Source: Bacteroidales bacterium
GTDB lineage: Bacteria > Bacteroidota > Bacteroidia > Bacteroidales > UBA932
Direction: 5' to 3'
Assembly (NCBI GenBank): GCA_017437755.1
Contig: JAFRXI010000006.1
Coordinates: 1 to 64,000, forward strand
Length of the DNA stretch: 64,000 nt
Notes under the pieces: generated by a model
What the model was told of the DNA's origin: nothing
Databases searched by the model: none
What the model saw: the letters and a program-made list of their open reading frames with translations, nothing else
Translations under genes and position numbers: made by a program
In this document: positions 1-64,000 of the stretch, in pieces
How positions within the stretch are numbered: the stretch's first letter is position 1
How the letters are laid out: every line of letters starts with the position of its first letter

Positions 1-1580
1 AATTCGTCACCGCCGAGCTCACCGAGGAGATCAACCAGGAGACCGACGAGCAGGTGAACGAGGCCGACTTCGTGGAGAGGCCGCCGATCATTACCGTAAT
101 GGGTCACGTGGACCACGGCAAGACCTCCCTGCTGGACAACATCCGCAACACCAACGTCATAGCAGGTGAGGCGGGCGGTATCACCCAGCACATCGGCGCA
201 TACAACGTCACCCTCAAGAACGGCAGGCACATCACCTTCCTGGACACCCCGGGTCACGAGGCCTTCACCGCAATGCGTGCCCGAGGCGCCCAGATGACCG
301 ACCTCGCCATCATAATCGTCGCGGCCGACGACGCCGTGATGCCACAGACAGTCGAGGCCATCAACCATGCCCAGGCGGCCGGCGTTCCCATGGTGTTTGC
401 AATCAACAAGATAGACAAGCCGGGGGCCAATCCCGACACCATCCGCCGCCAGCTTTCCGAGATGAACATCCTCGTGGAGGACTGGGGAGGCAAGTACCAG
501 TGCCAGGAGATTTCCGCCAAGAAGGGAATCAACGTAGACAAGCTGCTGGACAAGGTCCTGCTGGAAACCGACCTGCTGGAACTCAAGGCCAATCCCAAGA
601 AGCTGGGAAGCGGCGCAGTCATAGAGTCTGCCCTGGACAAGGGCCGCGGCTACGTGGCCACGGTGCTGGTCCAGGACGGAACCGTCCACGTGGGCGACGT
701 CATCATCTGCGGCAGCTTCTACGGAAGGGTAAAGGCCATGTACAACGAGCGCGGCCAGAAGGTCAAGGAAGCCGGTCCGTCAACCCCTGTTTCCATGCTG
801 GGACTCAACGGAGCTCCGTCGGCAGGTGAGAAATTCAATGTCATGACCGACGAGCGCGAGGCCAAGAGCATCGCCCAGCGCAGGGAGCAGCTCATACGCA
901 TCCAGGGAATCAAGACCCAGAAGCACCTCACCCTCGAGGAAATCGGCCGAAGGATCGCCATCGGAAACTTCAAGGAGCTCAACGTCATCGTCAAGGGCGA
1001 CGTGGACGGCTCCGTGGAGGCCCTTTCCGACTCCCTCATCAAGCTCTCCACCGAGCAGGTGAGGGTCAACGTGATCCACAAGGCCGTGGGTGCCATCTCC
1101 GAGTCCGACATCCTGCTTGCCGAGGCGTCCGACGCCGTTATAATCGGCTTCCAGGTCCGTCCTTCCACCGAGGCCCGCAAGGCCGCCGAGAAGGAAGGCA
1201 TTGAGATCCGCCTTTATTCCGTCATCTACGACGCCATCAACGACGTCAAGGAAGGTATCGAGGGCATGCTCGAGCCGGAGACCAAGGAAGAGGTCACCGC
1301 CACCGCCGAGGTCAAGCAGACCTTCAAGATTTCCAAGGTGGGAACCGTTGCCGGCTGCCTCGTCAAGGAAGGGAAACTCACCGCCAAGGCCCAGGTCCGC
1401 CTCATCAGGGACGGCATCGTGGTCTACACCGGCTCCCTTGCCTCCCTCCAGAGGGGCAAGGACGACGCCAAGGAAGTCATTGCAGGCATGGAATGCGGCT
1501 GCGCCCTCGAGAAGTTCGGCGACATCCACCCCGGTGACGTCATCGAGGCGTTCCAGGTGGTGGAAATCAAGCGGAATTAA
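1..1580 (+). CDS. infB: Translation initiation factor IF-2, C-terminal 525 residues (5' end outside window)
   Basis: IF-2 is the GTPase that places initiator tRNA on the small ribosomal subunit. The reading frame is open from base 3, so the gene begins upstream; a GTG at 54 is internal. All GTP-binding motifs are visible: G1 GHVDHGKT, G2 around [11 protein letters not shown]3 DTPGHEAF, G4 NKID and G5 SAKKG. Domain 2 beta-barrel, the domain 3 region and the C-terminal initiator-tRNA-binding domain ([13 protein letters not shown], then [15 protein letters not shown]) follow. The missing part is the variable N-terminal region. The gene converges on the epimerase gene with only 16 bp between the stop codons. 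Confidence 0.97.
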
Positions 1581-1596
1581 ACGCCGGCGGGCGCAC

Positions 1597-2718
1597 TCAG
1601 CGCTCAACACCGAAGCGGTACTCCGTCACGGATGAGTAAGTCTCACCGGGGCGGAGTATTGTTGTTGGGAAGCGGGGCTGGTTGGGGCTGTCGGGATAGT
1701 GTATGGTTTCCAGCAGCATGGCTCCGTATTTCTCGATGGGACCGTATTTTCCCTTATAGGATTCATTCAGCGTCCTGCCGGTAAAGGTAAGGAGGGCCGG
1801 TTCCGTTGTCCAGGTCTCCACCACCCTTCCGGAACTCCTGTCGTATAGACGGGCGGCCTTGCGGAGCGTCCCGTCATATCCACGTACAGCCCAGCAGGCC
1901 GACATCCCGTGCATTATCTCAAGATGACGGTTTGGCATGTCAAGGCGATAGTCCACCCTGTGGGGCTCCCTGAAATCAAACGGGGTACCTTCCACGGGAA
2001 GCAGGAGGTCGGGGCAGAAATGGGTGTTGTTCTGCACGCAGGTATCGGCCTCCACCTGAAGCAGGTGGTCCATCACATACCCGCCGGCGCCGCCCTTGAG
2101 GTTGAAATAGGCATGATTGGAAAGGTTCACCACGGTGGGCTTGTCGGTGGTTGCCGAATACTCTATGCGGACAGTGTTGTCATCTGTAAGCCAATAGGTT
2201 ATATAGCAGTCCATATTGCCGGGATAGCCCTGTTCCCCGTCGGGACTGAGCCTATGGAAGCGGACTCCCCTACGGCCTTCCTCCGTCACGGCCTCACCTT
2301 CCCACACAAAGCGGTCGAATCCCATGGGGCCCCCATGGCACTGGACCGGGCAGCCGTCGAATTCCTCGTTTGGCTCAACATCGTACCTGATGCCGTCTAT
2401 GACGAAAGACGAGCCGTCGATGCGGTTACCGTACCGGCCGATGACGGGGCCTATGAACCTGTCCTTATGCTCAAAGTCGTCAAGGGAGCAGAAGCCCTGT
2501 ATCACGTCGCCAAGTTTCCCGTTCCTGTCCGGCACCTCAATGCCATAAATCCTGGCTCCATAATCCAGCAGTTTCAGCACTGCTCCAGAAGGGGCGGTAA
2601 CGGTGAACATCGTGACTTTTTCTCCGGTTGAGAGTGTCCCGAACTCTTCCTGGGCGACTCCGGGACGGGTGCAGCATGCCACCAGGTGCAAGAGCATCAG
2701 CAAAAACAATTTCTTCAT
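1597..2718 (-). CDS. Aldose 1-epimerase (galactose mutarotase), exported, probable lipoprotein
   Basis: A 373-residue member of the GalM family, which interconverts alpha and beta anomers of hexoses. Family landmarks are present: HGGPMGFDRFVWE, the catalytic-histidine region NLSNHAYFNLKG, and the C-terminal ETYSSVTEYRFG carrying the catalytic glutamate. The N-terminus is a hydrophobic signal segment with a Cys-Cys after LHLVA, so it is likely cleaved by signal peptidase II and anchored as a lipoprotein, unlike cytoplasmic GalM. It is separated from the glycan operon by about 690 bp and has its own promoter candidate (2912-2943). A role in preparing sugars released by the neighbouring locus is inferred. 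ATG start at 2718. Confidence 0.92.
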   Translation of the reverse strand: MKKLFLLMLLHLVACCTRPGVAQEEFGTLSTGEKVTMFTVTAPSGAVLKLLDYGARIYGIEVPDRNGKLGDVIQGFCSLDDFEHKDRFIGPVIGRYGNRIDGSSFVIDGIRYDVEPNEEFDGCPVQCHGGPMGFDRFVWEGEAVTEEGRRGVRFHRLSPDGEQGYPGNMDCYITYWLTDDNTVRIEYSATTDKPTVVNLSNHAYFNLKGGAGGYVMDHLLQVEADTCVQNNTHFCPDLLLPVEGTPFDFREPHRVDYRLDMPNRHLEIMHGMSACWAVRGYDGTLRKAARLYDRSSGRVVETWTTEPALLTFTGRTLNESYKGKYGPIEKYGAMLLETIHYPDSPNQPRFPTTILRPGETYSSVTEYRFGVER

Positions 2719-2780
2719 AGCAAATCGAAAATAATAATTTGCATCAAAAAATTAATATCTCGGCCACATTTTCATATCCT

Positions 2781-2891
2781 TCATGCGTTCATCGGGAGGA
2801 TATTATCGTGCGATGAGACCCGCTCCTGGCCATGAACAGGTAAGGACAGGACGAGGAGTTGAAGAATCAAGGCAAACAGGCGGCGTTTCAT
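2781..2891 (-). CDS. 36-residue ORF with signal peptide: gene relic or leader peptide ahead of the epimerase
   Basis: An ATG at 2891 opens a 36-residue frame ending at 2781. It starts MKRRLFALILQLLVLSLPVH and continues with a short polar tail, which reads as a complete Sec signal peptide with nothing exported behind it. It lies 14 bases or so downstream of the predicted start of transcription at the strong promoter 2912-2943 and 62 bp upstream of the epimerase. It may be the 5' stump of a deleted exported protein whose promoter now serves the epimerase, or a leader peptide. No similarity can be claimed. Confidence 0.4.
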   Translation of the reverse strand: MKRRLFALILQLLVLSLPVHGQERVSSHDNILPMNA

Positions 2892-2911
2892 AGACGTATA
2901 TGACTGTCTTT

Positions 2912-2943
2912 CAAAGATAGCGCAAAGAATCTAATTAATCAAA
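2912..2943 (-). promoter_or_regulatory. Bacteroidetes-type promoter upstream of the relic ORF and epimerase
   Basis: On the minus strand TTTG (2943-2940), 20 bases, then TATCTTTG (2919-2912). This fits the phylum consensus TTTG-N19/20-TAnnTTTG. Transcription would start near 2905. Confidence 0.6.
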
Positions 2944-2994
2944 CCGAGGCACCGGGAGAAAGGGTATGGGGCCTAAGAATAAAAACCAATGGCT

Positions 2995-3100
2995 GTGGAG
3001 CGTAAGTCATTATCCAGTAGTGTTTTATATATTCTTGCATGATGGATACGCAACATGCAAGAATATGGAAACTCCTGAAGTTCAGGAATTTACGCTCCAC
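2995..3100. repeat. Nested perfect inverted repeats (outer 11 bp, inner 13 bp)
   Basis: Outer arms GTGGAGCGTAA (2995-3005) and TTACGCTCCAC (3090-3100) are perfect complements. Inside lies a second perfect pair, ATATTCTTGCATG (3029-3041) and CATGCAAGAATAT (3054-3066), around a 12-base loop. A third small palindrome, CTGAAGTTCAG, sits at 3075-3085. The RNA from either strand would fold into a branched stem. Confidence 0.75.
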
Positions 3101-3176
3101 GGGTTATGAGCTAGGGAAGGTATTGCTTTACTGCGGCGAGACGAAGGCGGAGGGAGCCTCTGCAGGCCAAAGTGGA

Positions 3177-3197
3177 ATTCCCGGCCTATCCGGGAAT
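3177..3197. repeat. GC-rich 8-bp hairpin
   Basis: ATTCCCGG (3177-3184), 5-base loop, CCGGGAAT (3190-3197). No T-run follows on either strand, so it does not look like an intrinsic terminator. Confidence 0.5.
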
Positions 3198-3245
3198 CTC
3201 GCCGAGAGCCGAGGACCAGCGACCGGAGCCTTTGACCGCCCGGCC

Positions 3246-3324
3246 GTCCATAAAAACGGCCAAATACATGGACAACTGGTGCGTTTTACCCTTGCTGTCC
3301 ATGAAAACGGGCAAAAATATGGAC
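3246..3324. repeat. Two copies of a 28-bp unit bounded by GTCCAT...ATGGAC
   Basis: Copies at 3246-3273 and 3297-3324 match at 24 of 28 positions, start 51 bp apart, and each begins GTCCAT and ends ATGGAC, so each is itself a dyad with a 16-base A-rich centre containing AAAACGG. No further copies were noticed elsewhere in the window. Confidence 0.65.
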
Positions 3325-3336
3325 GGTCGACGACAT

Positions 3337-3382
3337 GGGATGGCCGATCAGGTCGGCCATGACGGATCAGGTCGGCCATCCC
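3337..3382. repeat. Inverted repeat with 15-bp internal direct repeat, just past the end of the Asp-box gene
   Basis: GGGATGGCCGA (3337-3347) pairs perfectly with TCGGCCATCCC (3372-3382). In between, GATCAGGTCGGCCAT occurs twice (3346-3360, 3365-3379), so a shorter stem 3340-3347/3353-3360 can form instead. Lying 25 bp beyond the stop of the leftward operon, it could act in termination or RNA stability; no T-run is seen. Confidence 0.5.
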
Positions 3383-3406
3383 GGACGAAAACAGAGGCAG
3401 AAATGT

Positions 3407-5182
3407 TTATTTCAACACAACGGGAAGCCAGTCGGAGGGGAGGTCGGGATTCTCGCCCTGAGGTTCCTCCCACAGGCGGGCGGCCTTTTCCTTGGATGCG
3501 GTCTTGATCCAGCGGGCGGGATGGATGCGTAGGACCTCTCCGGAACGTGGTGTTCCGCCAAGAAGTTTCCACGCAACGGTAACGGACGAGGCAAAGCCGG
3601 TATCGGCATCACCGTCATCATTGACAGTCCCTGTGACAATTATTTCCGATGTTTCGCCGGAGGCAGTCTCATGCCAGGAACAGTTTTCCAATTCAAACAG
3701 TTTCCACTCGCCGGAAGGTCCGGTGGCAAGCTTATAGACCTCCTTCCCACGGCCTATCTGGATCACGGAAGCGTCGGAATTCTCGAGGGTGAACGACGAT
3801 ATCCTGGGGGTGTAAAGATGTGTCTGAAGGGTAAAGCCCTGGGACGACCAGCCAAAGTCGAAGAAGGTTGCATTCACCGAGTCCCTGGATCCGAGGAACC
3901 AGCTGTCAGGATTGTCACGGTCATAGGCTTCAGGTGCCAGCAATTCGGGCAAATCGTTCTTTTTCAGGCACTTCCCGTAATTGATACGGCCGGTTATATA
4001 GTTTACGCGGCCTCTAAGCTCCCCTGTGTCGCGATAGCGTTCCGTGCCGGTGGCGATGACCTTGCCGTTGCCGATATAGTCTATTGAGCCCCAATATCCC
4101 TGGAACGGGGATGTCCCGTGTGTGAAATTGTCGGCCTTACCATCCCCTTCCAGGACCCATACTCCCTGCTCTCCCCTGTACTGTCCGTTGGTGAGTACCA
4201 GGACCTGTCCGCCCGGAAGCCTTCCGATATACGGACCGTAGCCCACCATGTCCTTGTTTACCTGCTTCTTGAGGGGATAGGCCGGACCGCCGTCCTTCAA
4301 CAGAGTCTCCTGGTCCACGTCGTGCCAGTTGGAAGGGGTCTTAACCACCACGGGGGTCTGGTCAACGACGTACTTCCCGCTCCAGACTTCTATGCTCATG
4401 GCTATGGAGCCGTCGTCCAGCAGGACTGCGGTGGCCATGCCGTCGTAACCGAAGCGGCTGTCCCTCGTGTAGGATATACCCTCCACGTCTTCCCAGGTGC
4501 AGCAGGGTTTCCCCTGCCAGGTCTCTCCCCCGTCGAACGAACGGATAAGGGAAGTCTTGGGGCAGGACATGTTCTGCTCGATCTTCTGGCTGTCAGTCAG
4601 ATACATGTGTATCTCACCGGAAGGCAGTTCCAGCATGGCGGGCTCCCAGCAACGTCCGCGATATACCTCGCGGGGCTCACCCCAGGTGCGGCCTCCGTCA
4701 TTGGAAAATGCTATCTCGATGCCGCAGTTCATGTTAGTGTTGGGGAGGTCGCCGTATCCCTTCCTGTACCGCCACTGCCAGGCCAGCATTATCCGTCCGT
4801 CCCTAAGTTGGAGGAAGTCCGGATTGACATACACCACCTCGTCTTCTCCAAGGGTCGAAACGCCCGGATGACAGGCCCTTACCTTGGTGACGGGCCCCCA
4901 GGTGCGGCCGTCATCCTCGCTCCGGCATGTAAACACGTTCCATCCGTAATGGTCGTCCATGAACGAGAGCAGAAGCCCTCCGTCGGCCACCCTCTTGATT
5001 CGGGGATAATAAAGGTTCCGCTCTATGTATCCTTCGGCCGGAATCGGCATCTCGGTCAGGCAGTTGAACGATGAACGGTCCCAGCTGATACGGTACTCCT
5101 GCTCCGGCTGCATGGAGCAGCAGGCCGCCGCAATGATTGCGGCGGCCCCTACCATAGCTATTTCAAGAATTCGTTTGCCCAT
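3407..5182 (-). CDS. Asp-box (BNR) beta-propeller lipoprotein with C-terminal carbohydrate-binding-like domain
   Basis: 591 residues with a lipoprotein signal (ATG 5182; Cys after IIAAA). The body is a sialidase-fold propeller: Asp-box motifs SEDDGRTW, SNDGGRTW and SFDGGETW, and a YPRI segment near residue 59 in the place where GH33 sialidases carry their RIP motif. From about residue 420 a beta-rich domain resembles CBM9-like modules. The full sialidase active site cannot be confirmed by eye, so the substrate is open. Last gene of the glycan operon; its start overlaps the end of the DUF5107 gene by 25 bp. A protein of similar architecture lies at 11990-13861. Confidence 0.8.
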   Translation of the reverse strand: MGKRILEIAMVGAAAIIAAACCSMQPEQEYRISWDRSSFNCLTEMPIPAEGYIERNLYYPRIKRVADGGLLLSFMDDHYGWNVFTCRSEDDGRTWGPVTKVRACHPGVSTLGEDEVVYVNPDFLQLRDGRIMLAWQWRYRKGYGDLPNTNMNCGIEIAFSNDGGRTWGEPREVYRGRCWEPAMLELPSGEIHMYLTDSQKIEQNMSCPKTSLIRSFDGGETWQGKPCCTWEDVEGISYTRDSRFGYDGMATAVLLDDGSIAMSIEVWSGKYVVDQTPVVVKTPSNWHDVDQETLLKDGGPAYPLKKQVNKDMVGYGPYIGRLPGGQVLVLTNGQYRGEQGVWVLEGDGKADNFTHGTSPFQGYWGSIDYIGNGKVIATGTERYRDTGELRGRVNYITGRINYGKCLKKNDLPELLAPEAYDRDNPDSWFLGSRDSVNATFFDFGWSSQGFTLQTHLYTPRISSFTLENSDASVIQIGRGKEVYKLATGPSGEWKLFELENCSWHETASGETSEIIVTGTVNDDGDADTGFASSVTVAWKLLGGTPRSGEVLRIHPARWIKTASKEKAARLWEEPQGENPDLPSDWLPVVLK

Positions 5183-8100
5183 AAATGATCGTATTTCAAT
5201 TCCTTGACCTTTTTGAAAAGGCGATGCGCCCTGGCCTTGTGGCCGAGTCCGAGCTCTCCCAGCGCGCGGGTGTAATGCGCTGCCGAATTCTTTCCGTCCA
5301 CGGTGGCCCCGGTGGTTCCCTCGGCTCCGTAGAAGTTGATGTACTCGGTTATCACGGCATCCTTGCCGTCCTGGACCATCTTCCGGAAGATGGCCTTGGC
5401 CTCGGCTTTGCGGCCGAGTTTCTTCAGCGCCAGACCGCTCCAGTAGCGGAAGTCCTTGCTGCCTTTGAGGTTGAAGTCCTGACCCGCGGCAAGTTCATAG
5501 TACTTCCTGGCCTCGTCGGGGTTTCCTCTTTCCTCATAAGCGAGTCCCAGCTCGTAATTGATCTGGGCGTCGTGGGTGGCACGCTCGTCAACCAGGAAAA
5601 CCTGATGGTTCTCCGGATAAGTGAAGGCCTTCTTGTAAAGCGCGATGGCCCCATCCAGGTCCCCTTCCGCCCTTTTGGCGCGGGCGGCCAGGACGCATGC
5701 GTCCACAAAGTTGTCATGGAAGTTGGCAACGCCTTCACGGGTAGGGAAATAGCACTTGTCCAGAAGGTCCAGCGCATAATCGTAATCGCCGCAGTAAGTA
5801 CCCAGGATCACCTCCTGTGCAAGCGGATAATACCTCTTCACGGCCACATCATGATGGCTCTTGAGAAGCTCATAACGCTCCTTCACCGGAATCCTGGCCG
5901 CTTCCATGGCCTGGTCGCACTCCTCAAGATAAAGCGGGGCGGGGTTGATCCCTATCGCCTTCCGATAGCACTCGGCCGCCTTGGCAAAGTCCTTGGTATA
6001 GAGCCAGCCCGCCCAGCCGAGGTTACGCCAGGCAAGGTCGTCGGACGGGTTCATCTCCACGCATCTGGTCCACTCGGCAATGGCGCCATCGGGCTGGATG
6101 TTGTAGAGGAGGTTGCCAAGATAGTAGTACGGACGCTCGCTTTCAGGGCAGGCAGCCTTGGCGGCGGCGAGCACGTCGATGGTCTCAAGCCTGAACGGGG
6201 CGCAGTAGCCGATGGGCAGGGCAAGGGCCTCGGCATAAAGCTTATCGTTGCCGGTCAGATATGCCAGATAGAGTTTCACCGTCGGATAGGCCACGCGGCC
6301 GTCGATGTCCTCAAGGAGAGCCACGGCCTGGTCCTTGAACCCGTAGTGCCAATAGGTGATGGCAAGCTCCAGATAGCTCTCGGGCTGCTCCCTCATGAAA
6401 GTGCGGAAGTCTGCAGCAGGCGCGGTTTCCCTGATCGCCATTGCATTCACGGGATCCTTTTCCAGCACCTTCAGGAACAGGGCCCGGGCCTCGGCGGGGC
6501 GGTTCAGGGCCTTGAGCGCAAGAGCCTTGAAATTCATTGCCTGATAGTTCCTTCCGTTATAGGCAAGGGCCTCGTCAAGCCTGTCCAGGACCATCTCCCA
6601 GTTGCCGTCAGCGGCATAAAGCCCGGCTATGGCGACGTTTGCCCCGGAATTGTAGGTGCTGGTCCAGGTGGCGCGGTAAAGCGTATCCATGGCGGCATCC
6701 ACCTTTCCCTGCGCCTTGAGCACAAGACCCAGGTTGTAGAGTGCCTCGCAGTCCTTGGGGCGCGTATAGTCATGCGTCTGGCGCGCTATCGCCCTGCGGA
6801 GATAACCTGCCGCCTTCTCATACTCTCCCCTCTTGCGGTACCATACGCCCATCTGGGTATTGGCGCGGGTGTCATACGGATCGCGGCGGAGGACTTCCTC
6901 AAAGTAGTCGGTGGGATTCACAAAGGGATTGTGGAACTGGAGGTTCCTGAGGCCCACCAGGTAGCATTCCTCGTTGTTGGGGATGTCCTGAGGCTTCTTC
7001 GGGCGCTCCACGATGGGGGGCAGCGGCTTTTGAGGATCTTTCACAACCGGGGTGAAGGAAAGCATCCTTATCCCCTGAGCATCAAGAAGTTCCACCGTAA
7101 GATCCTCTTCCTTGAGGGCCGGATCCACGGAGACGTTCTCCACTATGGGCCTGGATGGATCGATGGCCGAGGTCCTGCTGTAAAGCACGTCCTCCCCATG
7201 GAGGAGCCTGAGCGTCACCTTGCTGAGCTTGGAAGTGGCATTGGCCCCCACAAGCACCTTGCCGGGTTCCTGCAGGTCCATGTTGATGGCTGCCCGGCGG
7301 TCGCCGGCCTTTACACCCTCCATGTCGCGGATTCCGTACCAGTACTGGCTGAACTCCTTGGTCTCGTAGGGCATGCTCCAGTTGTAGTCCGGCTGGTTGT
7401 CGGAATAGGCCCCCACCATAAGTTCCACATAGTGGCCGGAATCATCGGTCAGGATCTTGGTGTCCCACTCGGAATTGGGGCCCCAGAGCCAGAATTTGCC
7501 GCCCTTGATGATGTTGTGGTTTCCGGTGAGCATCGTTCCGGCATGCCGGCCGTGGTCATAACCGGCCACGAAGTCGGCCTTCTGGTCATACACGAACATC
7601 GAGTTGGACATGTAGTGGTTCTTCCACCAGGAAGCGTCCACCCCGTCCTTGTAGAAATCCATCCCGTTGAAGGTCTCGTGCGTGACCGGCCAGTGCGCGA
7701 ACCAGTTCTTGCAGTGGAAGGTCACAAACTCCGTCTGCTGCGGGAAGCATATCTCGTAATTCTCGTCGACCAGCGTGGAAACATTTGACCAGTAGAGCAT
7801 TGAGTTGCTGTCCGGAGTACCGTTCATAAGGCGTCCGCTGATTTCCATGTAGCTCTTTCCCGGGTGCAGGGTAATGCCTATGGCCCACTGCATCCTGTGC
7901 CGGTACTCGGTTTCTCCCAGCCAGACGGTCTTGGAGCCGTCGGCTTCGTCAACGATCCTCCAGTCACAGGGAATATGGGAGGTCTGGCGATGATGGTGGA
8001 ACACGTTCCACTCCACGCCTCCGCTTATCCATGCCCCCGTCATTCCTACGTTTGCCGGCTTTACCACATGGTTGTGGTAGAAGATGTCGTAGCCGTTGGT

Positions 8101-8415
8101 CTTGTCCACCGCATAGAGCAGACGGCCGCCTATCTCCGGGAGTATGCACAGCTCAACGTACTCATTCTCCATGTAAAGGCATTTGTACGTTACATCCTCC
8201 CTGCGGCGGGTCATGTTGTCATTGAGCGGATAGGGATAAACGCTCCTCTTTGCCCGCTGGTAAGACCAGTCCCGCTCGAAGATGGGGGCCTGTTCCGCCG
8301 GATCCAGCAGATAGGTAGGCATGGTAATGGTCCCTTCCCAGGCCTTTACCTGCCCGAACACGGGACTCAGGCAGGCAAAGGCTGCGAAAAGCGATACAAC
8401 TATTCTTTTTATCAT
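5158..8415 (-). CDS. DUF5107 domain protein with long TPR region, exported
   Basis: 1085 residues. A cleavable signal peptide ends at about residue 21 (PVFGQ). Residues about 30-350 match the DUF5107 pattern as I know it from Bacteroidetes glycan loci, with the segment YVELCILPEIGGRLLYAVDK and histidine-rich GGVEWNVFHHHR; this region looks like a galactose-mutarotase-type beta-sandwich. From about residue 480 to the end there are many tetratricopeptide repeats, including typical YEKAAGYLRRAI and FAKAAECYRKAIGINP helices. No catalytic activity is established here; a glycoside hydrolase or lectin role is plausible. Inside the operon, 3 bp after the GLUG lipoprotein and overlapping the next gene. 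Confidence 0.85.
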   Translation of the reverse strand: MIKRIVVSLFAAFACLSPVFGQVKAWEGTITMPTYLLDPAEQAPIFERDWSYQRAKRSVYPYPLNDNMTRRREDVTYKCLYMENEYVELCILPEIGGRLLYAVDKTNGYDIFYHNHVVKPANVGMTGAWISGGVEWNVFHHHRQTSHIPCDWRIVDEADGSKTVWLGETEYRHRMQWAIGITLHPGKSYMEISGRLMNGTPDSNSMLYWSNVSTLVDENYEICFPQQTEFVTFHCKNWFAHWPVTHETFNGMDFYKDGVDASWWKNHYMSNSMFVYDQKADFVAGYDHGRHAGTMLTGNHNIIKGGKFWLWGPNSEWDTKILTDDSGHYVELMVGAYSDNQPDYNWSMPYETKEFSQYWYGIRDMEGVKAGDRRAAINMDLQEPGKVLVGANATSKLSKVTLRLLHGEDVLYSRTSAIDPSRPIVENVSVDPALKEEDLTVELLDAQGIRMLSFTPVVKDPQKPLPPIVERPKKPQDIPNNEECYLVGLRNLQFHNPFVNPTDYFEEVLRRDPYDTRANTQMGVWYRKRGEYEKAAGYLRRAIARQTHDYTRPKDCEALYNLGLVLKAQGKVDAAMDTLYRATWTSTYNSGANVAIAGLYAADGNWEMVLDRLDEALAYNGRNYQAMNFKALALKALNRPAEARALFLKVLEKDPVNAMAIRETAPAADFRTFMREQPESYLELAITYWHYGFKDQAVALLEDIDGRVAYPTVKLYLAYLTGNDKLYAEALALPIGYCAPFRLETIDVLAAAKAACPESERPYYYLGNLLYNIQPDGAIAEWTRCVEMNPSDDLAWRNLGWAGWLYTKDFAKAAECYRKAIGINPAPLYLEECDQAMEAARIPVKERYELLKSHHDVAVKRYYPLAQEVILGTYCGDYDYALDLLDKCYFPTREGVANFHDNFVDACVLAARAKRAEGDLDGAIALYKKAFTYPENHQVFLVDERATHDAQINYELGLAYEERGNPDEARKYYELAAGQDFNLKGSKDFRYWSGLALKKLGRKAEAKAIFRKMVQDGKDAVITEYINFYGAEGTTGATVDGKNSAAHYTRALGELGLGHKARAHRLFKKVKELKYDHLWANEFLK

Positions 8416-8418
8416 GAT

Positions 8419-10698
8419 TTATTCGGCCCAAAGGACATTGTCCAGGCTGGGCGTGAAATTGGAACCGGAAGAAACTATATACTCAAGGTAATTATCAGAT
8501 GACACGCCGAGGTCTGATCCGTCCACCTTGATGCTGCCGCTCACCTTGGCAGAGATAGTGGCCGAAGTAGCTACGTTTCCGAATGCCAGGCCGCAGTACA
8601 TCACATTGTAAACAGGATTGCTGGTAGTCCTTACATACAGATCCATATCGCTCTTTGCCACACTGTTGCCGCTTACGTTGACATTGTCCTTCACAAATCC
8701 CACGAATCCGCCTGCAGCGCCAATCGGACCGCTGGTACCCAGCGCCTTGAAGGAAGCATTGACCGAGCAGTCCTTGATTTCAGCGACACGGGCCAGACCG
8801 ACGATTCCGCCCAACACCGAGTTATTTGTATCGTGACTCCAGCCGGCAGACAGGGTGCCGGTGTTGGAACAACCGGTTATCGTCTGGACATTGGTACCCT
8901 TTCCGATAGCCGCGCCTACGATTCCTCCTACGCCATCCACACGTGCACCGGACTCCGTTGCACTCTTTATACAGGCGTTATGGCGCACCTTACACAGAAT
9001 CGCACCCGAATTGGAACAATTGGTATACGTGGTGGCAAAACCGTTTTTGTCACCATTGTCCAAAGCCGCCGAATCGCCCGATCCTGTAGTATACCAAGCG
9101 GCGGCCCTTCCCAATATTCCTCCTAATGAGGAGCATCCGTTGTTGGAGGCCTCGCCGTCGGAAATCCTGCTGATATCGCCCTTGTTGACACATCCATCGA
9201 ACGAAGTCCCGTTCATATAGACAAGTCCGCATATTCCTCCGATTCCGTTCTTGGTGGGCTTCTTATTGCCGGTCACCGTAACGGATATGTTCCCTTCGTT
9301 GGTGCAGTTGATGAATTTTCCGGCGACACATCCTTCGTTATCGAGTAACGTTGCAGTCGAATTGCCATTGACCGTATGCCCGATGGCGCTGATACCGCCT
9401 CCGTACAAAGCACCGTTTGCAGTTATGGCGAAATCGATGGTGATGTCGCCCTTATTGACGCACTCTTCAACAACGCCGCCGTTCTGTCCGCAGATTGCGC
9501 CGAAAACGCAGCCGCTTGTGGAAAGCGTGAGATTCACCGTGGAAGTGGAGGTGCACTTGTAAATCGTGCCCTTGTTCACCTTGGCTATCGTTGCATTCCC
9601 AGCTACTCCAGGGTTGGCCATAGCAGCGAATGAACCGCCCACAGTAAGGTTCTGGACCTTTCCGTTCTCACCGATGGTGGCGAAGAGCGGCCACTGGTTG
9701 CCGTTTGCGGTCATAACGTGGTTATTGCCCTCGAGGGTGCCGTTGAACGTGCCGTTGGCATACTCAAAATACCCGTCAACGGTTATGTCGGCACCGATCT
9801 TCACGGTCTTGCCGGCAAAGTCGTCACCGTCGGCAACCTGCTTGGCAAAGGCTGCCCACTGGTCGGCGTTCATGATGGCATCGTCAGACGAGCCCGGGAC
9901 GAACGGGATGGTGGTGGGATAGATGGTTCCTTCCGCAGCGGTAAAGCTCTTGGAAGAAACCACCGTGGCCGAATGTCCGTTGACATCCACGGCGGTTACC
10001 GTAAGACCCTTGGAATAGGTTCCGGCGGGGATGGCCACGATGATGGGATTCCCCTGGGCCACACCCTCGCCACAGTCCATGGTGACGGTAGTTCCGGGAT
10101 TGGCCACGCTGATTCCGGAAGAGTTCAGCGTAAAGGTTCCGCAAAGCGGTTCGGCCCCGGAAGTTACGGCAAGGCTCTTGATGGCATCGGTATCGGTCGT
10201 GCCTTCCACCACGAACCTCAGGTAGGCCATGGCATGCTCAAAGGCGATGCCGGCGGTTTCCGAAGCCTGGTAGCCGGTCATTACGGCCACGGCCGGATCA
10301 TAGGAGCCCGCAACGTAAGTCTGCGTGGCAGGAAGGGTTACGCTTCCAAGCACACCCGTGGAGAGGTTGAATGAGCCGTCGACATAGGCCGAAGCGGGGC
10401 TGATGGCATAGAAAGGAGCCTCGGTGGCAGGAATGGTGAAATCGGCCGAAGAGGCGTCCGAACCTACGGTAATTGCGGTGGAAGTGTTTCCGTTCACCAC
10501 AATGGCATCGGAGGAAGTCCAGTTGACGGCAACCCCGTCGAGGACTGTCTTGGTGGAAGGGGCGGAAGCCTTGAGTACGATATAACCGGCGGGAGTTTCA
10601 GCAACGGGATTCTCCGGCTTCTCTACGGTACAAGCCAGTGCAAATGTGCATGCAAGACCTATGGAAATGATATTCAGAGTTTTCATGGTCATGGTCAT
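8419..10698 (-). CDS. Surface lipoprotein with fimbrillin-like N-terminus and GLUG-type repeats
   Basis: 759 residues; the likely start is the ATG at 10686 (MKTLNIIS), two in-frame ATGs lie just upstream. A lipobox (FALAC) follows the signal. Residues about 40-290 look like the fimbrillin-like fold common in Bacteroidales surface proteins (KTVLDGVAVNWTSSDAIVV). Residues about 320-720 contain repeats of the GLUG type, for example GAICGQNGGVVEECVNKGDI, GGICGLVYMNGTSFDGCVNK and GGIVGAAIGKGTNVQTITGC, expected to form a beta-helix. Probably binds glycan or partner proteins at the cell surface. The stop codon of the small upstream ORF touches its first ATG, indicating coupled translation. Confidence 0.8.
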   Translation of the reverse strand: MTMTMKTLNIISIGLACTFALACTVEKPENPVAETPAGYIVLKASAPSTKTVLDGVAVNWTSSDAIVVNGNTSTAITVGSDASSADFTIPATEAPFYAISPASAYVDGSFNLSTGVLGSVTLPATQTYVAGSYDPAVAVMTGYQASETAGIAFEHAMAYLRFVVEGTTDTDAIKSLAVTSGAEPLCGTFTLNSSGISVANPGTTVTMDCGEGVAQGNPIIVAIPAGTYSKGLTVTAVDVNGHSATVVSSKSFTAAEGTIYPTTIPFVPGSSDDAIMNADQWAAFAKQVADGDDFAGKTVKIGADITVDGYFEYANGTFNGTLEGNNHVMTANGNQWPLFATIGENGKVQNLTVGGSFAAMANPGVAGNATIAKVNKGTIYKCTSTSTVNLTLSTSGCVFGAICGQNGGVVEECVNKGDITIDFAITANGALYGGGISAIGHTVNGNSTATLLDNEGCVAGKFINCTNEGNISVTVTGNKKPTKNGIGGICGLVYMNGTSFDGCVNKGDISRISDGEASNNGCSSLGGILGRAAAWYTTGSGDSAALDNGDKNGFATTYTNCSNSGAILCKVRHNACIKSATESGARVDGVGGIVGAAIGKGTNVQTITGCSNTGTLSAGWSHDTNNSVLGGIVGLARVAEIKDCSVNASFKALGTSGPIGAAGGFVGFVKDNVNVSGNSVAKSDMDLYVRTTSNPVYNVMYCGLAFGNVATSATISAKVSGSIKVDGSDLGVSSDNYLEYIVSSGSNFTPSLDNVLWAE

Positions 10699-10851
10699 TT
10701 AAGATTCACTTTGCCAGTCAAAATCGAAACTGCCTTCCTGGAGGTCTTTCACCTTTGCAGATGCACAGAAATTCACCGACAATGCCATTGCCAGCAACCT
10801 GTTTTCCGGAACCAGGTACTTCCGGAGTGTTTTGGTTAATGCTTTTTCCAT
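10699..10851 (-). CDS. 50-residue peptide of the Y-x-V-P...N-F-x-x-S type, paired with the GLUG lipoprotein
   Basis: ATG at 10851, TAA at 10699-10701, 8 bp after the GH5-like stop. The TAA is followed directly by the ATG of the GLUG lipoprotein. The peptide has no signal sequence and no cysteine pair; its core reads KYLVPENRLLAMALSVNF, and the tail is acidic and aromatic (SFDFDWQSES). A second small ORF at 31579-31725 has the same position upstream of a fimbrillin-like lipoprotein and matches at nine positions over 22 with no gap: Y1, V3, P4, R7, A10, N16, F17, S20, K22. That match is the main reason to call it a real gene. Function unknown. Confidence 0.7.
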   Translation of the reverse strand: MEKALTKTLRKYLVPENRLLAMALSVNFCASAKVKDLQEGSFDFDWQSES

Positions 10852-10859
10852 CATTATTA

Positions 10860-11987
10860 TTATTTGGTTTTTGTCATAGACTTGATAAACCGGACCTCAT
10901 CGGGATTCCAGGGGGTTCCGTCGGGGTAGAAAAGGTCGTGGAACCAGACTGGAGGCTCCTCGGTGTAGGGGATCTTCACTCCGTCCTTGTCAGTGGGGTT
11001 CCATGGGTAGTGGCACTGCTGCTTCCCGTTCACAAGACCGTAGCTGAAGCAGCCTATCTTGTTGCGCTTGAAAAGCGGAAGGATGGTGAAATAGTCCGAT
11101 CCCTTGGTCCTTGCCATCCATTCTGAACATAATATGGGACGGTTGAACTGCTTGAGAAGCGTCACGTATTTGTGGCAGTTCTCGTAGTTGCCGTAGCAGT
11201 GGAAGGAAATCACGTCGCTGTTGGCAAGGATGAAGGCCTGTATGGGCATGTTGCAGTTTCCTGCCCCGGGGAGCGCCCAGATGGGGGAAGTAAGTGGCTG
11301 TGAGGGGTTTATCTCACGGGCCCAGCGGTACACCGCCTCAATGAAGGGCAGGGTGTTGAAGGTCTTCGTATTCTCCGGCTCATTGTAAAGGCACCAAGCA
11401 AGAATGCGCGGATCGTCCTTGTACTTTCCTATGATGCACTTGACGTACTCTTCTATGACCGGCCATTTATCCGGATTGTTCACAACGTCCCGGCCCGGGG
11501 ATGACATCCAGACCGAATTGTGGATACCCGGCACGGGTTGCGGCTGAGGTCCCGTGTAAGGGTTCTTTATGGTGCCGCCGTTGGTAAAGAATGTAATCAG
11601 GAGCTTCATCCCGTGCCTGTTGGCGATGCTTACGTATTTCTCAAGACGCTCCATGAAGCCGGCGCGGTCCTCCTGCCAGACAATATCGCAGAGGAAGAGG
11701 CGTATAACGTTGAAGCCCAGGTCTTGTGCAAGGCCGAGTTCCCAGTCCACGAGCTTCTCGTCAAAGGATTCGGCGGCCCAGATCTCAACCGGGGTGCCGG
11801 AATTCGACGGCATGTAGACGCAGCCCACCGGCCACTCCTGGGCAGCATACCACTCATTTGCCTTCTCCTCGCTCCAGCGAGGCGCGGCAACCGGTTTCTC
11901 CTCCTGGACAACGGCTTTCTTCCTGGCCTGGAGAGGGAGCGCCACAACTAAGGCAGACAACGCTAAAATAACGGCTATCTTTTTCAT
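10860..11987 (-). CDS. GH5-like (cellulase-family) glycoside hydrolase, secreted
   Basis: 375 residues from ATG 11987 (an in-frame TTG at 11993 is less likely). A signal peptide ends near residue 21. The TIM-barrel pattern of clan A hydrolases is clear: GFNVIRLFLCD (beta-2/3), acid/base E203 in WCLYNEPEN, and the likely nucleophile E289 in RPILCSEWMAR. Such retaining enzymes cleave beta-linked glucan, mannan or related chains; the exact subfamily and substrate cannot be told. No linker or binding module is present. Two bases separate it from the upstream Asp-box gene, so it is co-transcribed in the glycan operon. Confidence 0.8.
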   Translation of the reverse strand: MKKIAVILALSALVVALPLQARKKAVVQEEKPVAAPRWSEEKANEWYAAQEWPVGCVYMPSNSGTPVEIWAAESFDEKLVDWELGLAQDLGFNVIRLFLCDIVWQEDRAGFMERLEKYVSIANRHGMKLLITFFTNGGTIKNPYTGPQPQPVPGIHNSVWMSSPGRDVVNNPDKWPVIEEYVKCIIGKYKDDPRILAWCLYNEPENTKTFNTLPFIEAVYRWAREINPSQPLTSPIWALPGAGNCNMPIQAFILANSDVISFHCYGNYENCHKYVTLLKQFNRPILCSEWMARTKGSDYFTILPLFKRNKIGCFSYGLVNGKQQCHYPWNPTDKDGVKIPYTEEPPVWFHDLFYPDGTPWNPDEVRFIKSMTKTK

Positions 11988-11989
11988 TA

Positions 11990-13861
11990 TCAATTGATTT
12001 TAACAGTCATCCACTTTGAGGGCGAATTGGCATCGGCTATCACATCCTCCACATTGTCAACGGTGTCAAAGCAACCGAGATTTACAAGAATCCTTCCCGA
12101 AGAAGCGTCGATCGCGCTGCGGGGGACGGTAATCTCGGCAAGATAGCCGTTGTCTTCGTCGGAATTGTCGCCGGGAGTACCGTCATATGCGGCGGTAACC
12201 TTTGCTCCAAAGTCGAATTCCTTCCAACCTCCGGCATACTGGTCGGTACTTTTCACCCCTTCAAAGCCGAACCGGATCCTCCTGGCCTTGGCCCCGAGTT
12301 TGCCGGTCCCGTCGTCAGGAGCAAGCAGCATGTAGGTGAAATCGCTCTTGGAAAGCGTCCTGTCAAGGACTTCCACCAGGAAATGGTAGTTGTCCTTGTC
12401 CACAGAGCAGCGTAGGGTCGCCTGGGCCTGGGAACGGGACCCCACGAAGAGGGCATCGTCGGCAGTTGTCCATTCAGAATTGTCGGCATCGTTTTTCACA
12501 GGGTGCGAAGATGCCGTAATGCCATGGTTCAGATACAGTTTGGCGATGGCGATGGTAGCATTGTCATGACCGGCGGTGGAGTTGCGCATGGCAGTCAGGA
12601 CAGTATGGGGCGTGGACATGTCAAGTCCTCCCCATGAGCCCTTGCCGGGGAGGAATATCACATCGTCGGCAAATTCCGTGGCCTTGGCATTGCCCAGCTT
12701 TATATGCTGCTTTGAATCGGTTCCGCCATAGGCCAGGACTGTTTCTCCGGAAGGGAACTGCACCAGATATGGAGCCGCTCCGCGGGTTACCAGGGAATCT
12801 ATCCTGAGCTTCTTTGGAACCACCTCGTCTCCCTTTAGCGGAATCCACTGCCCGTCTTCGGGAGAGAAGCAGATTGCAATTGAAAACTGGTCGTTGGTAC
12901 CGCCGGATGAATTGATTACCCTCTGGTTGCAGCTTTCCATTGCAAAGGCGAACTGCGAAGTGCCGTTCAGGATTACGCCCACCGGCATCTGGTAGGTATA
13001 GCACCACATTTCGCTTGCATGCTGGGGTTTGATGTTCCACCAGTGCTTGCGCATTACGCGGAGGCCTTCCTGCCCGAGGGCGGGCGACCAGGTGTCGCCC
13101 CCGTCCCTGGAATAGACCATGGTCGTGCCCGAGTGGCTGGAACTTATCCAGGGGCGGCTCTCGGAAAAGAAGCACTGGATCTCTCCTGACGGAAGCTCTA
13201 TCATGTGGGCCTCCCAGCACGGTCCGTGGTAGATTTCCTTCTCACCGAACCAGCTGCGGCCGCCGTCGGAACTCCGCTTGACTATGATTCCCTGCTCGTT
13301 CTTGTAATTGGCGTTCCCGTAGGTCTTTGTGGTACGGAAAGCCGCCACCGCAATCACTTCCCCGTTAGACAGCTGGAAGAAGTTGGGATTGGTGAAATAT
13401 CTCTTGTCCGGGTTTCCGAGGCCGTTTGTCACCGCATAGGATTTCCAGAGGTAGCCCATGTAGGTCCAGGTCTTGAAGTCCTTGGAAATGGCGTAGTAGG
13501 TATCGGAACCATTGGCGTCGCTGGACGATATGGTGTTGTGCCAGCCCAGGATGTAGGACCCGTCCTTAAGCGTACGGATACGGGAATAGGTGGGAAGAAT
13601 CACATTGTTCTCGGCCCCCAGGTCCTGGTATGAGCGCTTGTCCATCTTAAGGACGGCACGGGACCAGTCGGACGCGTGGTCGTTGATGGCGGAAGGCCCC
13701 TGGTTCAATGCCTCGAACGGGGTCATTTCCAGCGTAACGGAACCTCCGGTGGGCTTGCTCCCCCCACCGCCGTGCCCTGGCGAGGGCTCTTTCCCGCAGG
13801 AAATGCACAGCGCCAGGGCAAAACAAAGGGATGTGGTTAAAACTCTAATGCCAATCTTCAT
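11990..13861 (-). CDS. Asp-box (BNR) propeller lipoprotein with C-terminal CBM9-like domain
   Basis: 623 residues from ATG 13861 (MKIGIRVL); further upstream codons in frame lie inside susD and are rejected. Lipobox LCISC is followed by a Gly-rich spacer (GHGGGGS). Propeller landmarks are SRIRTLKDGSYILGWH near residue 83 and Asp boxes SSDGGRSW and SRDGGDTW. From about residue 425 a second domain with NSEWTTADDALFVGSRSQAQ and a segment ending in IRFGFEG resembles CBM9-type modules. Same architecture as 3407-5182, but clearly diverged. It starts 17 bp before the susD stop. Probably a surface or periplasmic exo-acting enzyme of the operon; substrate unknown. Confidence 0.78.
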   Translation of the reverse strand: MKIGIRVLTTSLCFALALCISCGKEPSPGHGGGGSKPTGGSVTLEMTPFEALNQGPSAINDHASDWSRAVLKMDKRSYQDLGAENNVILPTYSRIRTLKDGSYILGWHNTISSSDANGSDTYYAISKDFKTWTYMGYLWKSYAVTNGLGNPDKRYFTNPNFFQLSNGEVIAVAAFRTTKTYGNANYKNEQGIIVKRSSDGGRSWFGEKEIYHGPCWEAHMIELPSGEIQCFFSESRPWISSSHSGTTMVYSRDGGDTWSPALGQEGLRVMRKHWWNIKPQHASEMWCYTYQMPVGVILNGTSQFAFAMESCNQRVINSSGGTNDQFSIAICFSPEDGQWIPLKGDEVVPKKLRIDSLVTRGAAPYLVQFPSGETVLAYGGTDSKQHIKLGNAKATEFADDVIFLPGKGSWGGLDMSTPHTVLTAMRNSTAGHDNATIAIAKLYLNHGITASSHPVKNDADNSEWTTADDALFVGSRSQAQATLRCSVDKDNYHFLVEVLDRTLSKSDFTYMLLAPDDGTGKLGAKARRIRFGFEGVKSTDQYAGGWKEFDFGAKVTAAYDGTPGDNSDEDNGYLAEITVPRSAIDASSGRILVNLGCFDTVDNVEDVIADANSPSKWMTVKIN

Positions 13862-15602
13862 TTTGTTCAAGATTCGTATTCTTTTCACGTTCGGACTGAG
13901 GTATGGCAAACTTATAGAATGCATTACCGCCCCAAATATACTTATAAATCGGTTCACCCCATACATTCTGAAGGCCGTTGTCCTGAGCGAACTTCGTTTC
14001 CTTCCAGGTTCCCCAGCGGAGTTCCTCGGGGAACAGCTGTTCCTCACAGGCCAGTTCCCAGCGTTTCTCGTTCCGGATCCTCACGCGCATGTCATCCTCT
14101 CCGGAAACAGTCACGTACTCGTTTCCGGGCTTGTTGAGAGGAGTCGCCCCTGCACGGTTGCGGACCATGTTCACATAGGTAACGGCTTCCTGCCAGCGGC
14201 CCTGCTCGTTGAGCGCCTCGGCAAGGGAAAGCAGCACGTCGGCGTAACGGATCAGCGGGATGTCCACGGGATTGTATGCGATATTGGTATACTCCCTGCC
14301 CACCGTGACGAACTTGCGGATACTGTAGAGCATATAAGTATTGCTTCCGTAACGGAGGTCGAGCGACGGAGACTGCCAGTCGCGGTAAGGATAACGGCTG
14401 GTATAGGTGGCGTTGGCTCCGGAGGCGCCGCCCACATAAGTCGAGTAAGGAGTGATGGCTATCGCCGCCAAGCGGGGATCCCTGGCGGCATAGGCCGCCT
14501 TGATGCGCGCCTCGTTGCCGGTCTCGTCGTATTTGGACATGTCTGCGCCGGCGGCATTCATGGCGGACTTCTCAGTGTCGTTCAGGCCGTTGCGGAGGAA
14601 GAACACGCTCCTTTCCCTTGGCGACATGGAGTTGTAGCCCGGGAGGTAATCGTCCCAGTTGAAGGGCTTTCCATCGGCATTCTCGAACGAATCCACAAAA
14701 TTCACGTTCAGATAATGCTGGTACTTTCCGTAACCGGTGGTGCAATAATTCCCATAGTTGTTGCTGAAGGCGTTCCCGTTTCCGGATTCCTCCACCATCT
14801 GCACGGAGAAAACCATCTCGTCGCACTTTTCGTTACTCTCGGTGAAGAGGTCGGCATAGCTTCCGGTGAACAGCTTGTAGCCGCATTCTCCCACGGAGAT
14901 GAAGTCCTTCTCGGCATTCTCCCAGTCCTTGAGCCAAAGATATGCCTTGCCCCTGAGGGCGTAAGCGGCCCCCTTGGTCACACGACCGTAATCGGTGTTG
15001 CCGGAAGCATATTTCTTTGGAAGATCAGGATTTTCAATTACTTCCGTAAGTTCATCAACGATGAAGCGCCATACCGCCTCTTCGGTCTCCCGGCCCTTTG
15101 TGTACTCCGAGGGAGCCAGGTTCCTGGTATAGATGGGGACTCCCCTCCAAAGGTAATTGAGCCGGTAATAGTACCAGGCGCGGAGGAACTTGCATTCGGC
15201 AATCCTGCGCGACTTTAGCTCGTCGGACATGTTGGGTACCGATCCGATGTTCGCGATAACGTCATTGGCCCTGTTGACCCCTTCGTAAAACCTCTTCCAA
15301 TACTGCGTAAACATGCCGTTATTGGCCAGCACAGTCCCGAAGAGATAATTGTAATCGAGGTTGTTGATACTCTCCGACGGATCCATGACCGACGAGAATG
15401 AATCCCAGTTCAGGACGCTTCTGTCGGTTGTGTTGAAGTCGTAAAGGAGGTTGGAATACACGCCGGTGACAACACTCTCGGCCAGCACGGACGATGTGAA
15501 CATCGACTCGGAGCTGTTCTGGTTGAACGGGGCACGGTCAAGGAAACCCTTGCAGGACACCATCGCGGCTGCCGCCACAAACAATATGTAAAGCTTTTTC
15601 AT
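13845..15602 (-). CDS. SusD/RagB-family outer-membrane glycan-binding lipoprotein
   Basis: 585 residues. Signal and lipobox MVSCKGFLDRAP are typical of SusD proteins. The helical TPR-like core carries the characteristic segments LRAWYYYRLNYLWRGVPIY, AYALRGKAYLWLKDWENAEK and, near the C-terminus, DIPLIRYADVLLSLAEALNE and ELACEEQLFPEELRWG. SusD lids the SusC pore and hands over oligosaccharides. It lies 6 bp downstream of susC, the canonical pairing, and overlaps the following gene by 17 bp. Confidence 0.95.
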   Translation of the reverse strand: MKKLYILFVAAAAMVSCKGFLDRAPFNQNSSESMFTSSVLAESVVTGVYSNLLYDFNTTDRSVLNWDSFSSVMDPSESINNLDYNYLFGTVLANNGMFTQYWKRFYEGVNRANDVIANIGSVPNMSDELKSRRIAECKFLRAWYYYRLNYLWRGVPIYTRNLAPSEYTKGRETEEAVWRFIVDELTEVIENPDLPKKYASGNTDYGRVTKGAAYALRGKAYLWLKDWENAEKDFISVGECGYKLFTGSYADLFTESNEKCDEMVFSVQMVEESGNGNAFSNNYGNYCTTGYGKYQHYLNVNFVDSFENADGKPFNWDDYLPGYNSMSPRERSVFFLRNGLNDTEKSAMNAAGADMSKYDETGNEARIKAAYAARDPRLAAIAITPYSTYVGGASGANATYTSRYPYRDWQSPSLDLRYGSNTYMLYSIRKFVTVGREYTNIAYNPVDIPLIRYADVLLSLAEALNEQGRWQEAVTYVNMVRNRAGATPLNKPGNEYVTVSGEDDMRVRIRNEKRWELACEEQLFPEELRWGTWKETKFAQDNGLQNVWGEPIYKYIWGGNAFYKFAIPQSEREKNTNLEQNEDWH

Positions 15603-15608
15603 GACCTC

Positions 15609-18600
15609 TTAGAATTTAACGTTAAGACCGATCGTGTACTGCCTCAGGACAGAATAGTAGTTCATGTTGTCGCTGAATTCCGGGTCGATTCCGGGCCATG
15701 CGGTGATGGTGAACAGGTTGTCTCCGGTAAGGAATATCCTTATTCCGCTCATGTGGATCTTCTTTGTCCATTTCTGCGGCAGGGTATATCCCAGCGTAAC
15801 ATTCTTCAGCTTGAGGTAATCCAGCTTGTAGAGGAACAGGTTGGAATAGATGTTGGCACCGTTCTGCTCCGACCCGTAGTTCATGGTAAGACGTCCATGG
15901 CGGGAATTGATATTGGTGCGCGGGTCGTCCGGACTCTCGGGATCGTAGAAATAGTGGTCGTAGGCGATTTCCTTGGGGAGGGTGAACTTGCTGTCGGTTG
16001 AATAGGCGTTGTAACCCACGTATCTCCAGTACTTTGCAGCACCTCCTGCCCCGGTGAAGCGAGCCGTGAGGTCTATTCCCTTCCAGGCAAACTCAAGGTC
16101 AAAGCCATAAAAATACTTGGGGGTCTGCGACACTCCCATGAAGCGATAGTCGTTTGCGTCGCCCCAAACGCCGTCTCCGTTCACGTCGGCATAGATGTAG
16201 TCACCGTACCAGATGCCGGTCTTGCCGACGGTCTTGTTGGGAAGGAAGGAGTTTCCGGCCGCGATCATCGCTTCAAGCCAGGCCATATCCTCCTCGGTAC
16301 GGATCATGCCGTCACGGGGACCGCTTCCGGGGTTGACGGAACCGTCATCGAAGAAGTAAGGGCCGCTTCCCTTGTAAACCTCGGCCAGAATATATTCGTT
16401 GATAAGCCTGCCTTCAATGGTCCGCCTTGCGGGGTCCACCACGGTGGAGACTTCCCCGATATTGGTCTTGTAGGAACGGACTCCGTTGGAATCGGTGACC
16501 CAGCCGGCTTCCAGCGGTCCCCTGTACCTGGTTATAAGATTCCTGTTATATGTAAAGTTCCCGGTAATGCCGTAATGGAATCCGTTGACGGTATCCTTCC
16601 AGCCGGCGGTTACCTCAATGCCACGGTTCAGAACGGCGCAAAGGTTCTGCCACGGGGCGCTCTTGTTGCCTATGGTGGCGAATACCGGGGCCTTGTAGAG
16701 GATTCCGTCGGTAAGGCGGTTGTAGAAATCCACCTCCAGCGACAGCCTGTTGCGAAGGGTGGAGAATTCAATTCCCACGTCAGTCGATGTGGTGGTTTCC
16801 CATTCCAGAAGAACGTTGGAAAGGGTGGACACTGTACCCGAGGTCAGCTTGTTGCCAAAGGGATAGGAATATCCCGAGGCATAGGTGGAAAGATACTCAT
16901 AGTTGCCTATGGAATTGTTTCCAAGCTTTCCCCAGGACGCCCTGAGTTTGAGGTTGTCAACGAAAGAGCCCTTGAGCCACGGCTCCTCCGACATCCTCCA
17001 GCCAACGCTGACCGAAGGGAAGAGGCCCCAGCGGGAACGGCGTGCAAAACGGGAAGATCCGTCGTAACGGAGGTTGACCTCGGCAAGGTATTTCCCGGCA
17101 TATGCGTAGGTAGCCCTGCCGAAAACGGACATCGCCGAATACGATTCGTGCTCTCCGTCAGCCTCGGAAAGGTCTATGACATTGGTGAGTTCATCCAGGA
17201 CATCGTTCTCGAAGCCTTTCTTCGTGACATGGAAATTCTGGTCATCTACGTCGTAGGCCTCAAAGCCCGCCATGGCGGTGACGTCGTGCTTCCCGAACGA
17301 GCGTGCCCAGTCAAGATGGGTCTGGAAGGTCCACCTGTAGTTGTGCGACTGGGTGTACTTGAGCGTCAGCTTGCTCAGGTCCTCATAGGAATAGGCCCAG
17401 GTGTCGCGGCTGAACGAATAGGCGCTGCCGGTTGTTGGGTGCTGCTTCTGAAGGGCCTCGCGGAACGAGTAGTCGAACGAAGCGGTGTACTTGAAGCCCA
17501 GCGGCAGGGTCAGGTTGGTGAACACGGCCGCATTCACGTAATGGGCCACGTTGTTGCCCTTATAGCGGTTGAAGAAATAGAGATTGTTCCGGGATTCGCT
17601 GTTCTGCTCCTGGTTTTCCATCCAGCCGTACTTGCCGTCGTAATAGGGATAAATGCCCGGAACAGCCCTGGAAAGCAGGCTGAAAGATCCGGATATATCA
17701 CTGAGTTCCAGATTATTACGGTATCCGTACACCCTGGTCCCGACCTCCAGCCACTTGTTTATCTGAGAGGATACGTTGGTGCGGAACGTCAGGCGCTGCT
17801 GCGACGAACGGTCAATCACGCCCGGGTTGTTCATGTATGAAGCCGACAGGAGGTAACGGATCCTGCCTGAAGAACCGCTGGCCGAGAGGGAATGCTTCTG
17901 GTAGATTCCCGGCTTGAACATGGCCTTCATCCAGTCCACATTGGGGTAGCAGACATAGTTGGGATAGCCCGATTCGGAAATGCCGTCGGGATCCTTTTCC
18001 TTTTCCCTCCAGAGGTCGATCATGGTCTGGCTGAAAGGCTGTTTCTTGTCCACCTGCCATGCGCTCTCGTTGATGAGTTCCATGTAATCGGCATAGTTGT
18101 CGATGATATTGAAATAGTGCGCCGGCTCCTGGTAGGCCGCCATTCCGGTATACTCCAGATGGAACCTTCCTTCCCTGGGACTCTTGGTGGTGATGAGGAC
18201 TACTCCGTTGGCTCCCCTGTTACCGTAGATGGCGCAGGATGCCGCGTCCTTTAAGACCGATATCGTCTCTATGTCCTGTGGATTGACGTTGTTTATGCTT
18301 CCCTCAAATCCGTCCACTATCACAAGGGGCTGCCAGTTATTCAAGGTTCCAACGCCCCTGATCCTGATGGCAACGCCCTCGTCGCCCGGCTTTCCGGAAT
18401 CCTGGCTGACATACATACCGGCGCTGGTCCCCTGGAGGAGGCCCGCGGTGGTGGTGGCGGGGCGGGATTCCGACAGAGAGGAGTAGTCCACGGTTGAAAC
18501 GGCGCCGGTTATGTTCACCCTCTTCTGGGTGCCGTAACCCACAAACACCAGTTCCTCAAGACTCTCCGCAGAAGGAGTCATATTTACGTCCAAAAGTGCT

Positions 18601-18854
18601 TTCCCGGCAGGGACTACCCTCTGGGCGTCGTAGCCAAGGAATTCAATTACAAGTGTTTCCGTTGAAGATGCCGATATGGAATAACGGCCCTCACCGTCTG
18701 TTGTGACTCCCCTTGAAGTTCCGTCCACGCGGACCGAGACTCCGGCCATGGGGGCTCCTTTCTCGTCATAGACGGTACCGCTCACCTTGGAGGTCTGTGC
18801 AAGGACATGCACGCTCACAAGCAGCAAAGCTGCGATATTGAATATCTTTTTCAT
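15609..18854 (-). CDS. SusC/RagA-family TonB-dependent outer-membrane transporter
   Basis: About 1081 residues from ATG 18854 (an in-frame ATG at 18866 overlaps the previous gene). After the signal peptide comes a carboxypeptidase-regulatory-like domain (SKVSGTVYDEKGAPMAGVSV), then the TonB-box region (EELVFVGYGTQKRVNITGAV), the plug with IRIRGVGTLNNWQPLVIVDG and NPQDIETISVLKDAASCAIY, and a long beta-barrel ending in YTIGLNVKF with the terminal phenylalanine needed for assembly. Imports the oligosaccharide captured by SusD, powered by TonB-ExbB-ExbD. Confidence 0.96.
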   Translation of the reverse strand: MKKIFNIAALLLVSVHVLAQTSKVSGTVYDEKGAPMAGVSVRVDGTSRGVTTDGEGRYSISASSTETLVIEFLGYDAQRVVPAGKALLDVNMTPSAESLEELVFVGYGTQKRVNITGAVSTVDYSSLSESRPATTTAGLLQGTSAGMYVSQDSGKPGDEGVAIRIRGVGTLNNWQPLVIVDGFEGSINNVNPQDIETISVLKDAASCAIYGNRGANGVVLITTKSPREGRFHLEYTGMAAYQEPAHYFNIIDNYADYMELINESAWQVDKKQPFSQTMIDLWREKEKDPDGISESGYPNYVCYPNVDWMKAMFKPGIYQKHSLSASGSSGRIRYLLSASYMNNPGVIDRSSQQRLTFRTNVSSQINKWLEVGTRVYGYRNNLELSDISGSFSLLSRAVPGIYPYYDGKYGWMENQEQNSESRNNLYFFNRYKGNNVAHYVNAAVFTNLTLPLGFKYTASFDYSFREALQKQHPTTGSAYSFSRDTWAYSYEDLSKLTLKYTQSHNYRWTFQTHLDWARSFGKHDVTAMAGFEAYDVDDQNFHVTKKGFENDVLDELTNVIDLSEADGEHESYSAMSVFGRATYAYAGKYLAEVNLRYDGSSRFARRSRWGLFPSVSVGWRMSEEPWLKGSFVDNLKLRASWGKLGNNSIGNYEYLSTYASGYSYPFGNKLTSGTVSTLSNVLLEWETTTSTDVGIEFSTLRNRLSLEVDFYNRLTDGILYKAPVFATIGNKSAPWQNLCAVLNRGIEVTAGWKDTVNGFHYGITGNFTYNRNLITRYRGPLEAGWVTDSNGVRSYKTNIGEVSTVVDPARRTIEGRLINEYILAEVYKGSGPYFFDDGSVNPGSGPRDGMIRTEEDMAWLEAMIAAGNSFLPNKTVGKTGIWYGDYIYADVNGDGVWGDANDYRFMGVSQTPKYFYGFDLEFAWKGIDLTARFTGAGGAAKYWRYVGYNAYSTDSKFTLPKEIAYDHYFYDPESPDDPRTNINSRHGRLTMNYGSEQNGANIYSNLFLYKLDYLKLKNVTLGYTLPQKWTKKIHMSGIRIFLTGDNLFTITAWPGIDPEFSDNMNYYSVLRQYTIGLNVKF

Positions 18855-18859
18855 ACCTT

Positions 18860-20431
18860 TTACCATTCTATGGAGATTGCCTTGGTCTTGCCGGATTTGT
18901 TCACGAATGCGAACAGGGTGGTGCCATCGGTAGTAGGGGCCGTCTTTTCCTGGCAGGAGGTGGAATAGGTGCTGGAAGGAACGGTAATGTACCTTCCGTC
19001 GGCGACCTTCATGCGGATGTGGATGTATCCGCTCTTGATCTCATGCTCGAGCGGCATGTTCACGGTGTAGGTGATGCCTTCGAACGAGCCGTTCTTGTTT
19101 CCGTGCTCCATCATGAGCGTGCATTCCATGGTAAACTGGCCGTCGGGCGATGTCCATGAGGTCCTGTTGCACTTCCACTCATCTCCGTCGAGGTATTCGA
19201 AATCCCAGAACAGGGGTGCTCCGCGGCCGTATGCCGGATATGTCATCTTGACGATGGTTCCTGCGGGGACCTTCTTCACCGGAACGATGAAGTCGAAGTA
19301 GTCACCGGTCCAGGAGCCCTTTACGCATCCGGAGGAATAATTGTACTGGCTGAAGTTATTGGTCTCGAACTTCACGCCGGACCCAAGCGGATTGGCATCA
19401 GAAATGACGTACTGCATGGTAGCCTGGGGCTGGGCGCTGGTCCAGAGATGGTCATCAGTGAGCCAAAGCGGCTGAGACGTCTTGGTGAAAACTCCGGCAC
19501 CGTCCACATAGCCGACCGGCCAGAGTACAGGCGAGGAGCAAGGAATGATGCCGTCGCCGGAATTGCTGACCGTCTCTTCAATGACGTCGCCAACCACATA
19601 GGTCTTCCCGGCCTTCTTGCTGAGGAACGGGACGGTATTGGAAGAACCGTCAGCGGCGGTGAATTCCAGTTCCAGGCCATCCTCAGGGACCGTGAACGGC
19701 GCCATCATGAACACGACTTCCGTATAGCCTGCCTCCATCTGCAGATTGTTGAAATCAATGGTAATGGTCCTGCTACCGGAAGAAGGGGTGACCTTGAGTT
19801 CGTCGGTATAAAGGTTATATGTGGCATTGTAGGCGATGTCCGCCGTGAGCTGGGATTCGTCAGCCGCCCTCAGCACCATGGACTTGAGGGTCGTAGTGCC
19901 TTCGGTAACGATATCGGCGGGGACCTTCAGCTTGACGGTGCAGGCGATTCCGGTAAAGACGAGGTCCACCGGGGCCACTACGCCGGTCACCGACTTCTTG
20001 GCCACGAAAAGCTGCTCCGGAACCTGTCCGTACGTAACCCTGGAGGGGATGGATGCCGGCAGGGACTCCACGGAGGTAATACCGTCCTTCCATGGCGTGA
20101 ACGCGTAAAACATGAAATTATGGTCTCCTGAGAGAGACAGGATGTTGTCTTTATCTGCAGCCTTCACAAGGAAAGACTTCTCACCCTCACCTACGGGGAC
20201 AAAGCGCGCAGGGACGCTCTCGCTCATCGCCACCGACTCCACGCCGTCCCTGGTACAGGTGGCGAAGATGGCCGCAGCATCTCCCGCCGACCAGCTCTCC
20301 CCTACCACGGAAGCGGAAAAATTCACATCCAGGGAGCTGTATTCCAGCGGCCCGTTGTTTTCACCCGTCCCCATGCAGGCGGACAAGACCGCCCCCAGAA
20401 GAACAAGCAGAACAAGTGTGATCCTTTTCAT
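18860..20431 (-). CDS. Fimbrillin-like lipoprotein, first gene of the glycan operon
   Basis: 523 residues. Lipobox VLSAC is followed by a Gly/Asn spacer. Residues about 35-285 have a fimbrillin-like (Mfa-like) pattern, with SWSAGDAAAIFATC, HNFMFYAFTPWKDG and MVLRAADESQLTADI. The remainder (about 300-523) is a separate beta-sandwich-like region with many Trp and Tyr residues. It stops 5 bp before susC, an unusual place, since accessory surface glycan-binding proteins usually follow susD. A surface glycan-binding or adhesin role is inferred. Confidence 0.75.
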   Translation of the reverse strand: MKRITLVLLVLLGAVLSACMGTGENNGPLEYSSLDVNFSASVVGESWSAGDAAAIFATCTRDGVESVAMSESVPARFVPVGEGEKSFLVKAADKDNILSLSGDHNFMFYAFTPWKDGITSVESLPASIPSRVTYGQVPEQLFVAKKSVTGVVAPVDLVFTGIACTVKLKVPADIVTEGTTTLKSMVLRAADESQLTADIAYNATYNLYTDELKVTPSSGSRTITIDFNNLQMEAGYTEVVFMMAPFTVPEDGLELEFTAADGSSNTVPFLSKKAGKTYVVGDVIEETVSNSGDGIIPCSSPVLWPVGYVDGAGVFTKTSQPLWLTDDHLWTSAQPQATMQYVISDANPLGSGVKFETNNFSQYNYSSGCVKGSWTGDYFDFIVPVKKVPAGTIVKMTYPAYGRGAPLFWDFEYLDGDEWKCNRTSWTSPDGQFTMECTLMMEHGNKNGSFEGITYTVNMPLEHEIKSGYIHIRMKVADGRYITVPSSTYSTSCQEKTAPTTDGTTLFAFVNKSGKTKAISIEW

Positions 20432-20458
20432 ATTGGTTTATTAGTTAATGATTTTTTA

Positions 20459-20466
20459 CAAAATTA
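20459..20466 (-). promoter_or_regulatory. Candidate -7 element of the glycan operon
   Basis: Minus-strand TAATTTTG fits TAnnTTTG exactly, 28 bp upstream of the first lipoprotein gene. No TTTG is found at the right distance, as expected for a promoter that needs the hybrid regulator as activator. Confidence 0.35.
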
Positions 20467-20524
20467 CCCCGTTCCATCGGCCCGGGGAATAAAAATACAA
20501 GCAATTTTCAATAAAAAATTTCCA

Positions 20525-23500
20525 CTATTCCCGGCTGGCGTATTCCGTAGGAGTCATCCCGTATTGCTCCCGGAAGCACTTTGCGAAGTACGAAACGCTG
20601 GAAAAACCCACTGTAAAGCCAACTTCGCTGATATTGTTGCCATGTGAATCCCTTAGCATCTGGGCTGCCACCGTAAGCCGGACCATCCGGATGTAATTAT
20701 TGGGAGAGGTGTCCAGCATCTTCCGGATCTTTCTGATAAGGGTGCTCTGGCTCATCCCCAGCCTGTCGGCGATAAACTCGTTTGAAAGGTCGGTGTTGGA
20801 AAGGTTCTCCCTTATCACGGCATCGAACTTACTGAAGAATTCCTCGTCCTTGCGGGGGAGGCCGAACTTGTCCAGGTCCGTCTTGAGCCCGATACCAAGC
20901 GCCGACTTCATCAGGCTCCTGCGGTCAAGGATATTCTTAACGCTGGAGCGCAGATACTCCAGGTCGAAAGGTTTCTCGATATAAAGGTCGGCCCCGGCGT
21001 CCATCGCCTGCACCTTGGATTCCACGGAGGTCCTGGCCGACAGGATTATGATGGGGAGATGGGATATCTCTATATCGGAACGGACTGCCCGGCAGAGGTC
21101 AAGGCCGCTCATCCCCGGCATGGAGATGTCAGTGATGAGCATGTCCGCGCCCTTCTCGGCAATCATCTTGAGTACGGATGCCCCGTCGCCAAGGGAAATC
21201 ACGTCGTACTGGGATGAAAGCTTGGAGGACAGCCAGCCCCTGAGTTCGGCGTTGTCGTCCACGACTATCACGACCGGCCTTGACGACACTGCGCGGGAGG
21301 CATCCTCCGGCCGGGTTTCAGCCTCAGTATCCGTTTCCTTCACCAATTCCGGGAATTGCAGAATGAATTCTATGACGCCCTTGTCCTGAACCAGCTCCAA
21401 ATCCCCGGAGTTCATCCTGGCAAGGGAACGGGAGAGCGGGAGACCGATGCCGACACCGCCGGATTTCCTGCCGGTATCGGGCGCGTACTGGAAAAACGGG
21501 GTGAATATCTTTTCGGTGTATTCGGGCGGAATGGGCGTTCCGTCGTTCCGGAACGACATCAGCACATTTCCGGCTTCCGTCCGTATGTCTATGGACAGGA
21601 AGGTATCCGCGTACTTTACCGCATTGATCAGAAGGTTGTTGAGAATCTTGTCCAGGGAGGCGATGTCCACCTTTACACAGGCATTCTGCACCGCAGGGGC
21701 AAAGTCGACGCTGAGGTTCCTGTTCCTGAAGGTGTCTTCATAATCGAAAATCATGGCGCCCATCTTTTCAACCACATCCACCTCCTCCGGGTTAAGGGCA
21801 TATCCTTTCTTTTCAATCCTCACGTAATCAAGCAGTTCCTTCACCAGTTTGGTCAGATAGACGGTATTGCTCTGCATCACGGCAAGATCGTGCCTTGCCT
21901 CGTCGTCAAGCGTATCCTTCTGCATCACGTTGCCCAGCGGGGTCTTGATGAGGGTGAGCGGCGTCTTGATCTCATGCACCACGTGCGAGAAGAAATTCAT
22001 CTTCTCCTGGAAAGCTTCCTCGTCCTTGGACTTTTTCCATCTTTCCTCTTCCGCCTCGCGCCTCCGCCTCTGCCAGAGCTGGACTGCCCAGAATGCCGCC
22101 GCAACAAGCGACAAAAGTGCGGCGACAAGGGCCAAGATACCCAAAGGTGAGAGCCAGAATGGTGGCTTTATCCTGATTTTCAAAGGTTTATGGCCTTCTT
22201 CCCAGGGCGATGAGAAAGACGACGTCCGCATCCTGAGCACATGTGTCCCGGAGGGTACGTTGAACCAGAAGACCGAATGTCCCGGAGAGATGTCCCTCCA
22301 GTCGCGGTCAACCCCTTCCAGCTGGAACTGCACCCTGCACGGAACCGGGAAACCGGATCCCAGGGCAGAGATGTCAAACCCGAAAGAATTATCCCTAGCG
22401 CTGAGCGTGATCTCGTCCAGGAGGTCCACGTTTTTCTCCAGTACGGCCCTGGAATCCCCTATCGTCATACCTGTCAGCACAATCCTCACCCTGTCGGCGG
22501 AGGCCTTCATGGCCTCGGGATTGAAACGGACGAAGCCGTTGTCGGACCCGAAGTAGAAATAACCGTCCGATGAACGGAAAGCGCTGTTTGTCAGTTTTGT
22601 ATCCAGCAATCCGTTTACACTGGTATAGACATTGACGTTTCCGTCACGGGGATCGAACCTTACAAGTCCCGCGTCAGATGCCAGGTAGAGCCTTCCGTCA
22701 TTGTCCTCGACCGCGCTGAAAAACACGTCCGAGGGCAGTGAGGGCAGGGTTTTCCGGTTGTAGTGGTGCATGGTCCCGCTTCCGGGGTCAAGCCGGGTGA
22801 AACCGGAACTGAAGCCGATTATCCATACCGTCCCGTCAGATGAGATATAGACGGATGAAATCTTGTCAGTGGGCAGCCCGCTCTCCGCACCGGACGAATA
22901 GTGCCTGGGGGGAAGGTTGAGCTTGGGATCCCAGCAGTACAGTCCGGATGCATAGGTCGATACCCACAGCCGCCCGATGGAATCCCCGGCGACCGATGTG
23001 ATGAACTGGCCGTTGAAGAAATCCACCTCGCGGAAGGTATCTTTTTCCCTGTCATAACGGAAGAGGCCCAGGGTGGTTCCGGCGAAGATCTCACCGGACA
23101 CATTCTTTACCACGTAAGTTTTGGGGTCGGTGATTCCGGACGACGGCTTGAGGACACCGAATTCCCTGATCCTGCGGCTCTCCACGTCCATCCTGTAAAG
23201 GCCCTGGAGCGAGCCTATCCACAGATACCTGCCGTCGATGCACGGGGAGCAGAGCGTGGACGGAAGTGATTCCAGGTTACATGAGACCGTTTTGCGGGCG
23301 GCGACGTCATACTCCAGCAGGCCGGAACGTTCCGTGCTAATCCAGACATTGCCTTTTCCGTCCTCGGCAAAGCCGCTGACTATCACATTGTCCAGCCCCA
23401 TGTACTGCCGTTCGAAACCCTGCTGGAAATGGCCGCAATAGTTAAGTCCGTTGTCCAGCGTCCCCACCCACAGGCCGCCGTCCCTGTCGACATATGTATT

Positions 23501-24427
23501 CCATACGTTTTGTCCGGAGAGCGAAAACCCGTCGTTTCCGTCCTCCCCCAGATGCCGGGATTCCCCCGTAGAGAGGTCGTACGACCAGACTCCGGTGGTG
23601 GTGGACAGCCAGAACCGGTGCCCGTCCTCAAGGAAAGCATCGTGCAGGACGGTATTCTCCGGAAGCGGGAACAGGCAACTTACAGTATTGCCTTCCAGGT
23701 CCAGGCGGCTTATTCCGTGCCTGTTGCTGGCCACGTATACGATTCCGGGACTTCCCTGGAAGAGTGCCTCTATCTCGTCGTCCTTGAACCATAGGGAGTT
23801 CCCTCCCGACGGCTGGACCGCCTTGAGATTGTTCAGCCCCTCCCCGGCCCTGAAAAGGTTCACGTGATACCTTGAGACCAGGGTGGTCCCGTCGTCACAG
23901 AAAAGCAGCCGGCGGAATCCGAACGCGCCCAGGTCCTCATACGGGATATGGTACAGTTCTCCCGTGGCCATGCCGTATCGGAAAAAGCCCTGGTCGTTTA
24001 CAAGCAGCCATACATCGCCGCCCCGGTCAAGTGTGATATGGGTGACCTTATTGTGCATCACGGTTCCCTTGTCGGATGGCAGGTCCACCGGGATAAACCG
24101 GTCGGTAGCCCATTCATATCGCGAAGCACCCTTGTCGGTACCTATCCAGAGGTTCCCCTCCCTGTCCTCGACGATCGTATGTATGAAATCCGACTCCAGG
24201 CCCAGGTCGTCCTTGTAGTAGACCTTGAAATTGCTGCCGTCATAACGGTTAAGGCCCTTGAACGTCCCTACCCAGATGAATCCGCGGGAATCCTGCATCA
24301 CCTTGCTTACGCCGTCATAGGAAAGACCGCTGTTGGAGGTATTGAAATGCGTGAACTGATAAGCCTGCGACGTGAGTGCCGCAAGCAGCATGACAAGTGA
24401 CAGGATAACTTTTCCGGCAATACACAT
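20525..24427 (-). CDS. Hybrid two-component system regulator (periplasmic propeller, kinase, receiver, AraC HTH)
   Basis: 1300 residues from ATG 24427; a longer frame would run into the preceding gene. Order: signal segment (1-21), two-component propeller repeats (about 25-690, e.g. DSRGFIWVGTFKGLNRYDG, EGNLWIGTDKGASRY), Y_Y_Y domain, one membrane helix (about 765-790), HisKA with His818 in SHVVHEIKTPLTL, HATPase (NLLINAVKYA, GVGIGLPLSRSL), receiver with Asp1100 in LITDISMPG and the IEKPFD lysine, and a C-terminal AraC-type HTH (LGMSQSTLIRKIRK, VGFSSVSYFAKCFREQYG). These one-protein systems sense oligosaccharides and activate the neighbouring SusC/D operon. Confidence 0.95.
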   Translation of the reverse strand: MCIAGKVILSLVMLLAALTSQAYQFTHFNTSNSGLSYDGVSKVMQDSRGFIWVGTFKGLNRYDGSNFKVYYKDDLGLESDFIHTIVEDREGNLWIGTDKGASRYEWATDRFIPVDLPSDKGTVMHNKVTHITLDRGGDVWLLVNDQGFFRYGMATGELYHIPYEDLGAFGFRRLLFCDDGTTLVSRYHVNLFRAGEGLNNLKAVQPSGGNSLWFKDDEIEALFQGSPGIVYVASNRHGISRLDLEGNTVSCLFPLPENTVLHDAFLEDGHRFWLSTTTGVWSYDLSTGESRHLGEDGNDGFSLSGQNVWNTYVDRDGGLWVGTLDNGLNYCGHFQQGFERQYMGLDNVIVSGFAEDGKGNVWISTERSGLLEYDVAARKTVSCNLESLPSTLCSPCIDGRYLWIGSLQGLYRMDVESRRIREFGVLKPSSGITDPKTYVVKNVSGEIFAGTTLGLFRYDREKDTFREVDFFNGQFITSVAGDSIGRLWVSTYASGLYCWDPKLNLPPRHYSSGAESGLPTDKISSVYISSDGTVWIIGFSSGFTRLDPGSGTMHHYNRKTLPSLPSDVFFSAVEDNDGRLYLASDAGLVRFDPRDGNVNVYTSVNGLLDTKLTNSAFRSSDGYFYFGSDNGFVRFNPEAMKASADRVRIVLTGMTIGDSRAVLEKNVDLLDEITLSARDNSFGFDISALGSGFPVPCRVQFQLEGVDRDWRDISPGHSVFWFNVPSGTHVLRMRTSSFSSPWEEGHKPLKIRIKPPFWLSPLGILALVAALLSLVAAAFWAVQLWQRRRREAEEERWKKSKDEEAFQEKMNFFSHVVHEIKTPLTLIKTPLGNVMQKDTLDDEARHDLAVMQSNTVYLTKLVKELLDYVRIEKKGYALNPEEVDVVEKMGAMIFDYEDTFRNRNLSVDFAPAVQNACVKVDIASLDKILNNLLINAVKYADTFLSIDIRTEAGNVLMSFRNDGTPIPPEYTEKIFTPFFQYAPDTGRKSGGVGIGLPLSRSLARMNSGDLELVQDKGVIEFILQFPELVKETDTEAETRPEDASRAVSSRPVVIVVDDNAELRGWLSSKLSSQYDVISLGDGASVLKMIAEKGADMLITDISMPGMSGLDLCRAVRSDIEISHLPIIILSARTSVESKVQAMDAGADLYIEKPFDLEYLRSSVKNILDRRSLMKSALGIGLKTDLDKFGLPRKDEEFFSKFDAVIRENLSNTDLSNEFIADRLGMSQSTLIRKIRKMLDTSPNNYIRMVRLTVAAQMLRDSHGNNISEVGFTVGFSSVSYFAKCFREQYGMTPTEYASRE

Positions 24428-24429
24428 AT

Positions 24430-25614
24430 CTACAGCAACAGCAGGGCAGCCAGGAGGTAGAGCAGGAAGCCATGGAAACGGATGCGGCCGCGGGAGACGG
24501 ACTGCACCATGGAATCCATGGGATCGAACTTCTGGAGGCGCTTGAGCTCCTTTTCCTTTGGCAGATAACGCCACGGCCATTTGCGGATGAGCATTCCGTC
24601 GTCGAACCAGGTTGCACCGCCGTTGCTCCTGTTAAGGGTTACAAGCGTCTTGTAATCAGCATTGTACACTTCAGTGAATGAATCCGGGACGGAGGCCCCC
24701 CGAGGGGTAAGCAGAATGGTCGTAACCCCTTTCCCGGCGACCCTTTCCCTGAGGTCGAAAAGCCTGTCCCAAACCTTTTGGGAAGCATTTTCCGTATCAT
24801 ATACAGACAGGACCAGCACCTTGCCCAGGACAGCCAGCTCGTCCTGGTACTCACCATCGGAGTCGGTAAAGGAAAGGATGGGGACCTCGTCACTCTGGCG
24901 GATGCCGTTCCAGGCTATGGTGTCAACCGCGACGAAGGTCCATGTGCTGTCTGGAAGCTTCCCTATGGGGAATGATGCCCGGCGGCCGTCCTTTTCGTAT
25001 ATATATGTGGGCGTAACACCGTCAAGCGCCTGATAATCATTATACTGCGACGCCATCAGTTCGGCTCCCGGGGTGAATGCCGTAAACTCCACGGGGGGCT
25101 GGTATACCCAGCAGTACACAACTCCGGCCATAAGCGCGGCCGTGATCAGGACAAAACCGGCATAACGCTTCTTCCGGGGCTTGCCGTAATCCCTGAACGG
25201 GATGAAAGCAACCACCCCCAGCACCAGAAGGATCACGTTTTTGAGGAAAGTCTGCACATGTGTGAGATGTATAGCCTCCCCAAAGCAGCCGCAGTCCATT
25301 TCCGGATTGAATATCAGGAGGATAAGGGTTATGACGGTAAACAGCGCAATGAGTACGGAAGCGGTGATGGCGGCGACTTTGCGGAAAACCCCTGTCAGCA
25401 GGGCCGCACCGGTTACAGCCTCGAGCACGGCCAGTACTACGCCCAGCAGTTTTGAGGCACCGGAAAGGAAGCCCAGATGGAAAAACTTGAGGTATTCCCC
25501 GATTATGAGCGACGTACCCACGGGGTCCATGAGTTTCAGTATTCCCGAGGAGAGGAAAACCAGCCCGATGACCCATGCGCAAAAGCGCCTCAGTCCGTTA
25601 TGAAAAGCGTTCAT
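24430..25614 (-). CDS. DoxX/MauE-type membrane protein with C-terminal extracytoplasmic domain (BT_3928-like)
   Basis: 394 residues. The first half has four to five membrane helices with the DoxX/MauE pattern (VIGLVFLSSGILKLMDP, LEAVTGAALLTGVFRK) and a CGCFG motif typical of this group in a loop. Residues about 180-370 are soluble and partly thioredoxin-like in order (LAVLGKVLVLSVYD, then GVTTILLTPRGAS), without a CxxC. A hydrophobic C-terminal helix closes it. Possibly involved in redox or envelope folding; not established. Its start overlaps the tmk stop by 4 bp, and two bases separate it from the hybrid regulator. Confidence 0.75.
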   Translation of the reverse strand: MNAFHNGLRRFCAWVIGLVFLSSGILKLMDPVGTSLIIGEYLKFFHLGFLSGASKLLGVVLAVLEAVTGAALLTGVFRKVAAITASVLIALFTVITLILLIFNPEMDCGCFGEAIHLTHVQTFLKNVILLVLGVVAFIPFRDYGKPRKKRYAGFVLITAALMAGVVYCWVYQPPVEFTAFTPGAELMASQYNDYQALDGVTPTYIYEKDGRRASFPIGKLPDSTWTFVAVDTIAWNGIRQSDEVPILSFTDSDGEYQDELAVLGKVLVLSVYDTENASQKVWDRLFDLRERVAGKGVTTILLTPRGASVPDSFTEVYNADYKTLVTLNRSNGGATWFDDGMLIRKWPWRYLPKEKELKRLQKFDPMDSMVQSVSRGRIRFHGFLLYLLAALLLL

Positions 25615-26297
25615 CGTCCTTGAATATGATTGTCCACCACTGTCCTTACCATTGCTGCTATATCATCGGGAGGAAGCATCTCTCCCTCTGAGGAAGAGCA
25701 GTCTATCCGGATAAACCGGGGATCCACCGAAGCCTGCCGCACGTAGACCTCCCTTACGGCCTTCTGGAAATCCATGCTGGCCTCGTGGATATCAGTGCCG
25801 CCTCCCAGATAGTCCCTGTCGCTTCCATGCCTCTGCGCCTCGAGTTTCGACGCCACAAAGCCTGTGGGAACGTCCAGGAAGATGTTCAGGTCCGGAACCG
25901 GCTCGCCAAAGTGGCCGTATTCGGTATTCAGTATCCACTCCCGGAGCAGTTCCCTTTCTTCCATGTCATGGACCTTGGCGCACTGGTAAGCCACATTGGA
26001 GTACACATAGCGGTCCAGAAGTACGCAGCCGCCCCTTCCGACCACCTCCCGGATCGAGGCTGCCGCATCCCTGCGGTCCAGGGCATACAGCAGGGCCACC
26101 AGCTGGGGATGGACCTCGTCGATGCTTCCGAATCCGCCGCGGAGGAACTTCCCGATAAGGTCTCCGAAGACGGGGGCGTCGTACCTGGGGAAGTGAATGT
26201 ATTCAAAATCATCGAACAGGCCCTCCAGATAGGTACGGAGCCGTTTTACCTGCGTGGATTTTCCGGCCCCGTCGAGGCCTTCCAGAACTACGAGCAT
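25611..26297 (-). CDS. tmk: Thymidylate (dTMP) kinase
   Basis: 228 residues. Phosphorylates dTMP to dTDP in dTTP synthesis. The P-loop EGLDGAGKST is at residues 6-15. The DRY/H-like segment is VLLDRYVYSNVAYQ, and NIFLDVPTGFVASKLE corresponds to the conserved D-x-P loop before the lid. Slightly longer than the common 205-215 residues. First gene of a leftward unit with the DoxX-like gene and the regulator. Confidence 0.93.
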   Translation of the reverse strand: MLVVLEGLDGAGKSTQVKRLRTYLEGLFDDFEYIHFPRYDAPVFGDLIGKFLRGGFGSIDEVHPQLVALLYALDRRDAAASIREVVGRGGCVLLDRYVYSNVAYQCAKVHDMEERELLREWILNTEYGHFGEPVPDLNIFLDVPTGFVASKLEAQRHGSDRDYLGGGTDIHEASMDFQKAVREVYVRQASVDPRFIRIDCSSSEGEMLPPDDIAAMVRTVVDNHIQGR

Positions 26298-26322
26298 AGA
26301 TACGATTCTCTTGGTAATTGCA

Positions 26323-26351
26323 CAAATATAATGAATCTTTCGTTATCTTTG
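26323..26351. promoter_or_regulatory. Divergent -7 elements for tmk and folP
   Basis: Plus strand TATCTTTG (26344-26351) ends 7 bp before the folP ATG; minus strand TATATTTG (26330-26323) lies 25 bp before the tmk ATG. Both match TAnnTTTG exactly. Clear -33 TTTG boxes at 19-20 bp were not seen; an ATTG lies 23 bp upstream of the folP box. Confidence 0.45.
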
Positions 26352-26358
26352 TTCCGCG

Positions 26359-27156
26359 ATGGACAAAAGCCGGAAAATAGAACTTATGGGGATAATCAAC
26401 CTTACCCCCGATTCCTTTTACGGAGGCAGCCGTGTGCTTGGCCCCGACGGACTTCCGGACACCGTCGCCCTTATTTCCAGGATAGAAACCATGTCCGCAG
26501 AGGGAGCCGGTATCATCGACATCGGCGCCTGCTCGTCACGTCCCGGGTCGGTCCCGGTTGGAGAGGAAGTGGAGTGGGCAAGGCTGGAACCTGCCCTGGA
26601 AGTCATCAGGGGCCGCTTCCCAAACCTTCGGATATCCATCGACACCACTTTTTCGTCGATAGTCCAAAAGGCATACGACATAATCGGACCGTTCACCGTA
26701 AACGACATCTCCGCCGGAGAAGACGACCCGCTGATGCTCCCGACCGTTGCCAGGCTCGGACTCGGCTACGTTGCCATGCACCACCGGGAATCCGCCGACG
26801 TGGTTTCCGACGTGATATCGTTCTTCCGGGAATTCAGCGGCAAAGCTGCCGACGCGGGCCTTGAAGACTGGATCCTGGACCCGGGCTTCGGCTTTGGAAA
26901 GACCCTGGACCAGAACTACCGGCTGCTTGCCGCAATGCCTGAACTCCTGCCCCTGGGAAGGCCCATACTGGTTGGCGTATCCCGCAAGAGCATGGTCTGG
27001 AAACTGCTGGGGATCACTCCCGAAGATGCCCTTCCAGGCACTCAGATACTCCATTATAAAGCACTGGAAGGCGGTGCCTCGATCCTCCGCGTCCACGACG
27101 TTGCCGAGGCCGCAAACACAATAAAGATTTACAGAACAATGACTGAAATAACCTGA
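26359..27156 (+). CDS. folP: Dihydropteroate synthase
   Basis: 265 residues. Condenses p-aminobenzoate with the pterin pyrophosphate in folate synthesis. The N-terminal signature GIINLTPDSFYGGSR begins at residue 11; further landmarks are DIGACSSRPGS, ISIDTTFSSIVQKA, DPGFGFGKTLDQNY and VGVSRKSMVWK, covering the pterin- and sulfonamide-site loops. The last four codons and the TGA lie within the left arm of a 24-bp inverted repeat (27146-27263), so the C-terminus TEIT may have been changed by insertion of that element. Start codon only 7 bp after the -7 box, suggesting a leaderless or nearly leaderless message. Confidence 0.95.
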   Translation: MDKSRKIELMGIINLTPDSFYGGSRVLGPDGLPDTVALISRIETMSAEGAGIIDIGACSSRPGSVPVGEEVEWARLEPALEVIRGRFPNLRISIDTTFSSIVQKAYDIIGPFTVNDISAGEDDPLMLPTVARLGLGYVAMHHRESADVVSDVISFFREFSGKAADAGLEDWILDPGFGFGKTLDQNYRLLAAMPELLPLGRPILVGVSRKSMVWKLLGITPEDALPGTQILHYKALEGGASILRVHDVAEAANTIKIYRTMTEIT

Positions 27157-27263
27157 TATGTTTGAAGACCGTCAGCACCCTCGCTGCGTCAGAGGGAGGG
27201 ACCCGGCCGCAGGCTGGGAGGGATAGGCCGAAGGCCGTAGTCTTCAAACATATCAGGTTATTT
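27146..27263. repeat. 118-bp element with perfect 24-bp inverted ends between folP and purB
   Basis: Left arm 27146-27169 (starts AAATAACCTGATATG) and right arm 27240-27263 (ends CATATCAGGTTATTT) are perfect complements over 24 bp. The 70-base centre is GC-rich and has its own stems, CCCTC/GAGGG (27178-27182/27192-27196) and GGCC-GAA-GGCC (27226-27236). The left arm contains the folP stop codon; the right arm ends 14 bp before the purB ATG. It has the shape of a small non-autonomous transposable element or REP-like element. No direct target duplication is evident. Confidence 0.8.
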
Positions 27264-27277
27264 AAAAATTTTTTACC

Positions 27278-28615
27278 ATGACAGAGTTCCATCCGATTCT
27301 AGCAGTGTCGCCGGTTGACGGCCGGTACGAGGGTAAGACAGCCCCGCTCAGGGAGTATTTCAGCGAATACGCCATAATCCGCTACCGCATCAGGGTGGAA
27401 GTGGAGTATTTCCTCTCGCTTGCCGCCATTCCCTTGCCCCAGCTCAAGGACTTTGCCGGACAGGACGCCCTGCGCGCAACCGTACAAGGCTTCACCCCGG
27501 AAGAAGCCCTGAAAGTCAAGGAGATAGAGAAAACCACCAACCACGACGTCAAGGCCGTAGAGTACTACATAAAAGGAAAGATGGACGAGGCCGGACTCGG
27601 GGAATGGAAGGAGTTCATCCACTTTGGCCTCACATCGCAGGACATCAACAACACAGCCTGGCCGCTGGCCCTGAAAGAGTGCCTCGAGGGCTGCCTGGTC
27701 CCGTCGCTGAACTCCGTAACGGACACGCTCTCAAACATGGCTTCCCTCTGGGCCGACATCCCCATGCTGGCCCGCACCCATGGCCAGCCGGCCTCCCCCA
27801 CCAGGCTCGGAAAGGAGATAATGGTCTTTGTATCAAGGCTTGAGGAGCAGCTTTCACAACTTGCCCTGCAGAGCATCCCGGCAAAGTTCGGCGGCGCTAC
27901 CGGCAACATGAACGCCCATCTGGCGGCCTATCCGGAAATCGACTGGATGAGCTTTGCCGACGACTTTGTGGATTCCCTCGGCCTGGAACGGTCCTTCCCC
28001 ACCACCCAGATCGACCACTACGACAACCTCGCCGCAATCTTCGACAACCTCCGCCGCATCGGCGTGGTGCTCATCGACCTCTGCCGAGATATATGGACCT
28101 ATGTATCAATGGAATACTTCCGCCAGAAGGTGGTTAAGGGAGAGGTCGGATCGTCGGCCATGCCGCATAAGGTCAACCCCATCGACTTTGAAAACGCGGA
28201 AGGCAACCTGGGCATGGCGAACGCCATATTCACCCATCTTTCCATGAAACTTCCCATATCAAGGCTCCAGAGGGACCTCACGGACTCGACGGTCCTCCGC
28301 AACATAGGCGTCCCCATCGCCCACATGCTCATTGCCCTGGCATCGCTGAAGAAGGGTCTCGGCAAGCTGGTCCTCAACCCCGACGCCCTGAAGGCCGACC
28401 TTGAGAGGAACTGGGCAGTGGTGGCCGAGGGTATCCAGACCATCCTCCGGAGCGTCGGCTACCCCAACCCGTACGAGGCCCTGAAGGCCCTTACACGCAC
28501 CGGCAAAGGTGTTGACGAGAAGACCATTTCCGAGTTCATCGACTCCCTGGACGTCTCCCCCGATGTCAAGCAGCGCCTCCACGCCCTCCGTCCGGACACC
28601 TATCTGGGGTACTAG
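27278..28615 (+). CDS. purB: Adenylosuccinate lyase
   Basis: 445 residues. Cleaves SAICAR and adenylosuccinate in purine synthesis. The fumarase/aspartase superfamily signature GSSAMPHKVNPIDFENAEGN starts near residue 291; other conserved blocks are KTTNHDVKAVEYY, HFGLTSQDINNTAWP and ARTHGQPASPTRLGKE with the catalytic histidine. The N-terminus (LAVSPVDGRYEGKT) and length follow the E. coli PurB type. The stop TAG is followed immediately by the ATG of the next gene. A long hairpin-forming element lies just upstream. Confidence 0.95.
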   Translation: MTEFHPILAVSPVDGRYEGKTAPLREYFSEYAIIRYRIRVEVEYFLSLAAIPLPQLKDFAGQDALRATVQGFTPEEALKVKEIEKTTNHDVKAVEYYIKGKMDEAGLGEWKEFIHFGLTSQDINNTAWPLALKECLEGCLVPSLNSVTDTLSNMASLWADIPMLARTHGQPASPTRLGKEIMVFVSRLEEQLSQLALQSIPAKFGGATGNMNAHLAAYPEIDWMSFADDFVDSLGLERSFPTTQIDHYDNLAAIFDNLRRIGVVLIDLCRDIWTYVSMEYFRQKVVKGEVGSSAMPHKVNPIDFENAEGNLGMANAIFTHLSMKLPISRLQRDLTDSTVLRNIGVPIAHMLIALASLKKGLGKLVLNPDALKADLERNWAVVAEGIQTILRSVGYPNPYEALKALTRTGKGVDEKTISEFIDSLDVSPDVKQRLHALRPDTYLGY

Positions 28616-29356
28616 ATGAAAGCGATGATCTTTGCGGCCGGGCTGGGAACAAGGCTTAGGCCCATTACGGATACGATGCCAAAGGCACTGGTAAGGGTGG
28701 GCGGCGAGCCGCTTATCAGCCATGTCATCAGGAAACTTTCCGCAGCCGGCTATGACGACATTGTTGTGAATGTCCACCACTTCCCCAATATGATACGGAA
28801 GTATCTGGAGGAGAAAGACTTTGGCGTAAAGGTCAGCATCTCCGACGAGAGCGGGCTGCTGCTTGAGACCGGCGGTGGAATAGCCCATGCCGAGCCTCTG
28901 CTGGGCGGTGAAGACTTCTTTGTCCACAATGTGGACATCCTCTCCGACGCCGACCTTCCGGCCATGCGGGCCCAGGTCCGGCCCGAGGCAATATCCACGC
29001 TGGTGGTAAACAGCCGGAAGACCAGCCGCTACCTCCTTTTCAATGACCAAATGCGCCTCGTGGGCTGGACCAACCGCGATACCGGCGAGGTCCGCTCGCC
29101 CTATCCGGGCATCGATCCGGATAACTGCAGGGCCCTTGCCTTCGGAGGCATGCACTTCATTTCGGGACGCATATTCGACGCCTTCCGCGAACAGGGGATG
29201 AGGGATCGCTTCCCCATCATGGACTTCTATATCAACGCCTGCGCCCGCTACCCCATCTACGGAGTGGAGCAGAAAAATCTCCGCCTCATTGATGTTGGAA
29301 AGCTTTCCTCCATCGCCGAGGCGGAGAGATTCATCGCCGAATCCCGGGATCTCTAG
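28616..29356 (+). CDS. Sugar-1-phosphate nucleotidyltransferase (MurU-like NTP transferase)
   Basis: 246 residues. The nucleotide-binding motif GLGTRLRPITDTMPKALVRV opens the protein, with VHNVDILSD as the metal-binding aspartate region and AFGGMHFISGRIFDAF further on. The short length without a left-handed helix domain fits MurU-type uridylyltransferases, which make UDP-MurNAc from recycled MurNAc-1-phosphate, but a mannose- or hexose-1-phosphate substrate is possible. A kinase that could supply such a substrate is encoded at 34958-36382. Its stop codon shares the tetranucleotide CTAG (29353-29356) with the stop of the convergent gene. Confidence 0.8.
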   Translation: MKAMIFAAGLGTRLRPITDTMPKALVRVGGEPLISHVIRKLSAAGYDDIVVNVHHFPNMIRKYLEEKDFGVKVSISDESGLLLETGGGIAHAEPLLGGEDFFVHNVDILSDADLPAMRAQVRPEAISTLVVNSRKTSRYLLFNDQMRLVGWTNRDTGEVRSPYPGIDPDNCRALAFGGMHFISGRIFDAFREQGMRDRFPIMDFYINACARYPIYGVEQKNLRLIDVGKLSSIAEAERFIAESRDL

Positions 29357-31575
29357 AAGATTGAAGTCACCTCAATGTACATATCCCAGAGGCGGGCATT
29401 GGTATCGGAGACCGAATTGGTGAATTTCAGCTCAAACGTCTCCAGAGCAGCACTGTCACTGAAAGTGATATCCCAGGTCTTGATATAGATATTCTTACCA
29501 TAAGCCGACTGGGTTGTCTCCCTTACGTAATTGCTTATGGTGACTCCGGTAGTACTGGAAGTAAGTGCTGCACCGTTGGCATTGGAATAATTGGAATGAA
29601 GCGTCATCTTTGCAGCCTTGACACCCTTGCAGGGGATACCTGAAATTGTCCACCAGCCACCACCCTTGGGAAGCATCAGATTCAATACGTTTGATGAGCC
29701 TGTGCCCAACGGGACGGTGTCATTGTAAAGCTTCACTCCGGAGCCGCTCTGGGCGTAAGTGACCGCACTGCCTCCAAAAACCACGGTGGTCGCATTTCCG
29801 GATGCCTGATAGGCGGAAGGAGTCTGACCGGCAGCCCCGCCAATCCAGTTCTCACCCCAAAGCCTGTCGCCTACGTTTATGCCTTCAGCCAGCACTCCCT
29901 GGGTAACGACAAATCCGTATTCACTGACGGATACTTCCGTAGAAGCGGTGCTGACGATAATGCTGCGCTCAACCTCGGCGGAACCGGTATTCCTGGGGAA
30001 GGAAACAGTAACGGAGCCATATCCGTGACCGGACGCCGGATCTGCGGTCACGCCGTCTGAACAGGAAACGGTCCAGTCCACATTGCTCTCTATATCGATC
30101 TGCACCTCGGTGGTATTTGCCGGCACGGAGCTGTCTCCAACAAGGGTTGCGTTGAATTTGGGAGTATCCGAATCCTTTACATACTCCCAAGGCAGAAGCA
30201 TAACGGGCCCCTGCTTTCCTACCTCGTAGCTTGAGAAAAGCGGACTGCCGCTGTTATAATTGAAACGGATAACGTTATGGGTGGAAGGAGCCTTGGTTGC
30301 CACGATGTCGAAGTTACCGTCGGAATCCTCGCTCACATCCCAGTACGAAGCAGCAACCAGTTCAGTCTTGCCTTTGAGATAATTTGAGGTTGATCCATCT
30401 TCGGTTGCCGAATATAAGTAATTGCCCCTGATGTCCTTGATGGTGTAAAGTCCCTCGTAATCTCCGGTGGTCTGCTTCTCAAGATGCATCTTTATGCCCG
30501 CTGTGACGGGAGTAGGCTCAATCTGATGATTTTCAGCATCGTACAGAACCTCCACACCCTTCAGGTTATTGTCTCCGGAATTGTTGGAACCGAAGAACAG
30601 TGCAGCCCAGTCCTTTTCATTGGAACGGCTGTAGATGATCCAGTCGCCGGTATAATCCTTCTCCACAACGGCGGAGCAGTCTTCCTCATTGATCGTAAGG
30701 TTGACGGTTGCAATCTCGCCTATGGGGAGGGTCATGGCCTGCTGAAGCTCTATCTCCTTGGAAATGTTGTATTTGCCGGTCTTGATCTCAAAGGTTATCT
30801 TCTCTCCGGCTGGAATGGTGGTGGGAGCAGCGGTAAGCCATACTGTATTGGCGCTTCCGCCGATGGTGACGGTTTCAGTAGGTTCCGCGGAAATACCTGT
30901 CACAGTGGAACTTAATCTCACAAGATTACCGGCGGCGACATCCAGCTGGAAACGGCCGCTCAAGATGGTTTCGGTTGTCTTGAAGGTCAGTTTCTCAACG
31001 GTCTCGCCCGCGGCGAACTCGCCCAGCAGGTTGACCTTTACGATGGAAACCATCCTCGCAAAGTTGAAGTCGTCGATCTCCGAAGCGGCCTCGCTCACGG
31101 TATAGCTGACCTCCTGGGAGGCAAGTATGTCGGCCTCATGGTCAAAGGAGGTTGCAGTGGGCTTCTGGGCAATCTTGGCGTCCATGCTAACAAGTCCCTC
31201 GCTGGTGCCGCCGTATACGCGGGAGGAGGGGTAAACTGCAACGAGTTTGCCGCTGCCGGAAGCCGCTTCTCCGTCAAAGACGGCGGTCGGACCGGCGCCG
31301 CTTGTATTGGTAAGGGTGCCGCTGGGGGTGGTTCCGGACTTGATTTCGCCGGTAAAGACGGCAATCTTGTCATCGGCGTCCCAGTTGGCGACATATTTGC
31401 CGGAAGCCTCACCGGGGGTAATGTACGTTTTCACCTCAGGCTGCGCCGTCCTGATTGTGAAATGGATGGTGGACTCACCGGGAACGGGAGCCTCGGCCTT
31501 GTTGCAGGCTGCAGCGATGGCGACGATGCCGGCTGCTGCAATCAGAAAGTGGAAAATCTTCTTCATGGCTGACAT
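29353..31575 (-). CDS. Fimbrillin-like, BACON-like surface lipoprotein
   Basis: 740 residues (or 737 from ATG 31566, MKKIFHF). Lipobox AIAAAC. The N-terminal 270 residues have the fimbrillin-like pattern (VANWDADDKIAVFTGEI, KLVAVYPSSRVYGG). Residues about 460-560 contain a BACON-like beta-domain (NVDWTVSCSDGVTADPASG). The C-terminal part, about 565-740, is an Asn/Ser-rich beta-sandwich that may bind a ligand. Co-encoded with the small peptide 31579-31725, 3 bp upstream. Role at the surface is inferred; no enzyme motif seen. Confidence 0.75.
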   Translation of the reverse strand: MSAMKKIFHFLIAAAGIVAIAAACNKAEAPVPGESTIHFTIRTAQPEVKTYITPGEASGKYVANWDADDKIAVFTGEIKSGTTPSGTLTNTSGAGPTAVFDGEAASGSGKLVAVYPSSRVYGGTSEGLVSMDAKIAQKPTATSFDHEADILASQEVSYTVSEAASEIDDFNFARMVSIVKVNLLGEFAAGETVEKLTFKTTETILSGRFQLDVAAGNLVRLSSTVTGISAEPTETVTIGGSANTVWLTAAPTTIPAGEKITFEIKTGKYNISKEIELQQAMTLPIGEIATVNLTINEEDCSAVVEKDYTGDWIIYSRSNEKDWAALFFGSNNSGDNNLKGVEVLYDAENHQIEPTPVTAGIKMHLEKQTTGDYEGLYTIKDIRGNYLYSATEDGSTSNYLKGKTELVAASYWDVSEDSDGNFDIVATKAPSTHNVIRFNYNSGSPLFSSYEVGKQGPVMLLPWEYVKDSDTPKFNATLVGDSSVPANTTEVQIDIESNVDWTVSCSDGVTADPASGHGYGSVTVSFPRNTGSAEVERSIIVSTASTEVSVSEYGFVVTQGVLAEGINVGDRLWGENWIGGAAGQTPSAYQASGNATTVVFGGSAVTYAQSGSGVKLYNDTVPLGTGSSNVLNLMLPKGGGWWTISGIPCKGVKAAKMTLHSNYSNANGAALTSSTTGVTISNYVRETTQSAYGKNIYIKTWDITFSDSAALETFELKFTNSVSDTNARLWDMYIEVTSIF

Positions 31576-31578
31576 CGT

Positions 31579-31725
31579 TTAGAAATTGTAGGTGTAATCG
31601 GAATCCTCGCCCGGGTCCGTTCCGGGATGGTTTCCTTGGCCGAACTTGCCGGAAACCATGAAATTCGCTTCTGCCAGGAGCGCCCTGGTCCTGCATTGCG
31701 GAACAAAATACTCTTTTTTAATCAT
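31579..31725 (-). CDS. 48-residue peptide of the Y-x-V-P...N-F-x-x-S type, paired with a fimbrillin-like lipoprotein
   Basis: ATG at 31725, TAA at 31579-31581. Begins MIKKEYFVPQCRTRALLAEA and ends in a Gly/Asp-rich, aromatic tail (DSDYTYNF). No signal sequence. It aligns without gaps to the 50-residue peptide at 10699-10851 and, like it, sits immediately before a fimbrillin-like lipoprotein gene (3-bp gap). It follows the divIC-like gene by 12 bp and is probably in the same transcript. Function unknown. Confidence 0.68.
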   Translation of the reverse strand: MIKKEYFVPQCRTRALLAEANFMVSGKFGQGNHPGTDPGEDSDYTYNF

Positions 31726-31737
31726 ATACAGAAAGTA

Positions 31738-32037
31738 TTAATCTTCAACTATATAAACATCCTCACCGGGGGCAGCGAAGTGGAAATGCTCGCGGGCGAA
31801 CTTTTCCAGTGAATCCTTGTCGTGCGTAAGCAACTGGATTTCCCTTTCCATCCGGTCGATTTCCTGCTTGTAGGTCTCTATCTGGCGGTTCTGGCGCTTG
31901 ATTTCAAAACCGGCCTTCACCCAGCGGAAAACACTGTTGGTGGCAATGAACCCGAGGAAAATGGCAAACGCCGCGGTGATCACCACGGCATACTTCCCGA
32001 AGGAATTATGGTTGCTGTTCCAAATGGGATGTTTCAT
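31738..32037 (-). CDS. Septum formation initiator family protein (FtsB/DivIC-like)
   Basis: 99 residues: short cytoplasmic N-terminus, one membrane helix (about 17-37, VVITAAFAIFLGFIATNSV), then a coiled coil (about 43-85, NRQIETYKQEIDRMEREIQ) and a short end with FAREHFHFAAPGEDVYIVE, the typical FtsB/DivIC finish. Acts with FtsL and FtsQ in the divisome. The predicted promoter ends about 5 bp before the ATG, so the message may be leaderless. Confidence 0.88.
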   Translation of the reverse strand: MKHPIWNSNHNSFGKYAVVITAAFAIFLGFIATNSVFRWVKAGFEIKRQNRQIETYKQEIDRMEREIQLLTHDKDSLEKFAREHFHFAAPGEDVYIVED

Positions 32038-32042
32038 GAATG

Positions 32043-32072
32043 CAAAAATACAGAATAAATCTGAATTTCAAA
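32043..32072 (-). promoter_or_regulatory. Promoter of the divIC-like / small peptide / lipoprotein unit
   Basis: Minus strand TTTG (32072-32069), 18 bases, TATTTTTG (32050-32043). It lies between the GH50-like stop and the divIC-like start. Confidence 0.5.
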
Positions 32073-32077
32073 TGCTT

Positions 32078-33070
32078 CTATTTGCCATTCCTTATATCAT
32101 ACATCCTGTATCCCACCTTGCGGATTCCGGCAACCGTCTCAGGATAAGGGGTGTCGCATACATCTGTGAAGCCCACCTGGAAGTTCTCGCCGTCAAAACG
32201 GCCGGTGGTCGCCTGGTCGGAATACTGGTGCCAGTGGACGCCGATAATGTTGGGATGGCGGAGGGCCGATTCAACATACCGTACATAGGCCTCGGCGCGC
32301 CTTTCCTGGGTTTCAACCTCAATCAGGCTGCAGTGGAACATGCCCCGGTCCATGGCCCCGAAGTGGAATTCCCCTATCATCACCGGCTTGTCCACACCGT
32401 CGGGAAGTTCCACTGAATCAGTGGTGAAGGCGTAACGGTCTATGAACGGGAAGAATCCGTCTGCGGTAAGTTCCATCACCTCAGGGAGTTTCTTCCGGCC
32501 GGGAATGAGTTCTATGTCGGAAACCACCCATTCCGCATCGGGATAAGAGCGGTAGTTGAAGAATGTCACCTTCGCAATGTGGGAATAATCTATCTCTGTG
32601 CTGTGGAAACCCGTAAGACGGCCGTAAGGGTCGTTGCGCATCAGGCGGAAATCTTCCAGTATTCCGGGATGGGGAGCCGGAGCCGGAAAGTCCATCGTGA
32701 TTGTACGGGTACTGCATGGGTCCAGCATGTACTTATGCAGCAGCACACCCTTTTTTGTCACATTCCCGGGGTTGTCCACGCCGTCCTGGACCAACCTCAC
32801 CCAAAGCAGGACCGGCTTGTCCGACCTGTTCTCCACCTTCCACCTCATGGCCTTGTAGGGGGTCCAGTCGTGGTTGGAGGTATATACGGCAAAACCATTT
32901 GTCCCATAATCGATGTTCTTCATGGCCACCTTGCCGGCGGAAGATTCGACCAGGGAAGCGTTGTTTCCGCGGATACTGACCCCTTCCTCAGAAAGGAGCC
33001 CGACTCTCTTGGGGCCGCAAGCCGCGAGTATCGTCAAGCTTACAGCCACAATAATCCATCTATGATTCAT
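32078..33070 (-). CDS. GH50-like (agarase-type) lipoprotein with large internal deletion
   Basis: 330 residues; lipobox LAAC. Residues 1-200 resemble the N-terminal carbohydrate-binding-like domain of GH50 beta-agarases. FFPFIDRYA (206-214) looks like the start of the catalytic barrel, and from residue 228 the sequence jumps to what looks like its end: KPVMIGEFHFGAMDRG with likely nucleophile E234, then GVHWHQYSDQATTGRFDGEN and DVCDTPYPE. Family members run to 700 residues or more, so roughly 300 residues, including the acid/base glutamate, are absent. The frame is intact. It may be inactive or act as a binding protein. Family assignment is from memory. Confidence 0.6.
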   Translation of the reverse strand: MNHRWIIVAVSLTILAACGPKRVGLLSEEGVSIRGNNASLVESSAGKVAMKNIDYGTNGFAVYTSNHDWTPYKAMRWKVENRSDKPVLLWVRLVQDGVDNPGNVTKKGVLLHKYMLDPCSTRTITMDFPAPAPHPGILEDFRLMRNDPYGRLTGFHSTEIDYSHIAKVTFFNYRSYPDAEWVVSDIELIPGRKKLPEVMELTADGFFPFIDRYAFTTDSVELPDGVDKPVMIGEFHFGAMDRGMFHCSLIEVETQERRAEAYVRYVESALRHPNIIGVHWHQYSDQATTGRFDGENFQVGFTDVCDTPYPETVAGIRKVGYRMYDIRNGK

Positions 33071-33103
33071 AGATCTGCGTTGGGTAGTGTTATAATGTGA
33101 TTC

Positions 33104-33138
33104 TTTGCAAATTTATGTATTATTAGTAATTTTGCAAA
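33104..33138. promoter_or_regulatory. Interleaved divergent promoters with shared TTTGCAAA boxes
   Basis: Plus strand: TTTG 33104-33107, 19 bases, TAATTTTG 33127-33134. Minus strand: TTTG 33138-33135, 19 bases, TAAATTTG 33115-33108. Both fit the consensus exactly. Each end is the palindrome TTTGCAAA, half serving as the -33 of one promoter and half as the end of the -7 of the other, so only one polymerase can bind at a time. Confidence 0.7.
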
Positions 33139-33186
33139 GGCTTTGCCTGGGATGAAATAACGACAAATACTATTAATATAATTATC

Positions 33187-34116
33187 ATGAAACCTACACT
33201 TTTGGTACTTGCAGCCGGAATGGGCAGCCGCTACGGCGGACTCAAGCAAATGGACGGGCTCGGCCCCTCGGGAGAAACCATCATCGATTATTCCATCTAC
33301 GACGCCGTGAAGGCCGGATTCGGCAAGGTGGTCTACATCGTGAGGGAGTATTTCAAGGAGCAGATGGAGGCCGCAGTCAAGGCCAAGTACAGTTCGGTGA
33401 AGTGCATCGACGGGGAGCCCCTGGAGTTTGTGTTCGTAACCCAGGAACTTGACAAGATCCCTGCCCGTTTCACCCTTAATCCCGAGAGGCAGAAACCATG
33501 GGGTACCGCCCACGCCGTCCTCATGGCGAAGGACGTGATCCACGAGCCGTTCATCATCATAAACGGCGACGACTTCTACGGCCGCGACTCCTTCCGCATT
33601 GCCGCCGAGTGGTGCCGCAGCCACCAGAATACCGAGGGGCAGTACAGCATCATCGGGTTCGAGATGGACAACACCCTCTCCGAGTCCGGCGGAGTGTCCA
33701 GGGGAATCTGCTTCTACGACGAGGCCCTCAACCTCACCGCCATCGCCGAGCACCTCAACATCATGAAGGATCCCGACGGGGTTGTCCGCGGCGACAATTC
33801 CGTAACCGGCGAGCATGTGGAACTGGATGCCAAGGCGCTCTGTTCCATGAACATGTGGGGCTTGACCCCCGACTATTTTGCCAAGAGCGAGGCCATCTTC
33901 GAGGGCTTCCTGGAACAGAACATCAACGAGCCCAAGAAGGAATTCTACATTCCCTACGCGATGGACTGCATCATCAAGGGAGGAATCGGCAAGTGCGACG
34001 TACTCGCCACCCCTTCACGCTGGTTTGGCGTGACCTACAAGGAAGACCGCCCCGGAGTGGTGGCCAAGTTCCAGCAGCTCGTGGACGAAGGAATCTACCC
34101 TTCTCCCCTCTATTGA
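33187..34116 (+). CDS. NTP-transferase family nucleotidyltransferase
   Basis: 309 residues. N-terminal AAGMGSRYGGLKQMDGLGP is the nucleotide-binding loop; INGDDFYGRDSF carries the metal-binding acid residues; the end EEGIYPSPLY-like tail (VDEGIYPSPL) is typical of a Bacteroidetes group of unassigned sugar nucleotidyltransferases. It probably joins a sugar-1-phosphate to a nucleotide. The gene lies 3 bp before the CPBP protease gene, with the kinase-RapZ fusion beyond that on the other strand. Strong promoter upstream with a leader of about 45 bases. Confidence 0.8.
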   Translation: MKPTLLVLAAGMGSRYGGLKQMDGLGPSGETIIDYSIYDAVKAGFGKVVYIVREYFKEQMEAAVKAKYSSVKCIDGEPLEFVFVTQELDKIPARFTLNPERQKPWGTAHAVLMAKDVIHEPFIIINGDDFYGRDSFRIAAEWCRSHQNTEGQYSIIGFEMDNTLSESGGVSRGICFYDEALNLTAIAEHLNIMKDPDGVVRGDNSVTGEHVELDAKALCSMNMWGLTPDYFAKSEAIFEGFLEQNINEPKKEFYIPYAMDCIIKGGIGKCDVLATPSRWFGVTYKEDRPGVVAKFQQLVDEGIYPSPLY

Positions 34117-34119
34117 GAT

Positions 34120-34995
34120 ATGGAAAGGCGCAAGATAAGGGATTGGAACCTCTTCCGGTCCTGGGCGTGGTATATGCCCGGGATCGGGGGGATGTTCGCC
34201 CTCCTGCTGCTTCTCATAGGCGGAATGCTCCTGGGAAGCATGGTCACCATAGCGGTATCGGCAATTTATTCACCGGAAGTGGCGCAGTCCTACGGAATGC
34301 TGGTCTCATATCCGCTGCAGTTCCTTCCGGCCATGGTCTTCGTCGGCTACAAGAGCCGGATGAACGCCCTGTTCGACGAGGGGGTCCCGCTTGACGATGA
34401 CAACTTCGGGAAATGGGGTGGCCTGGTGCTGGCCGTGGCCGCGATAATCGCCACCCTGGCCGCCCAGACGGTCTCCGACCTGGCCAACATGATCCTTCCT
34501 CCCCTTCCGGACATGCTCAAGAAACTGTTCGAGTCCATGACCGGAGGTCCGGTATGGGTGTCGCTCCTGCTGGTCAGCGTGTTCGCCCCCTTCTTCGAGG
34601 AGTGGCTGTGCCGGGGCGAGATACTCCGCGGACTGCTCCGGAAGATGAAACCGGCCTGGGCCATAATCATTTCGGCAGTTTTCTTCGCCCTTATCCACGG
34701 CAATCCCTGGCAGGCGATACCCGCATTCCTTTTGGGATGTATCTTTGGATATGTCTACTACCGCACGGGGTCGCTCAAACTGACCATGCTGATGCACTGC
34801 ACCAACAATACCCTGGCCGTGATTCTCGCCCATATCGACGGCATCAAGGATGCGGAATCCCTGATGGAGGTAATACCTCAGCCTTGGTATTCCGTCATCG
34901 TCGCTGTTTCCGTGGTGATTGTGGCAGCGTTCATACTGATGGTGTCCAGGATACCCCTTAAAGCATCCTCTCCTCTCCCAGCTCCCGGTGAGTGA
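34120..34995 (+). CDS. CPBP family intramembrane glutamic endopeptidase
   Basis: 291 residues with seven to eight membrane helices. CPBP motif 1 is FFEEWLCRGEILRG (EExxxR), motif 2 the histidine in FALIHGNPWQ, motif 3 HCTNNT. Relatives of the yeast Rce1 protease; in bacteria often of unknown substrate. The 3' end overlaps the convergent kinase-RapZ gene by 38 bp. Confidence 0.9.
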   Translation: MERRKIRDWNLFRSWAWYMPGIGGMFALLLLLIGGMLLGSMVTIAVSAIYSPEVAQSYGMLVSYPLQFLPAMVFVGYKSRMNALFDEGVPLDDDNFGKWGGLVLAVAAIIATLAAQTVSDLANMILPPLPDMLKKLFESMTGGPVWVSLLLVSVFAPFFEEWLCRGEILRGLLRKMKPAWAIIISAVFFALIHGNPWQAIPAFLLGCIFGYVYYRTGSLKLTMLMHCTNNTLAVILAHIDGIKDAESLMEVIPQPWYSVIVAVSVVIVAAFILMVSRIPLKASSPLPAPGE

Positions 34996-36382
34996 GGAGC
35001 ACCCTCACGTCAAAACGTCCGGCCAGCCGGGCTGCAAGATGCTCCGCGCAGTAAACTGAGCGGTGCTGTCCGCCCGTGCACCCGAAGCTGACCTGAAGAT
35101 TGGTGAACTTGCGCTCCATGAAGCGCTTGACATGGGCGTCCACAAGGGAGTAGACGTTGTCAAGGAAGGTCAGTATCTCGCCGTCGTCCTCCAGGAACTT
35201 TATCACCTCCGGGTCCTTTCCGTTGAACTGGCGGTAATACTCGTATTTGCCCGGATTGTTCACGCTGCGGCAGTCAAAGACGTAACCGCCGCCGTTCCCG
35301 GTGGGATCCGACGGTATTCCCTTCTTGAAGGCGAAGCTCCAGACATGCACCTGGAGGCGGTGGTCGGTGGCCGATGAATAGAACTGGGGCATCTCGGTGA
35401 GGGACTGCAGGACACCGGTGAGGTATGGATACCGGCCGAAAGGCTCCCTGAGAAGGCGCCTGAGGTTGTCCAGCGCATAGGGGACGCTGGCCATGAAATG
35501 CGGCTTCTTCTCAAAATAGCCGCGGAAGCCGTAGGCCCCAAGCACCTGGAGGGTGCGGAAAAGTATGAACAGCCTGAGCCTTTCCCTGAAAGACTCCCCG
35601 TCTATGTCCATGAATTCCTTCAGCGCATCCAGATAGGTCGACACCATCTTGTCCTTGAGGTCCTCGGGATAGCGCGAGCGGGCCTGCCACACAAAGGAAG
35701 CCACGTCGTACCAGATGGGACCGCGCCTACCGCCCTGGAAGTCGATGAAGTAGGGCTCGCCCTCGCAAAGCATCACGTTCCTGGCCTGGAAGTCCCTGTA
35801 CATGAATGTGTTGCCACATTCCTGCAGAAGGTCCTCCCTCAGAAGGTCAAAGTCGTCCTGGAGGAGCGTCTCGTCGAATTCCAGCCCGGTAGCCTTGAGG
35901 AAGCAGTATTTGAAATAGTTGAGGTCAAAGTTTATCATCCTCGCGTCGAACTCCCGCTGGGGGTAGCAGACGTCCCAGTCCAGGCCGTCGCCGCCGCGGA
36001 ACTGTATTGCGGGAAGGCGCGACATGGTCTTCAGCAGAAGGGCCTCCTCGTCGGGCGAATAGACCCCGCGTTCACGTCCCCTTGCCACGGCGTCGAACAG
36101 GCAAACCCTGCCGAGGTCGGTCTGCAGATAGCACATCCAGTCGTCCGACACCGCCAGGACTGCCGGAACGGTAAGGCCCTTGGACCGGAAATGGTTGCAG
36201 ATGGATATGAAAGCGCGGTTCTCCCTAACGTCGGTGCCGATAACGCCTATGATGGTACTGCCTTCGTCCCGGAAAAGCCGGAAATAACGCCTGTGACTGC
36301 CCGAGCCCGGCAGTTCCTCGTACCTCAGCGGGGCCTTCCCGACAAACTTCGTATACAGGTTTACAAGGGATTCTTCTGTCAT
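34958..36382 (-). CDS. Aminoglycoside-phosphotransferase-type kinase fused to RapZ C-terminal domain
   Basis: 474 residues from ATG 36382 (upstream in-frame codons are not credible). Residues about 1-330 are an APH-like kinase: Brenner-type loop FMYRDFQARNVML and metal-binding YFIDFQGGRRGP, as in AmgK sugar kinases. Residues about 345-474 match the C-terminal domain of RapZ, with the signature VSFGCTGGQHRSVYCAE and an N-terminal part around IKFLEDDGEILTF. The N-terminal P-loop ATPase of true RapZ is absent, replaced by the kinase. RapZ senses glucosamine-6-phosphate in E. coli; a sugar-recycling role here is inferred. Confidence 0.85.
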   Translation of the reverse strand: MTEESLVNLYTKFVGKAPLRYEELPGSGSHRRYFRLFRDEGSTIIGVIGTDVRENRAFISICNHFRSKGLTVPAVLAVSDDWMCYLQTDLGRVCLFDAVARGRERGVYSPDEEALLLKTMSRLPAIQFRGGDGLDWDVCYPQREFDARMINFDLNYFKYCFLKATGLEFDETLLQDDFDLLREDLLQECGNTFMYRDFQARNVMLCEGEPYFIDFQGGRRGPIWYDVASFVWQARSRYPEDLKDKMVSTYLDALKEFMDIDGESFRERLRLFILFRTLQVLGAYGFRGYFEKKPHFMASVPYALDNLRRLLREPFGRYPYLTGVLQSLTEMPQFYSSATDHRLQVHVWSFAFKKGIPSDPTGNGGGYVFDCRSVNNPGKYEYYRQFNGKDPEVIKFLEDDGEILTFLDNVYSLVDAHVKRFMERKFTNLQVSFGCTGGQHRSVYCAEHLAARLAGRFDVRVLLTHRELGEERML

Positions 36383-36399
36383 AAATGTCCAATTTGCCT

Positions 36400-36428
36400 C
36401 AAATTTACAAAAATTCTCACTATCTTGC
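36400..36428. promoter_or_regulatory. Divergent -7 elements for the kinase-RapZ gene and pncB
   Basis: Minus strand TAAATTTG (36407-36400) lies 17 bp before the kinase ATG. Plus strand TATCTTGC (36421-36428) lies 6 bp before the pncB ATG. No well-spaced -33 box for either. Confidence 0.4.
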
Positions 36429-36434
36429 GGGACT

Positions 36435-37940
36435 ATGGCAAAAATAAACAACGCATACTGCTCGGACAAGTACCAGTATACCATGGGAAAGTCCTACTTT
36501 GAATGCGGGATGGCCGAGCGCATCGCCGTATTCAACCTGTTCTACAGGAAGGCCCCTGAGAATAACAACTGGGCCGTGGTCAGCGGAACCGAGGAGATGA
36601 TAGACATGGTCCTCCACCTTGGGACCGAACCCGAGGAGTTCTATGAGAAATTCCTCCCGGGCGAGGAGTACAGGGAATTTCGCAAGTATCTGTCTATCAT
36701 GCGTTTCACCGGCGACGTGCACTGCATGAGGGAGGGCGAGATAGTATTTCCCAACCAGCCGATAGTCACGGTCGTGGCTCCCCTTGTCCAGGCTCAGGTC
36801 CTGGAAACGCCCATGCTCTGCATCCTGAACCACCAGATGGCCGTGGCCACCAAGGCATCCCGCGTGTGCCGCGCCACCAACCGGCCGGTCAGTGAATTCG
36901 GTTCCCGCAGGGCGCACGGTCCGTGGGCTGCTGTGATGGGTGGCAAAGCCGCCATGATCGCCGGCTGCGCCAGCTCCTCCAACATCCTCACCGGCGCCAT
37001 CAACGGGGTGCCTTCCACGGGGACCATGGCGCACAGCTTCGTAACTTCCTACGGCAGTTCGGTCAGCGGCGAGCACCAGGCCTTCTGCGATTACATAAAG
37101 ACCCATCGCGGGGAGAACATAATCCTCCTTATCGATACCTACGACACCCTCCGCTGCGGTGTCCTCAACGCCATCAAGGCCTTCAGGGAGAACGGGATAG
37201 ACGACAGCTATCCCTACGGATACGGCGTCCGCCTGGACAGCGGCGACCTCGCCTACCTCTCGCAGGAGGTCAGGGCCATCCTCGACGAGCACGGTCTCCT
37301 GGGATGCAAGATATTCGCGACCAACAGCCTGGACGAATACCTCATTTCCGACCTGGAGCGCCAGGGCGCCAGGATTGACAGCTACGGGGTGGGTGACGCC
37401 ATCGCCACATCCAAGGCCGCTCCCTGCTTCGGGAACGTGTACAAACTGGTCCAGATAGACGGTGAACCCGTCCTCAAGAGGTCGGAAGACAAGATAAAGC
37501 TCATCAACCCTGGATTCCAGATAACATGGAGGATTTCCGCCCGCGACACCTCCAAGAGCACCGAGATGGACGGTTATGTCTACAAAGCCGACGTCACCTG
37601 CCTCCGGGGCGACCGGCTGGACACTGCGATCCAGCATGGCATGGCCATCAGGATAAGGGACGAATACGACTCCTACAAGGAGATGTCCTTCGCCGAGGGC
37701 GAATACGTAGCCAGGCCGCTCCAGCATCAGGTTATCGCCAAGGGCGCCCGCTGCGTCCCCTTCCACGACCTCGCCCAGAAGAGGGCGTTCTACAAGGAGA
37801 CCCTCTCGCATTTCAGCCCGGCGGAAAGGCGCCTCATCAACCCCCACTACTACAAGGTGGACATATCCGACGACCTTTACGACAAGAAAATGGAGATCCT
37901 GGACTCGCTGGTAAAGGATATTTCCAATTTCAAGCTTTAG
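36435..37940 (+). CDS. pncB: Nicotinate phosphoribosyltransferase
   Basis: 501 residues. Makes nicotinate mononucleotide from nicotinate and PRPP in NAD salvage. Conserved blocks: NNAYCSDKYQYTMGKSYFE at the start, EFGSRRAHGPWAA, GTMAHSFVTSYG with the catalytic-histidine region, LLIDTYDTLRCGV and GVRLDSGDLAYLS. Length and order fit the bacterial NAPRTase family. The ATG stands 6 bp after the -7 box, so the message may lack a leader. Followed at 47 bp by the exported L7/L12-like gene. Confidence 0.94.
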   Translation: MAKINNAYCSDKYQYTMGKSYFECGMAERIAVFNLFYRKAPENNNWAVVSGTEEMIDMVLHLGTEPEEFYEKFLPGEEYREFRKYLSIMRFTGDVHCMREGEIVFPNQPIVTVVAPLVQAQVLETPMLCILNHQMAVATKASRVCRATNRPVSEFGSRRAHGPWAAVMGGKAAMIAGCASSSNILTGAINGVPSTGTMAHSFVTSYGSSVSGEHQAFCDYIKTHRGENIILLIDTYDTLRCGVLNAIKAFRENGIDDSYPYGYGVRLDSGDLAYLSQEVRAILDEHGLLGCKIFATNSLDEYLISDLERQGARIDSYGVGDAIATSKAAPCFGNVYKLVQIDGEPVLKRSEDKIKLINPGFQITWRISARDTSKSTEMDGYVYKADVTCLRGDRLDTAIQHGMAIRIRDEYDSYKEMSFAEGEYVARPLQHQVIAKGARCVPFHDLAQKRAFYKETLSHFSPAERRLINPHYYKVDISDDLYDKKMEILDSLVKDISNFKL

Positions 37941-37987
37941 AAGGCACAACTATTGCAATTGTACCATCGCCAACACAAACACACATC

Positions 37988-38323
37988 ATGAAGAATATTT
38001 TGAGAATCGTGATTCCGTGCATCCTGCTCCTTACCGCGGCAGGCGCAACCGTGACGGCCTGGGGCCAGAACCCTTCCCCTGCCACCTCGGTTGAGGCTGC
38101 GGCGGACACCTGCACGGTGGTCCTGGTGGATTTTGGCCCCAACAAGGTCAAGGTCATCAAGATCGTCAAGGAGTACCTGGGGATAGGACTCAAGGAAGCG
38201 CATGACCTGGTAAACGCGGCCCCGTCTGTCATCAAGGAGAACGTTCCCATGAAAGAAGCCCGGGAACTCGCCGACAAGCTCACAGCCGCTGAAGCCAAGG
38301 TGGAACTGAAGACAAAGGAGTGA
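37988..38323 (+). CDS. Exported protein consisting of a ribosomal L7/L12 C-terminal-like domain
   Basis: 111 residues. Residues 1-26 are a signal peptide (MKNILRIVIPCILLLTAAGA, cleavage likely near TAWGQ). Residues about 42-108 follow the bL12 C-terminal domain closely: KVKVIKIVKEYLGIGLKEAH, DLVNAAPSVIKENV, ending AAEAKVELK. The bL12 N-terminal dimerization domain and hinge are missing. So a fold that binds translation factors on the ribosome appears here outside the cytoplasm. It lies between pncB and a large porin gene (11 bp gap). Function unknown; perhaps a small envelope protein-interaction module. Confidence 0.8.
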   Translation: MKNILRIVIPCILLLTAAGATVTAWGQNPSPATSVEAAADTCTVVLVDFGPNKVKVIKIVKEYLGIGLKEAHDLVNAAPSVIKENVPMKEARELADKLTAAEAKVELKTKE

Positions 38324-38334
38324 CATTCCCTTAG

Positions 38335-41076
38335 ATGAGGGGAGCGTGGCAGGAATTACTGTTGCCGGCAGCTGCCGTAGGGCTTGCTGTCGCGGGTCTG
38401 TGGGGCAGGTCCCCGCAGACGGTTTTTTCGTATTCCGCCGCGCGTGACATTCCGGCTGAGGTCCTCCGCCTGGACACACTCCGCACCGACACCCTTTCTT
38501 CCCTCCCCGCCGACACTACAACCCTGCCCGCTCTTCCGGACACGGCTGCCGTCCATTCCCCTGCCGACAGCCTGGAGGATGAGGGCTTCCTCTTTGGGGA
38601 ACAGGAAGACACAGTCCCCGCCATAATGGCCCGGGACACGATGAAAGTACCTGATTCCCTGAAGTTTACCGATCCATTCCTGTACAGGTGGTACGTAGCG
38701 GTCAAGGATTCCCTCACCCACCGGATAGTGGTTGATTCACTGAAGGCCGAGGGAGATTCGCTGGACTGGCCCAGGATCGACTCCCTCTACCTCGACGATT
38801 CCACCAGGACCGCAAAGCGCAAGTTCGACGAGTGGTACGCCTCCCTCGACCGCAAGGGCCGGAAGAAATACCACTACGAGCAGATGCTGCCCATAAAGAT
38901 GCACAGGATCGACAGCATCCTCAACCGGAAGGACAGCCTCAGGAAGGTAAAGGACAGCATCATAGAATCCACGCCCAGGATACTTGAAACCTTCGCCGTC
39001 CCGGATTCCATGCAGTACAGGAGGCTCATCTCGTGGAAGCAGGACCGCTATTTCGGGAAGGTCAGGCTTGAGGAATGGGACACCACCTTCAATTACCATT
39101 TCCGCGACTATCCGTTCCAGAGGGAGGACATAGGCGGATCCTGGCTGGGCATGGCCGGGTCGGCAGTCCAGACCTACGATTTCTTCAAGAGGCGCAGCGG
39201 TACCGGGGTCAGCTGGTACGACGCCTACGATTCCTGGACCTATACCCCCGAGAGCATCCCCATGTTCAACACCAAGACCCCGTACACGGAACTGGAATAC
39301 TACGGGACCCTCTTCGCCACGTCCATGAAGGAATCGGACAACATCCGGATAATGACCACCCAGAACATCCTGCCGTCGCTGAACTTCACCCTGGAGTACA
39401 AGAGATACGGCGGAGAAGGCATCCTGCAGAATGAGGCTACTGCCAACAAGACCCTGGCGGCAACTGTCAACTGGCTGGGCAAGAGACATTTGGTACATGC
39501 CGGATACATCTACAACAAGGTAACCAGGAAGGAAAACGGCGGAATCGTGGACAACAGATGGATCAGGGACACCACGGTGGACGCCAGGGAGATAAACGTC
39601 TGGCTGTCGGAAGCCTCCAACAAGATAAAGAAGAATACCGTATTCCTGGACCAGTCTTACAGGATCCCCTTCTCCTTCCTGAAGAAACTCGGCAAGAAAC
39701 ACAGGAAAGCCCAGGAGTCCGAAGAAGAAGGGATGCCGGAAGAGGAGTCCGGCGGGGAAACCGCCGCAAAGGACGATGACGACGACGTAACCACCGCATT
39801 CATAGGTCATTCCTCAGAGTATTCCTCCTTCAGCAAGCTTTATACCGACGCAATAGCCACCACCAACTCCTCGGGAAGCGAGTTCTTTGGCGGAGCATTC
39901 TACATGAATCCCCTGAAGAGCGCCGACTCGCTGAGGGTATCCAAACTCGACAACCGCATCTACTTCCGGCTCCAGCCATGGGTGGAAGACGGAATCGTGT
40001 CAAAGATAGAGGGCGGCGTGGGCGACCGGCTGCTGAGCCACTATATGATGCGCTCGCCCGGAGACTATATCAAGGTGCCTCGGAACACCGTCTGGAATTC
40101 GGCCTACGTATATGCCGGAGCGGAAGGCCGCCTGAAGAAATACATCAGCTGGAACGCCCTGGGAAGCTATACCTTCCTGGGTCACGACGTAAACGACTTT
40201 GACATCCAGGCAAACGCCGCGTTCAGCATCTACCCCTTCCGCAGGCACAAGGACAGTCCCATGACCATATCCGCCAGGTTCTCCACATCCCTCAAGGAAC
40301 CCGACTTCTTCCAGCAGAACTTCTATTCCAACCACTACCGGTGGAGCAACAGTTTCAGCAAGGTATCCACCACCGTCGTGGAGGGCAGGTTCTCGGTGCC
40401 GAGGTGGCGGCTGGATGTTGATGCAGGATACTCGCTGCTGGGTAATTACCTGTGGTACAACACCTTGGGCTCACCGGAACAGGCTTCTGCACCGGTGAGC
40501 GTGTTCAAGGCGTCGCTGAGGAAGGACTTCACCGTTGCCAGGTTGCTGCATCTTGACAACAGGGTGCTTTTCCAGAAATCCTCCGACGATTCGGTGCTGC
40601 CCCTTCCCCTCGTGGCAGTAAACCTCAGGTGGTACATCCAGTTCAACATAGTCAGCGCCGACGTGATGAAGATGCAGCTTGGCGCCGACGTCAGGTACAA
40701 TACCCCCTGGAACGCCCCGGCCTTCAATCCGGTGGCGGGTGTGTTCTTCGCCCAGGACAAGGAAAGGTACGGGAACTGCCCCATAATCGATGTCTTTGCC
40801 AACATCCAGTGGAAGAGGGCCTGCGTTTTCGTAAAGCTGGAGAATGCCGGAATGGGCTGGCCCATGACCAGGAAGGACTATTTCAGCGCACATAATTACA
40901 TTTCCACCACCCGCGCCGTCAAGTTTGGCATCTACTGGCCTTTCTACGTACAGTCGGGCAAGAAGAACACCCTCAGCAGCAAGGCCGGAAGCGGTGGCGG
41001 CAGAAGCGGAGGCGGCGGATTCGGTGGCCTGAGCGGCCTCAAGAGCGGCCTCGGAGGGGCAATGGGCGGATTCTGA
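38335..41076 (+). CDS. Large putative outer-membrane porin (Bacteroidetes Porin_10 type)
   Basis: 913 residues. Signal-like N-terminus, then an Asp/Ser/Pro-rich region (about 45-230) and a long beta-barrel from about 250, with segments such as YFGKVRLEEWDTTFNYHFRD and SYRIPFSFLKK that are typical of the family. An acidic insert (EEEGMPEEESGGETAAKDDD) lies near residues 462-483. The barrel seems to end at FGIYWPFYVQSGKK, but a Gly/Ser-rich tail of about 30 residues follows, ending in Phe. First of three closely spaced envelope genes. Confidence 0.78.
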   Translation: MRGAWQELLLPAAAVGLAVAGLWGRSPQTVFSYSAARDIPAEVLRLDTLRTDTLSSLPADTTTLPALPDTAAVHSPADSLEDEGFLFGEQEDTVPAIMARDTMKVPDSLKFTDPFLYRWYVAVKDSLTHRIVVDSLKAEGDSLDWPRIDSLYLDDSTRTAKRKFDEWYASLDRKGRKKYHYEQMLPIKMHRIDSILNRKDSLRKVKDSIIESTPRILETFAVPDSMQYRRLISWKQDRYFGKVRLEEWDTTFNYHFRDYPFQREDIGGSWLGMAGSAVQTYDFFKRRSGTGVSWYDAYDSWTYTPESIPMFNTKTPYTELEYYGTLFATSMKESDNIRIMTTQNILPSLNFTLEYKRYGGEGILQNEATANKTLAATVNWLGKRHLVHAGYIYNKVTRKENGGIVDNRWIRDTTVDAREINVWLSEASNKIKKNTVFLDQSYRIPFSFLKKLGKKHRKAQESEEEGMPEEESGGETAAKDDDDDVTTAFIGHSSEYSSFSKLYTDAIATTNSSGSEFFGGAFYMNPLKSADSLRVSKLDNRIYFRLQPWVEDGIVSKIEGGVGDRLLSHYMMRSPGDYIKVPRNTVWNSAYVYAGAEGRLKKYISWNALGSYTFLGHDVNDFDIQANAAFSIYPFRRHKDSPMTISARFSTSLKEPDFFQQNFYSNHYRWSNSFSKVSTTVVEGRFSVPRWRLDVDAGYSLLGNYLWYNTLGSPEQASAPVSVFKASLRKDFTVARLLHLDNRVLFQKSSDDSVLPLPLVAVNLRWYIQFNIVSADVMKMQLGADVRYNTPWNAPAFNPVAGVFFAQDKERYGNCPIIDVFANIQWKRACVFVKLENAGMGWPMTRKDYFSAHNYISTTRAVKFGIYWPFYVQSGKKNTLSSKAGSGGGRSGGGGFGGLSGLKSGLGGAMGGF

Positions 41077-41082
41077 CAGGGA

Positions 41083-42042
41083 ATGAAAAGCCTGTACGGC
41101 ATATGGACCTTCATCATTTATCTGCTGTGCACTGTTGCGGCCCTGTTTGTCGTGCCTTTCCAGCAGAGGGATTCCCTGGTCCGTATCAATCCCCTGGACC
41201 ACGACAAGCATACCCTTGAATGCGCTATCCGGCCAGGTGACGACTTCAACTATATCTTTCTCGGAAAATTCTCCTCGGACCTCGGGCTCGAGTGCAGGAT
41301 AAACCGCTCCGCGGACGATATCCTGGACTCGCTCAGGAGCGGTGCGCTGGACCTTGCCGCCCTGGGGGAAAGCGTCCTGGAATCAGGCCTCGGCGACAGC
41401 CTGGTGGCCTCCCGCCGGTTTGGCGACAGCACGGTATGGGTATTCCGGGAAGGCCCGGTGGAAAGGCTCCGCTTCCTCAATTCGTGGCTCACCGCCACTG
41501 AAAGGTCACGCTATTACGGCAGGGTGGCAAGGTCGCTCCGGCACAGGAAAGGCGACCCCGGCCAGATCAGCCCATACGACTCCCTGATAAAGGTCTACGC
41601 CTCCAGGATGGGCTGGGACTGGCGGCTGCTGGCATCGGTAATCTACCATGAATCAAGGTTTTCCATGAGCGCCGCATCCAACCGCGGGGCCATAGGGCTG
41701 ATGCAGGTGGTACCCAACCACTACAGCGCCGACTCCCTCATGGACCCTTCCACCAACCTTCAGGCCGGGACCAACTACCTGCTTAAGCTGGAGAACATGT
41801 TCCGCAGCAGCAGCGCCGACTCCCTGGAATGCGTCAAATTCGCCGTTGCCGCCTACAACGCAGGCGAAGGAAGGATAAAGAACTGCCTTAAATTCGCCTT
41901 GGAAAAGAACGTGGACGCCACCAAGTGGGACAACGTGGTGGAACTCTTCCCTGAGATGGAAGATTTTGACGGCAGGCAGACCGCCGCCTACGTCGACGGG
42001 GTCATAAGCACCTGGTACGCCTATATGATGCAATACAACTAG
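41083..42042 (+). CDS. Membrane-anchored lytic transglycosylase with shortened sensor domain (MltF-like)
   Basis: 319 residues. One N-terminal membrane segment (about 7-26), then about 100 residues that look like part of a solute-binding domain (DFNYIFLGKFSSDLGLECRI, SGALDLAALGESV), then an SLT domain from about 165: catalytic E190 in VIYHESRF, GAIGLMQVVP, DPSTNLQAGTNYL and AAYNAGEGRI. Cleaves peptidoglycan glycan strands. Typical MltF has a full two-lobed binding domain and about 450-500 residues; here one lobe appears lost. Six bp after the porin, 3 bp before the GDPD gene. Confidence 0.85.
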   Translation: MKSLYGIWTFIIYLLCTVAALFVVPFQQRDSLVRINPLDHDKHTLECAIRPGDDFNYIFLGKFSSDLGLECRINRSADDILDSLRSGALDLAALGESVLESGLGDSLVASRRFGDSTVWVFREGPVERLRFLNSWLTATERSRYYGRVARSLRHRKGDPGQISPYDSLIKVYASRMGWDWRLLASVIYHESRFSMSAASNRGAIGLMQVVPNHYSADSLMDPSTNLQAGTNYLLKLENMFRSSSADSLECVKFAVAAYNAGEGRIKNCLKFALEKNVDATKWDNVVELFPEMEDFDGRQTAAYVDGVISTWYAYMMQYN

Positions 42043-42045
42043 CCC

Positions 42046-43176
42046 ATGAAGTCCTTTGGAAACACTTTATTGACAATACTTTGCGCGGTGCTTTGGGCAG
42101 GTTGCGGCCGTCTCCCTTCCGGCAGTGTCTCCAATGACGGATCCGACGCCCCGGAAGAGGTACTGTTCCAGATTTCGGATGTCAGGATGGCCGAAGAATA
42201 CAAGATGGCCCCAAGATGCAAGATGTTCGTCTTCGGCAAGGGCTTCCTCAAGGGGGACAGCCTGAGGATAGTCTCCCAATCGGAAGGAATCGGACCGGTG
42301 GACATGGTTCTTCCGTCGGCGGCCTTTTCCGACATGATCCTGGGCATCGTGCCGGAAGGACTTCCCGACGACAGCTACGAACTCTTCATCAAGAGGGGCC
42401 GCGGACTGTTCAGCCTGGGCAGCGCCACCCTCCTCTTTGACGAAGGATACCGCCCCAGGCCGTGGGGCCTGGTCCCGCACAGGGGAGATACGGAGCAAGG
42501 CGCGCCTGACAACTCCATAGAGGCACTCCGGAGGGCGATCGATGCCGGGGTCTTCGGTACCGAATTCGACGTCAGGCTCTCCGGCGACGACATCCCCATA
42601 GTGTGCCATGAAGCCAAGATGGACACCTATGAGCCTGAACTGGAGTCGATTCCGTATTCCGAGATCGCACAGAGATACCATTTCCACAACGGCGAGACGA
42701 TCAACACCCTGGATGCGTTCCTCACAGCCGTAGGGAAGGACCGCCACACCCGCCTGTTCATGGATATCAAGCAGCAGTCCACCAAGGAGAAGACCCTGCA
42801 CCTGACCGACCTCGCTTTGGCTGCAATCAAGAAGTTCGGCCTGGAGTATATCACCGACTACATGTCCGTAGACTTTGACGTATGCATGAAGATAGCGGCC
42901 ACAAAACCTCACGGGCTGGTGGGATATCTTGCCTGGATGCAGGACGAACTGGACGCCATCAGGGCCGGAACGACTTTCCTGCCTATGGCCAGGTCACACT
43001 TCATTGAAGATCCCGAGCGGTTTGCAAGGTACAAGGCGTCCGGGGTTCCCCTCAACACCGGGGCCGATACCCCTGAGGAATTTGAATGGGTACTTGAAAA
43101 CGGCATCGACATAATCGGGACCGACCACCTCTCAGTGGGCCTGAAATACATCCATCACAGATTTGTGGAGTACTAG
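42046..43176 (+). CDS. Glycerophosphodiester phosphodiesterase lipoprotein with N-terminal Ig-like domain
   Basis: 376 residues. Lipobox LWAGC. Residues about 35-135 form a beta-rich domain (MFVFGKGFLKGDSLRI) unlike GDPD enzymes. From about 140 the GDPD barrel shows all catalytic elements: HRGDTEQGAPDNS, GTEFDVRLS and the second histidine in IVCHEAKMD, ending IDIIGTDHLS. Hydrolyses glycerophosphodiesters, here probably in the periplasm or at the surface. Last gene of the pncB-to-GDPD run; its stop shares CTAG with the convergent LolE-like gene. Confidence 0.9.
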   Translation: MKSFGNTLLTILCAVLWAGCGRLPSGSVSNDGSDAPEEVLFQISDVRMAEEYKMAPRCKMFVFGKGFLKGDSLRIVSQSEGIGPVDMVLPSAAFSDMILGIVPEGLPDDSYELFIKRGRGLFSLGSATLLFDEGYRPRPWGLVPHRGDTEQGAPDNSIEALRRAIDAGVFGTEFDVRLSGDDIPIVCHEAKMDTYEPELESIPYSEIAQRYHFHNGETINTLDAFLTAVGKDRHTRLFMDIKQQSTKEKTLHLTDLALAAIKKFGLEYITDYMSVDFDVCMKIAATKPHGLVGYLAWMQDELDAIRAGTTFLPMARSHFIEDPERFARYKASGVPLNTGADTPEEFEWVLENGIDIIGTDHLSVGLKYIHHRFVEY

Positions 43177-44339
43177 TGCACCCTCACCGTCTTTGCCGGA
43201 TCCACGGTAGAGATGAACAGGGAGGGGATCAGCAGGAGCAGCATTATCACCGCATAGGCGGCCACGTCGGCCGCGATTATTCCCGGTATGTTCACGTGTA
43301 CGGGGACATACGGGACAAAATAATTCTCGGGATTGAGCCTGATAAGGTGCGTGGTTCCCTGGACCAGGCAGAAGAGGAGGCCCACGGCGTTCCCGATGGC
43401 CATACCCTTGAGCACCAGATTGGAAGAGGCCCTCAGGAATACCTTTGATATGCTCCTGTCGGTCATTCCCATGGTCTTGAGGATTCCGATAGTGGAAATA
43501 TTCCTGAACAGCAGTATCAGAAGGCCTGAAATCATGTTGAAACCGGCCACCAGGGTCATGAGCACCAGCAGGAACACCACGTTGAAATCCAGGAGGTCCA
43601 GCCAGTCGAACAGCTGGGGATAGGTATTTACGGCCGACGATGCCAGAAGGCCCTGCTCCTCCTCTGTGCCTTCAAGCATGAGAATGGTTCCTATCCTGCC
43701 GGCTATCTCCTCCAATGCCGCCTTTGTCCTGAATGCGTCATCCACAGATACTTCCAGCACTGATGCCCTGTCCTCATCCCAGCCGTTCAGGCGCCTCATG
43801 TCGTCGATTCCGGCCTCTACCACAAGGTTCTTGTCCACCTCGAACCGGACCTGGGAAAACCCGTCCACATGGAACTTCCGCGCCCGGACCTTCTCCCCTA
43901 TGAAATAGACCGTCATCCCGTCCCCGGGGGCGAGGCCGGCGATTGAACCCAGCCTGGCCGGTATGGAGACGCCCAGGGCCGAAGAAGTGTCCCTTCCGGG
44001 AACACCCTTCAGCAGCACACCGTGGATAACTTCGCCGTTCTTGACTATCCCGGCCCTGAAAACGGCCGGGCTGATGCTCCTCACTCCCGGCACCGACAGT
44101 ATCTTCTCCTCCACCGAAAGACGGGAGGGGACGCTTCCGTCGCCGGAAAGCGGGTCAGTGCCGATAGCCGCTATCCGGATGTCGCCGGCGACCGATGCCA
44201 CACCATCCCGTACGGAGTGCCTGAACCCCGACGAGATGGTGACGGCAAGGATCATTACAAGGAAACTGACAGCAATGGCGACAGTGGCTATCAGTCCGTT
44301 GAAACGGAGCCTTCCCGCTATGAAACGGGAAGCGTCCAT
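43173..44339 (-). CDS. FtsX-type permease, LolC/LolE-like
   Basis: 388 residues. One membrane helix near the N-terminus (about 13-37, LIATVAIAVSFLVMILAVTI), a periplasmic MacB-PCD domain (about 40-260), and three C-terminal helices with the FtsX pattern (MTLVAGFNMISGLLILLFRN, STIGILKTMGMTDRSISKVF). These permeases extract lipoproteins from the inner membrane with the ATPase LolD, which is not encoded nearby. Its ATG overlaps the stop of the M13 peptidase gene by 1 bp. Confidence 0.88.
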   Translation of the reverse strand: MDASRFIAGRLRFNGLIATVAIAVSFLVMILAVTISSGFRHSVRDGVASVAGDIRIAAIGTDPLSGDGSVPSRLSVEEKILSVPGVRSISPAVFRAGIVKNGEVIHGVLLKGVPGRDTSSALGVSIPARLGSIAGLAPGDGMTVYFIGEKVRARKFHVDGFSQVRFEVDKNLVVEAGIDDMRRLNGWDEDRASVLEVSVDDAFRTKAALEEIAGRIGTILMLEGTEEEQGLLASSAVNTYPQLFDWLDLLDFNVVFLLVLMTLVAGFNMISGLLILLFRNISTIGILKTMGMTDRSISKVFLRASSNLVLKGMAIGNAVGLLFCLVQGTTHLIRLNPENYFVPYVPVHVNIPGIIAADVAAYAVIMLLLLIPSLFISTVDPAKTVRVH

Positions 44340-46357
44340 TACCAGATGTGAACCCTTTCTTCCTCCGGACGGAACATCGGGTCGCCTTCCTTGATGTCAA
44401 AGGCGTCGAAGAACTGCTGGAAGTTGCGGATTGACATGTTCACCCTGTTGCGGGCAAGGGAATGGACATCCAGCTTTGTAAGGCGCTCAGCCTCCTGGGG
44501 AGTGATGTTCTGGGCCCATATGGCGCCGTAGGAAAGCCAGAACCTCTGCTCGGCGGTGAAACCGTCGATGGGCTCCGGGTGCCTGCCTCCCCAGCTGTTC
44601 TGCATTGCGGTCCAGGCTATGCTGATTCCGCCGTGGTCGCCGATGTTCTCGCCCAGGGTGAGGTGGCCGTTGGCCTTTACCCCGGGGACCACATCGGCCT
44701 CGTCGAACTGTGCCGCCAGCACTTCGGCCTTCTCCTTGAAGGCAGCCTCGTCGGCGGCGGTCCACCAGTTGACCATGTTGCCCGAAGCGTCGAACAGACG
44801 GCCCTGGTCGTCGAACCCATGCGACATCTCGTGTCCTATGACTACTCCGATTCCACCATAATTGACGGCATTGTCGGCGTCGGGATTGAAGAACGGAGGC
44901 TGAAGTATGGCGGCCGGGAAGCAGATCTCGTTGGTGGTGGGGTTATAGTATGCGTTGACCGTCTGGGGTGTCATGCCCCACTCCGTCTTGTCGGTGGGCT
45001 TGCCCAACTTGGACATGTTGTCAGCCACGTACCAGCGTCCTGCATTGCGGAGGTTCTCGTAGTAGCCGAGGGCGGGATCGACGGTCAGGGTGCTGTAGTC
45101 TTTCCACTTGTCGGGGTAGCCTATCTTCACGGTGAAAGCGGCCAGCTTCTCACGGGCCTTCAGCTTGGTGGTGTCGCTCATCCAGTCCAGGGAGTCGATG
45201 TGCTGACCCAGCGCAGTGCGCAGGTTCTCAACAAGTTCCACCATCTTCTTCTTGGATGATTCGGGGAAATAACGGCTCACGTACATCTCGCCCACAGCCT
45301 CCCCAAAGAGCGAATTGGGAACGGACATGGCCCTTTTCCAACGGGGTTTCTGCTCCTTTGCGCCGGACATCTGGCGGCTGAAGAAATCCCACGATGCGGC
45401 ATAGAACTCGTCGTCAAGCGCACCGGCGGCATCGGAGATGTACATTCCCAGCAGGTAGTCCTTGAGTATGTCGAGCGGCGTGTTTTCCATTATGGAAGAC
45501 AGCCCGTCGAAGAACGAGGGCTCCGCTACTATCACCTTCTCCTGCTCGGGAATGCCCCTTCCCTGGAACCAGACATCAAAATGGAATCCGGGCCATTTTT
45601 CGATTATCTCCTTGGAAGACATGGGGTTGTATGCGGCCTGGATATCCCTCTGCTGCACCCTTGTCCATGAAACCGCGGCGAGGGCATCCTCGACCGAAAC
45701 CGCATTGGAAGCCCTGACGGCAGGCCTGTCCAGTCCGGCCAGGGTGAATATCTTTGCCAGGAAGCTACGGTATCCGTCCTTGAGGGCGGTGTTGGCGGGG
45801 TCGATGTAATAGTCCCTGTCGCCCATGCCGAGTCCGCCCTGGCCGATATAGAATATCTGGTTGTCGCTGTCCATGAGGTCGGCCTCCACATAGCCGCCCA
45901 TGAAGCCGGCGCCCTCGGCGTCGTTCTGCAGGGATGCAACCTTGGCCACCAGCGCTTCCTTGGAGTCGATAGCCTCTATCTCAGCTATATAGTCCTTGAT
46001 GGGTGAAGCCCCGTCGGCATTCCTCTTTACGGAATCCAGGGCCATCTTGTAAAGGTCGGATATCTTCTGTTCCACGGTTCCGGGCCTGGCGGTCATAGTG
46101 GCCATCTCGGAGAAAAGGTCGTTGAGCCTCTTCTGGTTGAGTTCGTTGAGTACATCAAACGAGCCGAAACGCGAGAACTCGGGCTTGAGGGGATTCTTCT
46201 CCTGCCATCCTCCCGTGGAATAACGGTAGAAATCAACCTTGGGGCTGACGGTTGTGTCGAGGTTTGAAAGGTCCAAGGCCGGAACGGCAGCCCTGTGGCA
46301 GCATCCGGCCGCAGCCATGACAGTCATCATGATCAAAGCAATCTTTTTCATATTCAT
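44339..46357 (-). CDS. M13 family zinc metallopeptidase (neprilysin/PepO-like), exported
   Basis: About 672 residues from ATG 46357 (MNMKKIALIMM) or 670 from 46351. Signal peptide with Cys-Cys (AAGCCHR), so a lipoprotein is likely. The N-terminal M13 domain begins LDTTVSPKVDFYRYSTGGW. The zinc site is VIGHEMSHGFDDQG with the third ligand in GENIGDHGG, and the substrate-binding VNAYYNPTTNEICFPAAILQ precedes it. The C-terminus EERVHIW keeps the family's final tryptophan. Cleaves peptides in the periplasm. Confidence 0.95.
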   Translation of the reverse strand: MNMKKIALIMMTVMAAAGCCHRAAVPALDLSNLDTTVSPKVDFYRYSTGGWQEKNPLKPEFSRFGSFDVLNELNQKRLNDLFSEMATMTARPGTVEQKISDLYKMALDSVKRNADGASPIKDYIAEIEAIDSKEALVAKVASLQNDAEGAGFMGGYVEADLMDSDNQIFYIGQGGLGMGDRDYYIDPANTALKDGYRSFLAKIFTLAGLDRPAVRASNAVSVEDALAAVSWTRVQQRDIQAAYNPMSSKEIIEKWPGFHFDVWFQGRGIPEQEKVIVAEPSFFDGLSSIMENTPLDILKDYLLGMYISDAAGALDDEFYAASWDFFSRQMSGAKEQKPRWKRAMSVPNSLFGEAVGEMYVSRYFPESSKKKMVELVENLRTALGQHIDSLDWMSDTTKLKAREKLAAFTVKIGYPDKWKDYSTLTVDPALGYYENLRNAGRWYVADNMSKLGKPTDKTEWGMTPQTVNAYYNPTTNEICFPAAILQPPFFNPDADNAVNYGGIGVVIGHEMSHGFDDQGRLFDASGNMVNWWTAADEAAFKEKAEVLAAQFDEADVVPGVKANGHLTLGENIGDHGGISIAWTAMQNSWGGRHPEPIDGFTAEQRFWLSYGAIWAQNITPQEAERLTKLDVHSLARNRVNMSIRNFQQFFDAFDIKEGDPMFRPEEERVHIW

Positions 46358-46371
46358 AAAGTCAGATTTTG

Positions 46372-46379
46372 CAAAATTA
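46372..46379 (-). promoter_or_regulatory. Candidate -7 element of the M13 peptidase gene
   Basis: Minus-strand TAATTTTG, exact match to TAnnTTTG, 14-20 bp upstream of the possible starts. On the plus strand GATATTTG (46392-46399) lies 19 bp before the next gene. No -33 boxes found. Confidence 0.35.
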
Positions 46380-46418
46380 CACATTTATAATGATATTTGC
46401 AGTGAAGAAAACGTTTTT

Positions 46419-47084
46419 ATGAGATTCAAAAGTGCAGCCGCCCGATATGGGATTTCCACGCTAGGCCTGGTCATCGTAGCCCTCGGGGTGGCCCTGTCCA
46501 TAAAATCAAACCTGGGGACCGCCCCGCCGTCCTGCCCTCCCACCATAATGAGCCTGAAATGGAGCGCCATATCGGTGGGAACATTCACCTGGATGTTGCA
46601 TATAGTGTTCATACTCATCCAGTTGGCGATTCTCCGTAAGGATTTCAAATGGGAGTATCTTATGCAGCTTCCCGCAGCCTTCGTCTTCGGATATCTCTGC
46701 GACGGGGCCATCTGGCTTTTCAATGCCATCGACGCCCCCGCCACCGGATATGCCGCACAACTCGGCCTGAGCCTGCTGTCGGTCCTGCTTACCGCAATCG
46801 GGATCAAACTGGAAGTCATAGGCGACGGATGGATCCTTGCCGGTGACAAGCTCACCGCCGTAATCGCCGACACCTCCGGTGCCCAGTTCGGCAATGTCAA
46901 GATCATATTCGACGTGGTCCTGGTAGCAATAACCGTAGGTTTCGCAATGATAGCCTTCGGGAATCCTTTCGGCGACGGTTCAACGGTTGTGATGAGGGAA
47001 GGAACCGCCATACTGGCCATATTCACCGGCCTGTGCATGAAGGTAACGGATCCCTTGATAGACAGGTTGTTCCGCAGGAAATGA
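46419..47084 (+). CDS. YczE/YitT-type integral membrane protein (DUF6198-like)
   Basis: 221 residues from ATG 46419, with five or six membrane helices. The start YGISTLGLVIVALGVALSIK and SNLGTAPPSCPPTIMS fit the YczE/DUF6198 group. Function in this group is unknown. The TGA overlaps the ATG of the next gene (ATGA at 47081-47084), so the two are co-translated. Confidence 0.8.
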   Translation: MRFKSAAARYGISTLGLVIVALGVALSIKSNLGTAPPSCPPTIMSLKWSAISVGTFTWMLHIVFILIQLAILRKDFKWEYLMQLPAAFVFGYLCDGAIWLFNAIDAPATGYAAQLGLSLLSVLLTAIGIKLEVIGDGWILAGDKLTAVIADTSGAQFGNVKIIFDVVLVAITVGFAMIAFGNPFGDGSTVVMREGTAILAIFTGLCMKVTDPLIDRLFRRK

Positions 47085-48037
47085 CAAGCCTCGTACAGTT
47101 CATAAAGCAGTGGATGCTGCCAATTGCGATAGTTGCCGGCATAAGCATTTATACCGTCTTCCACTTTGTCCCCGCACTGCACCCGATAGGTCCGGTGTGC
47201 CACCAGATCGTCGCCAAGGGGCAGCGGTTCCTGATATCGGTGATGCTATTCCTGCAGTTCGTAAAGGTTTCGCCCAGGGATCTCAAGTTCCACCGCTGGC
47301 ACCTGTATGCCATCATATTCCAGCTGGTTACGTCTTTTGCGGCGGCAATCGGGGCGGCCTTCGCCCCTGAAGGTGCGGCATCAATCCTGCTGGAATGCGC
47401 CATGATATGCCTGGTGTGTCCCACCGCTGCCGCAGCAGGCGTAATTACCGACAGGCTGGGCGGTTCCCTATCCGAGAACATAACCTACGTGGTGCTGATA
47501 AATGCAGTGGCCACCCTGGTCATTCCTGTAATGATCCCCATGATCCACCCCTCGGCCGATACGGGGTTCTTCAGATGCATGTTGGGGATAGCCATGAAGA
47601 TCTTCCCTATCCTGCTGCTTCCCAGCATACTCGCCTGGATAATCCGTTACACCATGCCCACTCTTCAGGAATGGCTGTCAAAGCGCGCCCACTGGGCGTT
47701 CTATTTCTGGGGCATCGGGCTGACCTTTGCAATGATCCTCGCAACCAGGGCGCTGATACTGAGCAACCTGGGCATCGTAACCATGCTGTGCATCATACCT
47801 GTTTCGATTCTCAGCTGCGCCATAGGATTCTTCACCGGGAGGCATCTCTCAAGGCAAAGGGCCACAAGCATTACCGCCGGACAGGCCCTGGGACAGAAGA
47901 ATACCGGCTTCCTCATCTGGCTGGGATACACCTATCTGACTCCCGTGACCTCGGTGGCGGGCGGGCTGTATGCCATCTGGCAGAATATATTCAATTCGTG
48001 GGAGCTTTGGGCTATGCGCCGCCGGCAAGGGCGGTAA
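47081..48037 (+). CDS. Membrane transporter resembling the bile acid:sodium symporter (BASS) family
   Basis: 318 residues from ATG 47081, nine or ten membrane helices. The overall order fits SBF/BASS-like carriers: IVCPTAAAA-type crossing segment (CLVCPTAAAAGVITDRLGGS) and GQKNTGFLIWLGYTYLTPV in the second half. Substrate unknown. The 3' end overlaps the convergent TPR gene by 26 bp. Confidence 0.7.
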   Translation: MTSLVQFIKQWMLPIAIVAGISIYTVFHFVPALHPIGPVCHQIVAKGQRFLISVMLFLQFVKVSPRDLKFHRWHLYAIIFQLVTSFAAAIGAAFAPEGAASILLECAMICLVCPTAAAAGVITDRLGGSLSENITYVVLINAVATLVIPVMIPMIHPSADTGFFRCMLGIAMKIFPILLLPSILAWIIRYTMPTLQEWLSKRAHWAFYFWGIGLTFAMILATRALILSNLGIVTMLCIIPVSILSCAIGFFTGRHLSRQRATSITAGQALGQKNTGFLIWLGYTYLTPVTSVAGGLYAIWQNIFNSWELWAMRRRQGR

Positions 48038-48938
48038 GCCTCATGCGGGCCTGTGCCTTCTCGTTCTCGTCCTGGGTATACTTTTCCAGCATGGGGAGAT
48101 ACTTCATCTCCATCTTCGTGTTCCTCTCGCGACGTGAGATCAAGATACAGTTCCGGATGGCCGTCAGGTCGTCAGGATGAGCCTTGAGCACCTTCCCGTA
48201 GATTTTCAGGGCCTTCTTGTGGTTCTTTGCGCAGACCAGGTACCACGAGCCCAAGTTGTCCATGAACACCGCGTCGGATGGGTTGTATGAAAGCATAAGA
48301 TCGGAAAGCGACTTGAAGGCCTCCTGCGACGATGGTGTCCCCAGTTTCCAGAAAGCGGCGCAGTAATCCTGCATGAATGCCTTGAAAACCTCGTTGTCCA
48401 CCTTGCCGAGACCGGGGTACTTCCACGAAGGCGATTCCTTGTAATTATAGTCCACAAGGGCCCTCAGCGACGACAGGGCCATGTCGGGACTCCCCTTCTC
48501 ATAAGCCGTGAGGGCTGCCGTACGGGAAAGCCTCCAGTCCAGTGCCTGCGGATCCATGGCAATCAGGCGGTCGATGGAATTCAGGGCCAGGGCGAACAGC
48601 GAGTCGTCGTAATTCTTTTCCTCAAAATAGGATACATCCCGTCCCAGACTGTCCTTCAGGGTGATGATGGGAGCATTCCCAAGGTGCCTCTTCTCCGCTG
48701 AGACTATGACGGTGTCCCTGGAGCTCTTGTTGAAATAGTAATTGAAGCGTGCGCCCAGCATCAGCGTGTCGTCGGGGAAATCCCTGCCCCAGTCGTCCAG
48801 CAGGGTCTCTATTCCCATCCCGGAGGGCCCCAGCCTGGAGGCAAGCTGGTTGTATCTCTTGATATAGTTTTCCCTTGAGCCCTGGGCAGCCGTCAGGACG
48901 GGGATAAGGGCCAGCATGGCCGCGAGGATCCTTCTCAT
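48012..48938 (-). CDS. Exported TPR-containing protein of unknown function
   Basis: 308 residues from ATG 48938 (MRRILAAML). Signal peptide to about residue 18 (LTAAQG). Two or three TPR-like helix pairs, e.g. AVFMDNLGSWYLVCAKNHKK followed by ALKIYGKVLKAHPDDLTA. The ATG overlaps the stop of the methyltransferase gene (ATGA). No enzyme motif. Confidence 0.75.
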   Translation of the reverse strand: MRRILAAMLALIPVLTAAQGSRENYIKRYNQLASRLGPSGMGIETLLDDWGRDFPDDTLMLGARFNYYFNKSSRDTVIVSAEKRHLGNAPIITLKDSLGRDVSYFEEKNYDDSLFALALNSIDRLIAMDPQALDWRLSRTAALTAYEKGSPDMALSSLRALVDYNYKESPSWKYPGLGKVDNEVFKAFMQDYCAAFWKLGTPSSQEAFKSLSDLMLSYNPSDAVFMDNLGSWYLVCAKNHKKALKIYGKVLKAHPDDLTAIRNCILISRRERNTKMEMKYLPMLEKYTQDENEKAQARMRLTALAGGA

Positions 48939-50080
48939 ATGCTCATTCTTATTCGTCGTTCCTTGGGATACAGGTTGTTGCAACGCGATCCCACATTCTT
49001 CGCCTGTCCCAGGGGGTGTCCCCCGTAACAGACGGTAAACAGCCCTTCCGGCGCCCCCTGGGGCCTGATCGCATTGCCCCTCAGGTATGACAGTGCGGTC
49101 TCCAGGTCCACGTCGAGCCTTGGCAGGGTGTCCGGAATGGCGGAACAGGGAAAATCAAATCCCGTGCCGCGCTTCCCGGAAGCGACCGCTCCCCCGGTCT
49201 TCCTCACGGCAGCCACGAACTGGCCCTCGCCGGGTACCAGGCCGGGAAGCATCAGGCGCCCGTACCTTGTGGCCACGGCCGGGGAACAGTCGCCTATGTC
49301 CACCACCTCGGATACTGTCTGCGACAGCAGCCATTCCACCGTCCCGTCGTTCTCCAGGTTGTTGAAAGTACAAGTGGAATACACCAGCACCCCGCCCACC
49401 TTCAGGGAGGGCCAGATATCGGAAAGTATCCTTCTCTGGCGGGCAGCACAGAACCTGACCGTATCCACCGACCAGTCCCTGACCGCACCTTCGTCCTTAC
49501 GGAACATGCCCTCTCCGGAACAGGGGACATCGGCTATTATGACATCAAACGGAGGAAGCTCCCCAAACCCGGCCGGGTCGCGGTTTTCCACGGCGACCCG
49601 AGGGTCGCCCCAGACGTCCACGTTCTGGCGTAACAAATTGAATCTCTTGCGGATAACCTCATTGGCCACCAGGGTGAATCCGTCCCCGAACGTTTCCCTT
49701 GCCGATGCCGCGGCGTCGGTGGTCTTGCCACCCGGAGCGGCGCAGAGATCCAGTATCACAGGGCTGCCGGGAGCGGGATACATCTCCAGCACACGCCGGA
49801 AAACATGGCCCACCATCATAGCGGAGGAGTCCTGTACATAGTAGCATCCGGCATGGAAAAGAGGGTCCAGGGTGAATACCGGACGGGATGGCAGGATGTA
49901 GCCGCAAGGACTCCATGGAACCGGAGTCCCGTCCGGGAAAGGGCAGGCGGAAATCTTTGATGGATTGATCCTTACGGAAACCGAAGGAGGATTCCCCAGG
50001 GCATCCAGGACCACCCCGGCAGCCTCCTTCCCAACCGATTCTTCAAGCAGTGGGACAAACCCTTCCGGCAGGTCAGGCAT
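48935..50080 (-). CDS. RsmB/RsmF-type RNA m5C methyltransferase
   Basis: 381 residues. SAM-binding DLCAAPGGKTTDAA, motif IV ADVPCSGEGMFRKD with its cysteine, and motif VI YSTCTFNNLEN with the catalytic cysteine identify an RNA cytosine-5 methyltransferase of the NOL1/NOP2/Sun family; rRNA is the usual target. The C-terminal third, with GLVPGEGQFVAAVRK, resembles the RsmF-type extension. Overlaps the SRPBCC gene upstream by 8 bp and the TPR gene downstream by 4 bp. Confidence 0.9.
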   Translation of the reverse strand: MPDLPEGFVPLLEESVGKEAAGVVLDALGNPPSVSVRINPSKISACPFPDGTPVPWSPCGYILPSRPVFTLDPLFHAGCYYVQDSSAMMVGHVFRRVLEMYPAPGSPVILDLCAAPGGKTTDAAASARETFGDGFTLVANEVIRKRFNLLRQNVDVWGDPRVAVENRDPAGFGELPPFDVIIADVPCSGEGMFRKDEGAVRDWSVDTVRFCAARQRRILSDIWPSLKVGGVLVYSTCTFNNLENDGTVEWLLSQTVSEVVDIGDCSPAVATRYGRLMLPGLVPGEGQFVAAVRKTGGAVASGKRGTGFDFPCSAIPDTLPRLDVDLETALSYLRGNAIRPQGAPEGLFTVCYGGHPLGQAKNVGSRCNNLYPKERRIRMSI

Positions 50081-50531
50081 TGTTTCCGCCGTTAAAGGCC
50101 GAAGGGTCGAAGCCTTCCGGCATCCTCCCTTCCGAAGCGTCCACCAGACCGTCTACGATACGGTCCATCGCGTCCTTGATCTTGGAGCCGATGAGCATCT
50201 TCATCATCAGGTTGAGGTCGGCCTCGAACATGATATGGAAATCGGTCTTGTAGGGATTGTCCTGCGCAGCATCGAAATACAGCACTACGTGGAATCCGAA
50301 GGGGGCGTCGTTGTCCACCAGCTCTATCCGGGAATAAGGCACCCTCTCCAGCACTTTCACCCCTATCCTGAATCCCTGGATGGTGGCGGTGAGGGTATCG
50401 TAGTCCGCCTCCACGTCCTTCTTCCGGTCCTCGGGAAGGAAACGGAGGAAATTGCCCATGTCGGCAAACGACATATATATTTCATAAGGCTGGCGGGAGA
50501 CTATCCCGTGCTTGCTTTCAAAATTAACCAT
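50073..50531 (-). CDS. SRPBCC-fold (START-like) family protein
   Basis: 152 residues, no signal. Pattern of a polyketide-cyclase/START-like pocket: N-terminal ESKHGIVSRQPYEIYMSFAD, a central KTDFHIMFEADLNLMMKMLI strand-helix. Ligand unknown. Tightly placed between pyrE (10 bp) and the methyltransferase gene. Confidence 0.75.
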   Translation of the reverse strand: MVNFESKHGIVSRQPYEIYMSFADMGNFLRFLPEDRKKDVEADYDTLTATIQGFRIGVKVLERVPYSRIELVDNDAPFGFHVVLYFDAAQDNPYKTDFHIMFEADLNLMMKMLIGSKIKDAMDRIVDGLVDASEGRMPEGFDPSAFNGGNNA

Positions 50532-50541
50532 GACTCAGTGT

Positions 50542-51186
50542 TTATTGTTTCCATGTTTGCGGGGAACGGCGCCATTCTCTGAGGGTGTCCTCGTCCGACG
50601 GGGACAGGATTCCGGCCTCCAGGGCGGCTTCCACCACGGCATCGTAGGTGGATATGGTTTCAAGCGGAACCCCGGCAGCGGCAAAGGCCTCCTCCGCAAC
50701 CGGGAACCCGTAGGTGAAAAGGGCCGTCATTCCCAGGACACTGGCTCCGGCGGAGCGAAGAGCCCCTACGGCCGCGAGGCTGCTCTTCCCGGTTGAGACC
50801 ATGTCCTCCACGACCACCGTGCGCGCCCCTTCCGGCAGGATTCCCTCCACAAGGGAACGGGTTCCGTGATCCTTTGGCTTTGGACGGACATATACCATCG
50901 GAAGGCCGAGCGCGTCGGCCACAAGGGCCCCGTGCGCGATGGCGCCCGTGGCCACGCCGGCAATCAACCCGGCTCCGGGATAGAGTTCCCGTACGCTTTG
51001 GGCGAGCCTCTCCTTCACCAAATCCCGCGTGGAAGGCAATGAAAGCACCTTGCGGCTGTCAATATAAACCGGCGAGAGCCAGCCTGAAGCCCACACGAAA
51101 GGCTCGGACGGCCTGAAGAGCACCGCCCCGGCGGCAATCATGTCCCTGGCCAGGGCTTTGGCGGCGGAATTCTTGTCAATATCCAT
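50542..51186 (-). CDS. pyrE: Orotate phosphoribosyltransferase
   Basis: 214 residues. Converts orotate and PRPP to OMP in pyrimidine synthesis. RPSEPFVWASGWLSPVYID and VYVRPKPKDHGT are the family's substrate-binding segments, and TVVVEDMVSTGKSS is the PRPP-binding loop. First gene of a leftward unit with the SRPBCC, methyltransferase and TPR genes. Confidence 0.95.
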   Translation of the reverse strand: MDIDKNSAAKALARDMIAAGAVLFRPSEPFVWASGWLSPVYIDSRKVLSLPSTRDLVKERLAQSVRELYPGAGLIAGVATGAIAHGALVADALGLPMVYVRPKPKDHGTRSLVEGILPEGARTVVVEDMVSTGKSSLAAVGALRSAGASVLGMTALFTYGFPVAEEAFAAAGVPLETISTYDAVVEAALEAGILSPSDEDTLREWRRSPQTWKQ

Positions 51187-51238
51187 TATTCCATTAACTT
51201 TGCACTTTGCAAATTTACAAAAAACCTTCCATGCACAA
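51173..51238. promoter_or_regulatory. Overlapping divergent promoters of pyrE and the NUDIX gene
   Basis: Plus strand: TTG 51173-51175, 19 bases, TAACTTTG 51195-51202. Minus strand: TTG 51238-51236, 18 bases, TAAATTTG 51217-51210. The two transcription starts would lie within a few bases of each other and the promoters face each other, so they should compete. Confidence 0.5.
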
Positions 51239-51842
51239 GATATATTTCGAGAAAAGGTGCATCTGCATCTGCCCCACCGGCGACGAGGCCCTATGCGACC
51301 CCAACTCGGTGGAATTCCATGCCGGAAGGGAGTTCGACTTCCATGCCCTGGTGAGCATGTTCGAACTTTCCGACACCCTTTCCCGGATTTATATCCCCTC
51401 CGACGACCCCGAGGCGGCCTACCGCCGTATATGCCGGGAATTCAAGGAAGTCAATGCGGCGGGAGGGCTGGTATCCAACCGCCGGGGAGACTTCCTGCTG
51501 ATCAACCGGAACGGCCTCTGGGACCTTCCAAAGGGCCATCAGGAGGAAGGCGAGGACATAGAACTGACGGCCGTCAGGGAGGTCCAGGAAGAGACCGGTG
51601 TGGAGAGCCTGCAGCTCAGACGGCTCATCTGCGTCACCCACCACTGCTACCTCCGCGGCGGGATCTGGCACCTCAAGCACACCTGGTGGTACGACATGCT
51701 CTACACCGATCCCACAGACCTCACGCCCCAGCGCGAGGAGGACATTTCCCGCGCCGCCTGGGTGGCCCGCTCCAGCCTTCCCCCTTTCCTGAAGAAAACC
51801 TATCCTTCCATCCTGGAGGTCTTCAGGGAGGCAAAAGTGTAA
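51231..51842 (+). CDS. NUDIX hydrolase
   Basis: 203 residues from ATG 51231. The Nudix box is complete: KGHQEEGEDIELTAVREV followed by QEETGV (residues about 102-125). The first 75 residues form an extra N-terminal domain. Hydrolyses a nucleoside diphosphate derivative; which one is unknown. The C-terminal region (HHCYLRGGIWHLKHTWWYDM) resembles Ap4A/diphosphoinositol-type members. Confidence 0.9.
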   Translation: MHKIYFEKRCICICPTGDEALCDPNSVEFHAGREFDFHALVSMFELSDTLSRIYIPSDDPEAAYRRICREFKEVNAAGGLVSNRRGDFLLINRNGLWDLPKGHQEEGEDIELTAVREVQEETGVESLQLRRLICVTHHCYLRGGIWHLKHTWWYDMLYTDPTDLTPQREEDISRAAWVARSSLPPFLKKTYPSILEVFREAKV

Positions 51843-51912
51843 CTTACCTCAAAAAAAATGAAACAGGAACGGGGTGACAGACGTATTATATTAGTATCGA
51901 AACATTTTTATC

Positions 51913-52962
51913 ATGAAGCTGTCACAATTCCAGTTCGACCTGCCGCAGGAGAGCATCGCCTCCGAGCCAACAAGGTGGAGGGACGAGTGCCGGATGATGG
52001 TCCTGCACAAGGACACCGGCGAAATCGAGCACAAGATATTCAAGGACATAGTTGAATACTTCGGCAAGGGCGACACGTTCGTCCTCAACGACACCAAGGT
52101 ATTCCCCGCCCGTCTTTTTGGAAAGAAGGAAAAGACCGGGGCCGACATAATGGTGTTCCTCCTGAGGGAACTGGCCCGTGAGCAGAGGCTCTGGGACGTG
52201 ATAGTGGAACCCGCCCGCAAGATCAGGATCGGGAACAAGCTCTACTTTGGCGAGGACGAGAGCCTGGTGGCCGAGGTCATAGACAACACCACCTCCAGGG
52301 GCAGGACCCTCCGCTTCCTCTTTGACGGTCCGTACGAGGACTTCAAGCAGACCCTTTTCTCCCTGGGCGAGCCGCCCGTGCCGCTCTGGGTCAAGCCCAA
52401 GCCGGGTCCCGAGGACAAGGAGAATTTCCAGACCATCTTCGCCTCCAAGGAAGGTGCGGTATCCGCACCGGCAGCCGGTCTCCACTTCAGCCGGGAGCTG
52501 TTCAACCGCATGATACTCCACGACATAGACAAGACCTTCATCACCGTGCACATGGGAATCGGACATTTCCGCAAGGTGGACGTGGAGGACCTCTCAAAGC
52601 ACCGCATGGATTCCGAGAGGCTGATCATCCCCGCGGATGCGGCCGACAAGATCAACTGCACCAAGCGTTCAGGCGGCAAGGTCCTGGCAGTGGGAGCCAC
52701 CGTTATGAGGGGGCTGGAGACATATGTCACCACCGGCAGCGAGGTCAAGGAGTTTGACGGATGGACCAACAAGTTCATCTTCCCTCCCTACCATTTCTCG
52801 ATTCCGGATGCGATAGTGTCCAACTTCCACATGCCCGAGTCCACGATGCTGATGTCGGTCGCCGCCTTCGGAGGCTATGACAAGGTCATGAACGCCTACT
52901 CGGTCGCCCTGAAGGAGGGTTACCGCTTCGGGCCCTACGGCGACGCCCTGCTGATCCTGTAA
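51913..52962 (+). CDS. queA: tRNA preQ1(34) S-adenosylmethionine ribosyltransferase-isomerase
   Basis: 349 residues, the normal length. Transfers the ribosyl part of SAM to preQ1 in tRNA during queuosine synthesis. Conserved segments: FQFDLPQESIASEPTRWRDE, FVLNDTKVFPARLFG, AAGLHFSRELFNRM, HMGIGHFRKVDVEDL, FPPYHFSIPDAIVSNFHMPE-type finish. No riboswitch is evident in the 70-bp leader. Followed by a clear terminator hairpin. Confidence 0.96.
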   Translation: MKLSQFQFDLPQESIASEPTRWRDECRMMVLHKDTGEIEHKIFKDIVEYFGKGDTFVLNDTKVFPARLFGKKEKTGADIMVFLLRELAREQRLWDVIVEPARKIRIGNKLYFGEDESLVAEVIDNTTSRGRTLRFLFDGPYEDFKQTLFSLGEPPVPLWVKPKPGPEDKENFQTIFASKEGAVSAPAAGLHFSRELFNRMILHDIDKTFITVHMGIGHFRKVDVEDLSKHRMDSERLIIPADAADKINCTKRSGGKVLAVGATVMRGLETYVTTGSEVKEFDGWTNKFIFPPYHFSIPDAIVSNFHMPESTMLMSVAAFGGYDKVMNAYSVALKEGYRFGPYGDALLIL

Positions 52963-52992
52963 GAAACGCATAAAACCATAAAGAATCATAAA

Positions 52993-53028
52993 AATCCGCA
53001 GCCCCGGTTGAGCCTGGCGCTGCGGATT
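52993..53028 (+). terminator. Hairpin terminator after queA
   Basis: AATCCGCAGC (52993-53002) pairs with GCTGCGGATT (53019-53028), 10 bp perfect with a 16-base loop. The A-run precedes it and only a weak TTATTATT follows. Confidence 0.6.
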
Positions 53029-53064
53029 GACGTTATTATTGCCTAACTTGCATGGAAAAAAGAC

Positions 53065-54228
53065 ATGGAAAACTTCGACGAGGCCGTGTGCCTGATGGCT
53101 ATGAACTCGCTCTTTGGCGCCGCTCCCCGGACGGGGCTGGGGATAATCGGCAGGGCCGGAAGCGCAGCCGCCGTATTCGAGATGGGAGAAAAGGCGCTGA
53201 AGGACCTTCTGGAGAACAGGGGGGACATCTCATCCAGGATCCTTGGATTCGACCTGGAGTCTTCAGCCAAGGAACTTGAAAGGATACGCGCCATGGGGCA
53301 CGGATTCACCGGCATAACGTATCCGGACTACCCGCCCCTGCTAAGGGAGATAACCGACCCGCCCATAGGACTGTATTATTCTGCGGCCACTCCCCTGACA
53401 GAAGTCTTCGGGACCAGGCCGGCGGTTGCCATAGTGGGGACCCGCGACATGACCGCGTACGGCAGGGAATGGTGCATCAGGATTGTGAAAGCCCTGTCAA
53501 ACGCGATAGTAAAACCATTGATAATCAGCGGACTGGCCCTTGGCACAGACATCACCGCACACCGGGCCGCCCTGGGTTTCGGACTCCACACCGCAGCCGT
53601 CCTGCCGGTTGGGATCGATTCCATTTATCCGGCCCGACACTGGGGCTATGCCAGGGAAATCCGGGCCGACCCGGGCTCGGCCATAGTCACCGACTACCCT
53701 CCCGGGACCTTTCCGGCCGCATACAACTTCGTGCGCAGGAACAGGATCATCGCCGGGCTGTCAAAGGCGGTTATCCTCACAGAGTCCAAGATCAAGGGCG
53801 GAGGCATGATCACTATGAGGTTCGCATCGGACTATTCGAGGGACGGGTATGCCCTCCCCGGGAGGGTCGACGACAGGTGCTCACAGGGATGCAACCTATT
53901 GATACGCAACAAATTGGCGGAGGCTATCACCGACACTGACGATCTCGTGGGGAAACTGGGTCTGGGGCTCTCCCCCGCAGGCAGGGAAGACCCGGTGGAA
54001 CTGGCCCGGAAGCAGCTACAAAACCGGCTGGGGGAAGACCGTATGGGAACCGTCTCCAAGGTGCTGGAGGCCATCCGGGACTGCCGCGGGATTGACGCCG
54101 ACCGCATCTGCCATGAGACCTCCCTGGGGTATGAAACGGTGTCGGAATGCCTTGTGATACTGGAAAGCGAAGGAATAATAAGCGTGGACATCCTGCAAAG
54201 GTGCTCACTCAATCCAAAAAATTCGTAA
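53065..54228 (+). CDS. dprA: DNA-processing protein DprA/Smf
   Basis: 387 residues. Loads RecA on incoming single-stranded DNA in transformation. The Rossmann-like core shows AVAIVGTRDMTAYG, SGLALGTDITAHRAAL, NFVRRNRIIAGLSKAVILTE, and GRVDDRCSQGCNLLIR. A winged-helix-like C-terminus (about 325-387) and an N-terminal SAM-like region complete the standard layout. No other competence gene is in the window. A candidate -7 variant TAACTTGC is at 53044-53051. Confidence 0.95.
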   Translation: MENFDEAVCLMAMNSLFGAAPRTGLGIIGRAGSAAAVFEMGEKALKDLLENRGDISSRILGFDLESSAKELERIRAMGHGFTGITYPDYPPLLREITDPPIGLYYSAATPLTEVFGTRPAVAIVGTRDMTAYGREWCIRIVKALSNAIVKPLIISGLALGTDITAHRAALGFGLHTAAVLPVGIDSIYPARHWGYAREIRADPGSAIVTDYPPGTFPAAYNFVRRNRIIAGLSKAVILTESKIKGGGMITMRFASDYSRDGYALPGRVDDRCSQGCNLLIRNKLAEAITDTDDLVGKLGLGLSPAGREDPVELARKQLQNRLGEDRMGTVSKVLEAIRDCRGIDADRICHETSLGYETVSECLVILESEGIISVDILQRCSLNPKNS

Positions 54229-54233
54229 CTTTG
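54226..54233 (+). promoter_or_regulatory. Candidate -7 element of tatD-ansA
   Basis: TAACTTTG, exact TAnnTTTG match overlapping the dprA stop, 20 bp before the tatD ATG. No matching -33 box. Confidence 0.4.
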
Positions 54234-54253
54234 GGAATTCACCGCCAAAGCCG

Positions 54254-55018
54254 ATGTTCATAGACACCCATACGCATTATTACGACGAAATCTGGTCCCC
54301 CGCCGAGGCGGACGAGGCAATCGCAAGGGCCGTCGCCGCCGGTGTGGGGAAAATGATCCAGGCCGACGTGGACAGCCTTGAAAGGCCCCGCATGTGGGAG
54401 GTTGCAAAACGCCACGAGGGGGTCCTCTTCCAGATGGCCGGGCTTTACCCCGGCTCGGTGAAAAAGGATTGGGAGGAGGAGGTTGAAAAGATGCTTCCCT
54501 TTGTCCCTGAGGCTGTTGCTATCGGTGAGATAGGCCTTGACTATCACGAGGAAGGAGCCATGCGCAAAGAGCAGCAGGAGGCCCTGAAGGTCCAGTTTGA
54601 AATCGCTTCCGGGGCGGGCCTTCCCGTAAACATCCATCTCCGCGACGCCACCGAGGACTTCCTGAAAGTGCTTTCCGAGTGCCGCCACCTTGGCCTCAGG
54701 GGCAACCTCCACTGCTTCGGGGGCAGCTGGGAATTCTTCACCAGGGTGAACACTTTCGGGGACTTCTCCGTGGGGATCGGCGGCGTGGTCACATTCAAGA
54801 ACGCATCCCTGGCGGAAACAGTCAGGAAGATCCCCCTGGAAAAGATAGTCCTTGAAACCGACTGCCCTTACCTGGCTCCGGTCCCCTACAGGGGAAAGCG
54901 GAACGAAAGCGCATATATCCCGCTTATCGCGGAAAAGATAGCCCTTCAGAAAGGCATTGACATTGAGGAAGTCGAGGCCGTAACAACGGCCAATGCCCAA
55001 AAACTCTTCGGAATATGA
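54254..55018 (+). CDS. tatD: TatD family metal-dependent DNase
   Basis: 254 residues. Amidohydrolase-type fold with metal motifs FIDTHTHYYD, IGEIGLDYHEE, NIHLRDATEDFL, HCFGGS and ETDCPYLAPVP, all at the expected places. A 3'-5' DNase/RNase in other bacteria. The stop overlaps the ansA start (ATGA, 55015-55018). Confidence 0.93.
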   Translation: MFIDTHTHYYDEIWSPAEADEAIARAVAAGVGKMIQADVDSLERPRMWEVAKRHEGVLFQMAGLYPGSVKKDWEEEVEKMLPFVPEAVAIGEIGLDYHEEGAMRKEQQEALKVQFEIASGAGLPVNIHLRDATEDFLKVLSECRHLGLRGNLHCFGGSWEFFTRVNTFGDFSVGIGGVVTFKNASLAETVRKIPLEKIVLETDCPYLAPVPYRGKRNESAYIPLIAEKIALQKGIDIEEVEAVTTANAQKLFGI

Positions 55019-56052
55019 GAAACCAGGGAGCATCCATACTGCTCATTTACACCGGCGGCACCATCGGGATGAAGCACGACCCGGTTTCCGGCGCCCTGAA
55101 GCCCTTTGACTTCGGCCAGATACTGGACGAGGTCCCCGAGCTGGGGAAGTTCGCCTTCAGGATAGACGCCTACACCTTTGACCCGCTGATCGACTCTTCC
55201 GACGTGGAGCCCGCCATGTGGGTGGACCTTGCGAGGCTTATCCGGAGCAGATACGACTCCTACGACGGATTCGTTATCCTCCACGGGACCGACACCATGG
55301 CCTTTTCGGCCTCGGCACTGAGCTTCATGCTGGAAAACCTCGGCAAGCCGGTGGTCTTCACCGGGAGCCAGCTCCCGATAGGCATTCCCCGCACCGACGG
55401 CAAGGAGAACCTGGTTTCGGCCGTGGAAATCGCCTCTGCAAAGGGATCCGACGGGTCCCCAAGGGTTCCTGAAGTGAGCATTTTCTTCGACTCGAAGCTC
55501 ATCAGGGGCTGCCGCGCCACCAAGACCGATTCGTCAAGCTTCAGCGCATTCCGCTCGCCCAATTTCCCGCCTCTTGCGGAAGCCGGAATCAGCATCCGCT
55601 ACAATGACGCCCTTATCAGGAGGCCCTCTGGAGACCTCCCGCTGGCGATCCACGACAGGCTGGACACCAGGGTATCGATCCTCAAGATCCATCCCGGGAT
55701 CACCCCGCAGGTGGTGCGCGACATACTTTGCGGCTCCCAGACCAGGGCGGTCATTCTGGAGACCTACGGCTCCGGCAACGCCCCGTCAAAACCCTGGTTC
55801 CTGGACCTTGTGAGGGAGGCCTCCGGTATGGGGAAGATACTCCTGAACGTAACCCAGTGCCCTTCCGGCACGGTTGACATGGACCTGTATGCAACCGGGA
55901 AGGCCCTCAAGGAAGCCGGTGTACTGTCCGGTTTTGACAGCACCACGGAAAGCGCACTGGCAAAATTGTTCGTGCTGATGGGAGGGACGTCTTCGCAAGC
56001 GGAAGTCAAATCGCTTCTGGAGGCAGATATACGTGGAGAAATAAGTAAATAA
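55015..56052 (+). CDS. ansA: Type I L-asparaginase
   Basis: 345 residues, cytoplasmic (no signal). First catalytic threonine in LIYTGGTIGMKHD, second in VILHGTDTMAFSASAL; further conserved FTGSQLPIGIPRTDGKENL. Hydrolyses asparagine to aspartate and ammonia. Length and motifs fit E. coli AnsA. Confidence 0.93.
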   Translation: MRNQGASILLIYTGGTIGMKHDPVSGALKPFDFGQILDEVPELGKFAFRIDAYTFDPLIDSSDVEPAMWVDLARLIRSRYDSYDGFVILHGTDTMAFSASALSFMLENLGKPVVFTGSQLPIGIPRTDGKENLVSAVEIASAKGSDGSPRVPEVSIFFDSKLIRGCRATKTDSSSFSAFRSPNFPPLAEAGISIRYNDALIRRPSGDLPLAIHDRLDTRVSILKIHPGITPQVVRDILCGSQTRAVILETYGSGNAPSKPWFLDLVREASGMGKILLNVTQCPSGTVDMDLYATGKALKEAGVLSGFDSTTESALAKLFVLMGGTSSQAEVKSLLEADIRGEISK

Positions 56053-56053
56053 T

Positions 56054-56085
56054 ATTGTCATTTGAAAAATATTTTGCTAAATTGC
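56054..56085 (+). promoter_or_regulatory. Candidate promoter of the exbB-exbD unit
   Basis: ATTG 56054-56057, 20 bases, TAAATTGC 56078-56085. The TAnnTTGC variant also occurs before pncB and dprA. Leader of about 85 bases to the exbB ATG. Confidence 0.4.
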
Positions 56086-56176
56086 ACCGGATTTGGTGTC
56101 AGGTCCCACATAACCTGCCCGGACAGAAATTTTTAACTACTTAATACATCATTAATTAAACAACACAAAAACTGTT

Positions 56177-56989
56177 ATGAAAAAGTTTTTCATGTTTTTG
56201 GCAGTAGCGGGCGTCATGGCTTTCTCTGCAAACATCGCTTCCGCACAGGACGAGGCGGCCGCCCCTGAGGCAGCTACCGAGCAGGTCGCAGAAGAGGCAG
56301 CGGCTCCCATCAACGATGCCGCCGCCCTCCTTAACGGCTCCGGAGAGGAAGTTCCCCTTCACCAGGCACTCAAGACCAAGTTCATCGAAGGTGGCCCCGG
56401 CTTCATGTCGCTCGTCATCCTGTGCCTTATCCTCGGTCTCGCCCTCGCAATCGAGAGGATCCTCTATCTGGCATTCTCCAAGACAAACACCACCAAGCTT
56501 CTTGAGAATGTGGAGCAGGCTCTTGAAGAAGGCGGTATCGAGAAAGCAAAGGAAGTATGCCGCAACACCCGCGGTCCCGTGGCCAGCATCTTCTATCAGG
56601 GCCTCCTGCGTGCCGACCAGGGCGTAGACGTGGTTGAGAAGACCATCGTTTCCTACGGCAGCGTACAGATGAGCCTCATGGAGAACGGCCTCAGCTGGAT
56701 CTCCCTGTTCATCGCCATCGCCCCGTCACTGGGATTCCTTGGAACCGTTATCGGTATGATCCAGGCCTTCGACGCCATCCAGGCTGCCGGTGACATCTCC
56801 CCTAACGTCGTTGCAGGCGGTATGAAGGTCGCCCTTATCACCACCGTGGGCGGTCTCATCGTGGCCATGATCCTCCAGGTGTTCTACAACTACATCCTCG
56901 CGAAGATCGACTCCCTCACCATCGACATGGAAGACTCCTCCATCCGCTTCGTTGACACCCTCACCAAGTATTCCGAGAAACAGAAATAA
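56177..56989 (+). CDS. exbB: MotA/TolQ/ExbB proton channel protein with exported N-terminal extension
   Basis: 270 residues. Signal-like N-terminus (about 1-23), an Ala/Glu-rich linker (DEAAAPEAATEQVAEEAAAP), then three membrane helices: GFMSLVILCLILGLALAIER, SLFIAIAPSLGFLGTVIGMI and ALITTVGGLIVAMILQVFY. ExbB forms the proton channel that energizes TonB. The N-terminal extension is usual in Bacteroidetes. The gene heads a cluster with a small membrane protein and two ExbD genes. Confidence 0.93.
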   Translation: MKKFFMFLAVAGVMAFSANIASAQDEAAAPEAATEQVAEEAAAPINDAAALLNGSGEEVPLHQALKTKFIEGGPGFMSLVILCLILGLALAIERILYLAFSKTNTTKLLENVEQALEEGGIEKAKEVCRNTRGPVASIFYQGLLRADQGVDVVEKTIVSYGSVQMSLMENGLSWISLFIAIAPSLGFLGTVIGMIQAFDAIQAAGDISPNVVAGGMKVALITTVGGLIVAMILQVFYNYILAKIDSLTIDMEDSSIRFVDTLTKYSEKQK

Positions 56990-57004
56990 TCAGCCCCATA
57001 TACA

Positions 57005-57445
57005 ATGGAACAAAAGTTATACGCTAAAATATTCAAATGGTGCTCATGGGCACTGTTGATTGCCAGCGTCATAATCCTCATTATCGCATGGATGGGAGGA
57101 TTCAAGGACAGCGGAGTCAACCTGCTGCTCTATTGGGCATACATCATGGTAGGCGTGACTATTGCGGCAGTTGTACTCGTGGGTCTCTACATTTCGGCAA
57201 CCACAAATCCCAAGAGCCTTATCAAGACCGGCATTGTGATAGTTGGAGCAGCCGTTCTGTGCCTCCTGGCATATCTGCTTGCAAAGGGCAACCCCGCCAT
57301 GGGCCTTACCACGGAGCAGCCTTCCGTGGGAACACTCAAACTTACCGATACTGTTCTCAACCTCACCTACATACTTGGCGTAGCGGCAATCGTGGCTATT
57401 GTATTCGGTGAGATATTCAGCAGCATCCGCAGCAAAAAAGCATAA
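57005..57445 (+). CDS. Four-helix membrane protein between exbB and exbD
   Basis: 146 residues, four predicted membrane helices (about 12-32, 42-66, 76-92, 117-137), no enzyme motif. Position between exbB (15 bp) and exbD (3 bp) suggests a part of the same energy-transducing complex. Not recognised as a named family beyond this context. Confidence 0.75.
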   Translation: MEQKLYAKIFKWCSWALLIASVIILIIAWMGGFKDSGVNLLLYWAYIMVGVTIAAVVLVGLYISATTNPKSLIKTGIVIVGAAVLCLLAYLLAKGNPAMGLTTEQPSVGTLKLTDTVLNLTYILGVAAIVAIVFGEIFSSIRSKKA

Positions 57446-57448
57446 GTC

Positions 57449-58027
57449 ATGGGCAAGAAAAAGACACCGCAAATCAATTCAAGCTCAACGGCGGACATTG
57501 CATTCCTCCTGCTGTGCTACTTCCTGATGACAACCACCATGGGAGAGCAGGCTGGTCTGCAGCGTCGTCTTCCTCCTATCCCCGACAAGGACCAGAAGGT
57601 GGAGGACCAGAAAGTTAATCGTCGAAACATCATCATCGTCAAGATTAACTCGGCCGACAGGCTGTTTGCAGGTAACGAAGCCCTCGACGTCACGCTCCTG
57701 AAAGACAAGATCAAAGAATTCCTTACCAATCCCGCCGACGACCCCAACCTTCCCGAGAAGGAAGACAAGGTCATTGAAGGCTACGGCACATGCCCGGTCT
57801 CAAAGGGTGTCATCTCCCTGCAGAATGACCGTGGTACCAGCTACCAGGCCTACATAGCGGTGCAGAACGAACTGGTCAAGGCAGTCAACGAACTCCGCGA
57901 CGAATGGGCGCTCCGCAACTTCGGCAAGGTTTACGCATCGCTTTCAGAGGAACGCCAGAAAATAGTCAGGGAAGCCATACCTCAGAACATTTCCGAGGCG
58001 GAACCCAAGGACGTTGGTAAAAAATAA
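57449..58027 (+). CDS. exbD: ExbD/TolR-family biopolymer transport protein (first copy)
   Basis: 192 residues. One N-terminal membrane helix with the conserved acid in SSSTADIAFLLLCYFLMTTT (D), followed by a periplasmic domain, longer than in E. coli ExbD (about 140). Partner of ExbB in proton-driven energization of TonB. Ends 14 bp before the second exbD. Confidence 0.92.
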   Translation: MGKKKTPQINSSSTADIAFLLLCYFLMTTTMGEQAGLQRRLPPIPDKDQKVEDQKVNRRNIIIVKINSADRLFAGNEALDVTLLKDKIKEFLTNPADDPNLPEKEDKVIEGYGTCPVSKGVISLQNDRGTSYQAYIAVQNELVKAVNELRDEWALRNFGKVYASLSEERQKIVREAIPQNISEAEPKDVGKK

Positions 58028-58033
58028 AGGAGG
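58028..58033 (+). promoter_or_regulatory. Canonical Shine-Dalgarno of the second exbD
   Basis: AGGAGG, 8 bases before the ATG at 58042. Stands out because most genes here have no such site. Confidence 0.7.
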
Positions 58034-58041
58034 ACAAGGAT

Positions 58042-58512
58042 ATGTCTAAATTCGGTGGATCAAACAGTAAGAAAGACGTGCCCGGAATATCTTCCGGATC
58101 ACTCTCCGACATCGTGTTCATGCTCCTGTTCTTCTTCATGGTTACCACGCAGCTCCGTGAAACGGAGAACAAGGTCCAGGTCAAGCTTCCTACGGCATCG
58201 GAAGTAGCCAAACTGGAAAGGAAGGACCTCTCGTCCTACATCAACATCGGAACCCCTATCAAGAGCCTCCAGGCCATGTACGGAACCGATGCCCGTATCC
58301 AGCTCAACGACTCCTTCAAGACCGTGGAAGACATCCGCGACTTCATCGCCGCGGAACGTGACGCAATGTCCGAGGCCGACCGCTCCTACATGACCGTGGC
58401 AATCCGTGCTGACGAAGATGTAAGGATGGGTATCGTTACTGATGTGAAGCAGGAGCTCAGACGTTGCTCCGCGCTGAAGATCATGTATTCGGCTCACAAG
58501 CCCTCAGAGTAG
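58042..58512 (+). CDS. exbD: ExbD/TolR-family biopolymer transport protein (second copy)
   Basis: 156 residues. Membrane helix with the proton-path aspartate in GSLSDIVFMLLFFFMVTTQL, then the periplasmic domain ending in KQELRRCSALKIMYSAHK. Distinct from the first copy; two unlike ExbD subunits beside one ExbB is common in Bacteroidetes. A strong terminator follows. Confidence 0.92.
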   Translation: MSKFGGSNSKKDVPGISSGSLSDIVFMLLFFFMVTTQLRETENKVQVKLPTASEVAKLERKDLSSYINIGTPIKSLQAMYGTDARIQLNDSFKTVEDIRDFIAAERDAMSEADRSYMTVAIRADEDVRMGIVTDVKQELRRCSALKIMYSAHKPSE

Positions 58513-58539
58513 GATTTCCGCTCTGTCACACTACAGTTT

Positions 58540-58582
58540 CAGGAGGATGGATTGCCGAAAGGCAGTGCATCCTCCTGTTTTT
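58540..58582 (+). terminator. Rho-independent terminator after the exb cluster
   Basis: CAGGAGGATG (58540-58549) pairs with CATCCTCCTG (58568-58577), with inner GCC-GAAA-GGC stem, followed by TTTTT (58578-58582). Confidence 0.85.
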
Positions 58583-58598
58583 CAAACAGATACACAAT

Positions 58599-59369
58599 AT
58601 GAAACGGATCATCATCGCGGCTGCAGCCGCCATCGTCGCACTATCATCGTGCAGCAAGAAAATTACCATACTGACCTATAACGTGGGGGCCTTCTCAAAA
58701 TACCAGGAGAACACCGTCCCGGAAGTAGCGACCATCATCAAGGAACTGGGCGCAAGCATCGTGTCCCTGAACGAACTGGACAGCGTAAACCGTCGCCATC
58801 CCACCTATCAGGCACAGGAACTTGCCAGGGAGCTGGGAGGTTGGGATTTCCTCTTTGCATCGGCATTCCCCTACGCAGGAGGCGCCTACGGTAACGCGAT
58901 AGTATCCCGCAAGAAGTTTGTCCAGAGTTTCCGGATCGCCCTCCCCCAGAAGGACGGATACGAGCCCCGGAGCGTTGCAATGGTTGAGACTGAAGACCTT
59001 ATCTTCCTGTCCACCCATCTGGACGTAGGGTCGGAGAATGCCCGCGTAATCCAGGCCTCGCTGATCAATTCCATGGTGGAAGGCAGTTTCAAGGGCTGCA
59101 AGAAGCCTGTCATCCTCTGCGGCGACATGAATGCCGAACCCGGAAGCAAGGCTATCCTGGAACTGCAGAAGGACTGGGTGATGCTTTCCCCCGCCCAGCC
59201 CACGTATCCTTCAAAGGGTCCCAAAAAGTGCATAGATTACATTTTCCACTACAAGGACTCCGCACCGGTAAAGGTTGTACAGGCCGGGGCCGTCATGAGG
59301 AGCGTCCATACCGACATAAGCGAGACTTCCGACCACATTCCGGTTATGGCACAATTGCGATACAGGTAA
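58599..59369 (+). CDS. Endonuclease/exonuclease/phosphatase-family lipoprotein
   Basis: 256 residues from ATG 58599 (codons further upstream pass through the terminator). Lipobox ALSSC. The EEP fold is complete: ITILTYNVG, SLNELDSVNRRH with the metal glutamate, LSTHLDVGS, ILCGDMNAEPGS, and SDHIPVMAQL with the catalytic Asp-His. Likely a phosphoesterase outside the cytoplasm; substrate unknown. Confidence 0.88.
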   Translation: MKRIIIAAAAAIVALSSCSKKITILTYNVGAFSKYQENTVPEVATIIKELGASIVSLNELDSVNRRHPTYQAQELARELGGWDFLFASAFPYAGGAYGNAIVSRKKFVQSFRIALPQKDGYEPRSVAMVETEDLIFLSTHLDVGSENARVIQASLINSMVEGSFKGCKKPVILCGDMNAEPGSKAILELQKDWVMLSPAQPTYPSKGPKKCIDYIFHYKDSAPVKVVQAGAVMRSVHTDISETSDHIPVMAQLRYR

Positions 59370-59385
59370 AAATATTCTATATTTG
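59354..59385 (+). promoter_or_regulatory. Promoter of asnS
   Basis: ATTG 59354-59357, 20 bases, TATATTTG 59378-59385; start codon 29 bases beyond. Overlaps the end of the EEP gene. Confidence 0.6.
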
Positions 59386-59414
59386 CAGGTTGAACTACAA
59401 GTCATATCTTATAA

Positions 59415-60815
59415 ATGGACACATTGAAACGGAGGAAGGTCAGGGATCTGCTCAAGGCGGAACCCGGCATCGAGGTGCTTGCCAAAGGATGGGTAAGGAC
59501 AAAAAGGGGCAACAGGCAGGTTAAGTTCATAGCGCTTAACGACGGTTCAACCATCAACAATATCCAGGTGGTGGCCGAGGCCGGAAAATTCGACGAACAG
59601 CTTCTCAAAGACATCACAACCGGAGCTTCCATAGCGGTGAAGGGACATCTGGTCCCATCCATCGGGAGCGGCCAGGCAGTTGAGATACAGGCCTCGGAGA
59701 TAGAACTTTACGGTACCTGCGACCCTGTGAGATATCCCCTACAGAAGAAGGACACATCGCTGGAGTTCCTCCGCAGCATCGCCCACCTGAGGCTCCGCAC
59801 CAACACCTTCGGTGCTGTGCTGAGGATCCGTAACGCAATGGCCTTCGCCATCCATAAGTTCTTCTACGACAAGGGCTTTGTATATCTCCATACCCCCCTT
59901 ATCACAGAATCCGACGCCGAGGGTGCAGGCGACATGTTCCAGGTTACGACCCTGGACCTCGCCAATGTCCCGGTCCATGGCGGCAAAGTGGACTTCTCCA
60001 AGGACTTCTTTGGAAAGAAGACCAGCCTGACCGTGAGCGGACAGCTCGAGGGTGAGCTCGGAGCCACCGCCGTGGGCGAGATCTACACCTTCGGTCCCAC
60101 CTTCAGGGCAGAGAATTCCAACACTCCCAGGCATCTTGCGGAGTTCTGGATGATAGAACCGGAAATGGCGTTCTACGACATCGAGGACAACATGGAACTG
60201 GCCGAGGAATTTGTAAAGTTCCTGGTCCAGTACGCCCTTGACAACTGCATGGACGACCTCCGCTTCCTCAACGACAAATACGACGACGGCCTGGTGGAAA
60301 GGCTCCGCAGCGTACTCGGAATCGACTTTGAGAGAGTTACTTACACCCGCGCCGTGGAAATCCTGGAGGACGCCGTGGCCCACGGGGTGCAGTTTGAATA
60401 TCCGGTCCACTGGGGCACCGATTTCCAGAGCGAGCACGAGCGCTATCTGGTGGAGAAACACTTCGGCCGTCCCGTCATCCTCACCGATTTCCCCAAGGAC
60501 ATCAAGGCCTTCTACATGAAGCAGAACGACGACGGAAAGACCGTCCGCGGAATGGATGTCCTCTTCCCCAAGATCGGCGAAATCATAGGCGGAAGCGAGA
60601 GGGAGGCCTCCCTGGAAAAACTGGAGGCGAGGATCGACGAGCTGGGAATGTCCAGGAAGAACCTCGAGTGGTACATCGACACGCGCCGCTACGGAACCGT
60701 TCCGCACAGCGGCTTCGGGCTCGGCTTTGAGAGGCTCCTCCTCTTTGTAACCGGCATGGCCAACATCAGGGACGTGATTCCCTTCCCCAGAACCCCCAAG
60801 AACGCAGAATTTTAA
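59415..60815 (+). CDS. asnS: Asparaginyl-tRNA synthetase
   Basis: 466 residues. Anticodon-binding OB domain ([20 protein letters not shown]), then class II core: motif 1 near [15 protein letters not shown], motif 2 [20 protein letters not shown], motif 3 [15 protein letters not shown]. The sequence [11 protein letters not shown] with AEFWMIEPE is typical for AsnRS rather than AspRS. Confidence 0.95.
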
Positions 60816-60820
60816 AGGAT

Positions 60821-61441
60821 ATGCTAGTAAGCGGTATCGCCGGCGGCTCCGGCTCAGGAAAGACCACAGTGGTCAGGGCCATCACCGAAAGGCTCCAGGG
60901 CAAGGTGGTGGTAATCCCCCAGGACTCCTACTACAAGGATTCCAGCCATCTTCCCATGGAAGAAAGGCAGAAGATCAATTTCGACCATCCCGATGCCATC
61001 GACTGGAAACTCCTCTGCCAGCAGATCCGGGAGCTCAGGCAGGGAAAGACCATCGAGCAGCCGGTATATTCGTACATCACCTGCTCAAGGTCAAAAACCG
61101 AGACCGTGACGGTAGAGCCGGCCGAGGTCATTATCGTGGAAGGAATCCTCGTCTTCACCTGCAAGGAACTCCGTGACCAGATGAATATCAAGATATTCGT
61201 GGACGCCGACAGCGACGACCGCCTGATGAGGATAATCATCCGCGACATTGCCGAGAGGGGCCGTACCGTTTCCTCGGCCATCGACCACTATACCGACACC
61301 GTCAAACCCATGCACCTCCAGTTCATAGAGCCCAGCAAGCGGTTTGCCGACGTAATCATCCCGCAGGGCGGCCACAACAAGGTCGCCATCGACGTAATCT
61401 CCGCCACGGTGGAGAAAGCCATGCACAGGATCAAGAAATAA
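60821..61441 (+). CDS. udk: Uridine kinase
   Basis: 206 residues. P-loop GIAGGSGSGKTTVVRAI at residues 4-20, then IPQDSYYKDSSHLPMEERQK with the uridine-binding residues and INFDHPDAIDW. Phosphorylates uridine and cytidine. Five bp after asnS. Confidence 0.95.
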   Translation: MLVSGIAGGSGSGKTTVVRAITERLQGKVVVIPQDSYYKDSSHLPMEERQKINFDHPDAIDWKLLCQQIRELRQGKTIEQPVYSYITCSRSKTETVTVEPAEVIIVEGILVFTCKELRDQMNIKIFVDADSDDRLMRIIIRDIAERGRTVSSAIDHYTDTVKPMHLQFIEPSKRFADVIIPQGGHNKVAIDVISATVEKAMHRIKK

Positions 61442-61446
61442 TCCAA

Positions 61447-62166
61447 GTGAAACGCCTCTCATCCGAAGACAGGGCCGGACTTTATATCACCGCGATCATC
61501 CACCTCGCGGTGATTATTGTCCTTCTTGCCGCCCAGATAGGGTTTTCGGTGCAGAGGGAGAACACCTTCGTGATGGACTTCACCCGTCAGGAGCAGAAAC
61601 AGCAGGAAAAGGAAAAGATCGAACTCACCAAAAGTGCCGCCCAGAAACTGGAGGAACTCATTGCCGCCGCATCCATGCAGGGAGGGGCCTACAGGAATGT
61701 CACAGTCAACCGTTCGCAGGCCCTGAAGGACGACCGCAACACCGATGCCGAGAAACTCTACCGCGACGCCGAGCGGCTTGCCAGGGAACTCAAGGACGGC
61801 CAGAACCGCCCCGACGATCCGGACGATTACGTTGACACCGGTTCATCCCAAAAAGACGAGCCGGAGATTAAAAAACAAACATACTCAGGACCTTCCGTGC
61901 TCTCCTGGTCCCTGGAGGGACGCAAGGCCAGCCGCCTTCCCATCCCCGCCTACAGGTGCATGGGTGCCGGCCAGGTTACCGTGATAATAGTGGTGAACAA
62001 CAACGGGGATGTGGTGAACGCCAAGGTGGAAGATTCCCTTTCCTCGGCCGACGAGTGCCTGAGGGGCTTTGCCATAAGGGCTGCCAGGCTCTCGAAGTTC
62101 TCGGCCTCGCAAACCGCTCCATCACGTCAGACAGGCAATATCGTATATCAGTTCATTGCGCAGTAA
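61447..62166 (+). CDS. TonB-like energy transducer with charged linker
   Basis: 239 residues, GTG start at 61447 (no nearer ATG). One N-terminal membrane helix (about 11-32), then a Gln/Glu/Lys-rich, likely helical linker (RQEQKQQEKEKIELTKSAAQ) instead of the usual Pro-rich one, and a C-terminal TonB/TolA-like domain (about 150-239: GQVTVIIVVNNNGDVVNAKV, ending GNIVYQFIAQ). Could couple ExbB/D to SusC-type receptors or act in cell division like TolA. It converges on ctpA with a 14-bp overlap. Confidence 0.75.
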   Translation: MKRLSSEDRAGLYITAIIHLAVIIVLLAAQIGFSVQRENTFVMDFTRQEQKQQEKEKIELTKSAAQKLEELIAAASMQGGAYRNVTVNRSQALKDDRNTDAEKLYRDAERLARELKDGQNRPDDPDDYVDTGSSQKDEPEIKKQTYSGPSVLSWSLEGRKASRLPIPAYRCMGAGQVTVIIVVNNNGDVVNAKVEDSLSSADECLRGFAIRAARLSKFSASQTAPSRQTGNIVYQFIAQ

Positions 62167-63745
62167 GCGCCTTTGTAACCGTTTCATCCACAGGGAGATA
62201 ATACTTATAGAAAGCATTGTCTCCCAATTTTGAATAACGGGCTGTGAGGGCCTTGAGCTGCGGCATGAGGTACTCCTCGGTGCGCTCCCACTCATCCCCT
62301 TCGGGGCGGAGTCCGTCCTTGGAAAGGGCAAAGGAGAGGAACTGCCGCTTTATGTCTATCCGGCCGAGGAAGGCGTCCAGAGCAGGATAATTGTCAATCG
62401 AGAGGAGTTCCTTGCGATACCGGTCGAACATTGCCGAGGCGAACCTCATCTGGGTGGCCTTGCGGTTGCAGGCGGAATAGAAGGGCGTGACCTTTGCCGT
62501 GGTGTCAAGCGGAACGATTATGTCCGGGACAATACCTCCGCCGCCGTAGACCGGACGTCCGCCGACGGTATGGTGGAGGTCGGTGCTGTCTACCTTTACG
62601 CTATCGGCCGAGAACACCTCCCCGGTTGCATAGCGCTTGTAGATATCATATTCGTAATCAGACGAATAAGGCTTCTGGATACAACGCCCCGAGGGGGTGT
62701 GGAAGCGCGCCACGGTAATCCTGAGCCCGGAACCGTCGCTGAAGTAGACCGGCTCCTGTACAAGCCCTTTTCCAAATGAGCGGCGGCCCACCAGCAGACC
62801 CCTGTCGTTGTCCTGGACCGCACCGGCGAAAATCTCACTGGACGACGCCGAATTCTCGTTTATAAGCACCGTGAGCGCCACGTCCCTGAGGGAGCCGCGG
62901 CCGTCGGCACGGTAACTCTCCTTCGGGCGGTGGAGCCCTTCCATATACACAATGGTATCACCCTTTGAAAGGAACTCGTTGCAGAGCAGCAGGGACTGGT
63001 CAAAATAACCGCCTGTATTGTCCCTGAGGTCGAAAACCAGCCTTTTCATACCCTGGTCCAAAAGGTCCTTACCGGCCTCATGGAACTCCTTGTAAGTGTT
63101 GCGGGAAAACTTTGACAACCGGATGAAACCGGTGGTATCGTCAATCATGAAATGGGCGTCGATCGAGTGCACGGGAATCTTCCCGCGGGTAATCTCAAAC
63201 GGGATGGTCTCCCGCTCCCTTTTGACGGTGATGGTGACCTTCGTACCCGACGGTCCCTTCATCCTCCGCACCATGCTGTCCTGGGGGAACTTCACGCCGG
63301 CTATTACGGTAGTATCCACCTTCAGGAGCCGGTCGCCGGGCTGGAGACCGACTTTCTCCGACGGACCGCCGGGAATGACTTCCAGCACGATTGCGGTATC
63401 GTTGGGAACGTTGAACTGTATTCCAATGCCCTCGAAATTACCGGCCAGTTCCGTCTCGGACTCCTCCAGCTGGACAGGCGGCATGTAGACCGTATGGGGG
63501 TCCAGTTCCCGGAGGGCAGCCACCACCGCGGCATCGGTCATCTCCTTAACCTTCAGGGTGTCAACGTAGTTCTTCCCCACCTCCTCCAGGATAAGGTTCA
63601 GCTTACGCCAGGCGCCATACTTGGCGTTTATAACCTTACGGTTGTCCATTATCCTTACCGTCACAAGGGTAAGCAACACGCCAAGCGCCACCCCGGCAAG
63701 CACCTGGGCTATCTGGAACAGCAGACGGGAACGGTCTTCGCGCAT
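62153..63745 (-). CDS. ctpA: S41-family C-terminal processing protease
   Basis: 530 residues. N-terminal membrane anchor (about 9-30), PDZ domain (about 85-185, GIGIQFNVPNDTAIVLEVIP), and the catalytic domain with serine in INENSASSSEIFAG and lysine in RRSFGKGLVQEPV. Degrades or trims periplasmic proteins. Follows the deaminase gene with a 2-bp gap. Confidence 0.94.
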   Translation of the reverse strand: MREDRSRLLFQIAQVLAGVALGVLLTLVTVRIMDNRKVINAKYGAWRKLNLILEEVGKNYVDTLKVKEMTDAAVVAALRELDPHTVYMPPVQLEESETELAGNFEGIGIQFNVPNDTAIVLEVIPGGPSEKVGLQPGDRLLKVDTTVIAGVKFPQDSMVRRMKGPSGTKVTITVKRERETIPFEITRGKIPVHSIDAHFMIDDTTGFIRLSKFSRNTYKEFHEAGKDLLDQGMKRLVFDLRDNTGGYFDQSLLLCNEFLSKGDTIVYMEGLHRPKESYRADGRGSLRDVALTVLINENSASSSEIFAGAVQDNDRGLLVGRRSFGKGLVQEPVYFSDGSGLRITVARFHTPSGRCIQKPYSSDYEYDIYKRYATGEVFSADSVKVDSTDLHHTVGGRPVYGGGGIVPDIIVPLDTTAKVTPFYSACNRKATQMRFASAMFDRYRKELLSIDNYPALDAFLGRIDIKRQFLSFALSKDGLRPEGDEWERTEEYLMPQLKALTARYSKLGDNAFYKYYLPVDETVTKALTAQ

Positions 63746-63747
63746 TC

Positions 63748-64000
63748 TCAGTCGACTTTTTCAACCTCGATCCCGGCCTTTCGGAGCAGGTCTATCCCAT
63801 CGGTAAGGCGGTACTCATCGCGGTAAACCACCCTTTTTATTCCGGACTGGATAATGAGCTTGGAGCACTCCAGGCAGGGAGATGCCGTGACATAGAGGGT
63901 GGAATCCAGGCTGTTGTTTCCGGATTTGGCGACCTTGGTTATGGCGTTTGCCTCGGCATGGAGGACATAGGGCTTGGTCACGCCGTTCTCGTCCTCGCAA
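63748..64000 (-). CDS. dCMP deaminase / cytidine-deaminase-fold protein, C-terminal 84 residues
   Basis: The frame is open to the right edge, so the N-terminus is outside. Zinc site: HAEANAI with the histidine and catalytic glutamate, and SPCLECSKLI with two cysteines. Spacing and the segment GIKRVVYRDEYR fit dCMP deaminase or ComE-type proteins. A GTG inside the frame is not needed as start. Confidence 0.85.
   Translation of the reverse strand, partial: CEDENGVTKPYVLHAEANAITKVAKSGNNSLDSTLYVTASPCLECSKLIIQSGIKRVVYRDEYRLTDGIDLLRKAGIEVEKVD

Follow-up and report, generated by a model that had tools for sequence, protein, structure and literature searches.

What is the docking domain of a ribosomal protein doing behind what resembles an export signal? 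The protein bL12 is near-universal in bacterial ribosomes and has a C-terminal domain dedicated to translation-factor docking. In the 64,000-nucleotide stretch of DNA analyzed here (the window; its genome is G000), a short gene combines this domain with a start that resembles a signal peptide. The first-pass annotation of the window had proposed that this was a translation-factor-binding fold in the envelope, next to a porin, and hence a re-used protein-binding module. We investigated whether the gene is real, whether its product looks exported and what the domain might bind. We refer to the gene as secL12, a name coined here, and to its product as SecL12.

SecL12 has a bL12 C-terminal domain but is not bL12

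The secL12 gene (37988..38323, plus strand) encodes a protein of 111 amino acids with a signal-like start and a bL12 C-terminal domain. This assignment is based on the open reading frame, on the match to PF00542 and on 12 homologues of the same design. In a Pfam scan, PF00542 (Ribosomal_L12) matched residues 43 to 108 of the window protein (38114..38311, plus strand) over positions 2 to 67 of the 67 profile positions, with an E value of 1.3e-21 and a score of 77.1 bits against a gathering cutoff of 25.9. It was the sole match at an E value of 0.001, the ClpS family giving none. The Pfam scan returned no match to the dimerization domain PF16320 in the window protein, whereas a canonical bL12 of the same genus, which served as a positive control, matched PF16320 at 47.9 bits. 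The lack of the dimerization domain, noted in the first reading, was thus confirmed, and this domain was absent from both of the SecL12 members that were put through Pfam (n = 2). Moreover, TIGR00855, the equivalog model of true bL12, scored the window protein at 68.8, below its cutoff of 84.4. Since PF00542 is present, PF16320 is absent and TIGR00855 remains under its cutoff, SecL12 has the domain yet is not bL12.

The window protein was modeled with AlphaFold2, with 12 aligned family members as input. In this model, residues 41 to 109 form a strand-helix-helix-strand-helix-strand fold, with pLDDT values of 84 to 91 in blocks over residues 41 to 110. The whole-chain pLDDT was 72.8 because the signal and the linker (residues 27 to 42; 38066..38113, plus strand) score low, with values of <50 at residues 27 to 37. 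When the model was compared with solved structures using Foldseek, bL12 ranked first (1dd3_A, E value of 2e-6), and the bL12 C-terminal domain 1ctf was superimposed on the model of the window member with a TM score of 0.95 by target and an rmsd of 0.8 Å. The runners-up were ClpS entries (9ayn, 9ayo, 1lzw and others), at 9 to 18% identity, and one malarial protein. A profile search of PDB sequences with the 12 members retrieved 18 distinct sequences, all of them named L7/L12, bL12 or mitochondrial L12. Structure prediction, which had been suggested as a check, thus agreed with the Pfam match in assigning the bL12 C-terminal domain, and the fold and architecture of SecL12 are well supported by computation.

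The N terminus resembles a Sec/SPI signal peptide

The N termini were compared using a simple rule that requires a basic n-region, 11 residues with a mean hydropathy of at least 2.0 and then a small-x-small site. Under this rule, which is our own rather than SignalP and whose thresholds were fixed after the family had been seen, all 13 SecL12 members passed versus 0 of 84 canonical bL12 proteins, the latter being those in fetched loci picked by a text pattern for ordinary bL12. A single canonical bL12 protein reached the hydropathy threshold taken alone (2.14). By this simple rule, SecL12 therefore shows the n-region, h-region and SPI-type site of a Sec/SPI substrate, and it departs from true bL12, which is cytoplasmic and has no export signal.

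In the window protein, the predicted signal peptide comprises residues 1 to 26 (37988..38065, plus strand), with a likely cleavage site at AWG/Q27. This site fits the Q-rule, according to which SPI cleavage in Bacteroidetes typically leaves a Q at the new N terminus (PMC5837995, consulted in part). A Q was absent after the candidate cleavage sites listed for the other members, so the Q-rule supports the window member alone. The N terminus of SecL12 thus looks like a Sec/SPI signal, as had been claimed for the window protein, and export is predicted.

SecL12 is so far known from part of one genus

When the window protein was used as a single-sequence query against 400 genomes of the genus, full-length homologues with signal-like starts of their own were obtained from 11 other genomes. 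Nine members were taken directly from the ten best places of this search, and those of G339, G135 and G185 were chosen by reading their N termini; G339 was already among the ten best places, and the other two ranked lower. A profile of the resulting 12 members found these 12 again at 105.4 to 153.6 bits, ahead of the best canonical bL12 at 86.7, a lead that exists by construction since the profile was built from them. The only new member from the profile search was that of G222, a 90-residue open reading frame with a score of 87.1 bits that was recognized by reading the frame. SecL12 is thus present in at least 13 of the 400 genomes, G000 included. This count is a floor, as many of the genomes are incomplete and short members such as that of G222 score like ordinary bL12. 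The search for the same signal-plus-domain architecture, proposed at the outset, therefore located it in 12 further genomes, and the genus can do without SecL12, since the protein is known from only 13 of the 400.

Apart from the window genome, no SecL12 stood out in a profile search of 393 genomes of the order and 198 genomes of the phylum, in which the next-best scores were 86.4 and 92.0 bits, respectively; these two samples were judged by score and by fetched loci rather than by reading match by match. A scan of genome contigs gave 11 loci, all of which were read as ordinary bL12 of 121 to 141 amino acids. With tblastn, 59 plasmid and 16 phage records were obtained, all of them at <60% identity and with <80% coverage of the query. 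Four L12-domain proteins were present in viral contigs (L214 to L217), none with a signal-like start by reading. The one in L217, at 86 amino acids, extends barely beyond the L12 domain and is without a dimerization-domain match, and the match in L215 was sub-threshold only. The open-licence part of PubMed Central, where the slash in "L7/L12" makes that spelling unsearchable, yielded no description of an exported bL12 domain, so that absence from print is not established. SecL12 is a real and selected variant of the bL12 C-terminal domain that, within what was searched, appears to be undescribed.

The searches also returned L12 domains in other settings. In G396 (L150:1498-2370, minus strand) and G184 (L152:1498-2391, minus strand), rplJ and rplL form one open frame of 290 and 297 amino acids, respectively. 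In these apparent uL10-bL12 fusions there is no intervening stop and the junctions differ; an assembly error is possible. In the related loci L004, L008 and L019, rplJ and rplL are separate. A protein of 1,071 amino acids in G232 (L179:4144-7359, minus strand) has LRR_5 and Flg_new_2 matches, followed by a hydrophobic segment recognized by reading, an fn3 domain and a terminal L12 domain, which may face the periplasm. G052 encodes a protein of about 800 amino acids (L089:9349-11736, plus strand) with an L12 C-terminal domain near residues 76 to 140 and no other Pfam match, and L12-bearing frames that resemble it, also of about 800 amino acids, are found in G292 (L167) and G100 (L169). Finally, a protein of 265 amino acids in G246 (L180:2528-3325, plus strand) has the L12 domain at its C-terminal end, and its gene adjoins that of a DUF2589 protein.

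SecL12 has a single origin and is under purifying selection

For the tree and for the residue counts given below, we kept 99 canonical domains, 13 SecL12 domains and 3 fused domains, and we dropped duplicates and domains with <55 aligned profile positions. In the tree (115 domains, 66 columns), whose bootstrap was not fully settled, the 13 SecL12 domains formed one clade with an ultrafast bootstrap value of 96 and an SH-aLRT value of 96. SecL12 was placed nearer to the bL12 of other groups than to the bL12 of its own genus, and the latter was thus rejected as the closest parent. Transfer is not claimed because the columns are few and the branches are long.

We estimated dN/dS for nine pairs of secL12 genes. 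Values of 0.13 to 0.18 were obtained for the four pairs with a dS of <2, namely, the three pairs among G316, G241 and G216 and the pair G060-G016; the other five gave a dS of >2 or no value. SecL12 thus has a single origin and is under purifying selection in the measurable pairs, as expected of the re-used module that had been postulated. An artifactual frame was ruled out by the low dN/dS in these pairs and by frames that are open in all 13 members. The gene might still be a stray duplicate without present use, which would be in keeping with its rarity (13 of 400) and its occurrence in several genomic places. However, such a neutral passenger would hardly show these dN/dS values or keep its frame open in 13 of 13 cases despite the low identity of the 11 other aligned SecL12 proteins to the window member (32 to 50%), and we consider this explanation very unlikely.

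One half of the factor-binding face is kept and the other is altered

We take the first and second helices of the domain to be helices 4 and 5 of bL12 and position 72 to be the helix-5 lysine; the residue and helix numbers of Escherichia coli bL12 and the names of its factor-binding residues are used on the same assumption. Eleven residues (L46, G50, K53, V56, K58, L64, L68, P79, L98, A103 and E106) are kept in all 13 SecL12 members, and position 61 is basic in all of them. In the AlphaFold2 model, the first helix spans residues 53 to 64 (38144..38179, plus strand), and column counts place K53, K58 and the basic residue 61 in it throughout the family. The second helix spans residues 68 to 76 (38189..38215, plus strand), and here H72 replaces the canonical lysine. 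Indeed, Lys at position 72 is found in 99 of 99 canonical domains versus 1 of 13 SecL12 domains, which have His (5), Tyr (5) or Phe (2) instead. Similarly, Asp at position 76 is present in 98 of 99 canonical domains versus 1 of 13 SecL12 domains, and Lys at position 95 in 94 of 99 versus 3 of 13.

In bL12, factors bind to helices 4 and 5, at a patch described as conserved and positively charged (PMC6753160, consulted in part). At the sequence level, SecL12 keeps the helix-4 portion of these GTPase-binding helices and has lost the helix-5 lysine in 12 of 13 members. The description of the fold as translation-factor binding thus applies to the parent domain. In SecL12, helix 4 of the binding face is retained, but with the helix-5 lysine replaced in all but one of the 13 members, the partner may well differ from that of bL12. 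Judged by these residues, SecL12 would retain the binding face and offer it to a new partner. SecL12 is a small, testable protein, and the changed residues of its 13 natural variants point to a possible new interface.

Nine of nine secL12 genomes tested also encode an ordinary bL12

In the profile search, 9 of the 13 genomes with SecL12 contained a second L12 match. All nine of these had one PF16320 match each, in a frame of 125 to 130 amino acids located away from secL12. No second L12 match was obtained in G000, G060, G222 and G280, whose completeness is 84.9%, 72%, 68% and 79%, respectively. In the G000 assembly, neither uL10 nor an ordinary bL12 was found besides secL12; the region encoding the two is most likely missing from this incomplete assembly. 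We thus rejected the window gene as the sole or true bL12 of its genome, given the incompleteness of G000 and the ordinary bL12 held by 9 of the 9 other secL12 genomes tested. Since an ordinary bL12 was present in 9 of 9, SecL12 most likely adds to bL12 rather than replacing it.

These data also bear on whether SecL12 has remained on the ribosome or in the cytoplasm, with its hydrophobic start unused, or bypassed in a shorter form with an internal start, and its domain working with translation factors. The retained helix-4 residues of the parent domain would be consistent with this, helices 4 and 5 being the factor site of bL12 (PMC6753160, in the part consulted). Against it stand the signal-like start (13 of 13 versus 0 of 84 canonical proteins), the missing dimerization domain in both members put through Pfam and the additional, ordinary bL12 in all nine genomes tested. 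We therefore regard a cytoplasmic role as distinctly unlikely.

The gene neighborhood varies between genomes

In the window, secL12 lies 47 bp downstream of pncB, which encodes a nicotinate phosphoribosyltransferase (36435..37940, plus strand; PF17767/PF17956, TIGR01513). A gene for a putative porin (Porin_10; 38335..41076, plus strand; PF14121, 429.9 bits) follows after an 11-bp gap, and next on the same strand is a gene for an SLT transglycosylase-domain protein (41083..42042, plus strand; PF01464). Divergent to pncB is a gene for an APH-type kinase with a RapZ C-terminal domain (34958..36484, minus strand; PF01636, PF22740). This kinase/RapZ fusion adjoins pncB in several genomes, mostly in divergent orientation.

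At 6 of the 13 loci (G000, G273, G280, G067, G339 and G135), secL12 comes directly after pncB. In G013 (L195), the porin gene lies within about 90 bp downstream of pncB without secL12 between them, which makes this locus an empty site. In the other loci, the surroundings are different (the names pncA, pcrA, susC and prfB were read from Pfam matches to isochorismatase, UvrD helicase, TonB-receptor plug and RF-1/PCRF, respectively). In G016 and G060, secL12 comes after a susC-susD-lipoprotein-like run and before pncA (isochorismatase family) and pcrA (UvrD-type helicase). In G316, G241 and G216, it comes after a divIC-family gene and shares a 4-base overlap with the next gene, which encodes a YkuD-family L,D-transpeptidase (71.4 bits to YkuD in G316) and is followed by a release-factor gene (prfB). 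In G185, secL12 comes after resB-ccsA, and in G222, its end overlaps the chosen start of a 5'-nucleotidase gene.

The proximity to a porin that had been noted in the first-pass annotation is therefore true of the window (11 bp) but is not a rule. Only in the window are the two genes directly adjacent; each of the other 12 loci has a different gene immediately downstream, and the porin gene lies farther downstream of secL12 in G273, G339 and G067. The anticipated synteny was thus not borne out, and the porin was ruled out as a conserved partner.

L,D-transpeptidase genes were found, at an E value of 1e-15, in 8 of 13 genomes with secL12 versus 78 of 387 without it (Fisher P = 0.0017). At a strict E value of 1e-60, the proportions were 6 of 13 versus 7 of 387 (P = 5e-7). 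Kinship explains this co-occurrence at least in part. As kinship confounds the counts and the transpeptidase-release factor pair exists without secL12, the enzyme was rejected as an established partner and is a lead only. As an observation in its own right, an L,D-transpeptidase gene stands directly before a release-factor gene in 10 of 18 loci examined, with or without secL12 (L218 to L226 and L231).

Several neighbors of secL12 have envelope-acting products. Since the neighbors vary and include cytoplasmic enzymes (pncB, the isochorismatase-family protein and the UvrD-type helicase), the context names no partner. Cell-wall or other envelope enzymes would be the first candidates, given the 4-base overlap with the L,D-transpeptidase gene in three genomes. 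Some of these loci would also suit a SecL12 that is tethered by an uncleaved N-terminal anchor, with its domain facing the periplasm and scaffolding an inner-membrane complex. DivIC-family and cytochrome-c-assembly gene products are membrane proteins, and such genes lie upstream of secL12 in three genomes and in one genome, respectively; moreover, the terminal L12 domain of the large G232 protein is preceded by a hydrophobic segment and an fn3 domain. However, all 13 members have a small-x-small site after the hydrophobic stretch, and the site in the window protein fits the Q-rule too, which makes permanent tethering improbable.

A probable re-used stalk domain and its parallels

Taken together, SecL12 probably represents a single re-use of the bL12 C-terminal domain, as a small binding module outside the cytoplasm. 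Under this reading, the family would go back to one detachment of the domain from the ribosome; the domain would have acquired a Sec signal peptide and would have been kept as a small module, most likely in the periplasm. The signal would be used and cleaved, and the protein would fold outside the cytoplasm. There, SecL12 would bind an envelope protein via its helix 4/5 face, of which the helix-4 half appears conserved and the helix-5 half re-tooled (Lys to His, Tyr or Phe). If this is true, the exported family means that a docking face can be adapted to an extracytoplasmic partner, in a place in which translation factors are not expected.

The closest known relative in fold is the bL12 C-terminal domain itself (PF00542; 1ctf). 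SecL12 has nearly the whole domain, the same fold and the basic residues of helix 4. It differs from bL12 in having a signal-like start in place of the dimerization domain, in its altered helix-5 lysine and other canonical positions and in its location outside the rplJ-rplL context. In the passages found on bL12, a 2024 review of extra-ribosomal roles deals with the factor-binding stalk, the complex with uL10 and autoregulation, and the term "signal peptide" does not occur in its main text (PMC10931766).

Phages also re-use bL12 domains outside ribosomal operons, either free or within larger proteins, and the part of the report consulted proposes that these proteins act on host ribosomes and makes no mention of an export signal (PMC6375957). 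In contrast to these genes, secL12 is chromosomal and, by prediction, signal bearing.

The next known fold to the SecL12 model in Foldseek, after bL12, was that of ClpS. As a small substrate-binding adaptor, ClpS may offer a comparison of how SecL12 works, and of no more than that: its identity is 9 to 18%, it is cytoplasmic and its sequence family gave no match.

BfUbb is a secreted ubiquitin of Bacteroides fragilis, with a mature form of 76 amino acids and an SPI signal, that acts against related strains (PMC5705921 and PMC3352274, both consulted in part). Like SecL12, it combines a conserved cytoplasmic fold with a signal peptide, is small and occurs in some strains only. By this analogy, the mature SecL12 of about 85 amino acids might leave the cell and hit competitors as an antagonist or mimic; it shares the small size, the signal-like start and the patchy occurrence (at least 13 of the 400 genomes), and BfUbb is toxic to kin. 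We find this unlikely, as no recurring immunity-like gene was seen beside secL12 in an unsystematic look at the loci, many neighbors are ordinary genes in an order also found without secL12 and the loss of the helix-5 lysine in 12 of 13 members is unlike the needs of a faithful bL12 mimic. A broader version, in which the stalk domain has turned into a secreted or periplasmic effector, be it a BfUbb-like antagonist or an envelope adaptor that uses the factor-binding face of bL12, seems somewhat less unlikely to us, if still doubtful. The folds of the two proteins differ, and the toxicity of BfUbb is demonstrated, whereas that of SecL12 would be hypothetical. As an analogy, BfUbb is the nearest parallel in logic to SecL12, a conserved cytoplasmic fold that would have been put to use behind a signal peptide.
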